NCBI RefSeq assembly: GCF_944384695.1
Contig: NZ_CALWUQ010000002.1
Span: 1-64,000 of the forward strand
Reading direction: 5' to 3'
Length of the DNA: 64,000 nucleotides
DNA from: an uncultured Agathobaculum sp.
Lineage (GTDB): Bacteria; Bacillota; Clostridia; Oscillospirales; Butyricicoccaceae
Under the pieces are notes generated by a model, which was not told the DNA's origin, searched no databases, and was given only the letters and a program-made list of their open reading frames with translations. Of the stretch, positions 1 through 64,000 are shown piece by piece (the first letter of the stretch is position 1; every line of letters starts with the position of its first letter). The position numbers and the translations under genes are program-made.

Positions 1-35
1 AACCTATCGGCTACATACTCCTTGGGACGGCGCAT

Positions 36-78
36 AAAAGGGCGCGCTGCAGATTTCATTTCTGCAACGCGCCCTTTT
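36..78 (-). terminator. Rho-independent terminator
   Basis: A hairpin with a GC-rich stem (AAAAGGGCGCG against CGCGCCCTTTT, plus an inner CTGCAG/CTGCA arm) lies just beyond the stop of the HEPN gene. On the minus strand it ends in a T run, so it should close the operon that begins near 2842. Confidence 0.75.
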
Positions 79-81
79 CTG

Positions 82-519
82 CTATTCAACGTAATGCGGC
101 CTGCCACTAGCATACAGTTCGCGCCGGATGGCGGCAAACATGCGTTCTGCCATATCCAGATACCGTCGGATTTCGATTTCATCAATCTCGAACGGAAGGT
201 CGGTGGGATACCGTGTCTCGATATATAAATCGTTGAGCGCGGCGCTCTCATCCAGATATTCCGAGAAAGCATCTGCATCCTGCTGGATGGCTTGTCGGCA
301 GAGATAGGTCAGGTTATGCCCATCATAATGCCGCCCGGTGCGGAATAACAAATATCCTTTTAGCGCTTTTTCAATGGCCTGCTGGCAGTGAAACGCAATG
401 TTGTAATGGTCGCCGCCGTAAGTCAGCAGCAGGCGTGCGCATTGCAGGTCGCATAACGCTTTGTCCAGCCATTTGTAATAGAAATGACTGTCGGATGCGC
501 CTTTACGTTTTCTGCTCAT
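82..519 (-). CDS. HEPN-domain protein
   Basis: The product has 145 residues, the usual size of a single HEPN domain. It has the helical HEPN pattern, with HCQQAIEKALKGYL near residues 44-57 and a conserved-looking ETRYPTD segment near 100-106. HEPN proteins are usually encoded beside a minimal nucleotidyltransferase; in toxin-antitoxin pairs the HEPN member is a ribonuclease and the partner silences it. Here the partner is the gene just upstream, overlapping by 17 nt, so the two are probably translationally coupled. I do not see a clear RxxxxH ribonuclease motif, so nuclease activity is uncertain. It is the last gene of a four-gene minus-strand operon with lipid and cell-wall type genes. Confidence 0.8.
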   Translation of the reverse strand: MSRKRKGASDSHFYYKWLDKALCDLQCARLLLTYGGDHYNIAFHCQQAIEKALKGYLLFRTGRHYDGHNLTYLCRQAIQQDADAFSEYLDESAALNDLYIETRYPTDLPFEIDEIEIRRYLDMAERMFAAIRRELYASGRPHYVE

Positions 520-814
520 AAATCACCTGCCCTTTCCGGGCGATCCATGCGGCATAAGAGGTTTCATCCTCCAGCAGGTCATCCCACTCCTCGGCGGTGT
601 ATACACTTAAATTGACTGGAATATCAGCGGAAAGCGCCAGATGCAGCTGGGTGCGCAGATGGCGGCAATCCGTGCCGTCCGGTACGATGACGCACAGGCT
701 GAGTGCCTTGAGCTTACCGGTGGCCATGGTTCGCTTCTCCGCAAACAAAATGATTCGGTGCGGTTGGCATACACGGAGAATATCCTCCGCGGCTTGTTGG
801 ATCAGTTCGGCCAT
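503..814 (-). CDS. Nucleotidyltransferase-like protein with degenerate active site
   Basis: The product has 103 residues and starts at ATG 814, 9 nt after an AGGAGG that lies inside the end of the thioesterase gene. Position and size fit the minimal nucleotidyltransferase (MNT) partner of a HEPN protein. The fold pattern is kept: RIILFAEKRTMATG aligns with the usual ILFGSRARG segment and is followed by the strand LSLCVIV. However, the Gly-Ser pair and the two metal-binding Asp residues of the G-S-x-D-x-D signature are not there. Family knowledge predicts no nucleotide transfer. I infer that it acts only as a binding partner of the HEPN protein, or is decaying. Its C-terminus overlaps the HEPN start. 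Confidence 0.65.
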   Translation of the reverse strand: MAELIQQAAEDILRVCQPHRIILFAEKRTMATGKLKALSLCVIVPDGTDCRHLRTQLHLALSADIPVNLSVYTAEEWDDLLEDETSYAAWIARKGQVIYEQKT

Positions 815-818
815 GTGG

Positions 819-1550
819 TCATGCCTCCTGCTTTTCAAATGGCGACAGGGTGGCAAGCGCTTCAAAATGCGCTTTTCCATCGGTTTCGCCGCGCACATAG
901 CGCGCGCCGTCTGCCGTGCCGCACAGCAGCGAGAGCTGCTCGCCGAAAGCGGTCTCGGCGGTATAGTTGACCTGCAAAGTGGACACAAAGCCCGGCTGCC
1001 GCTGCAAGTCGAGCGCATCCGAAATCAGCTCTACGATGCGCACATTGTTGACATGGTTGTTGACATCCAAATCGGAATACTGCACGGTGTGGATATGGTG
1101 CGGCCGCACGGTATCGCAGGACAGCTTTGGCAGCGGATCGAATAAATCTCCGCGCGCCGTGTGCAGGTAGCTTTCGGCCGCCGGAAAGGAGCTGGGCCGC
1201 AGGATGCGGTGCGAAACGGGGTCGAGCGTGACCCACATGGATTGCGCGTCGCCAATCTGCTGTTCATCTGCGAAAAATGCGAAGCGGCGATACCAGCTTG
1301 CACCGCGGATACCGGGACACCATGTTTCGCAGCGGATACGCTCGTACGGGCGCAGAGGGCGCGTCAGACGCGCTTTCATACGCGACAGGACCCAGAGGAT
1401 ATTCAACTCGTTCGGCGCAAGGTGCAGCGATTCTGCGTGCACGGTGGCGGCATCCTGCATCACCAGCCAGAGAAAAGACGGCTTTGCGATGCCGCGGTTG
1501 TCAATATGACCGTAGTTGACTTCATATTCGCGGGAAAGAAGATCTGCCAA
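819..1550 (-). CDS. Acyl-ACP thioesterase family protein
   Basis: The product has 243 residues and two hot-dog folds, as in FatA/FatB-type bacterial acyl-ACP thioesterases, which release fatty acids from acyl carrier protein in the cytoplasm. The N-terminal half has YGHIDNRGIAKPSFLWLVMQ and the second half has YSDLDVNNHVNNVRIVE, where Asn and His match the catalytic region of the family. The start is taken as TTG 1550, because AAGGAGG sits 9 nt upstream; the longer reading to 1574 would translate through that ribosome-binding site. Its stop is followed at once by the nucleotidyltransferase-like gene, and the secreted hydrolase gene lies 20 nt upstream, so all four are probably one transcript. 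Confidence 0.88.
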   Translation of the reverse strand: MADLLSREYEVNYGHIDNRGIAKPSFLWLVMQDAATVHAESLHLAPNELNILWVLSRMKARLTRPLRPYERIRCETWCPGIRGASWYRRFAFFADEQQIGDAQSMWVTLDPVSHRILRPSSFPAAESYLHTARGDLFDPLPKLSCDTVRPHHIHTVQYSDLDVNNHVNNVRIVELISDALDLQRQPGFVSTLQVNYTAETAFGEQLSLLCGTADGARYVRGETDGKAHFEALATLSPFEKQEA

Positions 1551-1570
1551 GGGAAAACGCCTCCTTATCG

Positions 1571-2842
1571 TCAATGAAACAGACTGGCAACGAAACGGGA
1601 AACCAGTTCAAGCAGCGAAGACTGCTGCACGGAAGTCTCCGGCGTGGTATCCGGCGCGCTTTCATCCGAGGCGTAATGCTGAGATAACATGGTTGCGCAG
1701 CCATCTACGTTTTGCAAGGATGAATAGCTAAAGAATACCTCACCCTGAATATCAATGCTGTCGTCCAACAGGGTAAGCTGACGCTGTAATTCCTCCGTGC
1801 CGTACCAGACGTCACCCGGCTGGGCTTCCGCGGCACGGTAGGCGCCGATGCCGATGTACAGGGCAACGTCACTGGTGGAGACCACCTGCTGCCACCAGTC
1901 GACCAGCACTTCAAAATCGGCAATTTCGTAGCCAATGGACCAGTATAGCTGCGGACAAATGTAATCGACCGTCCCTTTTTTTATCCACTCGACCGAATCA
2001 CAGTAGATTTCACGATAGGAAGAGCGGCCGTTGGTTTCGCTGCCTTTGGGGTTATCGGTTTTGTTATCCCAGATGCCGGCGGGGCTAATGCCGAACGACA
2101 GGGCGGGGTTGATTTCATGCAGCGTTTCGTCGAGTGCGGCAATCAATGTGTTGACATTGTCGCGCCGCCAATCACCGATGTCGTTGAAATCATCGCCGTA
2201 GCGGGCAAAGGTGGCGGCGTCATCAAAATCCGTACCCGGATAGAAGTAGTCATCCAAATGGATACCGTCTACATCATAGTTTTTGACGATTTCGGCCGCG
2301 CCATCCACCACAAGCTGCTGTACCGCCGGCAGGCCGGGGTTGAAATAGTAGTTTTCCTCATATTCCACCACCCATTCCGGATGCTGCTTGGCAGGGCTGC
2401 TTTCGGGCAGCGCGTCCCATTCGCTTTGACCGTCCTTGGTGATGCGGTAGGGATTGAGCCAGGCGTGCAGCTGTAGACCACGACTGTGCGCACCGTCTAC
2501 CCAGTACGCCAGAACGTCAAAATCGCTGTCGGGTGCCTGCCCGACAGTACCGCTGATATAGCGGCTCCACGGGAAGATTTCCGACGGGTAAATCGCATCT
2601 GCCGACGGGCGAACCTGTAGGAAAACCGTATTGAGCCCCATTGCGGCAATATTGTCGAGGATGGTGTCCGCTTCACTTTTAAGAGCATCTGCGGACAGAC
2701 CCTGCGCAGAGGGATAGTCGATGTTGTATATGGTAGAAACCCATACGCCGCGCATGCCGTCTTGCGCGGTTTGCACGGCGCCGGCGCAGGAAAAGAGCAG
2801 AGTAAATACCAGAACAATGGAAAAAATGCGTTGCTTGAGCAT
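1571..2842 (-). CDS. Secreted GHL10/DUF187 glycoside-hydrolase-like protein
   Basis: The product has 423 residues. It begins with a signal peptide (MLKQR, then a hydrophobic stretch ending LLFSCAG); the Cys could be a lipobox, which would make it a lipoprotein. The rest is the TIM-barrel of the GHL10 (DUF187, YngK-like) family: RGVWVSTIYNIDYPS near 32-46, GLNTVFLQVRPSADAIYPSE near 70-89, DVDGIHLDDYFYPG near 190-203, and CPQLYWSIG near 296-304. The family acts on extracellular polysaccharide, but few members have proven substrates. The C-terminal 50 residues are a Ser/Thr-rich tail ending in an amphipathic segment. It is the first gene of the operon running to 82, with its own promoter upstream. 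Confidence 0.85.
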   Translation of the reverse strand: MLKQRIFSIVLVFTLLFSCAGAVQTAQDGMRGVWVSTIYNIDYPSAQGLSADALKSEADTILDNIAAMGLNTVFLQVRPSADAIYPSEIFPWSRYISGTVGQAPDSDFDVLAYWVDGAHSRGLQLHAWLNPYRITKDGQSEWDALPESSPAKQHPEWVVEYEENYYFNPGLPAVQQLVVDGAAEIVKNYDVDGIHLDDYFYPGTDFDDAATFARYGDDFNDIGDWRRDNVNTLIAALDETLHEINPALSFGISPAGIWDNKTDNPKGSETNGRSSYREIYCDSVEWIKKGTVDYICPQLYWSIGYEIADFEVLVDWWQQVVSTSDVALYIGIGAYRAAEAQPGDVWYGTEELQRQLTLLDDSIDIQGEVFFSYSSLQNVDGCATMLSQHYASDESAPDTTPETSVQQSSLLELVSRFVASLFH

Positions 2843-2881
2843 GGAAAGACTCCTTTGACAGTTGGCGTAAATAATATAATT

Positions 2882-2910
2882 ATTTTACCATTGCGGGAAG
2901 GAGAAAGCAA
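2882..2910 (-). promoter_or_regulatory. Promoter of the GHL10-thioesterase-HEPN operon
   Basis: On the minus strand TTGCTT is separated by 17 nt from TAAAAT, about 40 nt upstream of the start at 2842. It is arranged back to back with the promoter of the kinase gene. Confidence 0.6.
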
Positions 2911-2916
2911 GAATGA

Positions 2917-2945
2917 TTGACATGGGCGCGGATTCATCGTATGAT
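2917..2945 (+). promoter_or_regulatory. Promoter of the pyridoxal-type kinase gene
   Basis: TTGACA, 17 nt, TATGAT; a good sigma-A-type promoter ending 26 nt before the start codon at 2972. Confidence 0.65.
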
Positions 2946-2971
2946 GGAACACGGACAGAAAAAGGATGTGA

Positions 2972-3841
2972 ATGGCCATGCAAAAAAAGGTTCTGGCGCT
3001 GCATGATTTATCAGGCTTTGGGCGGTCGTCGCTGGTGCCGATTATTGCGGTAATTTCTGCGGGAGGGCATCAATGTGTGCCGCTTCCGACGGCAGTATTT
3101 TCCACCCATACCGCGATTCCCGGCTGGGTTACCACCGACTTGACCGGTGCGATGCAGGGCACAATAGAGCAATACGACGAGCTGGAACTGCGCTTTGAAG
3201 CGATTTATGCCGGATTTTTAGGCTCAGCGAATCAGATTGACTGCGTTGGAGAGGCGGCCCGGCGGCTGAAGCGGGCGGATGGCATCACATTGATCGATCC
3301 GGTCATGGGGGATAACGGCAAGGTATACGACACCTATACGCCGGAGATGTGCACCCGCATGCGTGAGCTGTGCGCCATTGCGGATATTATTACGCCCAAC
3401 ACCACCGAAGCGGCGATTTTGCTGGACCGTGACCCGTACAGTAAGCCGCGCAGTGCGGACGAAGCATGGGAATGGTTGCGGGCGTTACGCGCACGCTACG
3501 GCGCGCAAGTCGTGCTGACCGGGCTGGATTTTGAAAAAGGCAAGGTCGGTTCTGGCTGCCTGTCGGAGCGGGACGGTGCGCTCAGTCTGCACCGGCGCAT
3601 CGACCGGTATTATCCCGGCACGGGCGATTTGTTCGCATCGGCCATGCTGGCGGCGCTGCTCAACGGCGAGCCATTGACCGAGGCCTGCGAACAGGCGGGA
3701 GAATATGTCAAGGATTGCATTGCGTATACTTTGGAGCAACAGACCGATCCGATGCATGGAGTACAGTTTGAAAAGCTGCTGTATCGGCTGACGGATGGCT
3801 CGTATCGAACAGAGAATGCAAAAAAACAAAAGCACTGTTAA
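2972..3841 (+). CDS. Pyridoxamine/pyridoxal kinase-like protein (ribokinase superfamily)
   Basis: The product has 289 residues. It phosphorylates B6 vitamers in the salvage route to pyridoxal phosphate, judged from the PdxK/PdxY pattern: N-terminal ALHDLSGFGRSSL, then TLIDPVMGDNGKVY near 109-122, TPNTTEAAILL near 142-152, and the nucleotide/anion-hole motif GTGDLF near 215-220. A hydroxymethylpyrimidine kinase is the main alternative, but the serine-rich N-terminus and length fit pyridoxamine kinase better. Two ATGs (2972 and 2978) share one AAGGA; the first is used here. It is monocistronic, with a promoter at 2917 and a terminator at 3823. Confidence 0.85.
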   Translation: MAMQKKVLALHDLSGFGRSSLVPIIAVISAGGHQCVPLPTAVFSTHTAIPGWVTTDLTGAMQGTIEQYDELELRFEAIYAGFLGSANQIDCVGEAARRLKRADGITLIDPVMGDNGKVYDTYTPEMCTRMRELCAIADIITPNTTEAAILLDRDPYSKPRSADEAWEWLRALRARYGAQVVLTGLDFEKGKVGSGCLSERDGALSLHRRIDRYYPGTGDLFASAMLAALLNGEPLTEACEQAGEYVKDCIAYTLEQQTDPMHGVQFEKLLYRLTDGSYRTENAKKQKHC

Positions 3842-3860
3842 CGGACAGTGCTTTTGTTTT
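3823..3860 (+). terminator. Terminator after the kinase gene
   Basis: AAAACAAAAGCACTGT pairs with ACAGTGCTTTTGTTTT, ending in T runs. The stem overlaps the last codons and stop of the kinase gene. Confidence 0.75.
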
Positions 3861-3876
3861 ATAGGATAACGACAAG

Positions 3877-3905
3877 AAAAAGCACTGTCGCATAGACAGT
3901 GCTTT
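3877..3905 (-). terminator. Terminator after tRNA-Gly
   Basis: AAAGCACTGTC pairs with GACAGTGCTTT. It stands 6 nt beyond the 3' end of tRNA-Gly and is followed on the minus strand by T-rich sequence. Its stem sequence is nearly the same as that of the neighbouring convergent terminator. Confidence 0.7.
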
Positions 3906-3911
3906 GATTTC

Positions 3912-3987
3912 TGGAGCGGCTGACGAGGCTCGAACTCGCTACCTCCACCTTGGCAAGGTGGCGCTCTACCAGATGAGCTACAGCCGC
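3912..3987 (-). tRNA. tRNA-Gly (GCC)
   Basis: The 76-nt gene on the minus strand folds as a cloverleaf: acceptor GCGGCTG with CAGCCGC, D-arm GCTC/GAGC, anticodon stem CCACC/GGTGG around the loop TTGCCAA, and T-arm with TTCGAGC. The anticodon is GCC, so it reads glycine codons. The 3' CCA is encoded. A consensus promoter precedes it and a terminator follows it. Confidence 0.95.
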
Positions 3988-4023
3988 ATTTTGTATCGCG
4001 CCGAACTCATCAGCGCGATATTC

Positions 4024-4052
4024 ATTATAGCAAAGACCTGTTGTGCTGTCAA
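4024..4052 (-). promoter_or_regulatory. Promoter of tRNA-Gly
   Basis: A perfect TTGACA, 17 nt, TATAAT on the minus strand, 36 nt upstream of the mature tRNA 5' end. This is the best promoter in the window, as expected for a stable RNA. Confidence 0.85.
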
Positions 4053-4080
4053 GCAGAATTATGAAAAAAGATAAAAAATT

Positions 4081-4722
4081 TCAATGACCTTCGCGTGTGA
4101 TAACATGCATGCGCAGGCACACGAGAAGATAGATGATAGCGGTCAGCGGCAGAAGCAGAAGGGAGGATACGGCAAAGCGCTGCGCCAGTATATGCAGCGC
4201 CAGACTGGCCGCCCAGAAGCAAGGCAGGAGCGCAAGCACATAAATATTGGTTTTCCAGTATTTTAGTCGCCACTGCCGTCCCGTGGTGGCATCCTGCGTT
4301 TGGATTGAGCTGCATAGCCCAAGAAAAAGCGCGCACATACCAATTTGCAAAAACAAGCCGAGAATGGTGGGAATGTGATAATAGGTCTGTTGCCACAGGT
4401 CATAAAGCATCAGTGCTGTGCCGAACACATTGCCGCCAATGGTCAGGTTGAGCAGCATGGGGGCGCCGCGCAGCATCTCGGTAACCGATGGAATAGAATT
4501 TGCGGTATCGTCGGGGGCGGGCAGTTCTCTATCGCGTAGCAGCCAGTCGGTTGTCACATCGAAATAGTCTGCCAACGCGATAATCTTGTCTGTATCCGGT
4601 GTGGCGTCGCCCACCTCCCATTTGCTGACCGCCTGCCGCGACACGCCCAGTGTGATGGCCAGTTCCTCTTGTGACAGCCCGCGCTTTTTTCGCAGGTCGG
4701 TGATTTTTTCTCCCAGTGTCAT
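4081..4722 (-). CDS. XRE-family transcription regulator with membrane domain
   Basis: The product has 213 residues. Residues 1-65 form a Cro/C1-type helix-turn-helix (LRKKRGLSQEELAITLGVSR, then QAVSKWEVGDATPD). The C-terminal part holds about four hydrophobic segments (around 90-105, 117-137, 160-180 and 183-203), so the DNA-binding head is probably tethered to the membrane. Proteins of this build are common in Firmicutes, but their signals are mostly unknown. The start ATG 4722 follows AAGGAGG by a good spacing. A perfect inverted repeat at 4763-4788 in its promoter region is a likely autoregulatory operator. No obvious target gene is adjacent. Confidence 0.85.
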   Translation of the reverse strand: MTLGEKITDLRKKRGLSQEELAITLGVSRQAVSKWEVGDATPDTDKIIALADYFDVTTDWLLRDRELPAPDDTANSIPSVTEMLRGAPMLLNLTIGGNVFGTALMLYDLWQQTYYHIPTILGLFLQIGMCALFLGLCSSIQTQDATTGRQWRLKYWKTNIYVLALLPCFWAASLALHILAQRFAVSSLLLLPLTAIIYLLVCLRMHVITREGH

Positions 4723-4762
4723 GTTTGGTTTCCTCCTTGCTTGATGAGGCTATTTTACCGAA

Positions 4763-4788
4763 AAACACGGTTGCATGCCACCGTGTTT
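4763..4788. promoter_or_regulatory. Inverted-repeat operator candidate before the XRE gene
   Basis: AAACACGGT and ACCGTGTTT form a perfect 9-bp inverted repeat around an 8-nt centre. On the minus strand it lies just upstream of a TAAAAT -10-like hexamer, which fits a self-repressing regulator. No T run follows, so it is not a terminator. Confidence 0.5.
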
Positions 4789-4821
4789 GGTTGGAAAGTA
4801 CGCAACTATGGGTTGCATATG

Positions 4822-4862
4822 AAAAAATCAGCGCGTTTTGGGAGAAAACGCGCTGATTTTAA
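4822..4862 (-). terminator. Terminator after the HAD-LUD gene
   Basis: AAAATCAGCGCGTTTT pairs perfectly with AAAACGCGCTGATTTT around GGGAG. It lies 11 nt beyond the stop of the HAD-LUD gene. Confidence 0.8.
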
Positions 4863-4872
4863 AAAGACAGAA

Positions 4873-6111
4873 TCAATAGCCGAGGGACTGGCCAATCAAG
4901 ACGATTTCACAGCGTTCCATGCTCTGTGGCGGTCCCATGTGGATAGCCATGGCACGGCAAATGCGCTCAGGGCTTTGACAGTCATGGCATTTACCGTCCA
5001 CGGCGCAGGGTGTTTTTTTGTTCAGCCGCTGTGCGTTGAGGGGAGCGGCAACATTGCGCGCGCGGTCAATCGCACTTTCCAAATCGGGACACAGCTTGTT
5101 GATGCCGCAGACAAAAATGCAGCGTTTTGGGCCGAACAGCGTGCCGGCGATACGGTTACAGGCGCCGTCAATATTGACGACCTCGCCGTTTTCGCTCAAT
5201 GCATTGGCCGAGCTCAGATAGATATCCGGCGTCTGGAAGAACTCTCCGGCACGAACCCAATGCCAATGTACGGCAGTGCTATTGGAAAAGGCTTCCGGGA
5301 AACCAAGCTCCTTGAGCGTCATCGAGCCGCCGAGCGATACGGATTTGCCCGCACAGGCATCAATCAGATAGGGCAATGCGTCGGCTGCGGTCGGAAAGTA
5401 AGTAAAGCCAAAGCCGCGCTTTGTGAACGCCTTGCAAATGGCATCCACGGCCAGCAGGCCGCGCTCAAACAGCGGGAGCAACTCGGCGGGACTATTGGCA
5501 AGCGCGTCTGCGCCGGCATTGGTCAACTCTTCTGCTGAGCGGAAGCCCCAAGTGACGCCCACGGCCAGCAGACCGGCATTTTTCGCCGTTTGCATATCGG
5601 TGGCACTGTCGCCAATGTACAGCGTCGTAGAGGCGTCACCGCCCAGCTCGCGCAGCAGCTGAAGCACGCTGGTCGGGTCGGGCTTGCGCGGAATGTCCGG
5701 TCGTTCGCCGTAGGTGATTTGCACCAAATCGCCGAAAAAGTGCCGAATCAGGCTTTTGGCTGCCAAATCGTATTTGTTCGACAACACGCCGATGGATACC
5801 CCGGCCTTTTTTAATTGCCGCAGCAGAGGCAGAATGCCGTCGTAGGGTTGGGTGCGGTTCATCATTCGCTGGTTGTAAGCCGTACGGAATTCATCCAGAC
5901 AGGTGTCAATCATGGTTTCCGTGCGTTTGTTCTCCGGAATGCAGCGTTCAATCAGTTTGCGCACACCGTTGCCGACGCGCACACGGGTCTGTTCTTCGGT
6001 CACTGCGGCAAAGCCGCGGCGCACGATGGCGCAGTTGACACTGTCGGTCAAATCGCCCAGTGTGTTGAGCAGGGTGCCGTCCAAATCAAAAATTGCGGTG
6101 GTAATTTTCAT
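4873..6111 (-). CDS. HAD phosphatase - LUD domain fusion protein
   Basis: The product has 412 residues and two parts in one open frame. Residues 1-205 are a phosphoglycolate-phosphatase-like HAD hydrolase: AIFDLDGTLLNT (motif I), KPDP (motif III) and YIGDSATDM (motif IV). Residues 210-412 match a LUD (DUF162, LutC-like) domain: FTKRGFGFTYFP, SVSLGGSMTLKELGF, IFVCGINKLCPDLESAIDRAR, and a Cys cluster CAVDGKCHDCQSPERIC. LUD proteins occur in lactate oxidation complexes and in uncharacterised stand-alone forms. Each part alone is a common protein; the fusion is unusual, and the joint near residue 205-215 shows no frameshift. It lies 36 nt downstream of malQ on the same strand, so it may share its transcript. 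Substrates of both domains are unknown. Confidence 0.82.
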   Translation of the reverse strand: MKITTAIFDLDGTLLNTLGDLTDSVNCAIVRRGFAAVTEEQTRVRVGNGVRKLIERCIPENKRTETMIDTCLDEFRTAYNQRMMNRTQPYDGILPLLRQLKKAGVSIGVLSNKYDLAAKSLIRHFFGDLVQITYGERPDIPRKPDPTSVLQLLRELGGDASTTLYIGDSATDMQTAKNAGLLAVGVTWGFRSAEELTNAGADALANSPAELLPLFERGLLAVDAICKAFTKRGFGFTYFPTAADALPYLIDACAGKSVSLGGSMTLKELGFPEAFSNSTAVHWHWVRAGEFFQTPDIYLSSANALSENGEVVNIDGACNRIAGTLFGPKRCIFVCGINKLCPDLESAIDRARNVAAPLNAQRLNKKTPCAVDGKCHDCQSPERICRAMAIHMGPPQSMERCEIVLIGQSLGY

Positions 6112-6147
6112 GCTATCGCTATCCTTTTTTGTTGTTGCCGGGCGGTC

Positions 6148-7641
6148 TCAGCCGCGCATATAGGTCTGCGTAATCTCGCCAAGCATGGCCGAGACCGTTG
6201 GGTTGAGCGCTTCCTTGCGCACGCGCCAGCGCCAGTTTTTGCCGCCGATGGTGGCGGGGGTGTTCATGCGGGCATCTGCGCCCAGAGAGAGCAAATCCTG
6301 CAAGGTGGTCATAGTAATATGCGCGGGGGAAGCCCACACGCTTTTGATGGCGCTCCAGCCCATGGCTTCGCTGGGCGAGGTGCGCAGATACCGGTAGGCA
6401 AACTGCTTTTCCGGCTCGGTGCAAATGTCCATAATCTGCTCGCAAACGGTCTGCGAATCGTGTGTAGAGGTGTAAACAATGCTATTCGGCACAAAGTTAT
6501 GCGGCAGATGTTCGTTATCGCAGTCGGGTGTGAAGCCGAAAATCAGCACCTTCATACCCGGGAAGCCGCTTTCCGCCAGCAGCTCGCGCACCTCATCGGT
6601 CATTTCGCCCAAATCCTCTGCAATCAGCGGCAGGGGACCAAGCGCTTTTTCCATGGCATGGAAAAGCTCCATACCCGGGCCTTTGCGCCAGTGGCCCTTG
6701 ATGGCGGTCTCCTCGGTCGCACGGACCTCCCAGTAGGCCGCAAAGCCGCGGAAATGGTCGAGCCGCACCACATCGAACAGCGCCATATTGCTCTTCATGC
6801 GCCAAATCCACCAGGCAAAGCCTTCTGCGCGGTGCGCGTCCCAATCGTAAACCGGGTTGCCCCACAACTGGCCGGTGGCCGAATAGTAGTCAGGCGGTAC
6901 GCCCGCGACCAGCTTCGGGCTGCGGTCAGCCTTGAGTTTGAACAGTTTCGGATGCGTCCACACATCGACAGAGTCAGCCGAAACATAAATCGGAATGTCA
7001 CCGATGATTTGGATGCCGTGCTCGTTGGCATATTCGCGCAGCGCCTTCCATTGGGTGAAGAAAATATACTGCAAAAAGATGCGGAAGTCGATTTCGTCCC
7101 GCAGTTCTTCGGTCACTTTTTTCAGTGCTTCGGGCTTGCGGTCGCGCACCGCTTTATCCGGCCACATATAGACCGGCATGTGATGGTATTTCTCTTCTTT
7201 TAGCGACATGAACAGCGCGTAATCCGGCAGCCATTCGGCATGTTCTTCGGTGAATGCGTCGATTTTTTCACGCAGTTGGTCGTCTACGCGCGAATAGGCT
7301 TTGCGGAACAGAGGCCAGCGGGTGTCGGCCAGCTGCTCGAAATCTGCGGTGTCCGGCGAGGCTTCAAAATCCCCTGCTTTGACCTCCGCTTCGGTCAGAA
7401 GTCCGTCCTCGACCAGTAAATCGAGGTCAATGAGATATGGGTTGCCCGCCGCCGCGGAAAAGCATTGGTACGGCGAATCGCCGAAGCCAGTGTGGCCAAG
7501 CGGCAGTACCTGCCAATAGGTTTGGTGTGCGGCCGCAAGGAAATCGACAAATTCATAGGCGGTTTTGCCCATGGTGCCCACACCATGCGGCGAGGGCAGG
7601 GAAGTGACGTGCGCAAGCACGCCGCTGGAACGGTGAAACAT
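6148..7641 (-). CDS. malQ: 4-alpha-glucanotransferase (amylomaltase)
   Basis: The product has 497 residues, normal for GH77 amylomaltase, which moves maltooligosaccharide units between glucans in the cytoplasm. Visible landmarks are HRSSGVLAHVTSLPSPHGVG at the N-terminus, LPLGHTGFGDSPYQ near 51-64, VRLDHFRGFAAYW with the nucleophile Asp, LIAEDLG with the acid/base Glu, and YTSTHDSQT with the third carboxylate. The start is ATG 7641: GGGGGA lies 7 nt upstream, and the longer TTG reading would run through it. A promoter is at 7671-7700. The HAD-LUD gene follows on the same strand. Confidence 0.96.
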   Translation of the reverse strand: MFHRSSGVLAHVTSLPSPHGVGTMGKTAYEFVDFLAAAHQTYWQVLPLGHTGFGDSPYQCFSAAAGNPYLIDLDLLVEDGLLTEAEVKAGDFEASPDTADFEQLADTRWPLFRKAYSRVDDQLREKIDAFTEEHAEWLPDYALFMSLKEEKYHHMPVYMWPDKAVRDRKPEALKKVTEELRDEIDFRIFLQYIFFTQWKALREYANEHGIQIIGDIPIYVSADSVDVWTHPKLFKLKADRSPKLVAGVPPDYYSATGQLWGNPVYDWDAHRAEGFAWWIWRMKSNMALFDVVRLDHFRGFAAYWEVRATEETAIKGHWRKGPGMELFHAMEKALGPLPLIAEDLGEMTDEVRELLAESGFPGMKVLIFGFTPDCDNEHLPHNFVPNSIVYTSTHDSQTVCEQIMDICTEPEKQFAYRYLRTSPSEAMGWSAIKSVWASPAHITMTTLQDLLSLGADARMNTPATIGGKNWRWRVRKEALNPTVSAMLGEITQTYMRG

Positions 7642-7670
7642 AAATACATCCCCCAATTAAATATAGTTGT

Positions 7671-7700
7671 ATTATAGCGTGTTTTATGGAAATTTGTCAA
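7671..7700 (-). promoter_or_regulatory. Promoter of malQ
   Basis: TTGACA, 18 nt, TATAAT on the minus strand, ending 30 nt before the malQ start. It is back to back with the trmB promoter. Confidence 0.75.
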
Positions 7701-7706
7701 TTTTAC

Positions 7707-7735
7707 TTGCCAAGCGTGCAGGGGCAGGATATAAT
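7707..7735 (+). promoter_or_regulatory. Promoter of trmB
   Basis: TTGCCA, 17 nt, TATAAT, ending 43 nt upstream of the trmB start. Confidence 0.65.
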
Positions 7736-7777
7736 GAAAAGGCTGAAAAATATACAGGAAAAAGGGGAATTTGACGC

Positions 7778-8437
7778 ATGAGAATGCGCAAAAAGAAAAA
7801 TCTTGATATTCGCTTTGCGGCCTGCGCGGATGTGATGGCCTTTGAGCCGAAGGAAAAGCGCGGTAAATGGCGCGCTTTGTTCGGAAACGAGCATCCGCTG
7901 CACGTGGAAATCGGCTGCGGCAAGGGGCGTTTTGCCATCGGTATGGCGGAGCAGCACCCGGACGTGAACTTCATTGCGGTCGAGCGGGAGGAAGGGGCGC
8001 TCATCATGGCGGCGGAGCGCTGCCAGCAGAACCCATTGCCCAATCTGCGGTTCGTGTCCTTTGACGCTGCCGAACTGCGCGAGGTATTTGCGCCCGGTGA
8101 GGTGGACCGCATTTATCTGAATTTTTCCGACCCGTGGCCGCCCAATCGGCAGCGCAAGCGCCGGTTGACATGGCGTGCTTATCTGGAAGTGTACGATGAG
8201 ATATTGAAGCAGCAAGGTGATATCTGCTTTAAGACCGACAACCAGCGGTTTTTTGAGTGGACCTTGCAGGAAATCTGCCAGTTTGGGTGGCTGCTGCAAA
8301 ATATTTCGCTCGATTTGCACCACTCGGATTTTGAGGGCAATGTAATGACCGAATACGAGGAGAAGTTTTCGTCTGAGGGTGCGCGTATCTATCGGTTGGA
8401 GGCACGCCGCCGCCTGCCGGAATTTCTGCGCAAGTGA
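7778..8437 (+). CDS. trmB: tRNA (guanine-N7-)-methyltransferase
   Basis: The product has 219 residues, the usual length. It makes m7G46 in the variable loop of tRNAs using S-adenosylmethionine. The SAM-binding segment is VEIGCGKGRFAIGMAEQHPD near 44-63, with FIAVERE following, and the TrmB signature is LNFSDPWPPNRQRKRRLT near 113-130. The Lys/Arg-rich N-terminus (MRMRKKKNLD) fits tRNA binding. It is monocistronic: a promoter lies upstream and a terminator follows 9 nt after the stop. Confidence 0.96.
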   Translation: MRMRKKKNLDIRFAACADVMAFEPKEKRGKWRALFGNEHPLHVEIGCGKGRFAIGMAEQHPDVNFIAVEREEGALIMAAERCQQNPLPNLRFVSFDAAELREVFAPGEVDRIYLNFSDPWPPNRQRKRRLTWRAYLEVYDEILKQQGDICFKTDNQRFFEWTLQEICQFGWLLQNISLDLHHSDFEGNVMTEYEEKFSSEGARIYRLEARRRLPEFLRK

Positions 8438-8445
8438 ACAAATGG

Positions 8446-8471
8446 AAAGCAGCCTGTGGGCTGCTTTTTTA
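8446..8471 (+). terminator. Terminator of trmB
   Basis: AAAGCAGCC and GGCTGCTTT form a short strong hairpin followed by T6. Confidence 0.8.
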
Positions 8472-8474
8472 TTC

Positions 8475-8524
8475 TTGACATATGCCGGAAATGTGGTAAA
8501 ATAATTTCATAACCGGCATATGTC
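8475..8524 (+). promoter_or_regulatory. Promoter and divided operator of the NifX-DUF134 pair
   Basis: TTGACA at 8475 and TAAAAT at 8497 are 16 nt apart. A perfect 12-bp inverted repeat, GACATATGCCGG at 8477-8488 and CCGGCATATGTC at 8513-8524, brackets the promoter: one arm overlaps the -35 box and the other covers the likely start of transcription. The layout suggests a dimeric repressor binding both arms; the HTH protein encoded two genes on is the natural candidate. Confidence 0.65.
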
Positions 8525-8551
8525 GGAAACAAAATACGGAGGCGCATTTCC

Positions 8552-8956
8552 ATGAAAATCGCAGTCACTTATGAGGATGGGCAGGTATTCCAGCATTTCG
8601 GTCATACTGCTCAGTTCAAAGTATATGAAGCCAAGGATGGGAAAATCCTTTCTTCTCAGGTCGTGGACACGAATGGCAGCGGCCATGGCGCACTCGCGGG
8701 TTTTCTCGCGGCGCAGGGGGTGGACACACTGATTTGCGGCGGCATCGGCGGCGGCGCACAGGCTGCGCTCGCGGAAGCGAATATCCGCCTGTTGGGCGGT
8801 GTGCAGGGCAGCGCGGATGCGGCGGTTGAGGCGTTTTTGTCCGGTTCGCTGCAATATAACCCGGATGTCCAATGCAGCCATCACGAGCACCATGGGGAAG
8901 GCCATGACTGTGCTTCGCACGGCGACCATGCCTGCGGCGGCCATTGCCACGGCTAA
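8552..8956 (+). CDS. NifX/NifB-C family (dinitrogenase iron-molybdenum cofactor-like) protein
   Basis: The product has 134 residues. Residues 1-100 are the NifB/NifX-like fold that binds iron-sulfur-type cofactor precursors (MKIAVTYEDGQVFQHFGHT, LICGGIGGGAQAAL, LLGGVQGSADAAVEAFL). The remaining 30 residues are a His/Cys-rich tail (about nine His and four Cys) that probably binds metal. No nitrogenase genes are present in the window, and stand-alone members occur in many anaerobes with unknown roles. The gene lies 3 nt upstream of the DUF134 gene and shares its bracketed promoter. I infer metal or iron-sulfur handling, not nitrogen fixation. Confidence 0.85.
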   Translation: MKIAVTYEDGQVFQHFGHTAQFKVYEAKDGKILSSQVVDTNGSGHGALAGFLAAQGVDTLICGGIGGGAQAALAEANIRLLGGVQGSADAAVEAFLSGSLQYNPDVQCSHHEHHGEGHDCASHGDHACGGHCHG

Positions 8957-8959
8957 GCG

Positions 8960-9322
8960 ATGCCCAGACCGAAAAAATGCCGCCGTGTGTGCGGCTTGCC
9001 GGTTTGCCGTGAGTTCGGCCCGCGTGGAATTGGCTGTGCGGGTGAACCAATTCGGATGGGGCTGGATGAATATGAGGTCATTCGCCTGATTGATTTGGAG
9101 GGGATGCAGCAGGAGCAGGCGGCCGTGCAGATGGGCGTGGCACGCACAACCGTGCAGTCGATTTACAATGCAGCGCGACGTAAACTGGCGGACTGCATGG
9201 TAAACGGCAAAGTGCTGCGCATCGAGGGCGGCGACGTTGAAGTGTGCGAAAAGCGCGCGCACTGCATGCGAGGCGGATGCTGCGGGTATCGCGGCTGCGG
9301 AAAACAAAAACCGGAAGGCTGA
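8960..9322 (+). CDS. DUF134-family HTH protein
   Basis: The product has 120 residues. The N-terminus PRPKKCRRVCGLPVC is the DUF134 signature and is followed by a sigma-70 region-4-like helix-turn-helix (DEYEVIRLIDLEGMQQEQAA, then VQMGVARTTVQSIYNAARRK) near 46-90. The C-terminal end is Cys-rich (CEKRAHCMRGGCCGYRGCGK), so it may bind a metal or cluster. The family usually sits beside NifX-like genes, as here. A role as a metal- or redox-responsive regulator of its own operon is inferred from the HTH, the Cys residues and the perfect inverted repeat at the promoter. Confidence 0.85.
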   Translation: MPRPKKCRRVCGLPVCREFGPRGIGCAGEPIRMGLDEYEVIRLIDLEGMQQEQAAVQMGVARTTVQSIYNAARRKLADCMVNGKVLRIEGGDVEVCEKRAHCMRGGCCGYRGCGKQKPEG

Positions 9323-9338
9323 GCCTTCCGGTTTTTTT
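9306..9338 (+). terminator. Terminator of the NifX-DUF134 operon
   Basis: AACCGGAAGGCT pairs with AGCCTTCCGGTT and is followed by T7. The stem overlaps the last codons of the DUF134 gene. The convergent phosphoribosyltransferase-like gene ends 3 nt further on. Confidence 0.85.
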
Positions 9339-9340
9339 GA

Positions 9341-9979
9341 TTACAGTTTGGTATAGCCGCGCGGGGTGACGATAGCATCGAGCGGAACGCCGGCCGCGCA
9401 GGCGGGACAGTTCTTGCCGCGCACAAAGTTGTGGTAATGCGGGAAATCCTCACCGGAGAACAAGCTGAAAACCGGCTTGCCGTCCAAATCGGAAATGTTG
9501 GAGAACAACGCAGAATAGCCTGCCACGCGCCCGCCGTAGTATTCGATGCATTCGCGGGTTTGCGAAAGCGTCTGGCCGGTGGATGCGGTGTTGACCAGCA
9601 CCAGCACATTGCGGTGCTCAATCATGGGACGCAGGTTGTCCGCAAACATGAACTGACCGTTAACATTGCTGTCCGGTTCGACAAGATAAATGACTTTATT
9701 GGTGTTCAGGCTGCCGATGCCGGAGTTGGAAAGCTCCTTGGCCACATAGGCGCCGATGTACTCCGTGCCTTCCAGACAGAGCAAAGTATCCACGCTGACC
9801 GAGGAAAAGCGGAACGCGATGCTGCGCGCAGCTTCAAGCGCCATGGACATATTGTGCTTGATTTCGGACATGTCGATGTAGTAATTGATATGGGAATGGT
9901 TGGTTGCAAAATGCCCCGGAATCGCATCTGCATACAGACGCTTGTTGGAACGGGAAATAATACGGATCGGCTGCTGCAT
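9341..9979 (-). CDS. Phosphoribosyltransferase-like protein
   Basis: The product has 212 residues. It resembles the type-I phosphoribosyltransferase fold, with LLCLEGTEYIGAYVAKEL near 66-83 and a PRPP-loop-like segment VLVLVNTASTGQTLSQT near 125-141, in which the usual acidic pair before the loop is replaced by NTA. A CPAC pair near the C-terminus could hold zinc. Clostridial genomes carry similar proteins labelled orotate-phosphoribosyltransferase-like. The changed loop makes true PRPP chemistry uncertain. It is monocistronic with its own promoter at 10021. Confidence 0.7.
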   Translation of the reverse strand: MQQPIRIISRSNKRLYADAIPGHFATNHSHINYYIDMSEIKHNMSMALEAARSIAFRFSSVSVDTLLCLEGTEYIGAYVAKELSNSGIGSLNTNKVIYLVEPDSNVNGQFMFADNLRPMIEHRNVLVLVNTASTGQTLSQTRECIEYYGGRVAGYSALFSNISDLDGKPVFSLFSGEDFPHYHNFVRGKNCPACAAGVPLDAIVTPRGYTKL

Positions 9980-10020
9980 AAATGACCACCTTTCTTTGTC
10001 CGTTATAAAATCACAACTTT

Positions 10021-10049
10021 ATTATAGCGCAATTTTATCAGCAGGGCAA
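10021..10049 (-). promoter_or_regulatory. Promoter of the phosphoribosyltransferase-like gene
   Basis: TTGCCC, 17 nt, TATAAT on the minus strand, 41 nt before the start codon. Confidence 0.6.
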
Positions 10050-10084
10050 GAAAAAGCGAAGCGGTGTTTGTGTATTCTGCCAAC

Positions 10085-10115
10085 AAAAAACCCTGCTGCG
10101 AAAAGCAGCAGGGTT
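10085..10115 (-). terminator. Terminator of the infC-rpmI-rplT operon
   Basis: CCCTGCTGC pairs with GCAGCAGGG around a TTTT loop and is followed on the minus strand by a T run, 13 nt beyond the rplT stop. Confidence 0.85.
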
Positions 10116-10127
10116 AGAAAACAAAGA

Positions 10128-10481
10128 TTAAAGCGCAGCCTTAGCCTTCTCTGCCAGAGCTGCGAAAGCAGCCTTGTCGTTGACGGCCAGATCCGCGAGC
10201 ATCTTGCGGTTCAGGTCGATGCCGGCCTTCTTCAGACCGTTCATGAAGCGGCTGTAGTTCATGTCGCAGGACTTGGCGGCAGCCGAAATACGGGTGATCC
10301 ACAGGCGGCGGAAGTCGCGCTTCTTGTGCTTGCGGCCGATATAAGCGTACTTCAGGCTCTTCATAACAGCCTGGTTGGCTACACGATAGTGGGTAGACTT
10401 GGCGCCCCAGTAGCCCTTTGCACGCTTGAGGATCTTCTTTCTTCTTTTGCGCGTCATCATTGCGCCCTTAACTCTTGCCAT
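10128..10481 (-). CDS. rplT: 50S ribosomal protein L20
   Basis: The product has 117 residues, the normal length. L20 binds 23S rRNA early in assembly of the large subunit and in Firmicutes also represses its own operon through the infC leader. The basic N-terminus ([21 protein letters not shown]) and the body ([18 protein letters not shown], then [13 protein letters not shown]) are typical. It is the last gene of infC-rpmI-rplT. Confidence 0.98.
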
Positions 10482-10514
10482 TGTAATTGCCTCCTATATG
10501 AAAGATGTTGTTAC

Positions 10515-10718
10515 TTACTTATACGGCAGCAGACGCTTGAGCTGCGCTACGTTCGTGGAATCCGCGAAGCCTTCCTTGCGGAGGTGGCGCTTGAGCTTGG
10601 TCGTCTTACCATGGCCGTTGAGCAGGTGACGCTTGCCGACGTGGCCGCGCTTGAACTTGCCGTTCTTGGTTACGGAGAATCTCTTCTTTGCACCGCTGTG
10701 CGTTTTGATCTTAGGCAT
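10515..10718 (-). CDS. rpmI: 50S ribosomal protein L35
   Basis: The product has 67 residues with the L35 pattern: MPKIKTHSGAKKRFSVTKNG at the start, then KRGHVGKRHLLNGHGKTTKL and the C-terminal LKRLLPYK. It lies between infC (44 nt away) and rplT (33 nt away), as in most bacteria. Confidence 0.98.
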   Translation of the reverse strand: MPKIKTHSGAKKRFSVTKNGKFKRGHVGKRHLLNGHGKTTKLKRHLRKEGFADSTNVAQLKRLLPYK

Positions 10719-10762
10719 AAGGTATGCTCCTCTCTGAATTTGCGCGCAAGGCGCCTTTTGGT

Positions 10763-11281
10763 TTACTTGTCCTTAGCGGGCGCCAGAAACATCAGCATCT
10801 GACGGCCTTCGAGCTTGGGCTGCTTTTCTACCGTGCTGCATTCCGCGCACAGCTCCGCGAAGCGATGGAGCAGATCCTGACCGAGCGACGCATGCGTGAC
10901 CTCGCGGCCGCGGAAACGAACCGAAACCTTGACCTTGTCGCCATCCTTGAGGAAACGGCAGGCGTTTTTCACCTTGGTGTTCAGGTCGCCGACGTCGATA
11001 TTGGGGGTCAGGCGAATCTCTTTGATCTCCACGACGCGCTGGTTCTTGCGCGCTTCCTTTTCACGCTTGGCCTGTTCAAAGCGGAACTTGCCGTAGTCCA
11101 TGATTTTGCAGACCGGCGGTTTCGCCTGCGGGGCAATTTTCACCAGATCCATACCCTTTTCCACGGCGGCATCCTGTGCCTGCTGGATGGGAACAATGCC
11201 GAGCTGCTGGCCGTCGTCGCCGATCAGACGGACTTCTTTGTCGCGGATCTCTTCATTGATTTGATGTTCCATGCTGCTGAT
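10763..11281 (-). CDS. infC: Translation initiation factor IF-3
   Basis: The product has 172 residues if it starts at the AUC codon at 11281. IF-3 keeps ribosomal subunits apart and rejects wrong start codons. The N domain begins EHQINEEIRDKEVRLIGDDG, with PPVCKIMDYGKFRFEQAKRE near 65-84; the C domain has GDKVKVSVRFRGRE. Start choice: GGAGG at 11291-11295 is 9 nt from AUC but 18 nt from the first in-frame ATG (11272), which is too far. IF-3 genes are known for AUU/AUC/AUA starts, which let IF-3 limit its own synthesis. Readings further upstream run through the leader. Confidence 0.95.
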   Translation of the reverse strand: MSSMEHQINEEIRDKEVRLIGDDGQQLGIVPIQQAQDAAVEKGMDLVKIAPQAKPPVCKIMDYGKFRFEQAKREKEARKNQRVVEIKEIRLTPNIDVGDLNTKVKNACRFLKDGDKVKVSVRFRGREVTHASLGQDLLHRFAELCAECSTVEKQPKLEGRQMLMFLAPAKDK

Positions 11282-11295
11282 TGGTAAGCACCTCC

Positions 11296-11453
11296 AAACG
11301 ATAAATGGGTTAAGACAAAAAGAAAAAGGACTGATCAAAAGCGACCGTCCTCCCATGCATAAAACGCAAACCCGTGCCCAAACGGATTGCTGCGTTATTG
11401 ACCCGTTTGCTCAAAACGCTGCGGGTGAGGACATTGCCTTCTTCTTTGTTACC
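11296..11453 (-). ncRNA. L20-type attenuator leader of infC
   Basis: The 5' leader can fold in two ways. The GAGGAC segment (GTCCTC on the plus strand at 11347-11352) can pair with an upstream GTCCTC (plus 11427-11432), or its AGGAC can pair with GTCCT (plus 11327-11331), which is followed by a T run and so forms a terminator. The two pairings exclude each other. A further 7-bp hairpin CAAACGG/CCGTTTG lies between. This is the design of the Firmicutes L20 leader, in which excess L20 favours termination. The family name is inferred from position and layout. Confidence 0.6.
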
Positions 11454-11459
11454 TAAAAT

Positions 11460-11488
11460 ACTATATCAGAAATGAAAAGGAAAGTCAA
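11460..11488 (-). promoter_or_regulatory. Promoter of the infC operon
   Basis: TTGACT, 17 nt, TATAGT on the minus strand, placing transcription start near 11453 and giving a leader of about 170 nt. Confidence 0.75.
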
Positions 11489-11569
11489 GGCTTTTTTTCG
11501 TCTATATTAACTGGTATGATATTTCGCACAGGCAGCATACTATGACAGTACGGCGCCCGATAATAGGGC

Positions 11570-11598
11570 TTTACAAAAGGGACTCGATTTGTTATGCT
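11570..11598 (+). promoter_or_regulatory. Promoter of the DUF1292 gene
   Basis: TTTACA, 17 nt, TATGCT, about 60 nt before the GTG start. Confidence 0.5.
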
Positions 11599-11658
11599 TA
11601 ATGCAGGGAGAAGGTTCTCCTGCCAGCCCGAATTTGAACCATAAGGAGGTGCCGGATC

Positions 11659-11931
11659 GTGAGCGAGGAATACGGCAACGATTTTGTCACGTTGATTGAT
11701 GAGGACGGCAACGAAGTTGAGTTTGAGCACATCGACACCGTGGAATATCAGGGCACAACCTATCTGGCCTTTATCCCGGCGGAGCTTTCCGTTGAGGAGG
11801 ATGCAGAGGTTGTCATCATGCAGATCGTAGAAGAGGATGGCGAGGAAATGCTGGAAGCGGTCGAGGACGACGAGATTGCAGATGCAGTGTTTGCCATTGT
11901 GATGGAACGCGCCGAGGCGGAAGAAGAATAA
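11659..11931 (+). CDS. DUF1292-family acidic protein
   Basis: The product has 90 residues and is very acidic, with the family pattern FVTLIDEDGNEVEFEHIDTV near 9-28, YLAFIPAE near 35-42 and the C-terminal DDEIADAVFAIVMERAE. DUF1292 (YrzB-like) proteins are small cytoplasmic proteins widespread in Firmicutes without a defined function. The start is GTG 11659, following AAGGAGGT at 11642-11649. It usually sits near alaS/ruvX in Firmicutes; here it stands alone, ahead of a structured RNA. Confidence 0.9.
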   Translation: MSEEYGNDFVTLIDEDGNEVEFEHIDTVEYQGTTYLAFIPAELSVEEDAEVVIMQIVEEDGEEMLEAVEDDEIADAVFAIVMERAEAEEE

Positions 11932-11963
11932 ACTTTAACAATCGCAAGCGGCACGGAATCGTC

Positions 11964-12160
11964 AAATCCCTGCCCTGTGCGACAGCAGCCCTTTTTTAAC
12001 CCACATTTTTAGTACGGGATTTCGGAAAGTTTTGGTATCGAGCAGCAGGCCTCCCGGGTATACACGGATGTTGGAAGCGCAGACATGCCAAACAGAAAAC
12101 CCACCTGCATGAGTCGTGCAGGTTACTAATTGGGCTGCATCGGCAGGGCGGGGTATTTTT
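11964..12160 (+). ncRNA. 6S-like structured RNA (candidate ssrS)
   Basis: About 197 nt with the architecture of 6S RNA. A long closing stem pairs 11965-11990 with 12132-12157: AAT/ATT, CCC/GGG, GCCCTG/CAGGGC, CGA/TCG and GCAGCCC/GGGCTGC, interrupted by small bulges. Inside are a large bubble whose 3' side holds the hairpin CCTGCA/TGCAGG (near 12104-12122), and a terminal stem containing TTTGGTAT/ATGCCAAA. Pairs that work only as G-U on the plus strand set the orientation. Length, closing stem, bubble hairpin and terminal stem all match the 6S design, but I cannot test the conserved bubble sequence, so the family is inferred. 6S RNA mimics an open promoter and binds RNA polymerase. Confidence 0.55.
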
Positions 12161-12193
12161 ATGCCTACGGGTATGGTGCATGGCAAAAAAATT

Positions 12194-12209
12194 GTTACAT
12201 TTGTGTAAC
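12194..12209. promoter_or_regulatory. Palindrome before the small-ORF promoter
   Basis: GTTACA and TGTAAC form a perfect inverted repeat around a 4-nt centre, directly upstream of the promoter at 12226. A similar AGTTACA/TGTAACT palindrome occurs at 47798, before the S-layer gene. Confidence 0.35.
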
Positions 12210-12225
12210 TTTACAGGAATTTTAT

Positions 12226-12253
12226 TTGCCTTTTTTGCATAAGATGATATAAT
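12226..12253 (+). promoter_or_regulatory. Promoter of the 30-residue ORF
   Basis: TTGCCT, 16 nt, TATAAT, ending 37 nt before the ATG at 12291. Confidence 0.6.
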
Positions 12254-12290
12254 GATACAAAGAAAGTATGAAAAGGAGGTGCAAAGACAC

Positions 12291-12383
12291 ATGAGACATC
12301 TGAGAATCCCCCAGCAGCCCGACCGTCCGGATATCGACGATTTGATTTTCGGCGACGAACATGAGACGCATAGCGATAAGTAA
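12291..12383 (+). CDS. Small 30-residue protein, unknown function
   Basis: The frame ATG 12291 to TAA 12383 encodes 30 residues. It begins MRHLRIPQQPDRPDIDDLIF and ends in a charged tail with two His and several acidic residues. AAAAGGAGG lies about 11 nt upstream, among the strongest ribosome-binding sites in the window, and a promoter with TATAAT precedes it, so it is very likely translated. It has no membrane segment, no signal peptide and no Cys. I do not recognise it. A structural or regulatory micropeptide, or a leader peptide acting on the hairpin 19 nt downstream, are the options; no neighbouring gene suggests a substrate or processing enzyme. Confidence 0.6.
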   Translation: MRHLRIPQQPDRPDIDDLIFGDEHETHSDK

Positions 12384-12401
12384 AAACGCTTACGGATATG
12401 T

Positions 12402-12450
12402 CCACGCAGGGTGCGCATGCTGGAAAGAAGTGCGGCCGCGTGGTTTTTTT
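12402..12450 (+). terminator. Terminator after the small ORF
   Basis: CCACGC at 12402 pairs with GCGTGG ending at 12443, followed by T7. The 30-nt interior is GC-rich and can pair further. Confidence 0.55.
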
Positions 12451-12521
12451 ATATTTATTTCCCGGAAAATATAAAGAGGGAGTTCCATTCTGAATATGAA
12501 AAAACGTCTCAAACAAGGGTG

Positions 12522-12558
12522 ATGCCCGAAGCGGAAAACCGTTTCGGGCATTTTTTTT
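12522..12558 (+). terminator. Terminator hairpin upstream of the MATE gene
   Basis: ATGCCCGAA pairs with TTCGGGCAT around an inner CGG/CCG stem and an AAAA loop, followed by T8. No gene is recognised between it and the terminator at 12402-12450, so the 12451-12521 stretch is unexplained; it may be a backup terminator or the end of a short unrecognised RNA. Confidence 0.75.
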
Positions 12559-12636
12559 ATGATTCGGGCAGAATGTAGGAACGAAGCCGGTCAAGCGCGG
12601 TTTGAAAGCGTGGCTTCTGTCGTATCGGTGTGACGG

Positions 12637-12665
12637 TTGACGCTGCCGCCGGATTCTGTTAGGAT
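12637..12665 (+). promoter_or_regulatory. Promoter of the MATE gene
   Basis: TTGACG, 17 nt, TAGGAT, ending 29 nt before the GTG start at 12695. Confidence 0.6.
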
Positions 12666-12694
12666 AGTCGAAGTGGAAAAGGGGGGATTGCGCT

Positions 12695-14038
12695 GTGTCG
12701 CTTGATTTGACCGAAGGGAACATCACCCGGCGGCTGCTGCTGTTTGCGCTGCCGTTGATGGTCGGCAATCTGTTGCAGCAATTATATAATGTAGCGGATA
12801 CGCTGATTGTGGGACGGTTCCTGGGAGCGGACGCGCTGGCGGCTGTCGGTTCCGCCTATACGCTGATGGTGTTTCTAACGTCGATTCTACTGGGGCTGTG
12901 CATGGGCAGCAGTGCTTTTTTTGCCATGCAGTTCGGCAAACGGGATATGGAGCGGCTGAAAAACAGCTTGTTTTTGTCGTTTCTGCTGATTGGTGCGATT
13001 ACGCTGGCAATGAATGCGGTGGTCTTTGCCGGGTTGGACTGGATTGTTCGGGTGCTGCACGCACCGGACACGGTGGCACCGCTCATGCGGCAGTACCTGT
13101 TTTATATCTTTTTTGGTATTTCAGCGACGTTTCTGTATAACTTTTTTGCAAACCTGCTCCGTGCGATAGGAAATTCGCTGGTACCTCTGGCATTTTTGGC
13201 GGCATCGGCGCTGCTCAACATCGCACTGGATTTGTTATTTGTTCTGGTGTGTCGCTGGGGCGTGACAGGCGCCGCGATTGCGACGGTAATGGCGCAGTTT
13301 GTTTCCGGCATCGGCATTATGGTATATTGTTTGCTGCGCTTTCCGGAGCTGCGGGTGCAGCGGCGCCATATGCGCTGGGACCGTCAGATTATCCGCGAGA
13401 TTGCTGGCCTGTCCGTGCTGACCTGTGTGCAGCAGTCGGTTATGAATTTCGGTATTCTGATGGTGCAGGGGCTGGTCAACAGCTTTGGTAAAACTGTGAT
13501 GGCTGCGTTTGCCGCAGCAGTCAAGATTGATTCCTTTGCGTATATGCCGGTGCAGGATTTCGGCAATGCATTTTCTACCTTTATTGCGCAGAATTACGGG
13601 GCGGGAGATGGTGAACGCATGCGCCGCGGTATCAAAAGCGCAGTTGGGGCGGCGTTTTTGTTTTGTGTGGTCATCAGCGCGGCGGTTTGCGTGCTGGCGC
13701 GTCCGCTGATTGGGCTGTTCATCCAGCCGGAGGAGACGGACATCCTTGCGGTTGGCGTCGGCTATCTGCGGATTGAGGCATCGTGCTATTTCGGAATCGG
13801 CCTGTTGTTCTTGTTGTACGGTTTTTACCGCGCGGTCAAGCGGCCGGGGATGTCGGTGGTGCTGACGGTGATTTCGCTGGGTACGCGCGTGGCGCTGGCC
13901 TATTTGCTGTCCGCCGTGCCCTCGGTGGGGGTGACCGGTATTTGGGTGGCTGTCCCGATTGGTTGGGCGCTTGCGGATTTGACGGGCGTTGCCTATTATC
14001 TGCGGCACAAAGCGCGTCTGCTGCAAATGCGGACATAA
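12695..14038 (+). CDS. MATE-family efflux transporter
   Basis: The product has 447 residues with about 12 hydrophobic segments in two halves, the standard size of a MATE exporter. The N-terminus has EGNITRRLLLFALPLMVGNL followed by QQLYNVADTLIVGRFLGADA, the typical first-helix pattern of the family, and the second half has MNFGILMVQGLVNSFGKTVM and FAYMPVQDFGNAFSTFIAQN. MATE proteins export cationic compounds or metabolites in exchange for Na+ or H+; the substrate cannot be read from sequence. The start is GTG 12695, 7 nt after AAAAGGGGGGA. It is monocistronic between a promoter and a terminator. Confidence 0.92.
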   Translation: MSLDLTEGNITRRLLLFALPLMVGNLLQQLYNVADTLIVGRFLGADALAAVGSAYTLMVFLTSILLGLCMGSSAFFAMQFGKRDMERLKNSLFLSFLLIGAITLAMNAVVFAGLDWIVRVLHAPDTVAPLMRQYLFYIFFGISATFLYNFFANLLRAIGNSLVPLAFLAASALLNIALDLLFVLVCRWGVTGAAIATVMAQFVSGIGIMVYCLLRFPELRVQRRHMRWDRQIIREIAGLSVLTCVQQSVMNFGILMVQGLVNSFGKTVMAAFAAAVKIDSFAYMPVQDFGNAFSTFIAQNYGAGDGERMRRGIKSAVGAAFLFCVVISAAVCVLARPLIGLFIQPEETDILAVGVGYLRIEASCYFGIGLLFLLYGFYRAVKRPGMSVVLTVISLGTRVALAYLLSAVPSVGVTGIWVAVPIGWALADLTGVAYYLRHKARLLQMRT

Positions 14039-14067
14039 AAATATCCTGCCAAAAGGCAGGATATTTT
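14036..14067. terminator. Bidirectional terminator
   Basis: AAAAATATCCTGCC pairs with GGCAGGATATTTTT. It serves the convergent MATE and SLH-peptidase genes. Confidence 0.85.
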
Positions 14068-14072
14068 TGTGT

Positions 14073-15272
14073 TTATCGGCCGAAATAGCTGAAATGCATA
14101 TAATCGCGCTTGCTGGACCAGGCGTTGCCGCCCCATGCAAACCCGTATTTGATGAAAGCGTTGTATACGTCTCCGCCTTCCGGGATGGAATAGGGGTCCT
14201 CGCTCGGCAGCCAGTAGGAGCCAGTGGTCGGGGTAAGCGAGCCGTCCTCGTTGATCGTCGCCTCCATGTTTTCCTCCCAGTTGATGTCCACCGCTGTACC
14301 CTGCGAGTGTTCACCCGTGCGCCAGGAGTAGCAGCCGACATCCTTGATGGGGAACTGCTCGTCCCCGTTGTAAATTTCTTCAAAGATTGCCTCGTAGATA
14401 GGGGCAAGATTGCTGTTTACCTCCAGATAAGCCGTGCCGGAGGTTTTGGTGCCGTCCTCCTGCAAACGCCAGACCGGAACGGAGATTTCAACCATGTTGG
14501 CTTCGGCTTCCTCAGCGGTTTGGTACGGCTGACCGCCTACGCCATAGACCAGCTCCATCTTTTCCTCTTCGGTTTGCGGCAAGGTGATACCATCCGTTAC
14601 GTTCCACGAATCGGTGGAATCGTCAGTGTCGCTGACCGAAGCATCCTCAAAGGCGGAGCAAAACCGCGTTGCCATAATTAGCGCCTGCTCGCGCGTGGCG
14701 GTTCCGCTGGGGGCTAGCATGGTGGTTTGTCCGGAGGCGGAAATGCCGTTGACCACGGTATAATCCACCATGGTAATCATGGCGTCGACAGCATAAGAAT
14801 TGATTTCGGGAACATCGGGATAATCCTCCACGCAGGCATCGCCGGCGATAGCGGGTGCGTCGATACCGGTAACATCCAGAATGTTATACAGCATCACGCA
14901 AAGGTCCTGCCGTTCGATTTCGGCATCCGGGTCAAAGATGCCGTCGCCACGACCGTTGACCAACCCGAGTTCGTAAGCCGCGACAACATTGGGGTCGTCA
15001 CAATCGCGGAAGGGCTTTTTGCCCGAGGCGAATACCGCCTTGCCGCTGACCGCTTTATAAGCGTTGACGGCAATCCCGCAAAATTCGGCGCGGGTGATAG
15101 CGCCCGTTGCGCTGCGCGTTTCCAATGCGCTCGGCATCAGTCCGGCTTCCTGCGCAGCGGCAACGCCTTCCTCCGCCCAGGCGGAAACGCCGGACAGTGC
15201 GCCCGCTTGTGGAGTGAGCAGCGCGGCGAGCAGTGCGAGTACACCGGCGCGATGAAAAAACGAATGTGACAT
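14073..15272 (-). CDS. SLH-domain M15-type peptidoglycan peptidase
   Basis: The product has 399 residues. A signal peptide (MSHSFFHRAGVLALLAALL, cut after AGA or AWA) is followed by three SLH-like repeats over about 30-215, with ITRAEFCGIAVNAYKAVSG and FRDCDDPNVVAAYELGLVNG as examples. A Ser/Asp-rich linker leads to a D-Ala-D-Ala carboxypeptidase/L,D-endopeptidase domain of the M15 type: GEHSQGTAVDINW supplies one His and one Asp, and DYMHFSYFG supplies the last His of the zinc site. SLH repeats bind secondary wall polymer, so the enzyme should be held on the cell wall and trim peptidoglycan. The start ATG 15272 has AAGGAGG 10 nt upstream. It appears monocistronic. Confidence 0.85.
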   Translation of the reverse strand: MSHSFFHRAGVLALLAALLTPQAGALSGVSAWAEEGVAAAQEAGLMPSALETRSATGAITRAEFCGIAVNAYKAVSGKAVFASGKKPFRDCDDPNVVAAYELGLVNGRGDGIFDPDAEIERQDLCVMLYNILDVTGIDAPAIAGDACVEDYPDVPEINSYAVDAMITMVDYTVVNGISASGQTTMLAPSGTATREQALIMATRFCSAFEDASVSDTDDSTDSWNVTDGITLPQTEEEKMELVYGVGGQPYQTAEEAEANMVEISVPVWRLQEDGTKTSGTAYLEVNSNLAPIYEAIFEEIYNGDEQFPIKDVGCYSWRTGEHSQGTAVDINWEENMEATINEDGSLTPTTGSYWLPSEDPYSIPEGGDVYNAFIKYGFAWGGNAWSSKRDYMHFSYFGR

Positions 15273-15405
15273 AAGTAAGGGGCCTCCTTGCGAATGGGGT
15301 TTGAATAGCGTATTTTATAGGAGAGGATGTTGCAGGTTTCTGTAAAAAACAAGTAAAACAGAAACTTATTCACAGTATCCACAGGTTTTTCCACAAAGCT
15401 GTGGA

Positions 15406-16932
15406 TTATTTGCCGCCGGCAATACGGTCAAGTGTGCGATATTGCAGCGCTTCGGCAAGATGTTCCGGGCCGATGACCGGGCTGCCCGCCAAATCGGCAA
15501 TGGTGCGCGCCATACGCAGTATGCGGTCGTGGGCACGCGCAGTCAGCCCCAGCCGTTCAAACGCTGCGCCGAACATACGCGAAGCGTCTTCGGTCAGTGG
15601 GCAGCATGCGGAAAGCTGCGCAGGGGAGAGGTTTGCGTTGCAGACATCCGTGCCTTGCCGCCGGTACTGTGTTTCGCGCGCTGCGACTACGCGGGCGCGA
15701 ATGGCGGCTGACGATTCCTCGACGGCTTGTCCACGTGCTGCAAGCGCGGCGTATTCGACCGGCTGGACAGCGATTTGCAGGTCGATTCGGTCAAGCAGCG
15801 GGCCGGACAGTCGGCGCAGATATTGCTGCACGGATGCTTGGGAGCAGGTGCAGCGGTCGGTACCGTACCAGCCGCAGCGGCAAGGGTTCATGGCTGCGAT
15901 GAGCTGAAAATGCGCAGGATAGGTCACCTGTCCTGCGACCCGTGAAATCGTGATTCTGCCATCCTCCAACGGTTGACGCAGTGCTTCAAGCACATCGCGG
16001 TGAAACTCCGGCAACTCATCCAGAAACAGCACGCCGCGATGCGCCAGCGAAATTTCACCCGGCGTGGGCAGACGGTTGCCTGCACCTGCGCCGCCTGACA
16101 GAGCGGCGGCAGAGGCGGTGTGGTGCGGTGCGCGAAAGGGGCGGGCGGCACACCCGACGGCTTCCTGTCCGCGGCCGACTGCAGACCAGACACGGATGAC
16201 TTCCAGCCGTTCGCTGTCGGACAGCGGCGGCAGGATGGTGGGGAAACGCTTTGCCATCATGCTTTTGCCCGAACCTGGCGGCCCGGAAAGCAGAATATTA
16301 TGCCCGCCGGCTGCGGCAATCTCTAACGCGCGCTTGACCGCGTGCTGGCCCATCACATGGGAAAAGTCCAGCGCGTCATCCTGTAACGGAGGTGGTTCGG
16401 GCGGCGGACATGGCGCCAGCGGCGCACGGCCGGACAAGTGGCTGATTAACGCAGGCAGGCTCTCGACCGGAAGAACGGTCATACCGGCAGCATAAGAGGC
16501 TTCCTGCGCGTTCTGTATCGGAACATATACCGTGCGGAAACCGGCGTCCCGTGCGGCCAGCGCCATGGATAGCGCGCCGCAGACCGGACGCAGCATTCCG
16601 GACAGCGAAAGCTCGCCAAGAAAAATGGCGTCCTGCGGCAGTGGGTCAATCTGACCGGTGGCCGCAAGGATGGAAAGCAAAATAGGGAGGTCGTATGCCG
16701 TACCCGCTTTGCGGGTATCTGCCGGGGCAAGGTTTACCGTGATGCGGGAAACCGGCCAGTCAAACGAGCAGGATTTAATGGCTGCGCGCACACGCTCTCC
16801 GGCTTCGGACACTGCGCCGGTCGGCAGCCCGACGACATCCAGACGGGGCAGACCGTTCGAAAGCAGGCATTCGACGGTGACGATATAACCGTCGATTCCG
16901 CTCAAACCCGCAGAAAAAACGCGCGCAACCAT
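15406..16932 (-). CDS. YifB-family Mg-chelatase-like AAA+ ATPase
   Basis: The product has 508 residues. An N-terminal Lon-like S5 domain (MVARVFSAGLSGIDGYIVTV) is followed by the AAA+ core with Walker A GPPGSGKS near 215-222, Walker B VLFLDELPEF near 297-306, and a C-terminal Mg-chelatase domain rich in Cys/Arg (NPCRCGWYGTDRCTCS). It belongs with YifB/ComM; ComM is a branch-migration helicase in natural transformation, but the Firmicutes role is not established. The start is ATG 16932, just after AGGGGGAG; the 28 extra residues upstream have no such site. Divergent from nifJ. Confidence 0.92.
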   Translation of the reverse strand: MVARVFSAGLSGIDGYIVTVECLLSNGLPRLDVVGLPTGAVSEAGERVRAAIKSCSFDWPVSRITVNLAPADTRKAGTAYDLPILLSILAATGQIDPLPQDAIFLGELSLSGMLRPVCGALSMALAARDAGFRTVYVPIQNAQEASYAAGMTVLPVESLPALISHLSGRAPLAPCPPPEPPPLQDDALDFSHVMGQHAVKRALEIAAAGGHNILLSGPPGSGKSMMAKRFPTILPPLSDSERLEVIRVWSAVGRGQEAVGCAARPFRAPHHTASAAALSGGAGAGNRLPTPGEISLAHRGVLFLDELPEFHRDVLEALRQPLEDGRITISRVAGQVTYPAHFQLIAAMNPCRCGWYGTDRCTCSQASVQQYLRRLSGPLLDRIDLQIAVQPVEYAALAARGQAVEESSAAIRARVVAARETQYRRQGTDVCNANLSPAQLSACCPLTEDASRMFGAAFERLGLTARAHDRILRMARTIADLAGSPVIGPEHLAEALQYRTLDRIAGGK

Positions 16933-16968
16933 CGGACTCCCCCTATTGTATATAAATTCCTGTTTATA

Positions 16969-16997
16969 ATCATACAGCAATTCTACAAATTTCGCAA
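16969..16997 (-). promoter_or_regulatory. Promoter of yifB
   Basis: TTGCGA, 17 nt, TATGAT on the minus strand, 37 nt before the start. The rest of the 308-nt yifB-nifJ gap is AT-rich and, apart from the nifJ promoter, shows no gene or clear palindrome. Confidence 0.55.
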
Positions 16998-17113
16998 TGC
17001 AAAACAGCAACTGCAAAACAAATGTAACATTTAAATCGTATAAGATTGCCGTTTCATAATACGAAATTGCGATTAAAAATCGGGAAATTGTTACGAATTT
17101 GTCATATTTGGTG

Positions 17114-17142
17114 TTTACATTTTTGGTGAGGAGTGATAGAAT
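17114..17142 (+). promoter_or_regulatory. Promoter of nifJ
   Basis: TTTACA, 17 nt, TAGAAT. Transcription would start near 17149, giving a leader of about 93 nt that contains a small GCC/GGC hairpin. Confidence 0.65.
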
Positions 17143-17241
17143 AAAAACGGCCGGTGGAGACGGCTTTTTCCCGTGTAAAAAATCGGGCGAAAAGGCTTTT
17201 CACCCCTTCAGCATGTTATAACTGAATAGGAGGATATAAAC

Positions 17242-20200
17242 ATGGCAAGAAAGATGAAGTCCATGGACGGTAACACTGCTGCGGCACACGTGTCGTATGC
17301 GTTTACCGAGGTCGCGGGTATCTATCCGATCACCCCGTCCAGCCCCATGGCAGACAGCGTAGACCAGTGGGCAGCCGCAGGTCAGAAGAACATTTTCGGT
17401 ACTACCGTTAAGGTAATCGAAATGCAGTCCGAGGCGGGCGCCGCAGGTACGGTTCACGGCTCTCTGGCAGCCGGCGCGCTGACCACGACCTACACCGCAT
17501 CTCAGGGTCTGCTGCTGATGATCCCGAATATGTACAAGATCGCAGGCGAACTGCTCCCCTGCGTGTTCCATGTTTCCGCGCGTACGGTTGCATCCCATGC
17601 GCTGAACATCTTCGGTGACCATTCTGACGTTATGGCTTGCCGTCAGACCGGTTTCGCTATGCTGGCTGAGACCAATCCGCAGGAAGTAATGGATCTGGGT
17701 GCCGTTGCGCATCTGGCAACCATCAAGTCCCGCGTTCCGTTCATCAACTTCTTCGACGGCTTCCGTACTTCCCACGAGATCCAGAAGATCGAGGTTTGGG
17801 ATTACGAGGATCTGAAGGAAATGTGTGACATGGACGCTGTCGAAGCGTTCCGCAAGCGCGCTCTGAATCCGGAGCATGCTATGATGCGTGGCTCGCACGA
17901 GAACGGCGACGTATTCTTCCAGCATCGTGAGGCTTGCAACAAGTACTACGAAGCGGTTCCGGAAATCGTAGAAGAGTACATGGGCAAGGTCAACGCTAAG
18001 CTCGGCACCAATTATCAGCTGTTTAACTACTACGGCGCTGCTGATGCTGACCGCGTCATCATCGCGATGGGCTCGATTTGCGACGTAGCGGAAGAAGTAA
18101 TCGATTACCTGAACGCACATGGCGAGAAGGTCGGCCTCGTGAAGGTTCGCCTGTACCGTCCGTGGCGTGCGGACAAGCTGCTTGCTGCGATTCCGGAGAC
18201 TGCCAAGAAGATTGCGGTTCTCGACCGCACCAAGGAGCCGGGCGCACAGGGCGAGCCGCTTTATCTGGACGTTGTTACCGCGCTGGCCAACGCCGGCATC
18301 ACCGACAAGACCGTTATCGGCGGCCGCTATGGCCTGGGTTCCAAGGATACCCCGCCGTCCTCTGTCTTTGCGGTATACGAGGAGCTGACCAAGGCTGAGC
18401 CCAAGCGCCAGTTCACCATCGGCATCACCGACGACGTGACCTACCTCTCCCTCGAGGAGAAGCCCGCGCCGAACACTGCGGCGGAAGGCACCACCGAGTG
18501 CAAGTTCTGGGGTCTCGGCGGCGACGGTACCGTCGGCGCAAACAAGAACTCCATCAAGATCATCGGCGACCACACCGATAAGTTTGTTCAGGCGTACTTC
18601 CAGTACGACTCCAAGAAGACTGGCGGCGTTACCGTTTCGCACCTGCGCTTTGGCGACAAGCCGATCAAGTCTCCTTACTATATTAATAAGGCGGATTTCG
18701 TTGCCTGCCACAACCCGTCCTACATCACCAAGCACTTCCCGATTGTGCGTGACGTTAAGCCGGGCGGCGTGTTCCTGATCAACTGCCAGTGGACGCCCGA
18801 GGAGCTCGAGCATCATCTGGCGGCTTCCGAGAAGCGCTACATTGCCAAGAACAATATCCAGCTTTACACCATCAACGCGATTGATCTGGCCATTGAGATT
18901 GGTATGGGCAAGCGCACCAACACCATCCTCCAGTCCGCTTTCTTCACGCTGGCTAAGGTTATGCCGCAGGAAGAAGCAATTGGCTACATGAAGGATGCAG
19001 CCACCAAGTCCTACCTGAAGAAGGGCCAGGATATCGTTGATATGAACCATAAGGCGATTGACGCCGGTTCTACCGCATTCGTCAAGATTGACGTTCCGGC
19101 TTCCTGGGCTGACGCTGTTGAACCGGAAGACACCCGCGATTTGCAGGGCCGTCCGGAAGTTGTCAAGATGGTCAAGGAAGTTATGGAGCCGATTGGCCGC
19201 ATGGACGGCGACTCCCTGCCGGTATCCGCTTTCGCGGGCGAGCATGTGGACGGCTCCTTCGAGCACGGCGCTGCCGCTTATGAGAAGCGCGGCGTAGCGG
19301 TTACCGTTCCGTCTTGGAATCAGGATACCTGTGTACAGTGTAACCAGTGTGCTTATGTCTGCCCGCACGCGACTATCCGTCCGTTCGCGCTGACGGAAGA
19401 AGAGGCTGCTGCCGCTCCGGCATCGACCAAGATCGTCGATATCAAGGCTGGCAAGGGCAAGGGCGTTTACAAGTACACGATGGTCGTTTCTCCGCTCGAC
19501 TGCATGGGCTGCGGCGTATGCGTTGGCGTGTGCCCGACCAAGTCCCTGACCATGGTTCCGCAGGATCAGGAAGCTGCACAGCAGGATGCTTTCGATTACT
19601 GCGTAGACAAGGTTGCCGAGAAGGCCGATATGATTTCGGTCAACTCCGTCAAGGACAGCCAGTTCAAGAAGCCGCTGCTTGAGTTCTCCGGCTCCTGCGC
19701 AGGCTGCGCTGAGACCTCTTATGCCCGCCTGATCACGCAGGTTTGCGGCGACCGTATGTATATCTCCAATGCGACCGGCTGCTCGTCCATTTGGGGCGGC
19801 CCGGCTGCTACCAGCCCGTACACCGTTGACAAGGACGGCCATGGCCCGGCTTGGGCAAACAGCCTGTTCGAGGACAACGCAGAGCACGGTCTCGGTATGT
19901 TCTATGGCCAGCAGGCTATCCGTGAGCGCCTGATCTCCAAGCTGGAAGAGATGGCTGCTGCGGAGCAGACCCCGGCTGCGACCAAGGATGCGATTGCCAA
20001 GTTCATGGAGACCAAGGACGATGGCGCTGCCAATGCAGAGCCGGCTAAGGCTCTGGTTGCCGAGCTCGAAAAGGGTGCGGCTGCCGGCTGCGACGCCTGC
20101 AAGGAAGTTCTCCAGCATAAGGAATACCTCGCTAAGAAGTCCGTCTGGATCTTCGGCGGCGACGGTTGGGCTTATGATATCGGCTTCGGCGGTCTGGATC

Positions 20201-20802
20201 ACGTCCTCGCTTCCGGTCAGGATGTAAACGTGATGGTATTCGATACCGAAGTTTATTCCAACACCGGCGGTCAGGCCTCCAAGGCGACCAACATCGGTGC
20301 CGTTGCTCAGTTCGCGGCTTCCGGTAAGACCACCAAGAAGAAGAGCCTTGCTGAGATTGCAATGAGCTATGGCTATGTATACGTTACTCAGATTGCGATG
20401 GGCGCGAACATGAACCAGACGCTCAAGGCAATTGCCGAGGCGGAAGCTTACCACGGTCCGTCCCTCATCATCGGCTACGCTCCGTGCGAAATGCACTCCA
20501 TCAAGGGCGGCATGACCAACTGCCAGGCCGAGATGAAGAAGGCTGTCGATTGCGGTTACTGGAACCTGTTCCGCTTCAATCCGCAGCTGGCTGAGGAAGG
20601 CAAGAATCCGTTCATCCTTGAGTCCAAGGAGCCCAAGACGGAGGATTACCGTAAGTTCATGATGAACGAAGCGCGTTACTCTGCTCTGACTCGTTCCTTC
20701 CCGGATCGTGCTGAAAAGCTGTTCACCGAGTCCGAGGTTGAGTCCACCAAGCGCTATGCACATCTGCAGCGTTTGCAGGCTCTGTACGCTCCTGAGGCGT
20801 AA
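17242..20802 (+). CDS. nifJ: Pyruvate:ferredoxin (flavodoxin) oxidoreductase, single chain
   Basis: The product has 1186 residues, the usual length for the homodimeric enzyme. It splits pyruvate and CoA into acetyl-CoA, CO2 and reduced ferredoxin, the central step of clostridial fermentation. Domains in order: pyruvate-binding N-terminus (AYAFTEVAGIYPITPSSPMA-like segment near 18-38), transketolase-like region, gamma domain (GLGGDGTVGANKNSIKIIG), two [4Fe-4S] motifs CVQCNQCAYVCPHA and CMGCGVCVGVCPTK near 695-765, and the thiamine-diphosphate domain (FGGDGWAYDIGFGGLDHVL near 970, followed by FDTEVYSNTGGQASKAT). The codon use looks strongly biased, as for a highly expressed gene. With pta downstream in the window it supplies acetyl-CoA for ATP synthesis. 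Confidence 0.98.
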   Translation: MARKMKSMDGNTAAAHVSYAFTEVAGIYPITPSSPMADSVDQWAAAGQKNIFGTTVKVIEMQSEAGAAGTVHGSLAAGALTTTYTASQGLLLMIPNMYKIAGELLPCVFHVSARTVASHALNIFGDHSDVMACRQTGFAMLAETNPQEVMDLGAVAHLATIKSRVPFINFFDGFRTSHEIQKIEVWDYEDLKEMCDMDAVEAFRKRALNPEHAMMRGSHENGDVFFQHREACNKYYEAVPEIVEEYMGKVNAKLGTNYQLFNYYGAADADRVIIAMGSICDVAEEVIDYLNAHGEKVGLVKVRLYRPWRADKLLAAIPETAKKIAVLDRTKEPGAQGEPLYLDVVTALANAGITDKTVIGGRYGLGSKDTPPSSVFAVYEELTKAEPKRQFTIGITDDVTYLSLEEKPAPNTAAEGTTECKFWGLGGDGTVGANKNSIKIIGDHTDKFVQAYFQYDSKKTGGVTVSHLRFGDKPIKSPYYINKADFVACHNPSYITKHFPIVRDVKPGGVFLINCQWTPEELEHHLAASEKRYIAKNNIQLYTINAIDLAIEIGMGKRTNTILQSAFFTLAKVMPQEEAIGYMKDAATKSYLKKGQDIVDMNHKAIDAGSTAFVKIDVPASWADAVEPEDTRDLQGRPEVVKMVKEVMEPIGRMDGDSLPVSAFAGEHVDGSFEHGAAAYEKRGVAVTVPSWNQDTCVQCNQCAYVCPHATIRPFALTEEEAAAAPASTKIVDIKAGKGKGVYKYTMVVSPLDCMGCGVCVGVCPTKSLTMVPQDQEAAQQDAFDYCVDKVAEKADMISVNSVKDSQFKKPLLEFSGSCAGCAETSYARLITQVCGDRMYISNATGCSSIWGGPAATSPYTVDKDGHGPAWANSLFEDNAEHGLGMFYGQQAIRERLISKLEEMAAAEQTPAATKDAIAKFMETKDDGAANAEPAKALVAELEKGAAAGCDACKEVLQHKEYLAKKSVWIFGGDGWAYDIGFGGLDHVLASGQDVNVMVFDTEVYSNTGGQASKATNIGAVAQFAASGKTTKKKSLAEIAMSYGYVYVTQIAMGANMNQTLKAIAEAEAYHGPSLIIGYAPCEMHSIKGGMTNCQAEMKKAVDCGYWNLFRFNPQLAEEGKNPFILESKEPKTEDYRKFMMNEARYSALTRSFPDRAEKLFTESEVESTKRYAHLQRLQALYAPEA

Positions 20803-20844
20803 GGACCAGCTGACCGCGTAGAAAGCACTGGACTGAAAAATAAG

Positions 20845-20880
20845 AACCGCCCGCGGAAACATTCCGCGGGCGGTTTTTTT
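20845..20880 (+). terminator. Terminator of nifJ
   Basis: AACCGCCCGCGGAA pairs with TTCCGCGGGCGGTT, followed by a T7 run. Confidence 0.9.
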
Positions 20881-20965
20881 GTATCCTTCTGGATATTTTC
20901 GGCAGACAGGGCGAGAAACCTCCACAATATTTTGCGTTTTCGCGGCGGGAAACAGCAAAATCCTG

Positions 20966-20994
20966 TTGCGCAAATAGAGAAAACGCGGTACAAT
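20966..20994 (+). promoter_or_regulatory. Promoter of the DUF2461 operon
   Basis: TTGCGC, 17 nt, TACAAT. Transcription would begin near 21001, which rules out any coding start at 20993 for the next gene. Confidence 0.6.
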
Positions 20995-21022
20995 GATAAA
21001 CAGAAAGGTGGTGCCCGTTTTC

Positions 21023-21724
21023 ATGGCATTCACAGGCTTTAACGCTGCGGGGATTGATTTGCTGCAGCTGAACCGCCTGCAAAACAGCAAGGAATTTTAC
21101 GAAGAACATAAAGAAGAAATCAAACGGCAGGTGATTTTGCCGTTTCACGAATTGATTGCACAGATGACGCCCATGATGCTGGAAATCGACGCGCAGTTTG
21201 TTGTCACGCCGTCGCGTATGGTGTCGCGCGTGCGCCGCGATACCCGGTATACCAAGGATAAAACGCTATATCGTGCAAATATGTGGATGTTTTTCCGCCG
21301 TAAGCGGCAGGAGCACGAATCTGTGCCATGCTATTATTTTGAAATCCATCCGGAGTTCTGGGGCTTTGGCTGCTGGGGCGCATGGGGCAGGGGCGAAATG
21401 GAGTCCCTGCGTGAGATGATTTTGCATGAGGATAAGCTGTTCCTGCAAGCATATGACGCGGTGCAGGCTTGCCCGCAAATGCATCTGGATGGAGAGCTGT
21501 ATAAACGTCCGAAATTTCCGGATGCAGAGGATCGGTATCAGGACTGGCTCAACCGTAAGGAGATTGGTGTGGATTTCCGCGAGACGCAGGACTTTGCGCC
21601 GCTGCTGGATGGTTCGTTTGTGCAGCCGATGGTGGAGACGATGCAGCGGCTCGCGCCGTTCTACCGTTTTCTGCTCGCAGCGAAAGAGCGCGCGGAGGCA
21701 GCACGTCGGGAGGCGGTCCAATGA
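21023..21724 (+). CDS. DUF2461-family protein
   Basis: The product has 233 residues and matches the DUF2461 (TIGR02453-like) pattern: an N-terminal FYEEHKEEIKRQVILPFHEL, then RVRRDTRYTKDKTLYRANMW near 68-87, YFEIHPEFWGFGCWGAWG near 104-121, and PKFPDAEDRYQDWLNRKEIG further on. The family is common but has no known activity. The start is ATG 21023, after AAAGGTGG; an in-frame earlier ATG at 20993 lies within the -10 box. Its stop overlaps the exonuclease start by 4 nt (ATGA), so the two are translationally coupled. Confidence 0.85.
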   Translation: MAFTGFNAAGIDLLQLNRLQNSKEFYEEHKEEIKRQVILPFHELIAQMTPMMLEIDAQFVVTPSRMVSRVRRDTRYTKDKTLYRANMWMFFRRKRQEHESVPCYYFEIHPEFWGFGCWGAWGRGEMESLREMILHEDKLFLQAYDAVQACPQMHLDGELYKRPKFPDAEDRYQDWLNRKEIGVDFRETQDFAPLLDGSFVQPMVETMQRLAPFYRFLLAAKERAEAARREAVQ

Positions 21725-22362
21725 GGTATGTGGCGTTGGATTTTGAAACCGGCAATGCGTCGCGCCTGAGCGCTTGTGCATTGGGCGTGAGTATTTTTGA
21801 AGACAATACGTTGGTTGCTGAACAGACAACCCTGATTAAGCCGCCCGCGCAAGTCGGGAAATTCCATTGGGGCAATGTTCGCGTCAATCATATCAAGGAG
21901 TCCATGGTGGTCGATGCCCCTGCATTCGACGAGGTTTGGCGGCAGGGCATAGGCGAATTGGCTGAGGGCAGCGTGTTGGTCTGCCATAACGCAATGTTTG
22001 ATACGGCAGTGCTGTGCGCTTGTTTGGCGCATTATCATCTGCCTGTGCCGGAGTGCCGGTATGTGTGCACGGTGAAAGTCGCGCAGCGGGTATGGCCGCA
22101 GCTGCAAAACCATAAGCTGGACACAGTTTCGCAGGCGCTCGGCATTTCTTTGAATCATCATGAGGCAGGCTCGGATGCGCGTGCGGCCGGTTTGATTTTG
22201 CAGGCTGCCTTGCGGGAAACCGCCAGCGCGGATGCGGATGAGCTGGCTGAAAAAATCGGTATGCGGCTGGGACGGATATCCTGTATGGGAACCGTGCCAT
22301 GCAGTATCGCAAAAGAATTACGCGGCGGAAAAACCGTCCGTTTAACCCAAACCCATGTATAA
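21721..22362 (+). CDS. DnaQ-type 3'-5' exonuclease
   Basis: The product has 213 residues. The DEDDh active site is readable: ALDFETGN near 5-12 (Asp and Glu), CHNAMFDTAVL near 88-98 (Asp), and HHEAGSDARAAG near 146-157 (His and Asp). This is the fold of the DNA polymerase III epsilon subunit, but as a stand-alone enzyme with an extra C-terminal 50 residues. It probably degrades single-stranded DNA or RNA ends in the cytoplasm. It is the second gene of an operon with the DUF2461 gene (4-nt overlap) and a small membrane protein 14 nt downstream. Confidence 0.88.
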   Translation: MRYVALDFETGNASRLSACALGVSIFEDNTLVAEQTTLIKPPAQVGKFHWGNVRVNHIKESMVVDAPAFDEVWRQGIGELAEGSVLVCHNAMFDTAVLCACLAHYHLPVPECRYVCTVKVAQRVWPQLQNHKLDTVSQALGISLNHHEAGSDARAAGLILQAALRETASADADELAEKIGMRLGRISCMGTVPCSIAKELRGGKTVRLTQTHV

Positions 22363-22376
22363 AGGAGAGAGCAGCT

Positions 22377-22682
22377 ATGAAAAATTATCTGGAAAACATT
22401 GATCGGGAAGCCCTTCGTGCACGTGCAGAGCAGATGCTGCGCTATGCAGATGATGCGCGCAGTCAGGCAGGTCGCTGGACGGATTATGCCGTATCCAAGG
22501 CACAGACGTTTTCGGTTCTGGATTTTGCGATTTTTAAAATATGCCTGCTGTCTCTGGGATTGTGGCTGGGCACCTGCTTCTCGCGCTTTTTTAAGAAATT
22601 CCGCGGCGTTTTGTTTGTTGCATTTGCAGCAAGCTGGCTGTATCTGTTCTGGCGCATTTTCTTTGACTGCGAAGAAGAATAA
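22377..22682 (+). CDS. Small membrane protein, unknown function
   Basis: The product has 101 residues. Residues 1-45 are charged and probably helical (MKNYLENIDREALRARAEQM); residues 48-68 and 76-93 are hydrophobic (FKICLLSLGLWLGTCF, then VLFVAFAASWLYLFW), so it should span the membrane twice and end with the acidic DCEEE. The start is ATG 22377 after AAAGGAGAG. I do not recognise the family. It ends the operon with the DUF2461 and exonuclease genes and precedes the AI-2E-type permease by 48 nt. Confidence 0.75.
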   Translation: MKNYLENIDREALRARAEQMLRYADDARSQAGRWTDYAVSKAQTFSVLDFAIFKICLLSLGLWLGTCFSRFFKKFRGVLFVAFAASWLYLFWRIFFDCEEE

Positions 22683-22730
22683 TAGGCTGCTGCATTATGA
22701 CGTTGGGTGAAAGCCCGGTAGGAGAGGAGT

Positions 22731-24095
22731 ATGTCTGTGGAGGAGCCGACCCAGCAGAATAAATCAAAATTTCGTGCGCATCCGCATTATTTTCAGTGGG
22801 GCCTGACAGCGTTTTGTGTGATTGTTTCCAGCGCAATCGTTGTGTTTCTATTGCAGTGGCTGCCGATTATCTGGACGATGTTTCAAAAGCTGCTTGGTAT
22901 TCTCAGCCCGTTTATTTATGGCTTTGTAATGGCATATTTGCTGATGCCGGTTTTTAACGGATTGTACAAGCGGATTCAGCCGCCGCTGTCCAGACGATTG
23001 AAAAATGGAACCCGCATTGCGAAAGGCTTGTGCAGCATTTTAACGCTGATGATTGGTATTGCCGTGGTGGGGATTCTGCTTTGGATGGTGCTCCCGCAGT
23101 TGGTGGTGAGTGTCTTCTCGTTGCTCGAATCCATGGACACCTATCTCAATGAGATTTCCAGCTGGGTGGCGGCGCTGCTCAAGGATAATCCGGTGATTGA
23201 GCGCAATTTCCTCCAGCTTTACGAGGAATTTTCCCAGCAGATTGTCAACTGGGTACAGAATATCGCGCTGCCGCAGCTCGTTGAGCTGATGACCGGCGTT
23301 GTAACGACGGTTTCTGTATTGTTTGATATTCTAATCGGCATTATCATTGCGCTGTATATTCTCAACAGTAAGGATACGTTTTGCGCACAGGCCAAGAAAA
23401 TGACGTACAGCCTGTTTTCTATTGACCGCGCGAACCGCATTATGGGCCGTGTTGCCTATGTGCACCGTGTTTTCGGCGGCTTTATCACGGGTAAGCTCAT
23501 TGATTCCTTGATTATTGGCGTGCTGTGCTTTGTCGGTTTGCGTTTGCTGATTGGTTTCGGACTGATGACAATGGACCAGTCGTATGCACTTCTGATTTCG
23601 GTTATCATCGGTGTGACCAACATCATCCCGTTTTTCGGGCCGTTTATCGGTGCCATCCCCAGCACGATTCTGATTATGGTAATCAGCCCAGTGCAGGCGG
23701 TGTATTTTGTGCTGTTCGTTCTGGCGTTACAGCAGTTTGACGGCAATATCCTTGGCCCGAAGATTCTGGGCAACTCTACCGGTCTGTCGAGCTTTTGGGT
23801 CATGTTTGCCATTTTGCTGTTTGGCGGTGTGTTTGGATTTGTCGGAATGGCAGTCGGCGTGCCGCTGTTTGCCGTGCTGTACAGTGCGGTGACCGAGGTG
23901 GTTTGCAGTTTGCTGAAAAAGCGCGGCTTGTCTGTAGATACCAATGACTATCGCGGCCCTCGCCGGTTGGACCCGTCGACCGGGGTGTTTGTCGAGGTGA
24001 AGGAGGAGCGCCCGCCTGTTTCCGCGAAGGAGCGCCGCCGTGCGGCAGAAAAGGCACGTGTGCAAAAGCAACAAGAGGAACAAAAAAAGGACTGA
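22731..24095 (+). CDS. AI-2E-family transporter
   Basis: The product has 454 residues with about eight membrane segments. Family landmarks include LGILSPFIYGFVMAYLLMPV near 55-74, FGGFITGKLIDSLIIGVLCF near 247-266, and ISVIIGVTNIIPFFGPFIGA followed by IPSTILIMVISPVQAVYFVL near 287-326. The AI-2E exporter family includes TqsA and sodium/proton antiporters, so the name does not prove autoinducer transport. The C-terminal 50 residues are charged and rich in Arg, Lys and Glu (KERRRAAEKARVQKQQEEQK), more than in short members. The start is ATG 22731 after GGAGAGGAG. It likely belongs to the same transcript as the genes from 21023. Confidence 0.88.
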   Translation: MSVEEPTQQNKSKFRAHPHYFQWGLTAFCVIVSSAIVVFLLQWLPIIWTMFQKLLGILSPFIYGFVMAYLLMPVFNGLYKRIQPPLSRRLKNGTRIAKGLCSILTLMIGIAVVGILLWMVLPQLVVSVFSLLESMDTYLNEISSWVAALLKDNPVIERNFLQLYEEFSQQIVNWVQNIALPQLVELMTGVVTTVSVLFDILIGIIIALYILNSKDTFCAQAKKMTYSLFSIDRANRIMGRVAYVHRVFGGFITGKLIDSLIIGVLCFVGLRLLIGFGLMTMDQSYALLISVIIGVTNIIPFFGPFIGAIPSTILIMVISPVQAVYFVLFVLALQQFDGNILGPKILGNSTGLSSFWVMFAILLFGGVFGFVGMAVGVPLFAVLYSAVTEVVCSLLKKRGLSVDTNDYRGPRRLDPSTGVFVEVKEERPPVSAKERRRAAEKARVQKQQEEQKKD

Positions 24096-24114
24096 CGGTA
24101 GTCAGTCCTTTTTC
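24082..24114 (+). terminator. Terminator of the AI-2E gene
   Basis: AAAAAAAGGACTGAC pairs with GTCAGTCCTTTTT around GGTA. The stem overlaps the end of the coding region, and the convergent gene stops directly after it. Confidence 0.8.
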
Positions 24115-24519
24115 TTATGTCGGCAGCATGGCGTCGAGCGCGTCAATTAGTGTCTGTGCGTCATGCAGATGGTGAATCCATGGAGTGCTTTCGTAGACGA
24201 AGCTATTTTGACCCAGCACAAAATGCAGCGGGCGTTCCTCGTAGTATGCATCGATTTCGTATTGTACGGTATCGAGCGAGTAGCTTTGTTGATAAAACGG
24301 CAGGCGCAAAGCTTTGCAGGCTGCGGTCAACTTTGTCAGCTGCTCCAAATCGACTTGCGCAGTGACATCTTCATATTCCGCGTTGCCGGTTATGCGCCCC
24401 ACACGCCAAATTTCTATCTGCCCGGACTGCGGCGCAATGGAATACGGGGTGAACGCATAGGCCAGTGCACCACACAGCACGATGGCGCCTAACAGAATGG
24501 CAATAGATTTCCGTTTCAT
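24115..24519 (-). CDS. Secreted or membrane-anchored hypothetical protein
   Basis: The product has 134 residues. It starts with a signal or anchor sequence (MKRKSIAILLGAIVLCGALA) and continues as a soluble domain with an EIWRVGRITGNAEYEDVTAQ segment and a Tyr-rich middle (QQSYSLDTVQYEIDAYYEER). I do not recognise the family. The start is ATG 24519, 9 nt after AAAGGAGG; the earlier ATG lies directly against that site. It is monocistronic, between the pta terminator and the AI-2E gene end. Confidence 0.7.
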   Translation of the reverse strand: MKRKSIAILLGAIVLCGALAYAFTPYSIAPQSGQIEIWRVGRITGNAEYEDVTAQVDLEQLTKLTAACKALRLPFYQQSYSLDTVQYEIDAYYEERPLHFVLGQNSFVYESTPWIHHLHDAQTLIDALDAMLPT

Positions 24520-24563
24520 GGAAGGCATCCTCCTTTGCCTGTTCGTGTAGTCCAAAAGCGCAA

Positions 24564-24596
24564 ACAAGGGCCGAAACCATTTGTTTCGGCCCTTGT
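24564..24596 (-). terminator. Terminator of pta
   Basis: ACAAGGGCCGAAAC pairs with GTTTCGGCCCTTGT; T-rich sequence follows on the minus strand. Confidence 0.75.
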
Positions 24597-24630
24597 AAAT
24601 TCCGTATTCTAAGGATGCGACGGGGAGAAA

Positions 24631-25605
24631 TTACTTCAGGCCCGCGGTGATGATTGACATCTGGTAAACCTCGTCCGCGTTGCAGCCGCGGGACAGGTCG
24701 TTAATCGGTGCATTCAGACCCTGCAGAATCGGGCCGTATGCTTCAAAGCCGCCCAGACGCTGCGCAATCTTGTAGCCGATGTTGCCGGCGTTGATGTCCG
24801 GGAAGATGAAGGTGTTGGCCTGACCGGCAACCGGGGAGCCCTTGCACTTGGTTGCAGCAACCACCGGAGAGAAGGCAGCGTCAAACTGCAGCTCGCCGTC
24901 AACAGCAAGCTCCGGTGCAGCAGCCTTGGTCTTTTCGGTCGCGTTGCGCATCATATCAACCGTGTCGCCCTTACCCGAACCCTTGGTCGAGTAGCTCAGC
25001 ATGGCAACCTTGGGGTCGATGCCGAATGCCTTTGCAGTCTTGGCAGTCTCAATGGCGATTTCTACCAGATCGTCCTCGCCGGGGTTGATGTTGATGGCAC
25101 AGTCGCCCATTGCGTACAGTTCGTCGCCGCCATCCTTGGCATCGCGGCGCAGAATGAAGCAGGAGCTTACGATCTTGTTGCCGGGCTTGGTCTTGATGAT
25201 CTGGAGTGCAGGACGAACGGTGTCCGCGGTGGAGTAAGTAGCGCCGCCGAGCAGGGCGTCCGCCTTGCCCATCTTAACCAGCATTGTGCCGAAATAGTTG
25301 CCCTTTGCAAGAGCGGCACGGCACTGCTCTTCGGTCATCTTGCCCTTGCGCAGTTCAACCATCTTGGCAACCATCGCGTCCATTTCCGGATAGGTTGCGG
25401 GGTCGATGATTTCCATTCCTTCGATATCGAAGCCGCCGGCCTGTGCCGCCGCCTTCACTTCGTCCACATTGCCAACCAGAATGGAATCCAGCAGGCCATC
25501 CTTCTTCAGGCGGGAAGCAGCCTCAAGGATACGGGGATCGGGGCCTTCGGTAAATACGATCTTGCGCTTGTCAGCCTTCAGCGTGGCAATCAGATTTTCA
25601 AACAT
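24631..25605 (-). CDS. pta: Phosphate acetyltransferase
   Basis: The product has 324 residues, the short single-domain form normal in Firmicutes. It converts acetyl-CoA and phosphate to acetyl phosphate, the step before acetate kinase and ATP synthesis. Typical segments are KIVFTEGPDPRILEAASRLK near 15-34, LVKMGKADALLGGATYSTAD near 107-126, LSYSTKGSGKGDTVDMMRNA near 203-222, and FIFPDINAGNIGYKIAQRLG near 266-285. No ackA gene is present beside it in this window. A promoter precedes it at 25677 and a terminator follows. Confidence 0.97.
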   Translation of the reverse strand: MFENLIATLKADKRKIVFTEGPDPRILEAASRLKKDGLLDSILVGNVDEVKAAAQAGGFDIEGMEIIDPATYPEMDAMVAKMVELRKGKMTEEQCRAALAKGNYFGTMLVKMGKADALLGGATYSTADTVRPALQIIKTKPGNKIVSSCFILRRDAKDGGDELYAMGDCAININPGEDDLVEIAIETAKTAKAFGIDPKVAMLSYSTKGSGKGDTVDMMRNATEKTKAAAPELAVDGELQFDAAFSPVVAATKCKGSPVAGQANTFIFPDINAGNIGYKIAQRLGGFEAYGPILQGLNAPINDLSRGCNADEVYQMSIITAGLK

Positions 25606-25676
25606 GTTGCACTCTCCTCCATTTTAATGGCTTTGTCCGGCGTAAAAGATGACTGCGGACAAACTATTGTAACCAC

Positions 25677-25706
25677 ATTATACACCCTGTTCCTATCGCT
25701 TCACAA
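25677..25706 (-). promoter_or_regulatory. Promoter of pta
   Basis: TTGTGA, 18 nt, TATAAT on the minus strand, about 70 nt upstream of the start. Confidence 0.65.
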
Positions 25707-25807
25707 GTATTATTTTGAGTAGATTTTGAGTAATTCTTGCTTCTGTTTTTGGGGTGGTTGCTTTATGAAAAAACTGGGCAAAATAGGAGCGGAAAGGGTG
25801 TGATGAA

Positions 25808-25996
25808 ATGCAGGTGATACGGTATTTGAACGGCAGACGTCTGCATGGCGTGATGCCGCCGCTGCTGCTGGATCAGGAGGGCATTGGCAGCATGCTCAGT
25901 GCGGCACGCAGCAGGCAGCAGCTTCCATTGCCCGATACCGCCCCCTCTGCTATACTGGAAGCGGAGGGATGCAGTCTCGGAAGGGATGAAATATGA
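25808..25996 (+). CDS. Small ORF coupled to the serine recombinase
   Basis: The product has 62 residues (MQVIRYLNGRRLHGVMPPLL at the N-terminus). Its stop overlaps the recombinase start as ATGA, and an AAAGGG ribosome-binding site lies upstream, so it could be translated to couple the next gene. I recognise no domain. Short coupled ORFs are often found before large serine recombinases of mobile elements. The evidence is position only, hence the modest confidence. Confidence 0.4.
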   Translation: MQVIRYLNGRRLHGVMPPLLLDQEGIGSMLSAARSRQQLPLPDTAPSAILEAEGCSLGRDEI

Positions 25997-27369
25997 AGCA
26001 TACGGCGCTTTATTTGCGCGTTTCCACTGAAGCGCAGGCGGATGAAGGCTATTCGCTGGCAGCGCAGGCAGAAAAGCTGGAGGCCTACTGCCGGATGAAA
26101 GGCATTGCTGCGTTTCAGCGTTATGTAGACGGCGGCTTTTCCGGCTCCAACCTGACACGGCCTGCGGTCACCGAACTGGTGGAGGCCATCCGTGCCGGGC
26201 AGGTAGAACGTGTGGTGGTTTATAAACTCGACCGCCTTAGCCGCAGTCAGAAGGATACGCTGTACCTTATCGAGGATGTATTTTTGCCGCATGGTGTGGA
26301 CTTTGTGTCCATCAATGAGAATATTGACACCGGCAGCCCTTACGGACGCGCGATGATTGGCATTTTGTCTGCGTTTGCGCAGCTTGAACGCGAAAATATC
26401 TTTTTGCGCACCCGCATGGGCATGGTAGAGCGTGTCAAGCAAGGCTTTTGGCCGGGCGGCGGAAAAATCCCATTCGGATACGACTATGACACGAATAAGG
26501 GGATTTTGGTGCCGAACAGCGATGCAGATACCGTGCGTGAAATCTACGCGCGCTATCTGGAAGGACAGTCGACCGGACGAATCGCGCGAGAGCTGGGGCT
26601 GAAATATGAGCATCTGGTGCGGCAGATTCTGCTGCGGGAGAGCAATACGGGTGTGATTGTGTACCGCGGGGAGACTTATCCCGGACGGCATGAGCCGCTT
26701 GTGGATAAGCAGACGTTTGAGCGGGTCAGGAACCGCTTGCAGCGCGCAGATAAGCCGCGTGCCGCGGCTTCGAGCAAACTGCTGACCGGGCTTTTGGTAT
26801 GCGGCCACTGCGGGGCGAAAATGCGTTACCAGAAATGGGGCGGCGCAGGCGATAAGCTGGTGTGCTATTCGCGGGACAAATCCAAGCCGCATCTGGTACA
26901 CGATGCAGATTGCCCAAATCGCGGTGTGATGGCGCGGCAGGTGGAGGCGGTCGTTATCCGCGACCTGTCCCGGCTGGCCGCCCAGCCGATGCTGCCGCGC
27001 GGCAGCAGGACTGCACCTGCGGAATGTCGGCGTGCACTCGAGCGCGCACAGCGCAAGCTGCGCCGCTTATATGAGCTGTTCGCGGAAGGGGAGGATGATA
27101 CCCTGCGGGATGCCATTGCGCGCGCCAGAAGGGAATGCAGCCGGGCGGAGCAGGCGCTGGAGCGTGCGCAGCAGACGGAGCGGCTGGAAGAGCAAAACGC
27201 CGCGCAGCAGGCACTGCAAACGATAGGCAGCTGCTGGGAGAGGCTGAGCGACGCGGAAAAGCAGATGCTGGTGCGCGCCTGCGTGCAGAAAATCGTGCTG
27301 CAAAACGAGAAAATAGAGATATTTTATACCATTGAGGGCGCAGAGACGTGCCAATCCTTTGCGGGATAG
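25993..27369 (+). CDS. Large serine recombinase
   Basis: The product has 458 residues. The resolvase domain has the catalytic Ser in ALYLRVSTEAQADEGYS (Ser 11), with VVVYKLDRLSRSQ near 76-88 and FAQLERENI near 127-135. It continues with a recombinase domain (GGKIPFGYDYD, GRIARELG), a zinc ribbon with CGHCGAKMRY near 272 and more Cys after it, and a coiled-coil tip (RALERAQRKLRRLYELFAEG). This is the build of phage integrases and of SpoIVCA, which rejoins sigK in the B. subtilis skin element. It is slightly shorter than typical (about 500). It ends 22 bp before the C-terminal part of sigG, so it probably acted at that site. Confidence 0.92.
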   Translation: MKHTALYLRVSTEAQADEGYSLAAQAEKLEAYCRMKGIAAFQRYVDGGFSGSNLTRPAVTELVEAIRAGQVERVVVYKLDRLSRSQKDTLYLIEDVFLPHGVDFVSINENIDTGSPYGRAMIGILSAFAQLERENIFLRTRMGMVERVKQGFWPGGGKIPFGYDYDTNKGILVPNSDADTVREIYARYLEGQSTGRIARELGLKYEHLVRQILLRESNTGVIVYRGETYPGRHEPLVDKQTFERVRNRLQRADKPRAAASSKLLTGLLVCGHCGAKMRYQKWGGAGDKLVCYSRDKSKPHLVHDADCPNRGVMARQVEAVVIRDLSRLAAQPMLPRGSRTAPAECRRALERAQRKLRRLYELFAEGEDDTLRDAIARARRECSRAEQALERAQQTERLEEQNAAQQALQTIGSCWERLSDAEKQMLVRACVQKIVLQNEKIEIFYTIEGAETCQSFAG

Positions 27370-27391
27370 CTGGTTTCGACTTTGAATATTC

Positions 27392-27883
27392 ATGCCGATG
27401 ATTATTGGGGAAATCCGGCGGTATCTGCGCGATAACAGCGCATTGCGGGTGTCGCGCAGCCTGCGGGATACGGCTTACAAAGCGTTGCAGGCCAAAGAAG
27501 CGTTTGTGCGCGAGCATCAGCGTGAGCCGGACATCGTGGAGCTGGCAAAACTGATGGATATGCCGAAGGAAGAGGTCGTGCTGGCGCTGGATGCCATTCT
27601 TGACCCGGTCTCGCTGTTTGAGCCGGTGTTCCACGATGGCACAGATACGGTCTGTGTAATGGACCAGGTAGGGGATAATAAGAATACCGATGAGCAGTGG
27701 CTTGCCAGCATTGCACTGCGGGAGGCCATTGACAGCTTAAACGAGCGGGAGAAGCGCATCATCCGGTTGCGTTTTTTTTTTTTTTGCTCCCAGATGGAGG
27801 TGGCCGACGAAATCCATATCTCACAGGCGCAGGTGTCCCGCTTGGAAAAGGGGGCGCTGGAGCATATCCGAAAACGCATATGA
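27392..27883 (+). pseudogene. sigG: sigG 3' fragment: RNA polymerase sigma-G, N-terminal half missing
   Basis: The frame gives 163 residues matching sigma-G, which drives late forespore genes, from the invariant PMIIGEIRRYLRDN segment to the end (LDAILDPVSLFEPVFHDG, VMDQVGDNKNTDEQW, ISQAQVSRLEKGAL). About 120 N-terminal residues covering regions 1.2-2.3 are absent; the frame is closed by a TGA three codons upstream, and there is no ribosome-binding site, so it is not an independent gene. The break is exactly at the codon before PMII, next to the recombinase. In region 4.2 the usual FFQGKTQ reads FFFFCSQ because of a 14-T tract. It is either a skin-like interrupted gene or a relic; I cannot find the missing half here. 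Confidence 0.85.
27768..27785 (+). repeat. Homopolymer tract of 14 T in the sigG fragment
   Basis: CGT plus thirteen further T, then TGC: 14 consecutive T. Read in frame it encodes four Phe and the first base of a Cys codon, and keeps the protein the same length as normal sigma-G. Such a run is prone to slippage. Confidence 0.85.
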
Positions 27884-27914
27884 AAAAGCAGGCCGCTTTG
27901 CGGCCTGCTTTTTT
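27882..27914 (+). terminator. Terminator of the sigG fragment
   Basis: AAAAAGCAGGCCGC pairs with GCGGCCTGCTTTTT around TTT and is followed by further T. Confidence 0.85.
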
Positions 27915-27929
27915 ATGCAATACTGGTCT

Positions 27930-29114
27930 TTACCGGGTATCGGAAGCGCTGTTGATAGGCGTGGTACCAAAGGTAACGCGGGAGGATGGAATACCCTGAC
28001 GGGACATGTAACTGGTCAACAGTTGTACGGTTTGCGCGGTATTGCGGTTGTGATGCAGCTTGAGAACGATAGTTGCGTTTGTGGCGGCAAACTGCTGCGC
28101 GGTGTTCGCATAGGCGCGTGCCGAGGACTGGGTATCGTCGCCACAGTTGAGCGTAGCGTCCCACAGGCGGTATCCCGCTCCGGTCAATGCATCGCGCTGC
28201 GTTTGCGTCAGTTTGCCACAGCCGGTTTCATTGGAGACAATACGAGCGGATACGCCGGTCAAAAAGTTCAAACGCTCGTTCGCGGCGGACAGCGCTGCCA
28301 GCATGTCCTCAGAGGAGGTTTGATCATCCGCGCTGAGCAGCAGGGCAGGTGTGTGGCCTTCTGCGACAATACGGCGGATTATGTCATCCGGCCAGATGGA
28401 CGTGTCAGTGGGCAGAAAGAATGTCGCCAACCGGCCGGCGCTTTGCAGTGCGTCTAAAATGGCCGGCGTTGCGCTGGTCATAGGTGCGCCATAAAAGGTT
28501 AAGTACACGCGGGCAGGCTTTTGGGCAGGCTGTTCTTCCACCTCCGGGATGGGGGGCTCTACCGGCTGCACCGGGGGCTCTACGGTATCCGAAGGCTGGG
28601 AAGGCGTAATGCCTTTGTATGCATTGATGGCACTTTGAATGGCGCTGTCCTGACTGGAGGCGAAAGACGAATCGCTGGAAGCAGAGCCGTCCATAATGCG
28701 CAGCACGCTTTCGCCGTAAGCCGATAACGTGGAATAGCTCAGCCCGAATTTGCTGCAGCAGAGCTTGACGGGGACATAAACTGTGCCGTTCATATCATAA
28801 GCCGGGGTGGAATAGCTGGTCAGGTTCTGGTCATATACATAGCCCTCTGCGGTCGAAAAGCTGAGCGTTTCGCCGCCGGAAGACAGGTTGAGCACATCGT
28901 TCTCGCTCGAAGCGGATACGCCCAGCGAGGAAAACACACTGTATGGCACATATAGCTCGCCGCCCAGCCGTGCCGGCATGGTACTATCGGACAGCGGGAG
29001 CAGGGTATCGTTGACCGCGGTTAACGTCAATGCGCGGGCCGGCGCGGGAAGCACCATGACGATAAGTGCTGCACAAAGCAAAAGGCTGAGCAGTTTTTTT
29101 AGTTTGCGTGGGAT
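27930..29114 (-). CDS. Secreted protein: copper-amine-oxidase-N-like domain plus inactive NodB-fold domain
   Basis: The product has 394 residues if it starts at an AUC codon at 29114. That choice gives a normal signal peptide (PRKLKKLLSLLLCAALIV...) and lies 9 nt after AAAGGAG; the shorter TTG start at 29081 would remove the positive charges. Residues about 35-140 contain stalk-type repeats (GELYVPYSVFSSLGV, NGTVYVPVKLCCSKFGLSYS), then a Pro/Glu-rich linker, then a polysaccharide-deacetylase fold (ARVYLTFYGAPMTSATPAIL onward). The catalytic TFDDG, HxxxH and RPP motifs are missing (TFYGA; no His pair; VSNETGCG), so I infer a binding rather than a deacetylating role. Monocistronic, divergent from ilvE. 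Confidence 0.75.
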   Translation of the reverse strand: MPRKLKKLLSLLLCAALIVMVLPAPARALTLTAVNDTLLPLSDSTMPARLGGELYVPYSVFSSLGVSASSENDVLNLSSGGETLSFSTAEGYVYDQNLTSYSTPAYDMNGTVYVPVKLCCSKFGLSYSTLSAYGESVLRIMDGSASSDSSFASSQDSAIQSAINAYKGITPSQPSDTVEPPVQPVEPPIPEVEEQPAQKPARVYLTFYGAPMTSATPAILDALQSAGRLATFFLPTDTSIWPDDIIRRIVAEGHTPALLLSADDQTSSEDMLAALSAANERLNFLTGVSARIVSNETGCGKLTQTQRDALTGAGYRLWDATLNCGDDTQSSARAYANTAQQFAATNATIVLKLHHNRNTAQTVQLLTSYMSRQGIPSSRVTFGTTPINSASDTR

Positions 29115-29149
29115 ACGCGGTCACTCCTTTCAGCAAATTATACGAACAT

Positions 29150-29178
29150 ATTATAACAAAAAGCAGATGGTTTGTCAT
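29150..29178 (-). promoter_or_regulatory. Promoter of the NodB-fold gene
   Basis: ATGACA, 17 nt, TATAAT on the minus strand, 35 nt upstream of the AUC start. Confidence 0.6.
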
Positions 29179-29198
29179 CCTTCTTGCAAAAAAACGCC

Positions 29199-29226
29199 TT
29201 GCTTTATCTTGGCAAAGTGCTATAAT
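29199..29226 (+). promoter_or_regulatory. Promoter of ilvE
   Basis: TTGCTT, 16 nt, TATAAT; the -10 ends 41 nt before the start at 29267 and excludes the upstream in-frame ATGs. Confidence 0.6.
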
Positions 29227-29266
29227 GAAAGAGTACAAAACCTATAACAGAAAGAGTGAATCCACC

Positions 29267-30334
29267 ATGCTGCAGATCAGAACACAGCTCACAGACCACA
29301 AAAAGCCCAAGCCGGACGAAAATAAATTGGGTTTCGGCATCTATTATACCGATCATATGCTGATCATCGACCACGATGAGGAGCAGGGCTGGCATGATGC
29401 CCGTATCGTGCCGTACGAGCCGCTGTCGATTGATCCTGCGGCGATGGTGCTGCACTATGCGATGGAGTCCTTTGAGGGCATGAAGGCATACCGCACGCCG
29501 GATGGCTCGATTCAGCTGTTCCGCCCGGACAAGAACGCCCAGCGTATGATCAACACCAATCACCGCATGTGCCTGCCCAGCCTGTCGGTTGAAGATTTCG
29601 TGCAGGCGGTCAAGGCAATTGTGTCGGTTGAGAAGGATTGGGTGCCGCATCAGCCGGGTACCAGCCTGTACATCCGTCCGTTTGTCATTGCGACTGAGCC
29701 GCACCTTGGCGTGCGCCCGTCCAAGACCCATCAGTTTATTATCATCTGCTCGCCGGTCGGCGCGTATTACTCCACCGGCATCAACCCGGTCAAGATTTTT
29801 GTTGAGGACGAGTATACCCGTGCTTGCCCGGGCGGCACCGGCTTTACCAAGTGCGGCGGCAACTATGCGGCCAGCTTGATTTCTCAGGTCAAGGCACATG
29901 AACTCGGCTACGAGCAGACCCTGTGGCTGGACGGTGTAGAGCATAAATATGTTGAAGAGGTTGGCTCGATGAACTGCTTCTTCAAGATTGACGGCACGGT
30001 TTATACCGCTCCCTGCGTGGGTACGGTGCTGCCGGGCGTGACCCGTATGAGCTGCATTGATTTGCTCAAGCACTGGGGCATTCCGGTATCCGAAGAGCGT
30101 TTGCCGATTGTGGATGTTATGAAGGCGTCCAAGGATGGTAAGCTCGAAGAAGTATTCGGCACGGGTACTGCGGCGGTCATCTCTCCGGTGGGTGAGTTGC
30201 GCTATGAGGGCGATGTGGCCTACATCAACAACGGTGAGATTGGCTCGATTACGCATAAGCTGTATGACACGCTGACCGGCATCCAGTGGGGCACACTGCC
30301 CGATGAGCTGGGCTGGACGGTCAAGGTAGACTAA
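29267..30334 (+). CDS. ilvE: Branched-chain amino acid aminotransferase (class II form)
   Basis: The product has 355 residues, the long form of the fold-type IV aminotransferases. It moves amino groups between leucine, isoleucine or valine and glutamate, using pyridoxal phosphate. Landmarks: FGIYYTDHMLIIDHDEEQGW near 24-43, YAMESFEGMKAYR near 65-77, SLYIRPFVIATEPHLGVRPS near 136-155, FTKCGGNYAASL near 195-206 with the catalytic Lys nearby, and ISPVGELRYEGDVAYI near 305-320. The start ATG 29267 follows GAAAGAG; earlier ATGs lie inside the promoter. It is monocistronic with a terminator at 30359. Confidence 0.96.
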   Translation: MLQIRTQLTDHKKPKPDENKLGFGIYYTDHMLIIDHDEEQGWHDARIVPYEPLSIDPAAMVLHYAMESFEGMKAYRTPDGSIQLFRPDKNAQRMINTNHRMCLPSLSVEDFVQAVKAIVSVEKDWVPHQPGTSLYIRPFVIATEPHLGVRPSKTHQFIIICSPVGAYYSTGINPVKIFVEDEYTRACPGGTGFTKCGGNYAASLISQVKAHELGYEQTLWLDGVEHKYVEEVGSMNCFFKIDGTVYTAPCVGTVLPGVTRMSCIDLLKHWGIPVSEERLPIVDVMKASKDGKLEEVFGTGTAAVISPVGELRYEGDVAYINNGEIGSITHKLYDTLTGIQWGTLPDELGWTVKVD

Positions 30335-30358
30335 CGAGCGGTTTTCCCCGAAAAAGAC

Positions 30359-30396
30359 AACTCCCTTCGGCGCGCAGGCGTCGGAGGGAGTTTTTG
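30359..30396 (+). terminator. Terminator of ilvE
   Basis: AACTCCCT pairs with AGGGAGTT around an inner GGCG/CGTC stem, followed by T5. Confidence 0.7.
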
Positions 30397-30405
30397 TGTT
30401 CCGGC

Positions 30406-30918
30406 TCAAAAAAACTGTAGCTGACCGTCTGCCAGATTGACGATTCGCAAACCGCTTTGCTCTGCCATACGAACGGTCTGCGCAGTGCCGCCCGGCTTGC
30501 CGTCAAAGTAGCAGATGAGCAGGGAAGAGGCATCGACCATAAAGCGGTTGCGCGCGGCATAGCATCCGGTATAATAATCGCGGGAGAGCGCGAATACGCG
30601 GTCGGCTGCAAGCAGACAATGATTGAAGCGGCGCTTCCATTCAGCCGGGTAGCGGTCGGCCTGCCGGTCAAACGGGATGGCGCAGAACAGCTGTACCGGC
30701 AGTGTGTTTCGCGCACGCAGCACAGCTTCGGCGGCCCATAGGTCAAAACCGGTGGACATACCGGTAAAGAATCCGGTGTAGCCCAGTGCTGCGGCATCCT
30801 GAATCGCGCAGTCAAGTGCGGCGGTCAATGCTTCCATACGGGAGTCGTTCGCGGGAAACGGCATTTTCTCGACACGATAGCCCGAAAAACAGCAGGTTGC
30901 GGCGCGGTCGGTCGGCAT
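30406..30918 (-). CDS. SLOG/DUF1273 (YpsA-like) family protein
   Basis: The product has 170 residues. It matches the DUF1273/YpsA branch of the SLOG superfamily: CCFSGYRVEKMPFPAND near 9-25, GYTGFFTGMSTGFDLWAAEA near 46-65, and a DYYTGCYAARNRFMVDASSL segment near 115-134 ending in the GKPGGTAQTVRMAEQSG motif. SLOG proteins bind nucleotide or sugar-nucleotide ligands; YpsA affects cell division in B. subtilis and its relatives appear in defence and stress sets. A LexA box lies between promoter and start. The start is ATG 30918, after GGAGGGG. Confidence 0.88.
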   Translation of the reverse strand: MPTDRAATCCFSGYRVEKMPFPANDSRMEALTAALDCAIQDAAALGYTGFFTGMSTGFDLWAAEAVLRARNTLPVQLFCAIPFDRQADRYPAEWKRRFNHCLLAADRVFALSRDYYTGCYAARNRFMVDASSLLICYFDGKPGGTAQTVRMAEQSGLRIVNLADGQLQFF

Positions 30919-30934
30919 TTTCACCCCTCCAATC

Positions 30935-30948
30935 AGAACAAATGTTCT
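30935..30948. promoter_or_regulatory. LexA/DinR box before the SLOG gene
   Basis: AGAACAAATGTTCT is a near-perfect palindrome matching the Firmicutes DinR/LexA consensus (GAAC, four variable bases, GTTC). It sits just downstream of a TTGCGT-17-TATACT promoter (minus 30956-30984), so LexA binding would block early elongation. Confidence 0.7.
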
Positions 30949-30955
30949 ATTATGG

Positions 30956-30984
30956 ACAGTATACATCACACGGGCCGAAAACGC
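30956..30984 (-). promoter_or_regulatory. Promoter of the SLOG gene
   Basis: TTGCGT, 17 nt, TATACT on the minus strand, directly beside the LexA box; overlaps the region of the BrkB-gene promoter. Confidence 0.55.
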
Positions 30985-30987
30985 AAG

Positions 30988-31016
30988 TTGTAAATACGAA
31001 AAAAAGCTGGTACAAT
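30988..31016 (+). promoter_or_regulatory. Promoter of the BrkB-family gene
   Basis: TTGTAA, 17 nt, TACAAT, 33 nt before the ATG at 31049. Confidence 0.55.
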
Positions 31017-31048
31017 AATAAAAACCGCGGTGGAAAGAGGAGGGTGCC

Positions 31049-31900
31049 ATGAACGGACAAAACCGCTTTTTCTATTTGGTCAAGCGCATGGTTTACCGAT
31101 ACTTTTCGGATGGCATTCCACAGGCCGCAGCGGAGTTGTCGTATTTTTTGCTGTTTTCCCTGTTTCCGCTGCTTATCTTTCTCAACGCACTGCTGGCGCG
31201 GCTCAATTTGTCGATGGAGGGAATCGAACCGGTGCTGGAAATGCTGCCGAAAAGCTTGCAGCAGCTGATTATCTCTTATCTCAACCAGCTTGCAGCAACG
31301 CCGCCGGTCAGCCCGATGCTCATCGGAATTGGACTGACGCTGTATTTTCTCTCGCGTGCGGTGCGCTCCATGATGCGCACGGTCAATGACATTTACCATG
31401 TTGAGGTAGCGCGTGGCATGGTGTGGGACGTCCTGATTTCATTTGGCATCACAGCGGGGTTTCTGGTATCGGTTGTGTGCAGTTTTGTGCTGGTCGTTGC
31501 GGGCAAGGCCCTCATCCGTTTGCTGCCGCGTTTGGCGCCAATTCCGCAGCCGGTGCTTGATATGACGCATGACGCCAGCTTTTGGGTGATGATTCCGTTC
31601 ATTTTCGTATTCTTGATGCTGTTTAATCGAATCGTGCCCAACCTGCATCTCAAGTTCCGGGAGGTGTGGCCGGGGGCGTTGTTTTCGCTGGTGGCATGGC
31701 TGTTGGTTTCCTGGGGCTTTTCTTTCTATGTGGACAATATGGCAAGCTACTCGGTGTTGTATGGCTCGCTGGGCGCCATCATTGTGCTGATGCTGTGGCT
31801 GTATATTGTCAGCATGATTCTGTTGATGGGGCCGCAGCTTAACCATACGCTGGTGGTGATGCGGCTGTATCGTTTGGAGAATGAAAAGCGGATTGATTGA
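31049..31900 (+). CDS. YihY/BrkB-family membrane protein
   Basis: The product has 283 residues with six membrane segments. Family features are the N-terminal RYFSDGIPQAAAELSYFLLF near 16-35, ALLARLNLSMEGIEPVLEML next, the MWDV-type helix (GMVWDVLISFGITAGFLVSV) near 130-150, and the C-terminal LYGSLGAIIVLMLWLYIVSM near 237-256. The family includes RNase BN-misnamed proteins and transport-like proteins of unknown substrate. It starts at ATG 31049 after AGGAGGG. The next gene begins 49 nt downstream on the same strand. Confidence 0.85.
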   Translation: MNGQNRFFYLVKRMVYRYFSDGIPQAAAELSYFLLFSLFPLLIFLNALLARLNLSMEGIEPVLEMLPKSLQQLIISYLNQLAATPPVSPMLIGIGLTLYFLSRAVRSMMRTVNDIYHVEVARGMVWDVLISFGITAGFLVSVVCSFVLVVAGKALIRLLPRLAPIPQPVLDMTHDASFWVMIPFIFVFLMLFNRIVPNLHLKFREVWPGALFSLVAWLLVSWGFSFYVDNMASYSVLYGSLGAIIVLMLWLYIVSMILLMGPQLNHTLVVMRLYRLENEKRID

Positions 31901-31949
31901 GAGGTTCCCATCCGGTTTGCGGATGAAAACAGAAGGAGGACAAGAAAAA

Positions 31950-32576
31950 ATGAAGGTTGTAGCAATCAATGGTTCGCCGCGTAAGGGCGGCAACTGCGCA
32001 CAGATGCTGGAAGTGCTCGGCGGTGTGCTGGAAAAGGAGGGCATCGAGTTTGAGGTGTGCCAGCCCGGTGCAAAGGTACACCCGTGTATGGCGTGCTATC
32101 ATTGCCTGAATAACAATACACTGCGCTGCGTACAAGCGGATGACGGTGTTAACGAGATTATTGAAAAGTGCATTGCGGCAGATGCCATTGTACTGGCCTC
32201 GCCCGTGTATCATGGCGGCATTGCGGGCAGCATGAAGTGCGTAATGGACCGCATCATGCTTGCTGCTTGCTGCGGCGAAAACCAGTTCCATCATAAGGTC
32301 GGCGCGGCTCTGTGTACGCTGCGGCGTTCGGGCGGCATGGAAACCTATCAGCAGCTGCTCGGTTTGATGGACGCAATGGAAATGGTGCTGGTCACTTCGG
32401 ATTACTGGAATGCTGTGCATGGCGCGGACATTGGCGAGTGCAAGCAGGATATTGAGGGCGTGGAAGTGATTGAAAAGCTGGGCCGCAATATCGCGTGGAT
32501 GCTCAAGGTCATTGATAAGGCCGGTATCGCTCCGCCGGAGACGCATCCCCGCACCATGTTCAATTACATCCGATAA
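31950..32576 (+). CDS. Iron-sulfur flavoprotein / NADPH-dependent FMN reductase family
   Basis: The product has 208 residues. The flavodoxin-like FMN-binding start KVVAINGSPRKGGNC (residues 2-16) is followed by a compact Cys motif CMACYHCLNNNTLRC near 47-61, CX2CX2CX7C, the [4Fe-4S] site of archaeal and clostridial Isf-type flavoproteins. The second FMN loop is ASPVYHGGIAGSMKC near 85-99. It probably passes electrons from reduced ferredoxin to an unknown acceptor. It starts at ATG 31950, after AGGAGGA; a terminator follows at 32581. Confidence 0.9.
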   Translation: MKVVAINGSPRKGGNCAQMLEVLGGVLEKEGIEFEVCQPGAKVHPCMACYHCLNNNTLRCVQADDGVNEIIEKCIAADAIVLASPVYHGGIAGSMKCVMDRIMLAACCGENQFHHKVGAALCTLRRSGGMETYQQLLGLMDAMEMVLVTSDYWNAVHGADIGECKQDIEGVEVIEKLGRNIAWMLKVIDKAGIAPPETHPRTMFNYIR

Positions 32577-32580
32577 AGCA

Positions 32581-32611
32581 AAGGGAAGGCACGAAAGTGC
32601 CTTCCCTTTTT
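32581..32611 (+). terminator. Terminator of the flavoprotein gene
   Basis: AAGGGAAGGCAC pairs with GTGCCTTCCCTT around GAAA, followed by T. Confidence 0.85.
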
Positions 32612-32670
32612 GATAGGGCAGGCTGTAAGCAAAATTCACAGATTATTAACAGGATGTTACCGAATTGACG

Positions 32671-32699
32671 TTGAAGCCTTGCGTATTTCCCGATACAAT
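32671..32699 (+). promoter_or_regulatory. Promoter of the citrate synthase gene
   Basis: TTGAAG, 17 nt, TACAAT, with the start at 32742 giving a 36-nt leader. Confidence 0.6.
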
Positions 32700-32741
32700 A
32701 TATACATGGGATAGTATATGTTGGAAAGGAATGGATACTAT

Positions 32742-34109
32742 ATGACGGCAGAACACGATATTTTGCAGGTCACGCCGCGGGTCGAAGCGTTGGCGTCGCT
32801 TTGCACAGAGCATGACCGGATAGATGCTGCGCTGTATAAAGAATATGATGTCAAGCGCGGCCTGCGTGACCTGAACGGTGAAGGCGTACTTGCGGGACTG
32901 ACAAATATATCGGATATCATTTCCAAAAAAGAAATAGACGGAAAGCTTGTGCCGTGTGACGGTGAATTGTACTATCGCGGTATTAAAATCAATGATTTGG
33001 TGCAGGGCTTCATTCGGGACGGGCGCAAAGGCTATGAGGAAGTGGCTTATTTGCTGCTTTTCGGCGAACTGCCGGATGCAAAGCGGCTGAGTGATTTCAA
33101 AAACTTGTTGGCGCAGGGCCGCACCCTGCCGACAAACTTTACGCGCGACGTCATCATGAAAGCGCCGACGCACGATATGATGAACAGTTTGTCCCGCAGC
33201 GTGCTGACGCTGGCATCCTATGACAGCAATGCAGACGATATTTCATTGCCGAACGTCCTGCGGCAATGCCTGATGCTGATTTCGGTATTCCCGATGCTCG
33301 CCGTTTATTCCTATCATGCGTATAATTACTATGAGCGCGGCGAAAGCATGTATATCCATTATCCGTCAGACAGTTTATCCACCGCGTCCAATTTCCTGCG
33401 CATGCTGCGGCCGGATATGCAATATACGCCGCTGGAGGCCAGTGTGCTCGATTTGGCGCTGGTGCTGCATATGGAGCATGGCGGCGGCAATAACTCTTCG
33501 TTTACCACCCATGTGGTCACCTCGTCGGGAACAGATACCTATTCTGCGATTTCCGCGGCACTTGGCTCGCTTAAGGGGCCGAAGCACGGCGGCGCCAATT
33601 ACAAGGTCGTGCAGATGTTTGAGGACTTGAAGAACAATGTCACGGACACGACCGATGAAGAAGCGGTGGCGGACTATCTGGGCCGTTTGCTGCGCCGCGA
33701 AGCATTTGATTGCAAGGGCTTGATTTACGGCTTGGGCCATGCGGTTTACTCCATCTCCGACCCCCGTGCCGAGGTGTTCAAATCCTTCGTCGGGCAATTG
33801 GCGCACGAAAAAGGCAGGGATGCCGATTTTGCGTTGTATTCCCTGGTGGCACGTCTGGCGCCTGAAGTCATTGCTCATGAGCGCCATATTTATAAGGGCG
33901 TTTCGGCAAATGTCGATTTCTATTCGGGCTTTGTGTATTCCATGCTGGGCTTGCCGCCCGAGCTGTACACGCCGGTGTTTGCAATTGCGCGTATTGTGGG
34001 CTGGAGCGCACATCGGTTGGAGGAGCTGGTGAATACAGATAAGATTATCCGCCCGGCGTATCGCTGTGTGCAGCCGGCAAGCGGTTATGTGTCGCTCAAA
34101 GACCGTTGA
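32742..34109 (+). CDS. Citrate synthase
   Basis: The product has 455 residues. It condenses oxaloacetate and acetyl-CoA, feeding 2-oxoglutarate and glutamate. Landmarks: YRGIKINDLVQ near 78-88, LVLHMEHGGGNNSSFTTHVV near 243-262, LGSLKGPKHGGANYKVVQMF (catalytic His region), and GLIYGLGHAVYSISDPRA near 326-343 with catalytic His and Asp. It has the long N-terminus seen in many Clostridia. The start is ATG 32742, 11 nt after AAAGGA; an upstream ATG at 32718 lacks a site. Alone on its transcript. Confidence 0.95.
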   Translation: MTAEHDILQVTPRVEALASLCTEHDRIDAALYKEYDVKRGLRDLNGEGVLAGLTNISDIISKKEIDGKLVPCDGELYYRGIKINDLVQGFIRDGRKGYEEVAYLLLFGELPDAKRLSDFKNLLAQGRTLPTNFTRDVIMKAPTHDMMNSLSRSVLTLASYDSNADDISLPNVLRQCLMLISVFPMLAVYSYHAYNYYERGESMYIHYPSDSLSTASNFLRMLRPDMQYTPLEASVLDLALVLHMEHGGGNNSSFTTHVVTSSGTDTYSAISAALGSLKGPKHGGANYKVVQMFEDLKNNVTDTTDEEAVADYLGRLLRREAFDCKGLIYGLGHAVYSISDPRAEVFKSFVGQLAHEKGRDADFALYSLVARLAPEVIAHERHIYKGVSANVDFYSGFVYSMLGLPPELYTPVFAIARIVGWSAHRLEELVNTDKIIRPAYRCVQPASGYVSLKDR

Positions 34110-34137
34110 CAGTACATTTTGGATGGGAGGAAGAATG

Positions 34138-35004
34138 ATGCAATCAATCGGATTTATCGGTGTAGGCGTGATGGGGCGCTCCATGGTGAAAAATCTGCTC
34201 AAGGCAGGTTATGAGGTGGCGATTTATTCGCGCACCAAATCCAAGCTTGAAGATTTTCTGGCGGAAAACAACGTGACATGGTGTGATTCGGCAGCGGAGT
34301 GTGCATCCGGTAGAGATGTGGTCATCACGATGGTGGGTTATCCGCAGGACGTTGAGCAGGTTTATTTTGGGCAGGAGGGTATTTTGGCCGCCGCCCAGCC
34401 GGGTGCCTATTTGATTGACATGACGACGACCGACCCAAAGCTGTCTGTGCGTATTTACGAGGAAGGCGCAGCAGGTGGCCTGCATGTGCTGGATGCGCCG
34501 GTTTCCGGCGGTGATACGGGTGCCAAGAACGGCACATTGTCCATCATGGTCGGCGGTGAGGAAGCGGATTTTCAGGCATGCCTGCCGGTGTTTGAGGCAA
34601 TGGGGAAGCAGATTGTTTACGAAGGCCCGGCGGGGGCAGGCCAGCACACCAAGATGGCCAACCAGATTGCCATTGCCGGTACGATTGCAGGCGTCAGTGA
34701 AGCGTTGGCCTATGCCGAGCGGGCGGGGCTGGACACGCAGAAAATGCTGGACAGCATTTCCAAGGGCGCTGCCGGTTCATGGCAGATGGAAAACCTGATG
34801 CCCAAGATGATGCGGGAGGACTATGCCCCCGGCTTTTTCCTCAAGCACTTTATCAAGGATATGAAGATTGCGCAGGGGCAGGGCTTTGGCTCATTGCCCG
34901 TGCTCGAGCGGGTCTGCACGATGTATGGCGATTTGGAGGCCGAGGGGATGGGCGATTTGGGAACGCAGGCGCTCATCCGCTATTATCGGGGAAATAACGA
35001 GTGA
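34138..35004 (+). CDS. 3-hydroxyisobutyrate / beta-hydroxyacid dehydrogenase family protein
   Basis: The product has 288 residues. The NAD(P)-binding start is MQSIGFIGVGVMGRSMVKNL and the substrate loop is HVLDAPVSGGDTGAKNGTLS near 118-137, with the catalytic Lys in KMANQIAIAG near 178-187. Members of the family reduce tartronate semialdehyde, 3-hydroxyisobutyrate or related acids; the exact substrate is not clear. Two ATGs (34135, 34138) follow GGAGG; the second has the better spacing. It follows the citrate synthase gene by 28 nt and likely shares its transcript; a terminator follows. Confidence 0.92.
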   Translation: MQSIGFIGVGVMGRSMVKNLLKAGYEVAIYSRTKSKLEDFLAENNVTWCDSAAECASGRDVVITMVGYPQDVEQVYFGQEGILAAAQPGAYLIDMTTTDPKLSVRIYEEGAAGGLHVLDAPVSGGDTGAKNGTLSIMVGGEEADFQACLPVFEAMGKQIVYEGPAGAGQHTKMANQIAIAGTIAGVSEALAYAERAGLDTQKMLDSISKGAAGSWQMENLMPKMMREDYAPGFFLKHFIKDMKIAQGQGFGSLPVLERVCTMYGDLEAEGMGDLGTQALIRYYRGNNE

Positions 35005-35022
35005 AATCCAATATGGACAGAA

Positions 35023-35055
35023 CAACGGCTCGGAACCATTCGGTTCCGAGCCGTT
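35023..35055 (+). terminator. Terminator of the dehydrogenase gene
   Basis: AACGGCTCGGAACC pairs with GGTTCCGAGCCGTT. It also ends the convergent dnaJ operon region, though T runs are weak on both sides. Confidence 0.6.
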
Positions 35056-35071
35056 GCTGCATCTATAGCAC

Positions 35072-36220
35072 TCAATCAATATCGAGCGCGTTCTTCACTT
35101 TGTCCCAGAAGCCTTTGCGTTTGCTCTGGTTCTCATCAGTAGAGGATTCCTCGAATTCACGCAGCAATCTTTTCTGCTTTTCGGACAGGTTTTTCGGTAC
35201 CTCGATGCTCACGCGAACATACTGGTCGCCGCGTCCACGCCCGTTCACATTCTGGATTCCCTTGCCCTTCATGCGGAATACCGTGCCGGTTTGTGTGCCT
35301 TCCGGTACCTTATACTCAACACGACCGTCGATGGTCGGCACTTGCAGCGTATCGCCCAGTGCCGCCTGCGTGAAGGAAATCGGGATATCTACATAAACAT
35401 CCTGTCCCTCGCGCGAGAAAATCGGGTGCGGACGAATGGAGATGGTCACGAACAAATCGCCCGCCGGCCCGCCGTTGACGCCTGCGTTGCCCTGACCGCG
35501 CTGCTGGATGGATTGCCCTTCGTCGATACCGGCCGGGATATTGACCTTGAATTTGCGTGTCTTGCGCACACGGCCTGCGCCGCCGCACTTGCTGCACGGC
35601 TTTTTGATAATCTTGCCGGTACCGCGGCAGTTCGGGCAGGCGCCCTGCGTCTGGAACATGCCGAGCGGCGTGCGCTGCGTTTGTGTCACGACACCGGTAC
35701 CGCGGCAGTTCGGACAGGTTTCCGCGCTGGTGCCCTTGGCCGCGCCGGTACCGCCGCACTCATCGCAGGACTCGATACGGTTGACCGAAATCTCTTTTTC
35801 GCAGCCGAATGCAGCTTCTTCAAACGAGAGGATGATATTCTGCCGGATGGATTCGCCGCGCTGGGGGGCGTTGCGGCGCTGGGAGCGTCCGCCGCCAAAG
35901 CCGCCGCCGAAGAACGAACCGAACAGGTCGCCAAGGTCGCCCATATCAAAGCCGCCGAAGCCGCCCGCACCTGCGCCGCCGCCGTAACTCGGGTCGACGC
36001 CGGCAAAGCCGAACTGGTCGTATTTGGCGCGTTTATCCGCATCGGACAGCACTTCATATGCTTCATTGACTTCCTTGAATTTATCGGCAGCCTCCGGATT
36101 GTCTTTATTCAGGTCGGGGTGATACTTGCGGGCAAGGCGGCGATAAGCCTTTTTGATTTCATCCTCGCTTGCGCCTTTCTGTACGCCAAGCACCTCATAA
36201 TAGTCTCTTTTATCAGCCAT
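35072..36220 (-). CDS. dnaJ: Chaperone protein DnaJ
   Basis: The product has 382 residues. The J domain carries the HPD tripeptide ([13 protein letters not shown] near 31-43), then a Gly/Phe-rich linker ([20 protein letters not shown]), four zinc-finger repeats ([16 protein letters not shown] twice, CSKCGGAG near 146-215), and the C-terminal substrate domains. It stimulates the ATPase of DnaK and delivers unfolded proteins. It is the last gene of hrcA-grpE-dnaK-dnaJ; the 74-nt gap to dnaK carries an intercistronic hairpin. Confidence 0.98.
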
Positions 36221-36246
36221 TGTGATCCCTCAAATAACGAAATAGC

Positions 36247-36291
36247 ATGCCGCAGGGCGGAACGGAAACCGTTCCGCCCCACGCGGCATGG
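36247..36291 (-). promoter_or_regulatory. Intercistronic hairpin between dnaK and dnaJ
   Basis: CATGCCGC pairs with GCGGCATG, enclosing GGCGGAACGG paired with CCGTTCCGCC. There is no T run, so it is not a clean terminator; it probably protects the upstream dnaK mRNA or lowers dnaJ expression. Confidence 0.6.
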
Positions 36292-36294
36292 AAA

Positions 36295-38187
<1,893 letters not shown>

Positions 38188-38736
38188 TTAGTTGGCCACC
38201 TTGACCATTGCGTGGCGGATGACCTTGTCGCCGATTTGGAAGCCCTGCTGGAACACCTCGGCAATCTGGTTTTCTCCGAACGCCTCGTCCTCCACATGCA
38301 TTACAGCGTTGTGGAAGTTGGGGTCGAAACCGGTGCCCGCAGACGCCTCGATAATCGTGACATTCAAGCCCTTCAGGCTTTCGACCAACTGGGTCATGGT
38401 CATTTCCACGCCCTTTTTATACTCTGCGTCAGTGGTTTCTGCCTTGAGCGCGCGCTCGAGATTGTCGTAGGTCGGCAGCAGCGCTTTGACCGCGTGGCTG
38501 ACCGCATCGTTGTACGACTGCTCACGTTCGCGTTGGCTGCGCTTGCGGAAGTTGTCATATTCTGCAGCCATGCGCAGAAAGCGGTCGTTGAGCTCATCGA
38601 ACTTGGCTTTCCAGTCCTCAGCGGGCTGTGCAGCCGGTTCTTCGTTTACGGTTGGTTCGGCAGCGGTTTCCGCCGCCTGTTCCGCAGCCGCCGCCTGTTC
38701 GGTTTCGGCAGCTTCGGGCTGTTTCTTTTTGCTCAT
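38188..38736 (-). CDS. grpE: Nucleotide exchange factor GrpE
   Basis: The product has 182 residues. A long acidic, Ala/Glu-rich N-terminal stretch (residues 1-45) leads to the coiled coil (WKAKFDELNDRFLRMAAEYD then NFRKRSQRE), and the end has FDPNFHNAVMHVEDEAFGEN and GFQIGDKVIRHAMVKV, the beta domain that opens the DnaK nucleotide cleft. It lies between hrcA (30 nt) and dnaK (42 nt). Confidence 0.97.
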   Translation of the reverse strand: MSKKKQPEAAETEQAAAAEQAAETAAEPTVNEEPAAQPAEDWKAKFDELNDRFLRMAAEYDNFRKRSQREREQSYNDAVSHAVKALLPTYDNLERALKAETTDAEYKKGVEMTMTQLVESLKGLNVTIIEASAGTGFDPNFHNAVMHVEDEAFGENQIAEVFQQGFQIGDKVIRHAMVKVAN

Positions 38737-38766
38737 GTTGATTTGATGCCTCCATTTGCAGGGAAA

Positions 38767-39813
38767 TCAGGAATTCCCGTCTTTTTCATCCAAAAAGGTT
38801 TCCGCAATCAGCTTGTTCAGCCCCTTGGCGAAGCGGCTGAGCTGCGCGGACAACTTGGCGTAATCCATGCGGGTCGGTCCGACAATACCAATCGCGCCCT
38901 GTCCGATATGGCCGATATCATATTTTGCGTAGATTGCAGAGGTTTCACGCAGGGGATTTGCCCCGTTTTCCGGCCCGATAAAGAATTGGATACCGTCTAT
39001 TTTGCGTGTGGCCGGTAGCAGATGCTTGCGGTCATCCTCCATGTAATCAAGCAGCGCCTGCGCTTTGTGCAGGTCGCGGTACTCGGGGAAACGCAGTAGC
39101 TTGTTGGTGCCTTCCAGAAAAACCTTCTGGTCGCTCAGCTCTTCAATCAGCTCTGCGATGTATTCGGCAACCGGCGCAAGCAGTGCGGAAAGACCGGCAG
39201 CACGACGCACGATGTCGAAGCGCTCTGCCGTAATCTGGCTGAGCGGCAGGCCGGTCAACGTCTGGTTGAGAACGTAGGTGAGCAGCTCGGTCTCTTCTTT
39301 GGAAACGTCGGCCATGGTGCGCACCATTTTGTTCTTGACCGTGCCGGAATCGGTAACGACCACGATGACGAAATTCATTTTGTCCACCGCGATAATTTCA
39401 AACTGTCGGATGGAAATTTGCGTCAGCGCGGGGGTGATGGCAACAGATGCATAATTGGTCAGGCTGGAAATCAGTTTGCCGGCCTCTTGAATCAGGCGGT
39501 CAAGTTCCCGCACCTTGGTCTGCATCATGGTTTGCAGCGGCGCATCATCCTCACCGGTATCCGTCGGCTGTTCCATCAGCTCATCGACATACAGACGATA
39601 ACCCTGCGGCGAGGGGATACGGCCGGCAGAGGTATGCGGCTTTTCCAGATAACCCATTTCCTCCAGCTCGCTCATTTCATTGCGAATGGTCGCGGAAGAA
39701 AAGGGGAGGGAATGTCCTTCTGTCAGTGCCTTGGAGCCGACCGGCTCGGCAGTGCGGATATAGTCGCCGATAATGGCCTTTAGGATTTGTTTTTTTCGCT
39801 CGGACAATTCCAC
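38767..39813 (-). CDS. hrcA: Heat-inducible transcription repressor HrcA
   Basis: The product has 348 residues. The winged-helix N-terminus reads ELSERKKQILKAIIGDYIRT, then AEPVGSKAL and SSATIRNEMSELEEMGYLEK, PHTSAGRIPSPQGYRLYV. It binds the CIRCE element and represses the operon until heat shock. The start is GTG 39813, 9 nt after AAAGGAG; the longer reading to 39846 would cover that site and run into CIRCE. It is first in the operon, so it controls its own synthesis through the CIRCE at 39840. Confidence 0.97.
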   Translation of the reverse strand: MELSERKKQILKAIIGDYIRTAEPVGSKALTEGHSLPFSSATIRNEMSELEEMGYLEKPHTSAGRIPSPQGYRLYVDELMEQPTDTGEDDAPLQTMMQTKVRELDRLIQEAGKLISSLTNYASVAITPALTQISIRQFEIIAVDKMNFVIVVVTDSGTVKNKMVRTMADVSKEETELLTYVLNQTLTGLPLSQITAERFDIVRRAAGLSALLAPVAEYIAELIEELSDQKVFLEGTNKLLRFPEYRDLHKAQALLDYMEDDRKHLLPATRKIDGIQFFIGPENGANPLRETSAIYAKYDIGHIGQGAIGIVGPTRMDYAKLSAQLSRFAKGLNKLIAETFLDEKDGNS

Positions 39814-39839
39814 CGAACCTGACTCCTTTCTGTTAGGGT

Positions 39840-39866
39840 TTAGCACTCATCCCTCCTGAGTGCTAA
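39840..39866. promoter_or_regulatory. CIRCE operator
   Basis: Perfect TTAGCACTC, 9 nt, GAGTGCTAA. It lies between the promoter and the hrcA start, the standard HrcA binding site. Confidence 0.97.
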
Positions 39867-39870
39867 ACTT

Positions 39871-39899
39871 AATTTACCACCCTATGGCTGCAAAGTCAA
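39871..39899 (-). promoter_or_regulatory. Promoter of hrcA-grpE-dnaK-dnaJ
   Basis: TTGACT, 17 nt, TAAATT on the minus strand, ending directly before CIRCE. Confidence 0.8.
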
Positions 39900-40003
39900 G
39901 TGCCGTTTATGAATATTTTGTTAAATGATGCGCGCATGTTTGTCACACGACAGAAGGGAGTGCCAATGTTGCAAGACAGACGGGAGAATTCGGCGTCTCT
40001 CGC

Positions 40004-40032
40004 TTGCTTTTCAGGCGGTAAAATGGTATGAT
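40004..40032 (+). promoter_or_regulatory. Promoter of the first Gfo/Idh/MocA gene
   Basis: TTGCTT, 17 nt, TATGAT, giving a leader of about 65 nt. Confidence 0.55.
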
Positions 40033-40106
40033 AATGCATGGAGAAAAGCGGCAGTCGGCCGTGTGAGAGAGAAATATATTCTCAGAAAAGAAGGAGACAA
40101 AATCAC

Positions 40107-41126
40107 ATGAAAGAAGTAAAAACAGGTATTGTTGGCCTGGGCCGTCTTGGCGCTGTGCACGCGGAAAATCTGGCCTTTAAGATTCCGGGATGCCGTCTGG
40201 TCGCTGCATGCTCGCTGGAGCAGAAGGAGCTGGATTGGGCAAAGGATTACCTCAAGGTCGATTATGTAACAACGGATTACAAAAAAATGGTGGACGAAGC
40301 GGATATCGAGGCCGTGGTCATCGTTTCCTCGTCGCCGGAGCACTGCTGGATGATTGAGTATGCGCTCGATGCCGGTAAGCATGTCTTTACCGATAAGCCG
40401 CTTGGCTGTTCGTTGGAGGAGTGCAAGCGCGCTGAGGCAGCGGTAGAGCGCCATCCGGATAAAATTTTCTTCCTGGGCTTTATGCGCCGCTATGACCCGT
40501 CCTACGCCGATGCAAAGGCAAAGATTGACGCAGGCGAGATTGGCAAGCCGTATCTGGTCAAGGCGACCGGTCTGGACCCGGAAGCACTGGTGGAGAGCTG
40601 CATCAAGTTCTCCAAGACCTCGGGCGGTATTTTCATCGACGCGGCATCGCACGATATCGACTTGATGCGCTGGTTCCTCGGCGGCGAGGTGACCGAAGTA
40701 TATGCTGCGGGTACGACCTTTAAGCATCCCGAATTTGCTGAGAATGGCGATACCGAAACCGGTATGGCGATGCTCAAGTTTGATAACGGCACGGTCGCCT
40801 TCCTGCATGTGGGCCGCACCGCACCGCATGGATATCATACCGAGACCGAAATCGTTGCGACCGAGGGCCATATCCGCGTCGCAGGTGTACCGTGGAAGGA
40901 TCGTGTCATGGTATATGACCAGTATGGTGCACGTCAGGAAATCATTGAGAATTTCCCGCAGCGCTTTGCAGAGGCATATCTGCTGGAGATGGTGGATTTC
41001 ATCGACTGCATCCAGAAGAACCGCAAGCCTGAGCTGACCGTCTATGACGGCACCAAGGCAACGGTTGTTACCTATGCCATTACGGATTCGTTCCATACCG
41101 GCAAGGCGGCCAAGGTAGAATATTGA
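40107..41126 (+). CDS. Gfo/Idh/MocA-family oxidoreductase (inositol-dehydrogenase-like)
   Basis: The product has 339 residues. Its NAD-binding fold has TGIVGLGRLGAVHAENLAFK near 7-26, the DKPLG variant of the EKP motif near 99-103, and the substrate region GGIFIDAASHDIDLMRWFLG near 175-194 with the His-Asp active-site pair. The family oxidises cyclic polyols or sugars. Convergent with a second family member, and near a sugar ABC importer and an isomerase, it probably takes part in a polyol pathway. The start is ATG 40107 after AAGGAG. Confidence 0.9.
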   Translation: MKEVKTGIVGLGRLGAVHAENLAFKIPGCRLVAACSLEQKELDWAKDYLKVDYVTTDYKKMVDEADIEAVVIVSSSPEHCWMIEYALDAGKHVFTDKPLGCSLEECKRAEAAVERHPDKIFFLGFMRRYDPSYADAKAKIDAGEIGKPYLVKATGLDPEALVESCIKFSKTSGGIFIDAASHDIDLMRWFLGGEVTEVYAAGTTFKHPEFAENGDTETGMAMLKFDNGTVAFLHVGRTAPHGYHTETEIVATEGHIRVAGVPWKDRVMVYDQYGARQEIIENFPQRFAEAYLLEMVDFIDCIQKNRKPELTVYDGTKATVVTYAITDSFHTGKAAKVEY

Positions 41127-41152
41127 TTTTGGCCCAAGCGTAAAGAATAACA

Positions 41153-41184
41153 AGCAGCCCCGCGCTTATCTGCGCGGGGCTGCT
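41153..41184 (+). terminator. Terminator of the first Gfo/Idh/MocA gene
   Basis: AGCAGCCCCGCGC pairs with GCGCGGGGCTGCT around TTATCT; T-poor afterwards. Confidence 0.6.
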
Positions 41185-41200
41185 CGCATAATGGAGACAC

Positions 41201-41227
41201 AAAAAGCCGCCCATTCGGGCGACTTTT
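41201..41227 (-). terminator. Terminator of the second Gfo/Idh/MocA gene
   Basis: AAAAAGTCGCCC and GGGCGGCTTTTT form a short hairpin with a T run on the minus strand, 11 nt after the gene. Confidence 0.8.
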
Positions 41228-41237
41228 TGGTTGACGC

Positions 41238-42242
41238 TTATTTGTACATGGCAGGCTTGTCCATCATTTCAATCGGCAGGAATTGGCCGGTACCGCGCGA
41301 ACGATTGAGCGCATCCGCGGCAACGCAGGCAGCATAGCCGTCCCATGCGGACGGGCCTGTTGGGCCGCCGGTAGCCAGTGACTTGACCCATTCAGTCAGC
41401 TCGATGTCATAGGCTTCGATAAAGCGGTCCTTCCAGTCGGTCAGGATGGGGAAGGAGCGGGTCGCGTTGGCGCGCTTGACGACTGCATACGGGTCGGGCA
41501 GGTTGACCGTACCCTTCTCGCATACGACCTGACACTGGATATCGTAGCCATAGGCATCTGCAACCTGTACTTCCACATCAATACGTGCGCCCGACTGGGT
41601 TTCCAGCAGAACGATTTGCGGATTGTCATATCCCTTGGTCGAGCAGGCCGACTGACGAACTTTGAGCACCTGTCCGCTTGCATATTCGTCGGAAAGCAGC
41701 CAGCGGCAGATGTCCAGCTCGTGAATTGCGACGTTGGATACGCCCATTTCGGTCTGGAAGCCGTCAGGCTGGGATACGTTGCGGTGGCACGCATGTATCA
41801 TCAGCGGTGCGCCAAGCTCGCCGGAGTCGATAATCCGCTTCATTTCGGCGTAGCCGCGGTCATAGCGGCGCATAAAGCCAACCTGTACCAGTCGCTTTCC
41901 CTGTGCAAGCTCTGCTTCGATAATCTTCTCGCAGTCAGCGGCGTTCTGCGCAAGCGGCTTTTCGCAGAATACATACTTGCCGTGCTTGAGGCATTCCAGC
42001 ACATATCCGGCGTGACTCGGATCGGACGAAGCAATCAGTACGGCGTGGACTTCGGGCGCGGCAATCAGCTCTTCGCCGGTTGCATAGGCGCGCAGCCCTT
42101 CATATTGCGCAGCCGTTTTGCGGGCGGCTTCCTCAAAATAATCAGAGCAGGCAACGACCTGACAGCCGGGGACCAAATCGTGCAGGCGACGGATATGGTC
42201 GCGGCCAATGGCGCCGCAGCCGATTACACCAATATTCAGCAT
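41238..42242 (-). CDS. Gfo/Idh/MocA-family oxidoreductase (inositol 2-dehydrogenase-like)
   Basis: The product has 334 residues. It begins LNIGVIGCGAIGRDHIRRLH, has the full CEKPLA motif near 94-99, VGFMRRYDRGYAEMK near 119-133, and the site SNVAIHELDICRWLLSDEYA near 167-186 with the His and Asp that donate to the substrate. This spacing fits inositol 2-dehydrogenase (IolG). It is the better match to IolG of the two family members here. It lies downstream of the ABC permease but is cut off by the terminator at 42455, so it probably has its own promoter in 42243-42454, where no further gene is seen. Confidence 0.88.
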   Translation of the reverse strand: MLNIGVIGCGAIGRDHIRRLHDLVPGCQVVACSDYFEEAARKTAAQYEGLRAYATGEELIAAPEVHAVLIASSDPSHAGYVLECLKHGKYVFCEKPLAQNAADCEKIIEAELAQGKRLVQVGFMRRYDRGYAEMKRIIDSGELGAPLMIHACHRNVSQPDGFQTEMGVSNVAIHELDICRWLLSDEYASGQVLKVRQSACSTKGYDNPQIVLLETQSGARIDVEVQVADAYGYDIQCQVVCEKGTVNLPDPYAVVKRANATRSFPILTDWKDRFIEAYDIELTEWVKSLATGGPTGPSAWDGYAACVAADALNRSRGTGQFLPIEMMDKPAMYK

Positions 42243-42454
42243 GTAAAATCTCTCCTTTGTTGAGTGGTTGAAACAAGTGGGTGATTCGACAGCCCCTTCG
42301 CAGTGGCATAAAGCAGAAAAGCAGTCGTAACAACCTGATATTCATATTTTCGCATAGTTGTGCGCATGATTCAAGAGGGAAGCGGCAATCTTTCCGAAAA
42401 AACACAGGCGCAGTTTATGTGCGGCGGAATTACTCCACAGAAACCATGAAATAG

Positions 42455-42487
42455 AAAAAGGCTGCCGCAAAGCGGTAGCCTTTTTCC
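42455..42487 (-). terminator. Terminator of the sugar ABC operon
   Basis: AAAAAGGCTRCCGC arms (GAAAAAGGCTACCGC with GCGGCAGCCTTTTT) form a strong hairpin with T on the minus strand, 18 nt past the permease stop. Confidence 0.85.
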
Positions 42488-42505
42488 GTGTATGTAAATG
42501 AGTGA

Positions 42506-43489
42506 TTACTTCGCAGCCAGACGGCGAGCCTTGGCTTCCATACGCTCACGGGTAACGTCGAGCAGTACGGCGCCGATGATAACCAAGCCGAGAATCAGGT
42601 TCTGCATGGCAGAGTCGATGGACAGCAGGGTGAAGCCGTTACGCAGGGTCTGGATAATCAGTGCGCCGAGCATGGTACCAAGCATGGTTCCCTTGCCGCC
42701 CATGAAGGATGCGCCGCCGATGATGCAGGATGCGATAGCGTCGGTATCGTACGGCTGAATTGCGTTAACGCCGTTGCAGATACCGGAACGGCCGATGGAA
42801 ACCAGACCTGCCAGCGCAGCCATCAAACCGGAAATCACATAGCAGAAGGTCAGTACGTTTGCGGAGTTGATACCGGACAGACGAGTTGCTTCCATGTTAC
42901 CGCCAGCACAGTAAATCGAACGGCCCAGTGCGGTACGGGTCAGCAGAATGTGCATGATGATGTAGATGATGATGACCATGATGAAGCTGACAGGGAAGCT
43001 GCCGATGGAGGAAGAACCCAGCCACATAACGCCTTCCAAACCGGAGAAGGAAACCATCTGGGAACTGGTAACAATCAGGCCGGCGCCCCAGAGTACGTTC
43101 TTCATACCGAGGGTGGATACGAACGGATGAGGCAGATGCAGACGGGTGAGCAACAGGCCGTTGATAGCACCAATCGCAATGCCAGCTACGAGGATGACCA
43201 CGATCAGCATGAAAGAATTGGTTACACCCTTGTTAACCAGCATACCAGCTAAGCAAGCACAGAACGTGGCGTTTGCACCAACCGACAGGTCAATACCGGC
43301 GGTGATCAAGCACAGCAGCATGCCTACCGAAAGCAGGCAGTTAAATGATGCCTGACGCAGAATAGACATAGCGTTAGAAAAAGTTAAAAAGTTACTCGAG
43401 AAAATAGTGAAAATGATGCACAGAATGATCAGTGCGCCAAATGTGCCAGCATAAGTCATCAAATTGCTGGACTTCTTCGATTTAGTCAT
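42506..43489 (-). CDS. Ribose/inositol-type ABC transporter permease
   Basis: The product has 327 residues with about nine to ten membrane segments. It matches the RbsC-type permease family: NFLTFSNAMSILRQASFNCL near 29-48, LITAGIDLSVGANATFCACL near 60-79, and DAIASCIIGGASFMGGKGTM near 263-282. It pairs with the double-ATPase subunit encoded just upstream (overlap of 8 nt) and the lipoprotein further upstream. The substrate is a pentose, galactose-like sugar or inositol. Confidence 0.93.
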   Translation of the reverse strand: MTKSKKSSNLMTYAGTFGALIILCIIFTIFSSNFLTFSNAMSILRQASFNCLLSVGMLLCLITAGIDLSVGANATFCACLAGMLVNKGVTNSFMLIVVILVAGIAIGAINGLLLTRLHLPHPFVSTLGMKNVLWGAGLIVTSSQMVSFSGLEGVMWLGSSSIGSFPVSFIMVIIIYIIMHILLTRTALGRSIYCAGGNMEATRLSGINSANVLTFCYVISGLMAALAGLVSIGRSGICNGVNAIQPYDTDAIASCIIGGASFMGGKGTMLGTMLGALIIQTLRNGFTLLSIDSAMQNLILGLVIIGAVLLDVTRERMEAKARRLAAK

Positions 43490-44990
43490 CTAATTTACCT
43501 CCCCAAGCTGCCTTCATAAGGTCTTCCTGATTGAAATATTTGCTGTCGCGGTCTACATCCGCCATGACCTCGCCACCGCGCATAACGATAACGCGGTCGC
43601 TCATGCCGAGGATTTCCGGCATTTCGGAGGAGACCATGATAACGCACTTGCCTTGTTTGACAAGGTCGTTCATAACATTGTAAACCTCGACCTTTGCGCC
43701 GACGTCGATACCACGGGTCGGCTCGTCAAAGATAAAGATATCGGCATCCGTGTTGACCCACTTACCAATAACAACCTTCTGCTGGTTACCGCCGGAAAGC
43801 TGGCCGACAATCTCATCAATTGACGGGGTCTTGATGCGCAGAGAAGCAATATTCTTCTCGCCGACTTCCAAAATCCGCTTTTCATTCAGGAAAGGTCCAT
43901 CGCTGAAGCCCTTCATGTTTGCAAGAATCAGGTTGGTACGGATGCTCTGTGCCAAAACCAGACCCTGACCCTTACGGTCCTCGGTCAGGAAGGCGATGCC
44001 AGCCTTGATGGCCTGACTCGGAGACTTGATCTGTACTTCCTTGCCCTTGATGATAACTTTGCCGCTGTCCAGCGGATCTGCGCCGAAAATGGCACGCATG
44101 GTTTCGGTACGGCCCGCACCAACCAGACCGGCAAAGCCGAGAATCTGTCCGCCATAGGCCTCAAACGAAACATCACGCAGTACGCCTGCTTCCATCAGAT
44201 GCTCCGCCTTGAGCATCGGCTCCGCGCTCTTGGTGCCGAATTCCTTGGGGAACTGGTTATCGAGAGAACGGCCAACCATCGCGGTGATTAACGAATCGTT
44301 ATCCCATTCGTCAATCGGCTTGGTTGAAATGTACTCGCCGTCACGGATAACGGTGACGCGGTCGCAAAGCTCGAACAGCTCTTCCAGCTTATGCGAAACA
44401 AAGACGATGCCAATGCCGCGCGACTTCAGATCGCGGCAGGTTTTCATCAGCTGCTCAACCTCTTTTTCGCCAAGCGAAGAGGTCGGCTCGTCCATAATAA
44501 TCATTTTTGCGTTGATCAGAACTGCCTTGGCAATTTCGATCATCTGCTGTACGCCCATACCAAAGTTGCCGGCAGGCTTGGTCGGGTCAACATCCTGACC
44601 AAGGGAAGCCATAACTTCTTTGGCCTTTTTGTGCATGGCAGCATAGTCCAACAGGCCGCCTTTGCCCTTGATCCACTTGTTAATAAAGATATTGTCTGTA
44701 ATGCTCAGCAGCTTTTCAATGTTGAGTTCCTGATAAACACAGGCGATGCCGGCGGCCGCAGAGTCATTCGGATTCTTGAAATGCTGCTCTACTCCGTCAA
44801 CAAAAATCTGACCCTCATCTGCCTGATGTACGCCGGTCAAAACTTTGATTAAGGTTGACTTGCCGGCGCCATTTTCACCGATCAAACCCAAAATCTCTCC
44901 GGGTTTTACGGCGAGCTGCATGTTTTTCAGAGCCACTACGCCCGGAAAACGCTTGGTCGCGTTTTTCAGCTCTACTACGTATTCACTCAT
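43482..44990 (-). CDS. Sugar ABC transporter ATP-binding protein (two ATPase domains)
   Basis: The product has 502 residues, the size of RbsA/MglA. The first half has Walker A GLIGENGAGKSTL near 34-46, the degenerate signature GMGVQQMIEIAKA and MDEPTSSL; the second has LSGGNQQKVVIGKW near 399-412 and DEPTRGIDVGAK. Two fused ATPases are typical of importers for ribose, xylose or galactosides. The start is ATG 44990, with AAAAGGTG 8 nt upstream; a longer frame reaching 45137 has no site. The stop overlaps the permease start by 8 nt. Confidence 0.94.
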   Translation of the reverse strand: MSEYVVELKNATKRFPGVVALKNMQLAVKPGEILGLIGENGAGKSTLIKVLTGVHQADEGQIFVDGVEQHFKNPNDSAAAGIACVYQELNIEKLLSITDNIFINKWIKGKGGLLDYAAMHKKAKEVMASLGQDVDPTKPAGNFGMGVQQMIEIAKAVLINAKMIIMDEPTSSLGEKEVEQLMKTCRDLKSRGIGIVFVSHKLEELFELCDRVTVIRDGEYISTKPIDEWDNDSLITAMVGRSLDNQFPKEFGTKSAEPMLKAEHLMEAGVLRDVSFEAYGGQILGFAGLVGAGRTETMRAIFGADPLDSGKVIIKGKEVQIKSPSQAIKAGIAFLTEDRKGQGLVLAQSIRTNLILANMKGFSDGPFLNEKRILEVGEKNIASLRIKTPSIDEIVGQLSGGNQQKVVIGKWVNTDADIFIFDEPTRGIDVGAKVEVYNVMNDLVKQGKCVIMVSSEMPEILGMSDRVIVMRGGEVMADVDRDSKYFNQEDLMKAAWGGKLDD

Positions 44991-45127
44991 TTGCATATCA
45001 CCTTTTCTTCTCCGAGATGAAGTGCGGGACATATGGGAACTGGTCTCGGTACAGTTGCAGGACAAAGCTGTACCAGCGGAAGCATAGCGCTTTGTCTCAG
45101 TCTCGCGGGGGGCAGTAACTGGAAAGA

Positions 45128-45161
45128 ACCCCTGCACTGATTATTCAATCCTGCAGGGGTT
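45128..45161 (-). promoter_or_regulatory. Intercistronic hairpin between the binding protein and the ATPase
   Basis: GAACCCCTGCA pairs with TGCAGGGGTTC around a 13-nt loop, in the gap of about 214 nt between the lipoprotein stop and the ATPase start. Such hairpins usually let the binding protein be made in excess by partial termination or mRNA protection. Confidence 0.65.
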
Positions 45162-45204
45162 CCTCCCTTTCACTTAAAACTTACCTACAAGAGCGGCTCG
45201 CAAA

Positions 45205-46218
45205 TTACTCGCCCAGATAGCCCTTCAGGGTGTCCAGACGCTCCTGAGCGTTCTCAGCAGTAACAACAGAGCAGCCGGAGTCGATGAACTCTTCGAGCTC
45301 TTCGCCGTTGATTGCCTTTACAGCAGCGTCAACAGCCATGTAGCCCATGTCATAAGCTTCCTGTGCAACGGACATGGTCTCTTCGCCGTTCAGGATAGCG
45401 GTGCAAGCGGACTGGATGCCGTCGAAGCCAACAAAAATCGTGTTGGCATAGGCCTCGTTGCTCTTAGCCGCGCGGGCAGCTGCCATTGCCATATCGTCGT
45501 TGTTGCAAACGATGATAGCGATGCCTTCCGGATGGTTCTGCATGATAGCTTCCATGGAGTTTGCAGCCTTGTCAGCAACAGCGTCTGCGTACTGGATTTC
45601 GTCAGCAAGGAAGGTGCCGCCGGCCTCTTCGATGCCCTTCTGGTAACCGGTCAGACGAGCGGTAGCAGTGCCGTCACCCTGTACGCCGGAAATAGCGATG
45701 GCCTTAATTTCGGTCCAGCCAGCTTCCTTAGCAGCTTCAACAGCAGCTTCGCCGCCCATTGCAGCAGCCTCTTCGTTACCAGTGCCTACGAAGGACAGAA
45801 CTTCCGGAGCATCGATGTCGGTATCAACCGCGATGATCGGAGCTTCCTGACCAGCGATCAGTGTCTTAACCAGATCAGCCTGCAGCGGAGCGATAACAAA
45901 AGCGTCATACGCGCCGGAGCTCAGGTCGGTCTCGATCATGTTCTGCTGCTCGTCGTAAGCGGTCTCGGAGGAAGCACCCTTAACTTCAACCTTTACGTCC
46001 GGGTTGTCAGTCATGTACGCTTCAGCGCCTGCCTGAACGTAGCCCCAGTACTCGGAAGCCGTGGTCTTCAGGATAACGTCGATGGAGTAGCCTTCGCCGC
46101 TGGACTCGCCAGTGGTGTCGCCAGTGGTGTCGCCAGCGGTGTCGGTGCTGCCGCCGCAAGCTGCGAGGCTTGCACACATAGCGCCTGCGAGTAACATTGC
46201 CAGTAGTCTCTTCTTCAT
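45205..46218 (-). CDS. Sugar-binding lipoprotein of the ABC importer
   Basis: The product has 337 residues. The signal peptide MKKRLLAMLLAGAMCASLAAC ends in a lipobox, so the mature protein is lipid-anchored at CGGSTD. A Gly/Asp/Thr-rich linker is followed by the type-I periplasmic-binding-protein fold: IDVILKTTASEYWGYVQAGA near 48-67, AFVIAPLQADLVKTLIAGQE near 105-124, and ICNNDDMAMAAARAAK-like segment near 238. It is first in the operon and should be the most abundant product; the hairpin at 45128 follows it. The promoter at 46380 lies about 160 nt upstream. Confidence 0.93.
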   Translation of the reverse strand: MKKRLLAMLLAGAMCASLAACGGSTDTAGDTTGDTTGESSGEGYSIDVILKTTASEYWGYVQAGAEAYMTDNPDVKVEVKGASSETAYDEQQNMIETDLSSGAYDAFVIAPLQADLVKTLIAGQEAPIIAVDTDIDAPEVLSFVGTGNEEAAAMGGEAAVEAAKEAGWTEIKAIAISGVQGDGTATARLTGYQKGIEEAGGTFLADEIQYADAVADKAANSMEAIMQNHPEGIAIIVCNNDDMAMAAARAAKSNEAYANTIFVGFDGIQSACTAILNGEETMSVAQEAYDMGYMAVDAAVKAINGEELEEFIDSGCSVVTAENAQERLDTLKGYLGE

Positions 46219-46354
46219 GATAAAACCTCTCTCCTTTTTTCGCGCAGGGAACAAATGCTGTCCGGGAAATCCCGGCGGCTGCAAAGAAAACAGCCCCTTG
46301 CAGCGGCGCAGCGTTTGTGCTCTGCTCTTCGTGTTGTCCTGTCAGGCAGGACAC

Positions 46355-46375
46355 TGGAACGCTCCAACGTTCTGG
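46355..46375. promoter_or_regulatory. Operator-like repeat before the sugar ABC operon
   Basis: TGGAACGCTCCAACGTTCTGG contains two AACG/CGTT-type half-sites just downstream of the ABC promoter -10, a position suited to a LacI-type repressor. The symmetry is imperfect. No LacI-family gene is seen in the window. Confidence 0.35.
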
Positions 46376-46379
46376 TAAT

Positions 46380-46408
46380 ATTTTAATGCATCTGTGGTGC
46401 TTTGACAA
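46380..46408 (-). promoter_or_regulatory. Promoter of the sugar ABC operon
   Basis: TTGTCA, 17 nt, TAAAAT on the minus strand. In the 442-nt gap between the two divergent genes it leaves a leader of about 160 nt that also contains a TGTCCTG/CAGGACA hairpin. Confidence 0.6.
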
Positions 46409-46596
46409 GGGTTTGTTGTCATTTTTGTCGGTAATAGCGAGTTGGTCGCGGGCGGGTTTGTGCAGGTTCACAAAGAATGGTTTTGCAAACGGAAAACAAA
46501 GGGTGTGCATTGTGCAAAAAATCCATTTATGGGTAAATTTCATGAGGAAATCATGAGAAAAGTATGTCTGATTTGGGCATATTTTGGAGATATCCC

Positions 46597-46626
46597 TTGC
46601 GGGTGAAGGTTACAGTGTGGTAAAAT
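46597..46626 (+). promoter_or_regulatory. Promoter of the sugar isomerase gene
   Basis: TTGCGG, 18 nt, TAAAAT, 35 nt upstream of the ATG. Nothing else is recognised in 46409-46596. Confidence 0.5.
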
Positions 46627-46660
46627 TACAGCAAATCTAATTGGGGAGAAGGAATATCGC

Positions 46661-47590
46661 ATGAAGCTGGCAATCAAGACCTGTACATTGGATATGCCCT
46701 ATGAAAAAATGCTGGACTTTTGTGTGCAGCAGCGCATTGCGGCCATTGAGATTGGAACCGGAAACTGGTCAGGCGCGCCGCATTGTGATTTGGATTTGCT
46801 GGTCAGCGACCGGACTGCACGGGAGCGGTGGTACGACGCCATGCGCACAAGAGGTCTGGAGCTGTGCGCGCTGAACTGCTCGGGCAATCCGCTGGCATAC
46901 GAAAAGGAAATGGATGTGACGAAGAAAACCTTTGCACTGGCGCAGATGCTGGGCGTGAAGAAAATCGTTATGATGAGTGGATTGCCGGCCGGCTGCAAGG
47001 GCGACAAAACGCCGGTTTGGATTACCACCTCATGGCCGCCGGAGACGCAGGAGATTTTGGCATACCAGTGGGATGAGGTAGCCATTCCCGCATGGAAGGA
47101 AATTGTCAAGATGGCAGAGGACTGCGGCATTGAGAAGATTGCGCTGGAAAACCACGGTATGCAGCTCGTCTATAATCCGGAGACCTGCCTGCGGCTGCGC
47201 GAGGCGGTCGGGCCGATGGTTGGTATGAATCTGGACCCCTCGCATCTGTTCTGGATGGGCGGCGACCCAATTGAGGCGGCGCGTGTGCTGGGTGAGCACG
47301 GCGCTATCTATCACGTGCATGGAAAGGATTCCCGTCCGGAGCGCCGTTATTGGCAGCCGAACGGCATGCTCGACACCAAGCCGATTGACGCCTTTGCAAA
47401 ACGCGCGTGGAATTATGTTGCGGTCGGCGCGGGACATGACGCCAAGTGGTGGAAGGAATTCTTTTCGGTTGTGCGCATGTCAGGCTACGACGAGGAGATT
47501 TCTCTGGAAATGGAGGATTTGACGTTGTCCATGCTGGATGGGCATTTGGCCAGCCTGCATGTGCTGCGGGAGGCGCTCAATATCGAGTAA
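46661..47590 (+). CDS. Sugar phosphate isomerase/epimerase family protein
   Basis: The product has 309 residues with the AP-endonuclease-2-like TIM barrel. Metal and active-site residues are visible in IALENHGM near 158-165 (Glu), NLDPSHLFWMGGDP near 193-206 (Asp, His), IYHVHGKDSRPERRYW near 220-235 and SLEMEDLT near 282-289 (Glu). It is in the same group as IolE/IolI inositol enzymes and tagatose-type epimerases. Its place opposite a sugar importer and next to IolG-like dehydrogenases suggests an inositol or related polyol route, but the actual reaction cannot be fixed. Start ATG 46661 after GGAGAAGG. Confidence 0.85.
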   Translation: MKLAIKTCTLDMPYEKMLDFCVQQRIAAIEIGTGNWSGAPHCDLDLLVSDRTARERWYDAMRTRGLELCALNCSGNPLAYEKEMDVTKKTFALAQMLGVKKIVMMSGLPAGCKGDKTPVWITTSWPPETQEILAYQWDEVAIPAWKEIVKMAEDCGIEKIALENHGMQLVYNPETCLRLREAVGPMVGMNLDPSHLFWMGGDPIEAARVLGEHGAIYHVHGKDSRPERRYWQPNGMLDTKPIDAFAKRAWNYVAVGAGHDAKWWKEFFSVVRMSGYDEEISLEMEDLTLSMLDGHLASLHVLREALNIE

Positions 47591-47620
47591 AACGGTTGCG
47601 CAGCGGTATGCGCATCAATA

Positions 47621-47668
47621 GTGGGACACTTCTTCGTTTACCAATCGGTAGGCGTAGTCGTGTCCCAC
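47621..47668 (+). terminator. Terminator-like hairpin after the isomerase gene
   Basis: GTGGGACAC pairs perfectly with GTGTCCCAC around a 30-nt loop, followed by ATTTTCTTT. The interior can pair further (ACC/GGT). The rest of the 405-nt gap holds an A/T-rich stretch, the palindrome at 47798 and the promoter at 47902. Confidence 0.55.
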
Positions 47669-47797
47669 ATTTTCTTTGGACTGAAATGAAAAGGCTTGAC
47701 AAATATATGCGGATTCTCTTTGAACCGAAATTCCGTTATTATAATGATGTGTAGAAAAACAAGAAAACGCGCAGCATCAATTGGAGTTCCGTCGATG

Positions 47798-47814
47798 AGT
47801 TACACGTTGTAACT
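47798..47814. promoter_or_regulatory. Palindrome upstream of the S-layer gene
   Basis: AGTTACA, CGT, TGTAACT: a perfect 7-bp inverted repeat about 90 nt upstream of the promoter at 47902. Its GTTACA/TGTAAC core also occurs at 12194. Confidence 0.35.
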
Positions 47815-47901
47815 GTATTATAGAAAAGCCGTAATAAAATTGCAAAGGTGGTTTTACACAAATTTAGGCTGTCTAATACTGTAAAAAAAGGTTGAAAATT
47901 C

Positions 47902-47930
47902 TTGCTATTTGTCGAATGGGTTGCTATACT
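47902..47930 (+). promoter_or_regulatory. Promoter of the SLH surface protein gene
   Basis: TTGCTA, 17 nt, TATACT, giving a leader of about 60 nt. Confidence 0.6.
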
Positions 47931-47995
47931 TTTCATAAGCAAATGTGCAGTAATGCACGGAACAAGAACGGGGAAAATAAGAGGGGTGTACAGAT

Positions 47996-50900
47996 ATGAA
48001 AAAGCGGGTAATCAGTCTTTTGATGGCGCTTGCGTTGACGGTAGGGTTGTTGCCCACGTCGGCGCTGGCGGCGGGGACAACAAACTGGGCACAGAGTGCG
48101 GTGGATGCCCTGAATGCGATTTACGGCAGCAGTATATTTTCTGCTGATGACACGGCGGAAATGAGCGAGAAAGACACGGTTGACCTGTTGGAAAAGATGG
48201 GCTGCACAACCGATGTCGTTCTGGACAACGGAACCAGCGGTGCACAGCTCACCCGTGGGAAAGCCTGTGAGGTGTTGGCGGACGTGTTCGACCTGCCGGT
48301 GGATACTGCCGCAAACCAAACTGCCATTGACTATCTGTACAGTCGCAGTATCATCAACGGCACCGTAAATGGTCTGGAGGCGGATGGCGCTGTTTCTAAG
48401 GCCGCGTTTGCCGCTTTGACCTATCGCGTGCTCAATGCGGTGGGCGGCGGCATGGGGTCCGATACAGACCTTGTCCCCGGCAGCGATGCATATTTTGCGT
48501 GGATGTACCTTGCGGCGCGTAAGTGTGTACCGGTTGATGTATATCCGAACGCGGCGCAGACCGCCATTCAAGATGTGACCATGAATATCGAGTTTCAAGA
48601 TGAATACGGCGATTGGGTGGGTGAAGAAAAGACCGGTCAGGATTTGTGGAACGCATGGATAGGTAAACTGGCGAATCTACATTACGCAGGGGCATTTCAA
48701 GCAGATTATCCGGGAGGTTCTACCAATCTGCTTGCCGCGGTGGTAACGATTGTGGATGAATATATTGCGCAGGGCGGCTCCAAAACCATTTTTTCGGATG
48801 TTTCTGCGGAAAGTAGCTTTTATGATGGCGTGATGTATCTGTTTGACCGTGGGATTGTCACCGGTGAGGGGGATGGGACTTTCTCCGCGGCAAGAGAGAC
48901 GACTCGTAATGAGTTCGCTGTGTTGTTGTACCGTAATGCTGGTAGGCCGGATGCAGCGGGGAATACGGATATCGAAAAAGCGCAAGCCTATGTGACGGCA
49001 CCGGAGCAGGGGTATATGACCCCTGTTGCGGGCGACGATACCTGGTGGAGTGCGGCAATTACCCGTCAAGAGGCGATTGTGGCGGTTATGAAGGCTTGTG
49101 CTGATGATACTGCTATTGCACAGGCTAATACTGCTGTGCTGGAGCGTTTCAGCGATGCCGACAGCGTGTCCCAAGCGGCGAAACCCTATGTCGCCTATGC
49201 GGTCAGCATTGGTCTGGTCAGCGGTACAACCGATGCTGCAATCAATCCGTCCGGCACGGTGAACCGCGGCACCGCCGGCGTGCTGCTTTACCGTACGCTG
49301 CTCGGTGTGGACAAGACCAAGATGAAGGACTATGCGGATAATGCGGCATACGTGTTGAGCGATGAAGCGGCGGCGACGCTTTCGCTGCCGGTGAACCGCA
49401 TCGACGCGGTCGCGGTGAGCATCGTCTCCAAGACCTTGACGCTTCGCGAGGATTGGCGGCTGACAGAGAACCTCGATTTAAAAGTTCCGGAGGGCACTGC
49501 GCTGGTTATCAATGGCGATGGACACCATATTTACGAAATGGGCGGTATGCTGCAAAACAGCGGCAAGGGTACGGTCATGTTTGCGGATGGTACCATCCTT
49601 TATCCGGCAGGTGGCACACCTGAGGGCATAACGGTGAACGGTATCTGGGACACCGAGGAATCCAACGCTTTGCTGGTTGAGCGAAAACCCAAAGAGCATA
49701 GGATAACTGTTGCTCCGGTCACCGGCGGCACGGTGACTGCTGATAAGACAATGGCACAGTTTGGTGAAACGGTCACCCTGACTATTACGCCGGATGACGG
49801 CTATGAGATGGAAAAGGTGGTTATCAATGATGGCATGATTACACTGCATGACAACCAATTTATGATGCCTGACGGCGATGTGACCATCAGTGCGACCTTT
49901 GCAGAGATACCCGCTATCGACGACGACAACGCCAGTGATGATAACAATGGGGCAACCGACGGCAGCGACGTGCCGGACGATGATAATGGTGGCGCAACCG
50001 ACGACAGCGACGTGCCAGACAATGATAACGGTGGCGCAACCGACGACAGCGACGCGCCGGACAATGATAACGGTGGCGCAACCGACGACAACGATGCGTC
50101 GGACGAAAATAACAGCGACGCTACCGGCGGCAGTGGCGCAACAGGCGGCGGCGGTTCAATAGGTGGCGGCGGCGTATCTGCGCCGACGAATGGAACCACC
50201 ACTAATGCAGATGGCTCGACCACTACGACCGTGACCAATCCTACTACCGGCACAGTCACCGAAACCACGCAGTATCCGGATGGCTCGAGTAAAGTGGTTG
50301 CGACCCAAAAGGATGGCACCGTAACCACAACCACGACCGACACGGATGGCAATAAAACCGAGGTGGTGGAAAACACGGACGGTTCCGGCAGGACGGTTAT
50401 CACAAATGCGAACGGCGCGACTTCGACCACGACCGTGTCGGAAAGCGGTCGGGTGGAATGTGCGGTCCAACTGCCTGAAAGCATGGTCAGCGCTGCGGCG
50501 AATAGGGGAGAGGTTGTAGCCCTGCCGATGCCGGCTGTGCCGGTTACCACAAATCAGGCGGATGCTCCGATTGTGACGGTTGCGCTGTCGGGCGATAGCG
50601 CAAAGGTGGAAATTCCGGTTCGGAATGTGACGGCCGGCACGGTTGCCGTACGGGTCAAGGCCGACGGCACCGAAGAGATTGTCAAGACCTCTGTCCCGAC
50701 GGATAACGGTGTTGTCGTCACATTATCAGATGGCGATACTGTAAGAATTGTGGACAACAGCAAGGCATTTGCCGATGTGCCCGAGACTTACTGGGGTGCG
50801 GATGCAGTTGCTTTTGCCACCAGTCGTGAGCTGTTTGCCGGCACCAGCAGCATGACCTTTGCGCCGGAGACTCCTATGACCCGCGCGATGATTCTCACCG

Positions 50901-51262
50901 TGCTGGCGCGTTTTGAGGATGTGGATACATCGGTCGGAGAAAACTGGTATGCAGCCGGACAACAGTGGGCAATGGAAAATGGTGTCTCCGATGGCAGCAA
51001 TCCAATGGGTTCGCTTACCCGCGAGCAACTGGTGACTATGTTGCACCGCTATGCGGGCGAGCCTGCCGTGGGCGAAACACTGGATGGATATGTGGATAGT
51101 GACAGCGTCAGCGCTTATGCGCAGCAGGCGATGGATTGGGCAGTCAATGAAGGCATCATCACCGGCTACACCACGACCACACTCCACCCGAAAGAAGAGG
51201 CTACCCGTGCGCAGGTAGCAACCATCCTGATGCGTTTTGTGGAAAATATTGCAGCATCCTGA
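47996..51262 (+). CDS. Large SLH-domain surface protein with repeat region
   Basis: The product has 1088 residues. A signal peptide (MKKRVISLLMALALTVGLL, cut after ALA) is followed by SLH-like repeats (to about 150 and 265-430). Next come an uncertain middle domain and a Listeria-type bacterial repeat (GGTVTADKTMAQFGETVTLT to MMPDGDVTISATF near 577-640). Then there is an Asp-rich tandem repeat of 14 residues (649-704), a Thr-rich stretch near 735-815 with TTNADGSTTTTV-type motifs, and three C-terminal SLH repeats (FADVPETYWGADAVAFATSR onward). It should be anchored by SLH domains at both ends of the molecule. No enzymatic motif is seen. Monocistronic; a terminator follows at 51337. Confidence 0.88.
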   Translation: MKKRVISLLMALALTVGLLPTSALAAGTTNWAQSAVDALNAIYGSSIFSADDTAEMSEKDTVDLLEKMGCTTDVVLDNGTSGAQLTRGKACEVLADVFDLPVDTAANQTAIDYLYSRSIINGTVNGLEADGAVSKAAFAALTYRVLNAVGGGMGSDTDLVPGSDAYFAWMYLAARKCVPVDVYPNAAQTAIQDVTMNIEFQDEYGDWVGEEKTGQDLWNAWIGKLANLHYAGAFQADYPGGSTNLLAAVVTIVDEYIAQGGSKTIFSDVSAESSFYDGVMYLFDRGIVTGEGDGTFSAARETTRNEFAVLLYRNAGRPDAAGNTDIEKAQAYVTAPEQGYMTPVAGDDTWWSAAITRQEAIVAVMKACADDTAIAQANTAVLERFSDADSVSQAAKPYVAYAVSIGLVSGTTDAAINPSGTVNRGTAGVLLYRTLLGVDKTKMKDYADNAAYVLSDEAAATLSLPVNRIDAVAVSIVSKTLTLREDWRLTENLDLKVPEGTALVINGDGHHIYEMGGMLQNSGKGTVMFADGTILYPAGGTPEGITVNGIWDTEESNALLVERKPKEHRITVAPVTGGTVTADKTMAQFGETVTLTITPDDGYEMEKVVINDGMITLHDNQFMMPDGDVTISATFAEIPAIDDDNASDDNNGATDGSDVPDDDNGGATDDSDVPDNDNGGATDDSDAPDNDNGGATDDNDASDENNSDATGGSGATGGGGSIGGGGVSAPTNGTTTNADGSTTTTVTNPTTGTVTETTQYPDGSSKVVATQKDGTVTTTTTDTDGNKTEVVENTDGSGRTVITNANGATSTTTVSESGRVECAVQLPESMVSAAANRGEVVALPMPAVPVTTNQADAPIVTVALSGDSAKVEIPVRNVTAGTVAVRVKADGTEEIVKTSVPTDNGVVVTLSDGDTVRIVDNSKAFADVPETYWGADAVAFATSRELFAGTSSMTFAPETPMTRAMILTVLARFEDVDTSVGENWYAAGQQWAMENGVSDGSNPMGSLTREQLVTMLHRYAGEPAVGETLDGYVDSDSVSAYAQQAMDWAVNEGIITGYTTTTLHPKEEATRAQVATILMRFVENIAAS
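49940..50107 (+). repeat. Four 42-bp tandem repeats in the SLH protein gene
   Basis: Units of 42 bp encode 14 residues of the form DNGGATDDSDVPDN, nearly identical in the second and third copies. The unit resembles calcium-binding Asp-rich linkers. The copy number probably varies between strains. Confidence 0.85.
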
Positions 51263-51336
51263 GCAGGTAAAGGTATCGCCAAATATTCATAGGCATAGGA
51301 TATCAAGAAACTGATAAATAAAAATAGCAAAAGTAT

Positions 51337-51380
51337 AATCCGCACGTTGGAAACGGTAGTATGTTTCCAATGTGCGGATT
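51337..51380 (+). terminator. Terminator of the SLH protein gene
   Basis: AATCCGCAC, GTTGGAAAC pairs with GTTTCCAA, TGTGCGGATT, an almost uninterrupted 17-bp stem, followed by GTTTAT. The following stretch to the flagellin leader (51381-52179) shows no convincing gene; short ORFs there have no ribosome-binding site. Confidence 0.75.
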
Positions 51381-52179
51381 GTTTATACGAAAAATGCGCA
51401 GCTTTAGCAGTCGGGTAGTACTGGAGATGCTGGGCGGAACTTTTTGTCCGTCTATAGTTGACGCATATGACTGTTCTCAGATGGGGTTCAAGTGGAACGC
51501 TTTTACTTATGATGGCTCGCGGTGTGTTTTGCTCTGCTCTAAGGGGAAGGGGGGGTATACAGCGGCGACAGTGGTCTGTTCGGAAAGTATTGGGCAAACA
51601 GAAAAGACTGCGATGTCTGTCCCGTGCAGAAAAGTGCCTGCGCCAATCAGGTAGGTAAGATGCCAGAAAGTTGATGGATAGCTGCTTCAAATCATCCGTC
51701 CAGCGGCATCTATCCAGATGGAAGGAAGCGGTATACCGAGAGACTCTGAATCTACGGTAGATAAGGTGCGAGGGTATCTTTAATAGAGTCATAAATTGAC
51801 ACGTATTTTGCGACGAGGAATAAAATGCTCCAAAAAAAGTTAAGCGGTGCTGCCTTAAATATGATGGAATTGCTGCGAAGTGAAGGTGATTATGATGGGT
51901 AGCTGTTTAGTGTATTCAATTGGCTTTTACAATCCACCAAAAATTTTTCTTAAAAGACTTAACTTTTTCTGAGACACGCCGAAAAAACTAATAGTAAGTG
52001 AAAAACATAGAAAATATAAGCAGTATTCAATGCAGGATGATATTGTTGCTATATTATATCGGGAGAGGTTATGAAGTCAGCGTTTTGTGCCTTGTACCCC
52101 TATTGTTTGCAACTTTCCTGAGAGTTTAACGTCATTTTGTTTTCATCCGGCCGACGGGTCGGTTGAAATATAGTTCACG

Positions 52180-52225
52180 CGCCAAATGATTTCGGGCAGT
52201 TCGGCCGAATGTCCGAAATTTGGCG
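52180..52225 (+). promoter_or_regulatory. Leader hairpin of the flagellin gene
   Basis: CGCCAAA...TTTCGG pairs with CCGAAATTTGGCG around an inner TTCGGCCGAA palindrome, 71 nt before the ATG. It may stabilise the abundant flagellin mRNA or serve a translational regulator such as CsrA, but no regulator is seen here. Confidence 0.55.
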
Positions 52226-52295
52226 GCGCTCCACGACCTGTGCTGGGGCAAGGGAATGCCCCGTCACATTAATCAAATATAGGAGGAACCTATTT

Positions 52296-53471
52296 ATGCG
52301 TATTCAACACAATATTATGGCGATGAACGCCTACCGTAACTACTCCAACAACACCTCGGCTCTGTCCAAGAACCTGGAGAAGCTGTCTTCGGGCTACAAG
52401 ATCAACCGTGCAGGCGATGACGCTGCTGGCTTGGCTATTTCCGAGAAGATGCGTGCGCAGATCACTGGCTTGGACAAGGCGCAGGATAACGCGAAGGACG
52501 GCATCTCCCTCGTACAGACCGCTGAAGGTGCGCTGACCGAAGTGCATGACATGCTCAACCGTATGTACGAGCTGGCCAACCAGTCCGCGAACGGCACCTA
52601 CGACGGCACTGACCGTGAGCAGCTGCAGAAGGAAGTTGCTGAACTGAAGGATGAGATCGACCGCATTGCAGACTCCTCGAACTTCAATGGCATCAACCTG
52701 CTGGACGGCACGCTGGGCGGCTATGCAATGACGCAGGGCACTGCCGTTGATAACGGTATTCAGTCCATCACCGTTTCGGGTGGTAAGCTGGATGCTGCGG
52801 GTACGTTCACTGCAAATATTGACGCTGCTGGTAAGATTACCCTGAGCGGTCCCGGTTCGGGCAGCGGTGTAACATGGGTTGCTATCGGCACAGATACGCT
52901 TTCCGGCAAAAACGGCGGCAATATCACCTTTGAGGCGCAGCTGGTCGGTACTGCTACGCAGGATGCTGCTGACGTTTACGAGGGTATGACTGTTACCGTT
53001 ACCGTTGCGGAAGCAGACGATGCCGGCGACTATGCTACCACTGCGTTCACCGCCAGTGCTGCAACCGGCGCGCAAGGCCTGACCCTGCAAATCGGCGATA
53101 CCAGCGCAAAGTACAACCAGTTGAATGTTGCGGTGCAGGATATGCACGTTGAGTCTCTCAATATTGACGACATCAACATCGGCACACAGGATGGTGCGCA
53201 GGAGGCAATTGCAAAGATCAAGAATGCGATCAATACGGTATCGAGTGTCCGTGGTACTTTGGGTGCAACCCAGAACCGTCTGGATCATACCATCAACAAC
53301 CTGTCCGTAATGCAGGAGAACATTCAGGATGCTGAGTCTTCTATCCGCGACACGGATGTAGCTGATGAGATGATGGCTTATACCAAGAACAATATCCTGA
53401 TCCAGTCTGCACAGGCAATGCTGGCGCAGGCAAATCAGGTACCGCAGGGCGTTCTGCAGCTCCTGCAGTAA
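52296..53471 (+). CDS. Flagellin
   Basis: The product has 391 residues. The conserved N-terminus (MRIQHNIMAMNAYRNYSNNT, then SALSKNLEKLSSGYKINRAG, DDAAGLAISEKMRAQITGLD) and C-terminus (NRLDHTINNLSVMQENIQDA, SSIRDTDVADEMMAY, ... QVPQGVLQLLQ) pair to form the filament core. The central part (about 150-290) is variable and exposed, and rich in Thr and Ser suitable for O-glycosylation. It is made in large amounts: AGGAGG lies 8-9 nt before the ATG. The downstream glycosyltransferases probably modify it. Confidence 0.98.
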   Translation: MRIQHNIMAMNAYRNYSNNTSALSKNLEKLSSGYKINRAGDDAAGLAISEKMRAQITGLDKAQDNAKDGISLVQTAEGALTEVHDMLNRMYELANQSANGTYDGTDREQLQKEVAELKDEIDRIADSSNFNGINLLDGTLGGYAMTQGTAVDNGIQSITVSGGKLDAAGTFTANIDAAGKITLSGPGSGSGVTWVAIGTDTLSGKNGGNITFEAQLVGTATQDAADVYEGMTVTVTVAEADDAGDYATTAFTASAATGAQGLTLQIGDTSAKYNQLNVAVQDMHVESLNIDDINIGTQDGAQEAIAKIKNAINTVSSVRGTLGATQNRLDHTINNLSVMQENIQDAESSIRDTDVADEMMAYTKNNILIQSAQAMLAQANQVPQGVLQLLQ

Positions 53472-53544
53472 TCCATGCCATAATTGGCTTCATGACAAGG
53501 AGGGGGGCGGGCTTCGTCCCGCCCTACCCTTTGTTCAAGGGTTG

Positions 53545-53573
53545 GAAAAGGAGCCCCCAGTGGGGCTCCTTTT
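53545..53573 (+). terminator. Terminator of the flagellin gene
   Basis: AAAAGGAGCCCC pairs with GGGGCTCCTTTT; a second hairpin GGCGGGC/GCCCGCC type lies at 53505-53525. Confidence 0.75.
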
Positions 53574-53611
53574 CGAATTTTTGAATTCATCTCAACAAAG
53601 GAGAAATAGAT

Positions 53612-55762
53612 ATGAATCAGCAAAAGTCCCCGTTGCTGTCCATTGGTATGATCGTAAAAAACGAAATAGATTGCTTGCAGCGGTGTTTGGAATCTTTGGC
53701 ACCCTTACGGGAAGCGATTACTTGCGAGTTGGTCATTGCAGATACCGGCTCTACCGATGGTACACGAGAGCTTGCTGCGCAATATGCAGATGTTTTATTT
53801 GATTTTCAGTGGTGCAATGATTTTTCTGCGGCACGAAATGCGGTTATGGATCGATGCACCGGCCAATGGTATCTTTCCCTGGATGCAGATGAATATTTGG
53901 ATCAGGACTTGCAACGGTTGATTGCATTTTTGAAGCAGCCGCCCCGCAATGTGTCTCTGTGCATGGTGTATCTACGCAATTACACCATCTATCACTCCAC
54001 CGAAGCATATTCCGATTTGCTTGCTTGCCGTTTGGCACGCTTGAACACCGGTGTACGCTATAGTGGCGCAATTCATGAGTATTGGCCGCTGATTGAGACC
54101 ATAAAAAGCTGTTACGTCATTGATCAGGTTGTTATTCATCATACCGGATATGCATATCCTTCCGCAGAGGCTCGCCAGAAAAAACTCAAACGTAATATGC
54201 CGCTGTTGGAAGCGGAACTGAATAAGGAACCGACCAATCTGATGCGGGTACTACAGTGCTTGGAATCGAGCTATACCGAAGAACAGGATATTCGATTTGC
54301 GCATATGGGCATGCAGTTAGTACAGCAGGATTTACCCCAAAACAAACATATTCAGGCTGCGGTCGCTCGTGCTGCAGTACAAGTCGCGCTGAATCATGAT
54401 CTGCCGGAGTTTGCTTCCTGGGCTGAAATCGCCGAAACAGAATTCCCGAATTCTATTTATACTTTAATAGATATTCCAATGTATCGCGCGGCATACGCCT
54501 ACAATCATAAGAATTATGAGGACGTTTTGCGATATTTATCGTCCTACTGGGAGGGTATCCGTCGGTTTGACGCCAAAGAGTTCGATCTTACGCCTCTGTG
54601 CTACAGCCCGGTCTACACCGCTGTAGCTGACAGACGTGAAACGGCAAAGAAAATGCAGATCGAGTCGTATCGAAATCTTGGGCAATGGATTCCCTTTATT
54701 AAGGCGCTGGATGATCGTCTGAAAGAAAAAATGACGGAAAAAACCGGTCCAGAAATCCTACGCATTATTGTTTCCTCTTGGACTCAGGTTGATCTGCGCG
54801 ACCAGATGACGCGTTTTTACCAACAGCTCCTTGCGGCCCGCAAAGAACATCCGGAATGGTGGGAAAAGTTCCAGCAGGATGGACGTGCCTATTTGGTTGC
54901 GCCTACGGACGGTTCGTTTGTGCGCCCGCTTGGGCTGTTTGCGCCGTTGGATTGTGATCTGGGCCGGGTAGCAACGATTCTGCACACAAACGATGCTGAG
55001 GAAGCGCAAACAGCGGCGCAGAGCATAGAAGATTGGGCATATGTTCCTGTGCAGACGATAATAGATTATATGGCATTCTGCCTCCCCTTCCCGGAGTCAT
55101 TCTATCAGACTTCTCTGGAACGCATGCATGGTATATCCGATATTTTGCTCAAGCAAAAGGATCTGGGTGTATCCTTGCAAATACTAAAATGGCTGCAAAC
55201 CGTACCGGTCAGCGAGTTGCCTTTGGAGCAGATTTGGCGCTATGACCTGCTCATCTGCGCGCTACACTCCATGGACTGGACAAGCAAAGATCAAGATACA
55301 GAGGAACATCGCCACAGCCTATTGCGCCTGTATTATGCTGAGACAAGTGCATTTTTGCGTTGGTACTACAATTGGAAAATCCTACAGCAGCAGACAGTTA
55401 TTGCGCTGCCAAGTGTACATCGAGCAGGGTGGCTGTTTATGGAAATATGGGAATCGCTTAAAAAACGAGACTTTTCTAATTGTATTCGTTTGTTGCGTAC
55501 ATTATTGCATGTGTATCCTTTGTTGAACGAAATGGTTCGATATATGTTGGATGAAGTGGCGCGTGTAGAACAACAGAGAGAAAAAATCAAGGATGCACCA
55601 GCGGAACTTCTGGAGTTGGCTGAAAAAATTCGTACTACTTTGGCTCAGTATCCTTCTGATGACCCTGCTGTGGCTACTTTGAAGCAGAGTGAAGTCTATA
55701 AGAAGGTAGCCTATCTGATTGAAGGTATGGATGTTCCTGTTTGGGGCGATTTCCCGCAATAA
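53612..55762 (+). CDS. GT2-family glycosyltransferase with long C-terminal helical region
   Basis: The product has 716 residues. Residues 8-235 form a GT-A fold like SunS/WaaE-type transferases: LSIGMIVKNEIDCLQRCLES near 9-28, IADTGSTDGTRELA near 41-54, the metal-binding DADEYLDQD near 91-99, and AIHEYWP near 150-156. Residues 240-716 look helical and TPR-like (EEQDIRFAHMGMQLVQQDLP and similar), a layout seen in transferases that modify flagellin or bacteriocin. It is the first gene after flagellin, 40 nt past its terminator, so I infer it adds the first sugar to flagellin. No signal or membrane segment. Start ATG 53612 after AAAGGAG. Confidence 0.85.
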   Translation: MNQQKSPLLSIGMIVKNEIDCLQRCLESLAPLREAITCELVIADTGSTDGTRELAAQYADVLFDFQWCNDFSAARNAVMDRCTGQWYLSLDADEYLDQDLQRLIAFLKQPPRNVSLCMVYLRNYTIYHSTEAYSDLLACRLARLNTGVRYSGAIHEYWPLIETIKSCYVIDQVVIHHTGYAYPSAEARQKKLKRNMPLLEAELNKEPTNLMRVLQCLESSYTEEQDIRFAHMGMQLVQQDLPQNKHIQAAVARAAVQVALNHDLPEFASWAEIAETEFPNSIYTLIDIPMYRAAYAYNHKNYEDVLRYLSSYWEGIRRFDAKEFDLTPLCYSPVYTAVADRRETAKKMQIESYRNLGQWIPFIKALDDRLKEKMTEKTGPEILRIIVSSWTQVDLRDQMTRFYQQLLAARKEHPEWWEKFQQDGRAYLVAPTDGSFVRPLGLFAPLDCDLGRVATILHTNDAEEAQTAAQSIEDWAYVPVQTIIDYMAFCLPFPESFYQTSLERMHGISDILLKQKDLGVSLQILKWLQTVPVSELPLEQIWRYDLLICALHSMDWTSKDQDTEEHRHSLLRLYYAETSAFLRWYYNWKILQQQTVIALPSVHRAGWLFMEIWESLKKRDFSNCIRLLRTLLHVYPLLNEMVRYMLDEVARVEQQREKIKDAPAELLELAEKIRTTLAQYPSDDPAVATLKQSEVYKKVAYLIEGMDVPVWGDFPQ

Positions 55763-55780
55763 AGAGGAGGGAGTTATTTC

Positions 55781-56569
55781 ATGAAAGTGGTCATTTTAGC
55801 TGGCGGTCTGGGTACCCGCATCAGTGAGGAGAGTCATTTAAAGCCCAAGCCTATGATTGCTATCGGTGACCAGCCTATTCTGTGGCACATCATGAAGTAT
55901 TACTCCTGTTTCGGCTTTCAGGATTTTGTGATCTGCTGCGGCTACAAGGGCTATATTATCAAGGAGTACTTTGCTGATTACTATCTCCATCGTTCTGATG
56001 TAACTTTTGATTTCTCCGCAGAAAATCGCATGACAGTTCATTGTAATGTAGCTGAACCGTGGCGTGTAACGATCGTTGATACAGGGTTAAATACTCAAAC
56101 AGGTGCGCGAATCAAGCGTGTCCAGAGGTATATTGGAGACGAACCCTTTATGCTCACCTATGGCGACGGCGTAAGCGACGTGGATTTGAACGCTCTGTTG
56201 AATCAGCATCGACAGAGCGGGAAAGTTGTAACACTCACCGGTATCCAGCCAGGCGGTCGGTTTGGTGTGTTGGATCTGGATGAGAAGAGCAATACTGTAA
56301 TTGGCTTTCGGGAAAAGGCAAAAGAAGATGGCGGTTGGATAAATGGCGGCTTCATGGTCGCTCAACCGGAGTTGTTTGATTATTTAAGTGCCGAAGAATC
56401 TTGTGTGCTGGAACGTGCACCATTGGAAACTTTAGCCAAAGATGGTAAACTCGGCATTTATAAGCATCACGACTTTTGGCAATGCATGGATACGCAACGC
56501 GACAAAAACTATTTGGAAGATCTGCTTAGTCATGATCATGCTCCGTGGAAAATTTGGGATGCGCTTTGA
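55781..56569 (+). CDS. rfbF: Glucose-1-phosphate cytidylyltransferase
   Basis: The product has 262 residues, the standard length. The nucleotide-binding start is KVVILAGGLGTRISEESHLK, with PKPMIAIGDQPILWHIMKYY following, then MLTYGDGVSDVDLNALLNQH near 126-145 and GFREKAKEDGGWINGGFMVA near 177-196. It makes CDP-glucose from CTP and glucose-1-phosphate, the first step for CDP-linked deoxysugars such as abequose, tyvelose and yersiniose. The next enzyme of that route, CDP-glucose 4,6-dehydratase, is not in the window. The gene follows the glycosyltransferase by 18 nt. Confidence 0.95.
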   Translation: MKVVILAGGLGTRISEESHLKPKPMIAIGDQPILWHIMKYYSCFGFQDFVICCGYKGYIIKEYFADYYLHRSDVTFDFSAENRMTVHCNVAEPWRVTIVDTGLNTQTGARIKRVQRYIGDEPFMLTYGDGVSDVDLNALLNQHRQSGKVVTLTGIQPGGRFGVLDLDEKSNTVIGFREKAKEDGGWINGGFMVAQPELFDYLSAEESCVLERAPLETLAKDGKLGIYKHHDFWQCMDTQRDKNYLEDLLSHDHAPWKIWDAL

Positions 56570-56641
56570 TGGTTTACACTTACCTGTCCCAACTGCGCAG
56601 CATAATGTTAATTCACATTACTACACAGGAGGACGCTTAAC

Positions 56642-58924
56642 GTGGAGAACACGAATGACATATACCAAAAAGCACTTTCCAAAATTGATAAGTTGCTTGA
56701 CAAAAAGCAATATCAAGCTTCTGCACGCATGCTAAATGATTTGTATCGGTTTAAACCAGTACGTTTGACTTGGTTTGTTCGGAAAGCCCGCTTAGCCTGG
56801 ATCACGGACGGGATCGAGGCTGCACGTGAAGTATTGAAAAACAAATTCACTCTGAATTATTGCTATGAAGGTATTCCAGAGGCGCTTGCACTTCTGATAG
56901 AAATGCAAACCGAACAAGGAGCTGCGTTAGAGGCAGAACGCATTTCTTGTGCATCAGATCTTGTGCAAAATTTGGGTTCACCGCAAACGATCTATCATAA
57001 ACTTCAAGGAGAACTTGAGGTGACTGGCAAATCCTTTTGGGAATCCGGCTCTCCGGCACATGCGACTGCACTTTGGAGAAATTCCTATATTGTCTCTGAT
57101 GCTATTTCAACAATCGTAATAAAGCAGTATCTAAAAAAATGTTGCTCCATAGATACCGACGATTTATTATGGGCATCAGATTGTCCTAACATCCAGTATG
57201 TTCGGGAGCGGGTCGAGGAGGAAAACGGCTCATTCATCATTATGGCTGAGGAAGAGAACAAATGGCAGTCAGCGGCCTTAGCCAAAATGTTAGCTGCGTT
57301 GGGGAAGTGTGTATATTTATTGCAGCCTCCATGCCGCTTTGACGGCACGGATCACGCATTTTTTAATGAAAGCGCTCAAGCCTGCATCAACAATTTGCAA
57401 AAGCATCAACAAGTCTTTATTATTAATACATCCTCCATTCTTCAGGACGGACAAGAATTTGTTAATCGCTTTCTCATTATTCAAGAGTTAATCAAAAATG
57501 GCGGAAAGCTATTTACCGTATTGAGCAGCGGTTGTCTAATGGACGATGTGGCATTAGAGGGCGAAATGCGCAAGCATTTTGAACGGTTTAATTTACAGCT
57601 TGGCGATATATTTGAAACGAATTTCTCTGCCGGATGGGTTGGAAATTATCTCCATTATATTCAGAACATTTATGGTTTTGATGTAAATGCGTCTCTTAAC
57701 GCTCCGGCTATCTACAAATTTTCCATCGTAATCCCCGCAAGGAATTCTGCAGCTACTCTTCGGTGTACGCTGCAAACCTGTTTGGACCAAGATTTTCCGA
57801 CTGATGCATATGAAATTGTGATTAGCGACAATTCCACGGATAATAATCGGTCTATTTACAATTTATGCAAAGAGCTATCCGATCCTCGTATCCGCTATAT
57901 CAAACCGCATCGCCCACTTCAATTGGCCAAAAGTTTTGAGTTCGCATATCTGCATACTCGAGGCGAATTTGTTCTGTCGTTAGGATCTGATGATGGATTA
58001 CTCCCTTGGGCACTGCGCACACTTGATAAGGTCAGACAACAGTTTCCAAACGAGAATATTATTCAATGGGAGCGCGGCTTCTATGCCTGGCCCGGTTTTA
58101 ATGGTGGGCAAGAAAATCAATTTATTATTCCTCGCCGCTATAAAAAGCAACCTATCATTCGGCATGTGCCTTGTAACAATTATTTACAAGCTCTGGCACA
58201 CAATGCACAGAACGTGTATGCCCTTCCCTTGCTCTATATCAATTCCGGTTTCCGAAGAACATATATGAAAGTTCTTTTGGAGAAGACCGGACGAATATGG
58301 GACAGTCCATGTCAGGATATTTATACCGGCATAGTAAATATTTTAATTAATCCTACGATTTTATCACTAACCTATCCGCTTAGCATCGCAGGTATGTCGG
58401 CTGGTTCTATCGGTACTATCGAAACCAGTAATAAAGCCGATCCTAACATCAGATCTGCTTTGGAAGTCTCAATAAAAGGTATGGCTATAAGTTGCAGCAC
58501 TTTATCGCTACCCGAAAAGCTGGTTGCAGAGGGGAAAACAGATATTGCGCTGATTGCCCGTTATCTTTACCGTTGCGCGGCTAGAGGTCTCATCAGATTA
58601 GATGAAATTACAAGGGTGTTTGATACGAAAATGCTCTTCCAACGCATGGTCTCTAGTTGCTCACCCTTACACGATCAGAGCGAAGCATATTTTCGTACGC
58701 TACTCTATACTGCATCCATGCATGGTGAAGCCTTTCTTAGTTGGTTTGACCAAAAGGTCTTTTCCCCAGCAATGATTCCAACTCTATATGGAGAAATGAG
58801 GATACCGAAGTATCAAGAGGGCCCAACTTCAACAGGTGGAGAAGTGCTGGACGCATCAAAATATGGTGTTGAGAATATTGCCCAAGCTGTCGACCTTTTT
58901 GTACAGCGTTCTGGTCTATCATAA
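56642..58924 (+). CDS. GT2-family glycosyltransferase with long N-terminal extension
   Basis: The product has 760 residues, starting at GTG 56642 with AGGAGG 9 nt upstream. The N-terminal 350 residues are helical and TPR-like (YQKALSKIDKLLDKKQYQAS) with a Rossmann-like middle. The GT-A domain begins near 360 (FSIVIPARNSAATLRCTLQT), continues EIVISDNSTDNN and SLGSDDGLLPWALRTLD (DxD motif near 447-449), and the last 200 residues are of unclear function. It probably adds a further sugar to the flagellin glycan or builds a saccharide. It lies in the same direction as its neighbours, 72 nt after rfbF. Confidence 0.83.
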   Translation: MENTNDIYQKALSKIDKLLDKKQYQASARMLNDLYRFKPVRLTWFVRKARLAWITDGIEAAREVLKNKFTLNYCYEGIPEALALLIEMQTEQGAALEAERISCASDLVQNLGSPQTIYHKLQGELEVTGKSFWESGSPAHATALWRNSYIVSDAISTIVIKQYLKKCCSIDTDDLLWASDCPNIQYVRERVEEENGSFIIMAEEENKWQSAALAKMLAALGKCVYLLQPPCRFDGTDHAFFNESAQACINNLQKHQQVFIINTSSILQDGQEFVNRFLIIQELIKNGGKLFTVLSSGCLMDDVALEGEMRKHFERFNLQLGDIFETNFSAGWVGNYLHYIQNIYGFDVNASLNAPAIYKFSIVIPARNSAATLRCTLQTCLDQDFPTDAYEIVISDNSTDNNRSIYNLCKELSDPRIRYIKPHRPLQLAKSFEFAYLHTRGEFVLSLGSDDGLLPWALRTLDKVRQQFPNENIIQWERGFYAWPGFNGGQENQFIIPRRYKKQPIIRHVPCNNYLQALAHNAQNVYALPLLYINSGFRRTYMKVLLEKTGRIWDSPCQDIYTGIVNILINPTILSLTYPLSIAGMSAGSIGTIETSNKADPNIRSALEVSIKGMAISCSTLSLPEKLVAEGKTDIALIARYLYRCAARGLIRLDEITRVFDTKMLFQRMVSSCSPLHDQSEAYFRTLLYTASMHGEAFLSWFDQKVFSPAMIPTLYGEMRIPKYQEGPTSTGGEVLDASKYGVENIAQAVDLFVQRSGLS

Positions 58925-59057
58925 CCCCTCAGTATAGCCATTTTTATTGCGTAGTTTAATGATCCCGATGGTCTGTAAATAAAGATTTGGACCTTGCACA
59001 AACTGTAAACAAAAAATTGATCTGACTGCGTACTGTACGACAGAAAGGATAGTAAGT

Positions 59058-59882
59058 ATGAGCGTTTTTATTATTGGAGAAGTTGGTATTAACCATAATG
59101 GAGATTTAGCGCTTGCTAAAAAACTGATCGACATTGCCGCTGATGCCGGATGTGACGCTGTCAAATTTCAAAAGCGCACTATAGAAAAAGTGTATTCAAA
59201 GGAGATGCTGGACTCTCCTCGAGAGAGTCCATGGGGACATACCCAGCGGGAGCAAAAAGAAGGTCTGGAATTTGGAAAGAGCGATTACGATGTGATTGAT
59301 GCTTACTGCCACGAAAAAGGAATGGCTTGGTCAGCATCCGCTTGGGATGTGGATTCTCAGCGTTTTTTACAGCAATATGATCTTTGTTTCAACAAAGTAG
59401 CATCTGCCATGCTGACACAAGACGATCTTCTGCAAACTATTGCTGCAGAGAAACGCCATACCTATATTTCCACCGGTATGTCCACCATGGCTGAAATCGA
59501 TCATGCAGTAGATATTTTCCGCAAATATGATTGCCCCTTTACTTTGATGCATTGCAACAGCACCTATCCTATGGCTGAAACCGACGCCAATCTTCGTATG
59601 ATCTCCACACTGAAGGAGCGTTATCAATGCGAAGTTGGCTACAGCGGACATGAAACCGGCATCCTTGTCAGTTTGCTGGCAGTTGCTGCTGGTGCAACAT
59701 CTATTGAACGGCACATTACGTTAGATCGTTCTATGTATGGTTCTGATCAAAAAGCATCCATTGAGCCGAACGAATTGAAGGAATTAGTCCAGAAAATTCG
59801 CTTGACAGAAGCAATCATGGGAACAGGCAACAAAATATTGTCCGATGCTGAGTTGGCAGTGAGAAAAAAACTAAGGGGATAA
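59058..59882 (+). CDS. NeuB-family PEP-condensing synthase lacking the SAF domain
   Basis: The product has 274 residues. It has the NeuB TIM barrel: FIIGEVGINHNGDLALAKKL near 4-23, CDAVKFQKRTIEKVYSKEML near 33-52, YISTGMSTMAEIDHAVDIF near 135-153, LMHCNSTYPM near 160-169, EVGYSGHETGI and IERHITLDRSMYGSDQKASI. NeuB, PseI and LegI condense PEP with an N-acyl sugar to give nonulosonic acids, and normally have a C-terminal SAF (antifreeze-like) domain of about 70 residues. Here the protein stops after the barrel. Substrate is therefore uncertain. Sits 3 nt before the HAD-GmhA fusion gene. Confidence 0.88.
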   Translation: MSVFIIGEVGINHNGDLALAKKLIDIAADAGCDAVKFQKRTIEKVYSKEMLDSPRESPWGHTQREQKEGLEFGKSDYDVIDAYCHEKGMAWSASAWDVDSQRFLQQYDLCFNKVASAMLTQDDLLQTIAAEKRHTYISTGMSTMAEIDHAVDIFRKYDCPFTLMHCNSTYPMAETDANLRMISTLKERYQCEVGYSGHETGILVSLLAVAAGATSIERHITLDRSMYGSDQKASIEPNELKELVQKIRLTEAIMGTGNKILSDAELAVRKKLRG

Positions 59883-59885
59883 AAT

Positions 59886-60956
59886 ATGATAAGGCTGGTT
59901 GTCTTTGATATTGACGGCGTATTAACTGATGGATCCATTTTGGTTGATTGTCAAGGGAATGAACAAAAAAGAATTAATATTAAAGATATTGATGCTGTAT
60001 ATGAATTAAAACGTAGAGGTTTTCAGTTAGCTGCAATTACCGGAGAAAACTCACCCATCGTTTCCTATTTTGAACAACGCTTCCCTTGGGACTATTTCTT
60101 TTGTGGCTGCAAGAAAAAGGCCGACATATTATCCCAGTTGATGCGTGATTTAAAGTTAGATAAAGAATCTGTGGCCTATATTGGAGACGGAAAGTATGAT
60201 GTTGATGTGCTGCCTTGCGCCGGTCTTTCCTTTTGTCCTTCTGATGCGGTGCGGGAGGCGCAATTGGTCTCCAATGTGATATTGTCCCGCAAGGGAGGCG
60301 AAGGTTGTGTTTGGGAAATGGTCGATTTCTTAATGACCTACAATGCTCCACACTCCAAGCAACGTTTTTTCCTAGATCGACTGGAAGAGCATCGCTTGCT
60401 TTTCCATCGCATGGCAGCAGATGTCTCGTTGATGGAGCATATGCTAACCTTAGCAGACCAAACAGTTTCCCGCATTCAAAAGGGCGGTCAGATTTTTTTC
60501 TGTGGTAATGGCGGCAGCGCTGCTGATGCTCAGCATATTGCCACAGAATTTATTGGGCGGTTTTATCAGGATCGCGCAGCGCTCAATGCAGAGGCTCTGT
60601 CTGTCAATACCTCTACGCTAACCGCCATCGGTAACGACTATGGATTTGAGCGAGTGTTCGTCCGACAGCTTGAAGCGAAAGCTCGTCCAAACGATGTGGT
60701 TGTCGGTCTGTCTACCAGCGGAAAGTCCTCCAATATTTTACAAGCTTTGCAGTATGCTAAGGAAAATGGAATGCTTTCTGTAGCCTTTACCGGTTTGGAC
60801 GAGCCACGCGAACTACTGGAAGCGGCTCAACTGATTATCCATGCGCCCTCCCGAATAACGCCCCGTATTCAAGAGTGTCACATCTTTCTGGGGCACTTAT
60901 TGGCTGAATACGTGGAAGCGAAACTGTTTCCACCAAAAAAGGAGAATCTATTATGA
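59886..60956 (+). CDS. HAD phosphatase (KdsC-like) - GmhA-type SIS isomerase fusion
   Basis: The product has 356 residues. Residues 1-155 are a KdsC/YrbI-type HAD phosphatase: LVVFDIDGVLTDGSILVDCQ near 4-23, AITGENSPIV, and YIGDGKYDVDVLP near 98-110. Residues 180-350 are a SIS domain with the sedoheptulose-7-phosphate isomerase pattern (FCGNGGSAADAQHIATEFIG near 205-224, then SVNTSTLTAIGNDYGFERVF). GmhA makes D-glycero-D-manno-heptose 7-phosphate; KdsC removes phosphate from acidic sugars. The fusion suggests one flow of substrate: isomerise, then (after other steps) dephosphorylate. Its stop overlaps the next start by 4 nt. The start ATG 59886 follows AAGGGGATAAAAT. Confidence 0.9.
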   Translation: MIRLVVFDIDGVLTDGSILVDCQGNEQKRINIKDIDAVYELKRRGFQLAAITGENSPIVSYFEQRFPWDYFFCGCKKKADILSQLMRDLKLDKESVAYIGDGKYDVDVLPCAGLSFCPSDAVREAQLVSNVILSRKGGEGCVWEMVDFLMTYNAPHSKQRFFLDRLEEHRLLFHRMAADVSLMEHMLTLADQTVSRIQKGGQIFFCGNGGSAADAQHIATEFIGRFYQDRAALNAEALSVNTSTLTAIGNDYGFERVFVRQLEAKARPNDVVVGLSTSGKSSNILQALQYAKENGMLSVAFTGLDEPRELLEAAQLIIHAPSRITPRIQECHIFLGHLLAEYVEAKLFPPKKENLL

Positions 60957-62710
60957 AGCTTTCTGATTATGTGGTACAGTTTCTACGGGAAAAAGGAGTA
61001 GAGCAATGTTTCCTGTTGCCAGGCGGCGGGGCGATGCACTTGGTTGACTCTGTTGGTCGTTCTGGCATCTTTTATGTTTGTTTTCAACATGAGCAAGGCG
61101 CAGCTATTGCTGCAGAAGCTTATGGCCAGCATCGTAACCATCCGGCGCTTCTGCTGGTAACCTCTGGCCCCGGCGTAACCAACGCCATAACCGGTGTGAC
61201 AGCTGGTTGGATCGATTCAACTCCCATATTTGTGATCTCCGGTCAGGCCAAACGTTCTGATTTAATCGGTGATACTGGTGTACGGCAAATTGGCTCTCAA
61301 GAAGTACAGACCATTGATATGGTTCGCCCAATTACCAAATATGCAATGGAGATCATGGAACCACAGGACATTCGCTACCATCTGGAGCGAGCCTGGTACG
61401 AAGCTACTTCTGGTCGTCCCGGTCCGGTATGGCTATCAATACCTTTGGATGTGCAAGGCGCACAGGTCAATGAAAACAGCCTGTGCGGCTTTTCTGTGCC
61501 TGTACCCGCTCATACCGAGTTGTCCGAACCAATAGACCACTGCATTCAACTACTCAAGCAAAGCCGCAAGCCCCTGCTTTTAGCCGGTAATGGCATTAAA
61601 ATCTCCGGTGCGGAAGAGGCTTTATCCTCCTTATTGTTGCAACTGCCCATTCCGGTGCAAACCACATGGAAATCCATTGATTTAATGGGAGAAGACCATC
61701 CACTGTATGCCGGTCACCCGGGCATCATGGGCGACCGTGGCGCCAATCTTGCGCTGCAGGAGGCTGACTTGCTACTGTCAATTGGCAGCAGACTGGATAC
61801 CAGTCTGACCGCGTTTGACGAGCCCCATTTTGCAAAATGCGCAAAACATATCATCGTCGATATTGACCCCCACGAGCTAAAACGCATGCATATGGAAAAA
61901 GAGATCGCTCTGGCTGCAGATGCCGGTGCTTTTTTGGAAGCACTCTGTGCCTCTTTGATGCAAACACCTGTTTCACCGGAAACGAAACAAAACTGGGCCT
62001 CTTGGCTGTCCCATATCAAACAACTGCGTGCCCAATATCCAGTCGTCATACAAGCACACCGGCAGAAAAGCCACGCTGTCAGTCCATATTATTTTATCGA
62101 ACAACTTTGTCAACATTTGGATCATCAGGATGTCATTGTGCCTGAAAGCTCTGGAGGTGCGGGAGAAATAACCTACCAAGCGTTTCAGTTAAAATACGGG
62201 CAAAAGATGAAAAATGCAGCTGGATTGGGATCAATGGGATTTGGCTTGCCCTACGCTATTGGTTCTTGTATTGCAAATCATAACCGCCGCACGATTTTGA
62301 TTAACGGAGATGGGGCATTCCAGTTAAATATTCAGGAGTTGGAAACCCTACACCGTCTCAATCTTCCAATTAAAATGTTTATCTGGTGCAACGATGGATA
62401 TGGCAGTATTCGCAATATGCAGAACAATAATTTTGGTATGTGTGTAGCGAGCGGGCCGGATAGCGGCTATACTGTTCCGGATGTGTGCGCTGTTGCCGCG
62501 GCCTATGGCTTTTCAACTTATGAGGTACACAATAATCAAGAACTGGTGGATCGTTTAACTGATATTTTAGAAGAAGCTGGCCCAAGTTTGTGTGCGGTTT
62601 GGATAGATCCAGAGGAAACGGTTTCGCCTCGCGTTAAAGCTTTTCCGCAACCGGATGGTAGTATGAAATCTGGTGCATTGGAAGATATGTGGCCCAAGGT
62701 AGGAGGATAA
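60953..62710 (+). CDS. TPP-dependent acetolactate-synthase-like enzyme
   Basis: The product has 585 residues with the three domains of thiamine-diphosphate enzymes. The Pyr domain has the catalytic Glu in FQHEQGAAIAAEAYGQ near 45-60, the middle domain has a dinucleotide-type segment (GEDHPLYAGHPGIMGDRG), and the PP domain has GDGAFQLNIQELETLHRLNL with CNDGYGSI near 450-490. It resembles IlvB rather than pyruvate oxidase. The gene lies inside a sugar cluster with no regulatory subunit, so a role in branched-chain amino acids is unlikely. A carbon-carbon bond-forming enzyme of a branched sugar pathway, like YerE of yersiniose synthesis, is the best guess. Coupled to its neighbour by ATGA overlap. 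Confidence 0.85.
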   Translation: MKLSDYVVQFLREKGVEQCFLLPGGGAMHLVDSVGRSGIFYVCFQHEQGAAIAAEAYGQHRNHPALLLVTSGPGVTNAITGVTAGWIDSTPIFVISGQAKRSDLIGDTGVRQIGSQEVQTIDMVRPITKYAMEIMEPQDIRYHLERAWYEATSGRPGPVWLSIPLDVQGAQVNENSLCGFSVPVPAHTELSEPIDHCIQLLKQSRKPLLLAGNGIKISGAEEALSSLLLQLPIPVQTTWKSIDLMGEDHPLYAGHPGIMGDRGANLALQEADLLLSIGSRLDTSLTAFDEPHFAKCAKHIIVDIDPHELKRMHMEKEIALAADAGAFLEALCASLMQTPVSPETKQNWASWLSHIKQLRAQYPVVIQAHRQKSHAVSPYYFIEQLCQHLDHQDVIVPESSGGAGEITYQAFQLKYGQKMKNAAGLGSMGFGLPYAIGSCIANHNRRTILINGDGAFQLNIQELETLHRLNLPIKMFIWCNDGYGSIRNMQNNNFGMCVASGPDSGYTVPDVCAVAAAYGFSTYEVHNNQELVDRLTDILEEAGPSLCAVWIDPEETVSPRVKAFPQPDGSMKSGALEDMWPKVGG

Positions 62711-62714
62711 TGAC

Positions 62715-63899
62715 ATGAATAATGATTTCGAGTTTTGGAATGAAATTCAAAATATGTCGGATTATATTGCCAAAATTGATGCAATCATTGCGCATTGTAA
62801 AACTAAAAAAACGTTTTATGCCAAGGAATGGGTGGATAAGCTACTGGATAAAAACCGTCCAATTTATATTTTCGGTGCCGGACAATTTGGAATTGATCTT
62901 TATGAACTGTTTTTGTCTAAAATTGGCATCTCTATTGTGGCATATTGCGACAATGCACAGGAAAAATGGAATACTCGGTTGGTAAATGGAATCTCATGCA
63001 TCTCCCCCACGGAATTGGTAAAGTGCTATCAGGATACTCCTTGTCATATTGTCGTTGCATCTAACTACTATGCTGATGAGATTTGCAAGCAGTGTACTGA
63101 TATGGGAATTGATGAGGCAAACCTGTTCTCTATTAGACCTTTGTTACCAAGCTGGTTGACCAATTATTATTGTGCTACTCAAAATGGGTATATTGATTTT
63201 TATGCCGATGGCATCAAATGGTTGATTACACAATTAACAGATGACCTTTCCAAGCAGCTCTGTGTTCAACTGGCTTATAGGCGATTCATTGATTATCGCT
63301 TAAAAATACATTCACAAGGAAGCGAGTATTTTATTCCAGAATTCCCCATCGTCAAGGGTGAAATCTTTATTGATGTCGGTGCTTATATCGGAGATACTTT
63401 GACCGAATTTGCTAATGTGCTATCTAAACAGTCTATTGATCCAGAAGGAATTCAGTACTATGCGTTGGAGTGCAGCCCTCAAAATTATTCAAAATTAAGC
63501 GCCCTATTACGTGAGCAGAATTTTAATTTTCAAGTGAACACCTATCCTGTTGCATTGTGGGACAAAAATTCTACCTTAAAATTCAATGAGAATCAGTCCT
63601 CCAGTCAAATGTGTCAAGATGGTAGCATTGAGGTTGAAGCTCGTAAACTGGATGACCTGCTGGCAAACACGCCTGTTACCTGGATCAAAATGGATATTGA
63701 AGGTGCAGAATTGCGGGCATTACATGGTTGCGAACAGCTGATCCGCAGGTATCGTCCGCGCTTAACTATTTGTGTATATCATTGTCCCGACGATATTATT
63801 GAAATTCCACGATACATAAAGGCGTTGCATCCTGATTATAAAATGTTGCTGCGCCTTCACAGTGAGTTTGATAATGAAACCATTTTGTATGCGTTTTAG
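62715..63899 (+). CDS. FkbM-family methyltransferase with N-terminal Rossmann-like domain
   Basis: The product has 394 residues. Residues 40-150 hold a dinucleotide-binding-like segment (PIYIFGAGQFGIDLYELFLS), followed by a short linker. Residues 200-394 form an FkbM SAM-dependent methyltransferase: IFIDVGAYIGDTLTEFANVL near 217-236, KMDIEGAELRALHGCEQLIR near 322-341. FkbM proteins O-methylate sugars or small molecules. In this location it probably caps a flagellar sugar. Start ATG 62715 follows AGGAGG; it follows the TPP-enzyme gene by 4 nt. The AT-rich codon use fits the rest of this cluster. Confidence 0.85.
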   Translation: MNNDFEFWNEIQNMSDYIAKIDAIIAHCKTKKTFYAKEWVDKLLDKNRPIYIFGAGQFGIDLYELFLSKIGISIVAYCDNAQEKWNTRLVNGISCISPTELVKCYQDTPCHIVVASNYYADEICKQCTDMGIDEANLFSIRPLLPSWLTNYYCATQNGYIDFYADGIKWLITQLTDDLSKQLCVQLAYRRFIDYRLKIHSQGSEYFIPEFPIVKGEIFIDVGAYIGDTLTEFANVLSKQSIDPEGIQYYALECSPQNYSKLSALLREQNFNFQVNTYPVALWDKNSTLKFNENQSSSQMCQDGSIEVEARKLDDLLANTPVTWIKMDIEGAELRALHGCEQLIRRYRPRLTICVYHCPDDIIEIPRYIKALHPDYKMLLRLHSEFDNETILYAF

Positions 63900-63914
63900 A
63901 AAGGCGAGATTTTA

Positions 63915-64000
63915 ATGACAAAGATCAACGAAGAAATGCGCACTCAATTAGAGAACTCACGCAGAGAAAAGCTGCGGAGAGAAAAGCCATTGGTTTATGA
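63915..64000 (+). CDS. Start of an unidentified gene, cut by the window edge
   Basis: An ATG at 63915, 15 nt after the FkbM stop, opens a frame that runs to the window end. Its 28 visible residues begin MTKINEEMRTQLENSRREKL and are strongly helical and charged. No family can be named from so little. AAGGCGAG lies about 7 nt upstream as a weak ribosome-binding site. It probably continues the same operon. Confidence 0.55.
   Translation, partial: MTKINEEMRTQLENSRREKLRREKPLVY

Follow-up and report, generated by a model that had tools for sequence, protein, structure and literature searches.

A microprotein gene of Agathobaculum with overlapping sigma-A and putative mother-cell promoters, and its family in Clostridia

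Introduction

The small sporulation regulators MciZ, CmpA and SpoVM of Bacillus subtilis are about 26-40 residues long, are expressed in the mother cell and bind a larger partner. The promoters of the mother-cell programme are recognised by a -10 element of the form CATATTAT or CATATAAT, together with a -35 element that contains ATA for sigma-E and AC for sigma-K (PMC3789822). A different class of upstream signal, the WalR box, has the consensus TGTWAH-N5-TGTWAH (PMC9210968). The gene described here lies in a 64,000-nucleotide stretch of DNA from an uncultured Agathobaculum sp., the whole of which is referred to as the window. Its product falls within the size range of the B. subtilis regulators, its promoter region contains a predicted mother-cell element overlapping a sigma-A promoter, and a repeat resembling the WalR box is present upstream.

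Gene and regulatory features

A first-pass annotation had proposed a 30-codon frame at 12291-12383 together with a set of expression signals, and each element was found at its place: the Shine-Dalgarno sequence at 12271-12279, a TATAAT promoter at 12248-12253 preceded by TG, a palindrome ahead of the promoter (GTTAC-N6-GTAAC, inside 12193-12209), and behind the frame a terminator consisting of a hairpin from 12402 and then seven T, ending at 12450. The features of the locus are as follows.

11659..11931, + strand: DUF1292 protein gene, second upstream neighbour (Pfam PF06949, E 3e-16), in the same order in other genera
11964..12158, + strand: 6S RNA, upstream neighbour (Rfam RF00013, 68.8 bits, gathering cut-off 46.4), a conserved adjacency
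12193..12209, + strand: TGTTAC-N5-TGTAAC, palindrome or direct repeat
12217..12223, + strand: mother-cell type -35 GAATTTT, 13 nt before GCATA
12226..12231, + strand: sigma-A -35 TTGCCT, 16 nt upstream of TATAAT
12237..12246, + strand: -10 of the mother-cell (sigma-E/K) type, GCATAAGATG, which overlaps the sigma-A promoter
12248..12253, + strand: sigma-A -10 TATAAT, extended, with TG before it
12271..12279, + strand: Shine-Dalgarno AAAAGGAGG
12291..12383, + strand: ORF of the 30-residue protein MRHLRIPQQPDRPDIDDLIFGDEHETHSDK, 30 codons plus the TAA stop, all within these coordinates
12330..12350, + strand: codons 14-20, which encode the family core DIDDLIF; from alignments and the AlphaFold2 helix at residues 15-20
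12372..12380, + strand: codons of the conserved C-terminus Ser-x-Lys/Arg (here SDK)
12402..12450, + strand: intrinsic terminator CCACGC...GCGTGG-TTTTTTT, kept in all Agathobaculum orthologues, in one of them with six T

Trimmed to the hairpin alone, the terminator has a folding energy of -21.5 kcal/mol (z -2.5), and 1 of 200 shuffles was as good. The protein has a computed pI of 4.9, a charge of -4 and a hydropathy of -1.4, and neither a signal peptide nor a membrane segment was found in its 30 residues. Its C-terminus had been described as acidic, which agrees roughly with the pI and charge of the protein, but the conserved end is Ser-acidic-Lys/Arg. When the same residues were sought in relatives, orthologues of MRHLRIPQQPDRPDIDDLIFGDEHETHSDK that are 70-100% identical (E 5e-17 to 8e-10) were recovered from 21 of 25 Agathobaculum genomes, and three of the four genomes without one are incomplete assemblies (76-86%).

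Promoters

The element GAATTTT-N13-GCATAAGATG, which the first-pass annotation had missed, overlaps the sigma-A promoter TTGCCT-N16-TATAAT in such a way that CATAAGATG and the extended -10 share one TG. In homologues outside the genus, GCATANNNT is over-represented upstream of the gene, and a stricter form of it occurs in 41 of 99 non-redundant upstream regions, compared with a mean of 1.5 and a maximum of 6 such sites in dinucleotide shuffles; upstream regions of neighbouring genes contained a GCATA-type site in 0 of 66 cases. Alignment of 47 sites revealed G at -20 (31/47), A at -18 (35/47) and T at -14 and -13, none of which had been selected for; together they form a putative -35 element, an arrangement corresponding to that of mother-cell sigma factor promoters. 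A mother-cell matrix derived from 41 promoters, none of them from Agathobaculum, was used to scan both strands of the window, and the site at 12237 (GGAATTTTATTTGCCTTTTTTGCATAAGATG) scored 23.3 bits, ranking first of 127,926 positions with the next at 11.3. GAATTTT contains no literal ATA or AC; G-M-A-W..T-T at -20 is correctly spaced in the 47 sequences, and the window sequence fits the matrix. By these patterns the gene is shown to carry a predicted sigma-A promoter and, overlapping it, a predicted mother-cell promoter of the sigma-E/K type, a finding new to this analysis.

The layout G-N-A-W-N2-T-N13-GCATANNNTR was matched ten times in the Agathobaculum genome itself and once in a reversed control. 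One match precedes spoIIIAA (L250; TIGR02858 at E 2e-67, although short of its curated cut-off), which belongs beyond doubt to the mother-cell regulon, and another, with an identical -10 GCATAAGATG, precedes a D-Ala-D-Ala carboxypeptidase gene. Most spoIVA upstream regions gave no score with the matrix, which probably misses most spoIVA promoters by demanding a G before CATA; a relaxed pattern of identical spacing matched 3 of 20 spoIVA upstream regions of the order. As a separate observation, a mother-cell type promoter was located at about 30042-30071 of a contig of the genome (L246, G000:C11), before the gene of a 123-residue Cys/Thr-rich protein that has no Pfam or NCBIfam match and is a candidate spore-surface protein.

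Among the sampled Oscillospiraceae genomes with two copies of the gene, one copy had a sigma-A promoter and the other a mother-cell type promoter in 15 of 15, although these genomes are related and do not represent 15 independent events. For this scoring each pair was withheld from the training set; one copy then had the higher sigma-A and lower mother-cell score and the other the reverse. The single Agathobaculum copy scored 22.2 with the mother-cell matrix and 12.6 with that for sigma-A, and in the pairs of one Butyricicoccaceae genus (g3) the 6S-linked copy is of sigma-A type and the other is ambiguous. This is what would be expected if growing cells and the mother cell both need the same peptide and obtain it either from one gene with two promoters or from two genes.

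The strongest alternative is that the gene encodes a purely vegetative sigma-A small protein, with GCATA forming the 5' portion of an extended -10 promoter and having no tie to sporulation. TATAAT or TATACT is kept in 21 of 21 Agathobaculum orthologues and GCATANNNTG in fewer, GCATATACT itself contains TATACT, and some copies in other genera have sigma-A promoters only, all of which would suit this explanation; the Agathobaculum orthologues that diverge furthest (L017, L020 and L021) retain the sigma-A element and are without the mother-cell element. It is nevertheless considered unlikely, given that the GCATA copies of most other genera are without a good sigma-A -35 and instead have G-M-A-W..T-T at sigma-E spacing, that the architecture is also found before spoIIIAA in the same genome, and that the promoter types separate cleanly between paralogues.

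The genome is that of a spore former by gene content, with a SpoIVA match at E 3e-202. SpoIVA was detected in 353 of 394 Oscillospirales genomes, and because it is almost everywhere its co-presence with the microprotein says little. One complete or near-complete Oscillospiraceae genome (G395) gave no SpoIVA match and has kept both microprotein copies, which also speaks for the vegetative explanation and makes a role bound purely to sporulation unlikely, unless that genome is decaying.

Upstream repeat

The sequence TGTTAC-ATTTG-TGTAAC at 12193-12209 is probably an operator in Agathobaculum and is an exact match to the WalR box. It is exact in 13 of the 21 orthologues, and two orthologues, L010 (TGTAAC-N5-TGTTAC) and L007 (TGTTAA-N5-TGTAAC), keep the direct repeat with the palindrome changed or lost, which favours reading the site as a direct repeat. 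These observations, together with a consensus that was confirmed in PMC9210968, are consistent with the gene belonging to a WalR-controlled cell-envelope regulon in which the peptide would act in wall remodelling. Such a role is judged quite improbable, however, because the pattern is not enriched genome-wide (12 matches against 10 in a reversed control), its other matches in the genome are mostly not upstream of envelope or wall genes, and the other genera examined do not retain the box. Operators of the Rex, CRP/FNR and BirA types were compared by eye and rejected on spacing.

Elsewhere in the genome, three TGTAAC repeats with 11 bp spacing (L083/L084; G000:C44, 4631-4658, - strand) are situated close upstream of a rubrerythrin-like gene, and a further TGTAAC pair precedes the next gene; the repeats at L083/L084 are perhaps the site of an OmpR-type or redox regulator.

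The microprotein family

Relatives were found by single-sequence search in 50 of 87 Butyricicoccaceae genomes and by profile search in 57 of 394 Oscillospirales genomes at E 0.01. A wider profile at E 0.1 raised the latter figure to 89 of 394, with some of the matches above about 0.01 being chance matches in long frames. Profile search of other orders of Clostridia returned relatives in 21 of 391 genomes, and in a thin phylum-wide sample the matches were confined to members of Oscillospirales. A degenerate DNA pattern was also applied to named genomes (A. butyriciproducens, A. desmolans and A. massiliense), relatives whose sequences place the window in Agathobaculum; the invariance of the core in the set obtained with this pattern is partly due to the pattern, a bias for which the later profile searches correct. 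Where relatives are given family names beyond f-number labels, these are presumptive assignments.

Family members are 20-46 residues long, and most have a strong Shine-Dalgarno sequence. Across 60 diverse members M1, D14, D16 and S28 are invariant and D/E17, I19 and F/Y20 nearly so, giving a signature, with few exceptions, of D-(I/V/L)-D-(D/E)-(L/M/F)-I-(F/Y), 6-10 residues, Ser-x-(Lys/Arg) and a stop. The N-terminus is freely variable and less conserved than the C-terminus, and it is almost absent from the shortest member, the 20-residue MGEDIDDLIFGDAETVPSER. AlphaFold2 predicted a single helix at residues 15-20, with pLDDT 83 in the middle block and, in a weak overall model (pTM 0.24), no fold.

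No model matched in a Pfam scan of 36 members, an NCBIfam scan of the window protein or PHROGs, the one-member library matches at E 0.1-0.2 being noise, and searches of the PDB, phages and plasmids returned no match to the family. Fusion proteins were considered and rejected: the frames of 440 and 178 residues at weak matches represent an upstream reading frame (G193) or a fortuitous match within a long frame (G307). A beta-clamp motif was likewise rejected, as the hexamer lacks Gln. On the strength of these searches and predicted properties, the product is a genuine microprotein, predicted to be soluble, from a family without a name, and that family is spread over many Clostridia, consists of predicted proteins of 20-46 residues that are little more than their own motif, and is unannotated in the libraries searched.

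The small size and strong expression signals could also be those of a secreted or processed peptide (a pheromone, bacteriocin or RiPP) or of a small toxin. This is regarded as very unlikely, since the hydropathy of -1.4 is accompanied by neither signal peptide nor membrane segment, no maturation or export genes were recognised among the neighbours, the C-terminus is better conserved than the N-terminus, and no phage or known family was matched.

Genomic neighbourhood

The microprotein ORF begins 132 nt after the end of the 6S RNA on the same strand, an adjacency that the first-pass annotation did not record. Beyond the DUF1292 gene and on the opposite strand are genes that we take, from reading their translations, to be infC-rpmI-rplT. 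The block of DUF1292 gene, 6S RNA and microprotein gene recurs in three Butyricicoccaceae genera, so the adjacency is old; it is not required, because several Agathobaculum species carry the microprotein gene elsewhere, away from the 6S RNA.

In many Oscillospiraceae the gene immediately precedes prfB (release factor 2, TIGR00020), and in one genus a second copy adjoins trmD-rimM. The distance to prfB was 15-80 nt at L036, L040, L045, L051, L052, L057, L116, L117 and others, where the microprotein gene follows NYN-domain and phosphoesterase-like genes. In family f47 its neighbours are a Germane-domain gene and the gene of a C-terminal processing protease, a setting that counts in favour of the interpretation given in the Discussion. 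In family f43 a phosphofructokinase-like gene is usually next, on the other strand, and one f43 contig (G649:C3) bears two copies (L206 and L219) about 3 kb apart with nearly identical ends. To judge from these comparisons, what is conserved is the predicted peptide and not its genomic place.

Coding evidence

For the 21 Agathobaculum orthologues dN/dS was 0.115 (dN 0.124 and dS 1.08, the latter near saturation), falling to 0.079 when restricted to codons 7-30. Variable columns in the genus alignment were distributed 10/9/28 over codon positions 1, 2 and 3, the other two same-strand frames did not have the selection pattern of the ORF, and the ORF RNA did not fold better than shuffles (z +1.0). 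It had been suggested that a check of synonymous sites would bear on the coding status of the frame, and that conservation of the hairpin with loss of the frame in relatives would indicate a leader or non-coding RNA; the opposite was found, with the frame conserved and under purifying selection, and the earlier proposal of a stand-alone protein gene with its own terminator is supported. That proposal did not extend to function, family membership or regulation. The stretch 12291-12383 is a real protein gene, not a leader or non-coding RNA, because dN/dS is 0.115, the ORF RNA has no unusual structure, and the motif and Shine-Dalgarno sequence persist in distant relatives across differing places and terminators. 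That it might instead matter through its translation or folding and not through the peptide, in the manner of a leader peptide, an attenuator peptide or a regulatory RNA element, is suggested by the Oscillospiraceae copies lying in the same direction 15-80 nt upstream of prfB and by similar terminator stem sequences between genera, but is scarcely credible when amino acids are conserved over nearly saturated synonymous sites, the RNA folds no better than shuffles, in the window the gene has its own terminator at 12402-12450 with no further same-strand gene between the two, and the peptide stays constant while places and terminators differ between lineages.

Discussion

The favoured interpretation, which is considered rather probable, is that the gene encodes a soluble microprotein with sigma-A and mother-cell promoters that acts as a putative peptide ligand of a housekeeping partner. 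Growing cells would produce the microprotein, and so would the mother cell once sporulation is under way. Its proposed action as a ligand, for which length, motif and predicted helix are the grounds, is suggested by the smallest members being approximately the signature alone, by the acidic-hydrophobic predicted helix and by the fixed free C-terminus. Folded as a short helix, the acidic-hydrophobic segment may bind, along with the C-terminal Ser-x-Lys/Arg, in a pocket of the partner. The presence of two promoters implies that growing cells and the mother cell share the partner, which would be a housekeeping machine modulated stoichiometrically, as by small sporulation regulators. The family would thereby comprise small proteins of a regulatory kind with a putative connection to sporulation. 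In Oscillospiraceae the two expression programmes would be split between paralogues, and in Agathobaculum both promoters would be on one gene.

More tentatively, and with rather less confidence than in the function of the single gene, the family may constitute a previously undescribed peptide-ligand system operating throughout Clostridia, in which a 7-residue acidic-hydrophobic motif and a fixed C-terminus, borne by proteins of 20-46 residues, would target the same core machine in growing and mother cells, from both promoters on one gene or from promoters split between paralogues. The core machine could be, for example, RNA polymerase, Clp protease or the division apparatus.

If this is correct, a family widespread in gut Clostridia, whose members barely exceed their own motif, is for that reason missing from the libraries searched, and its conserved peptide offers a handle to a target shared by growing cells and sporulating mother cells, in gut bacteria that are important but resist manipulation. 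The paralogue pairs would be a natural case of the two expression programmes of one gene splitting.

The conserved smORFs of gut bacteria in small-protein catalogues (GMSC, PMC11364881) provide a general likeness. The likeness to the WalR regulon is the TGTWAH-N5-TGTWAH box upstream of the promoter (PMC9210968), but here the box is not enriched in the genome and not seen outside the genus, and the target is not a wall gene. In the mother-cell sigma-E/sigma-K regulon of Clostridia the -10 CATANNNT is shared, with a putative -35 about 14 nt upstream (PMC3789822). The predicted element has the layout of the spoIIIAA promoter and some spoIVA promoters, and differs in that the Agathobaculum site is dual, overlapping a sigma-A promoter, and in that a G precedes the -10. 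The microprotein is similar to MciZ, CmpA and SpoVM in size, in putative mother-cell expression and in proposed partner binding. It differs from them in a D-x-D-D-L-I-F ... S-x-K/R signature of its own, with no family match in the Pfam scan of 36 members or the NCBIfam scan of the window protein, and in that the Clostridial family is acidic, predicted to be soluble, and has predicted sigma-A promoters in addition, either alongside the mother-cell element or at a paralogous gene.
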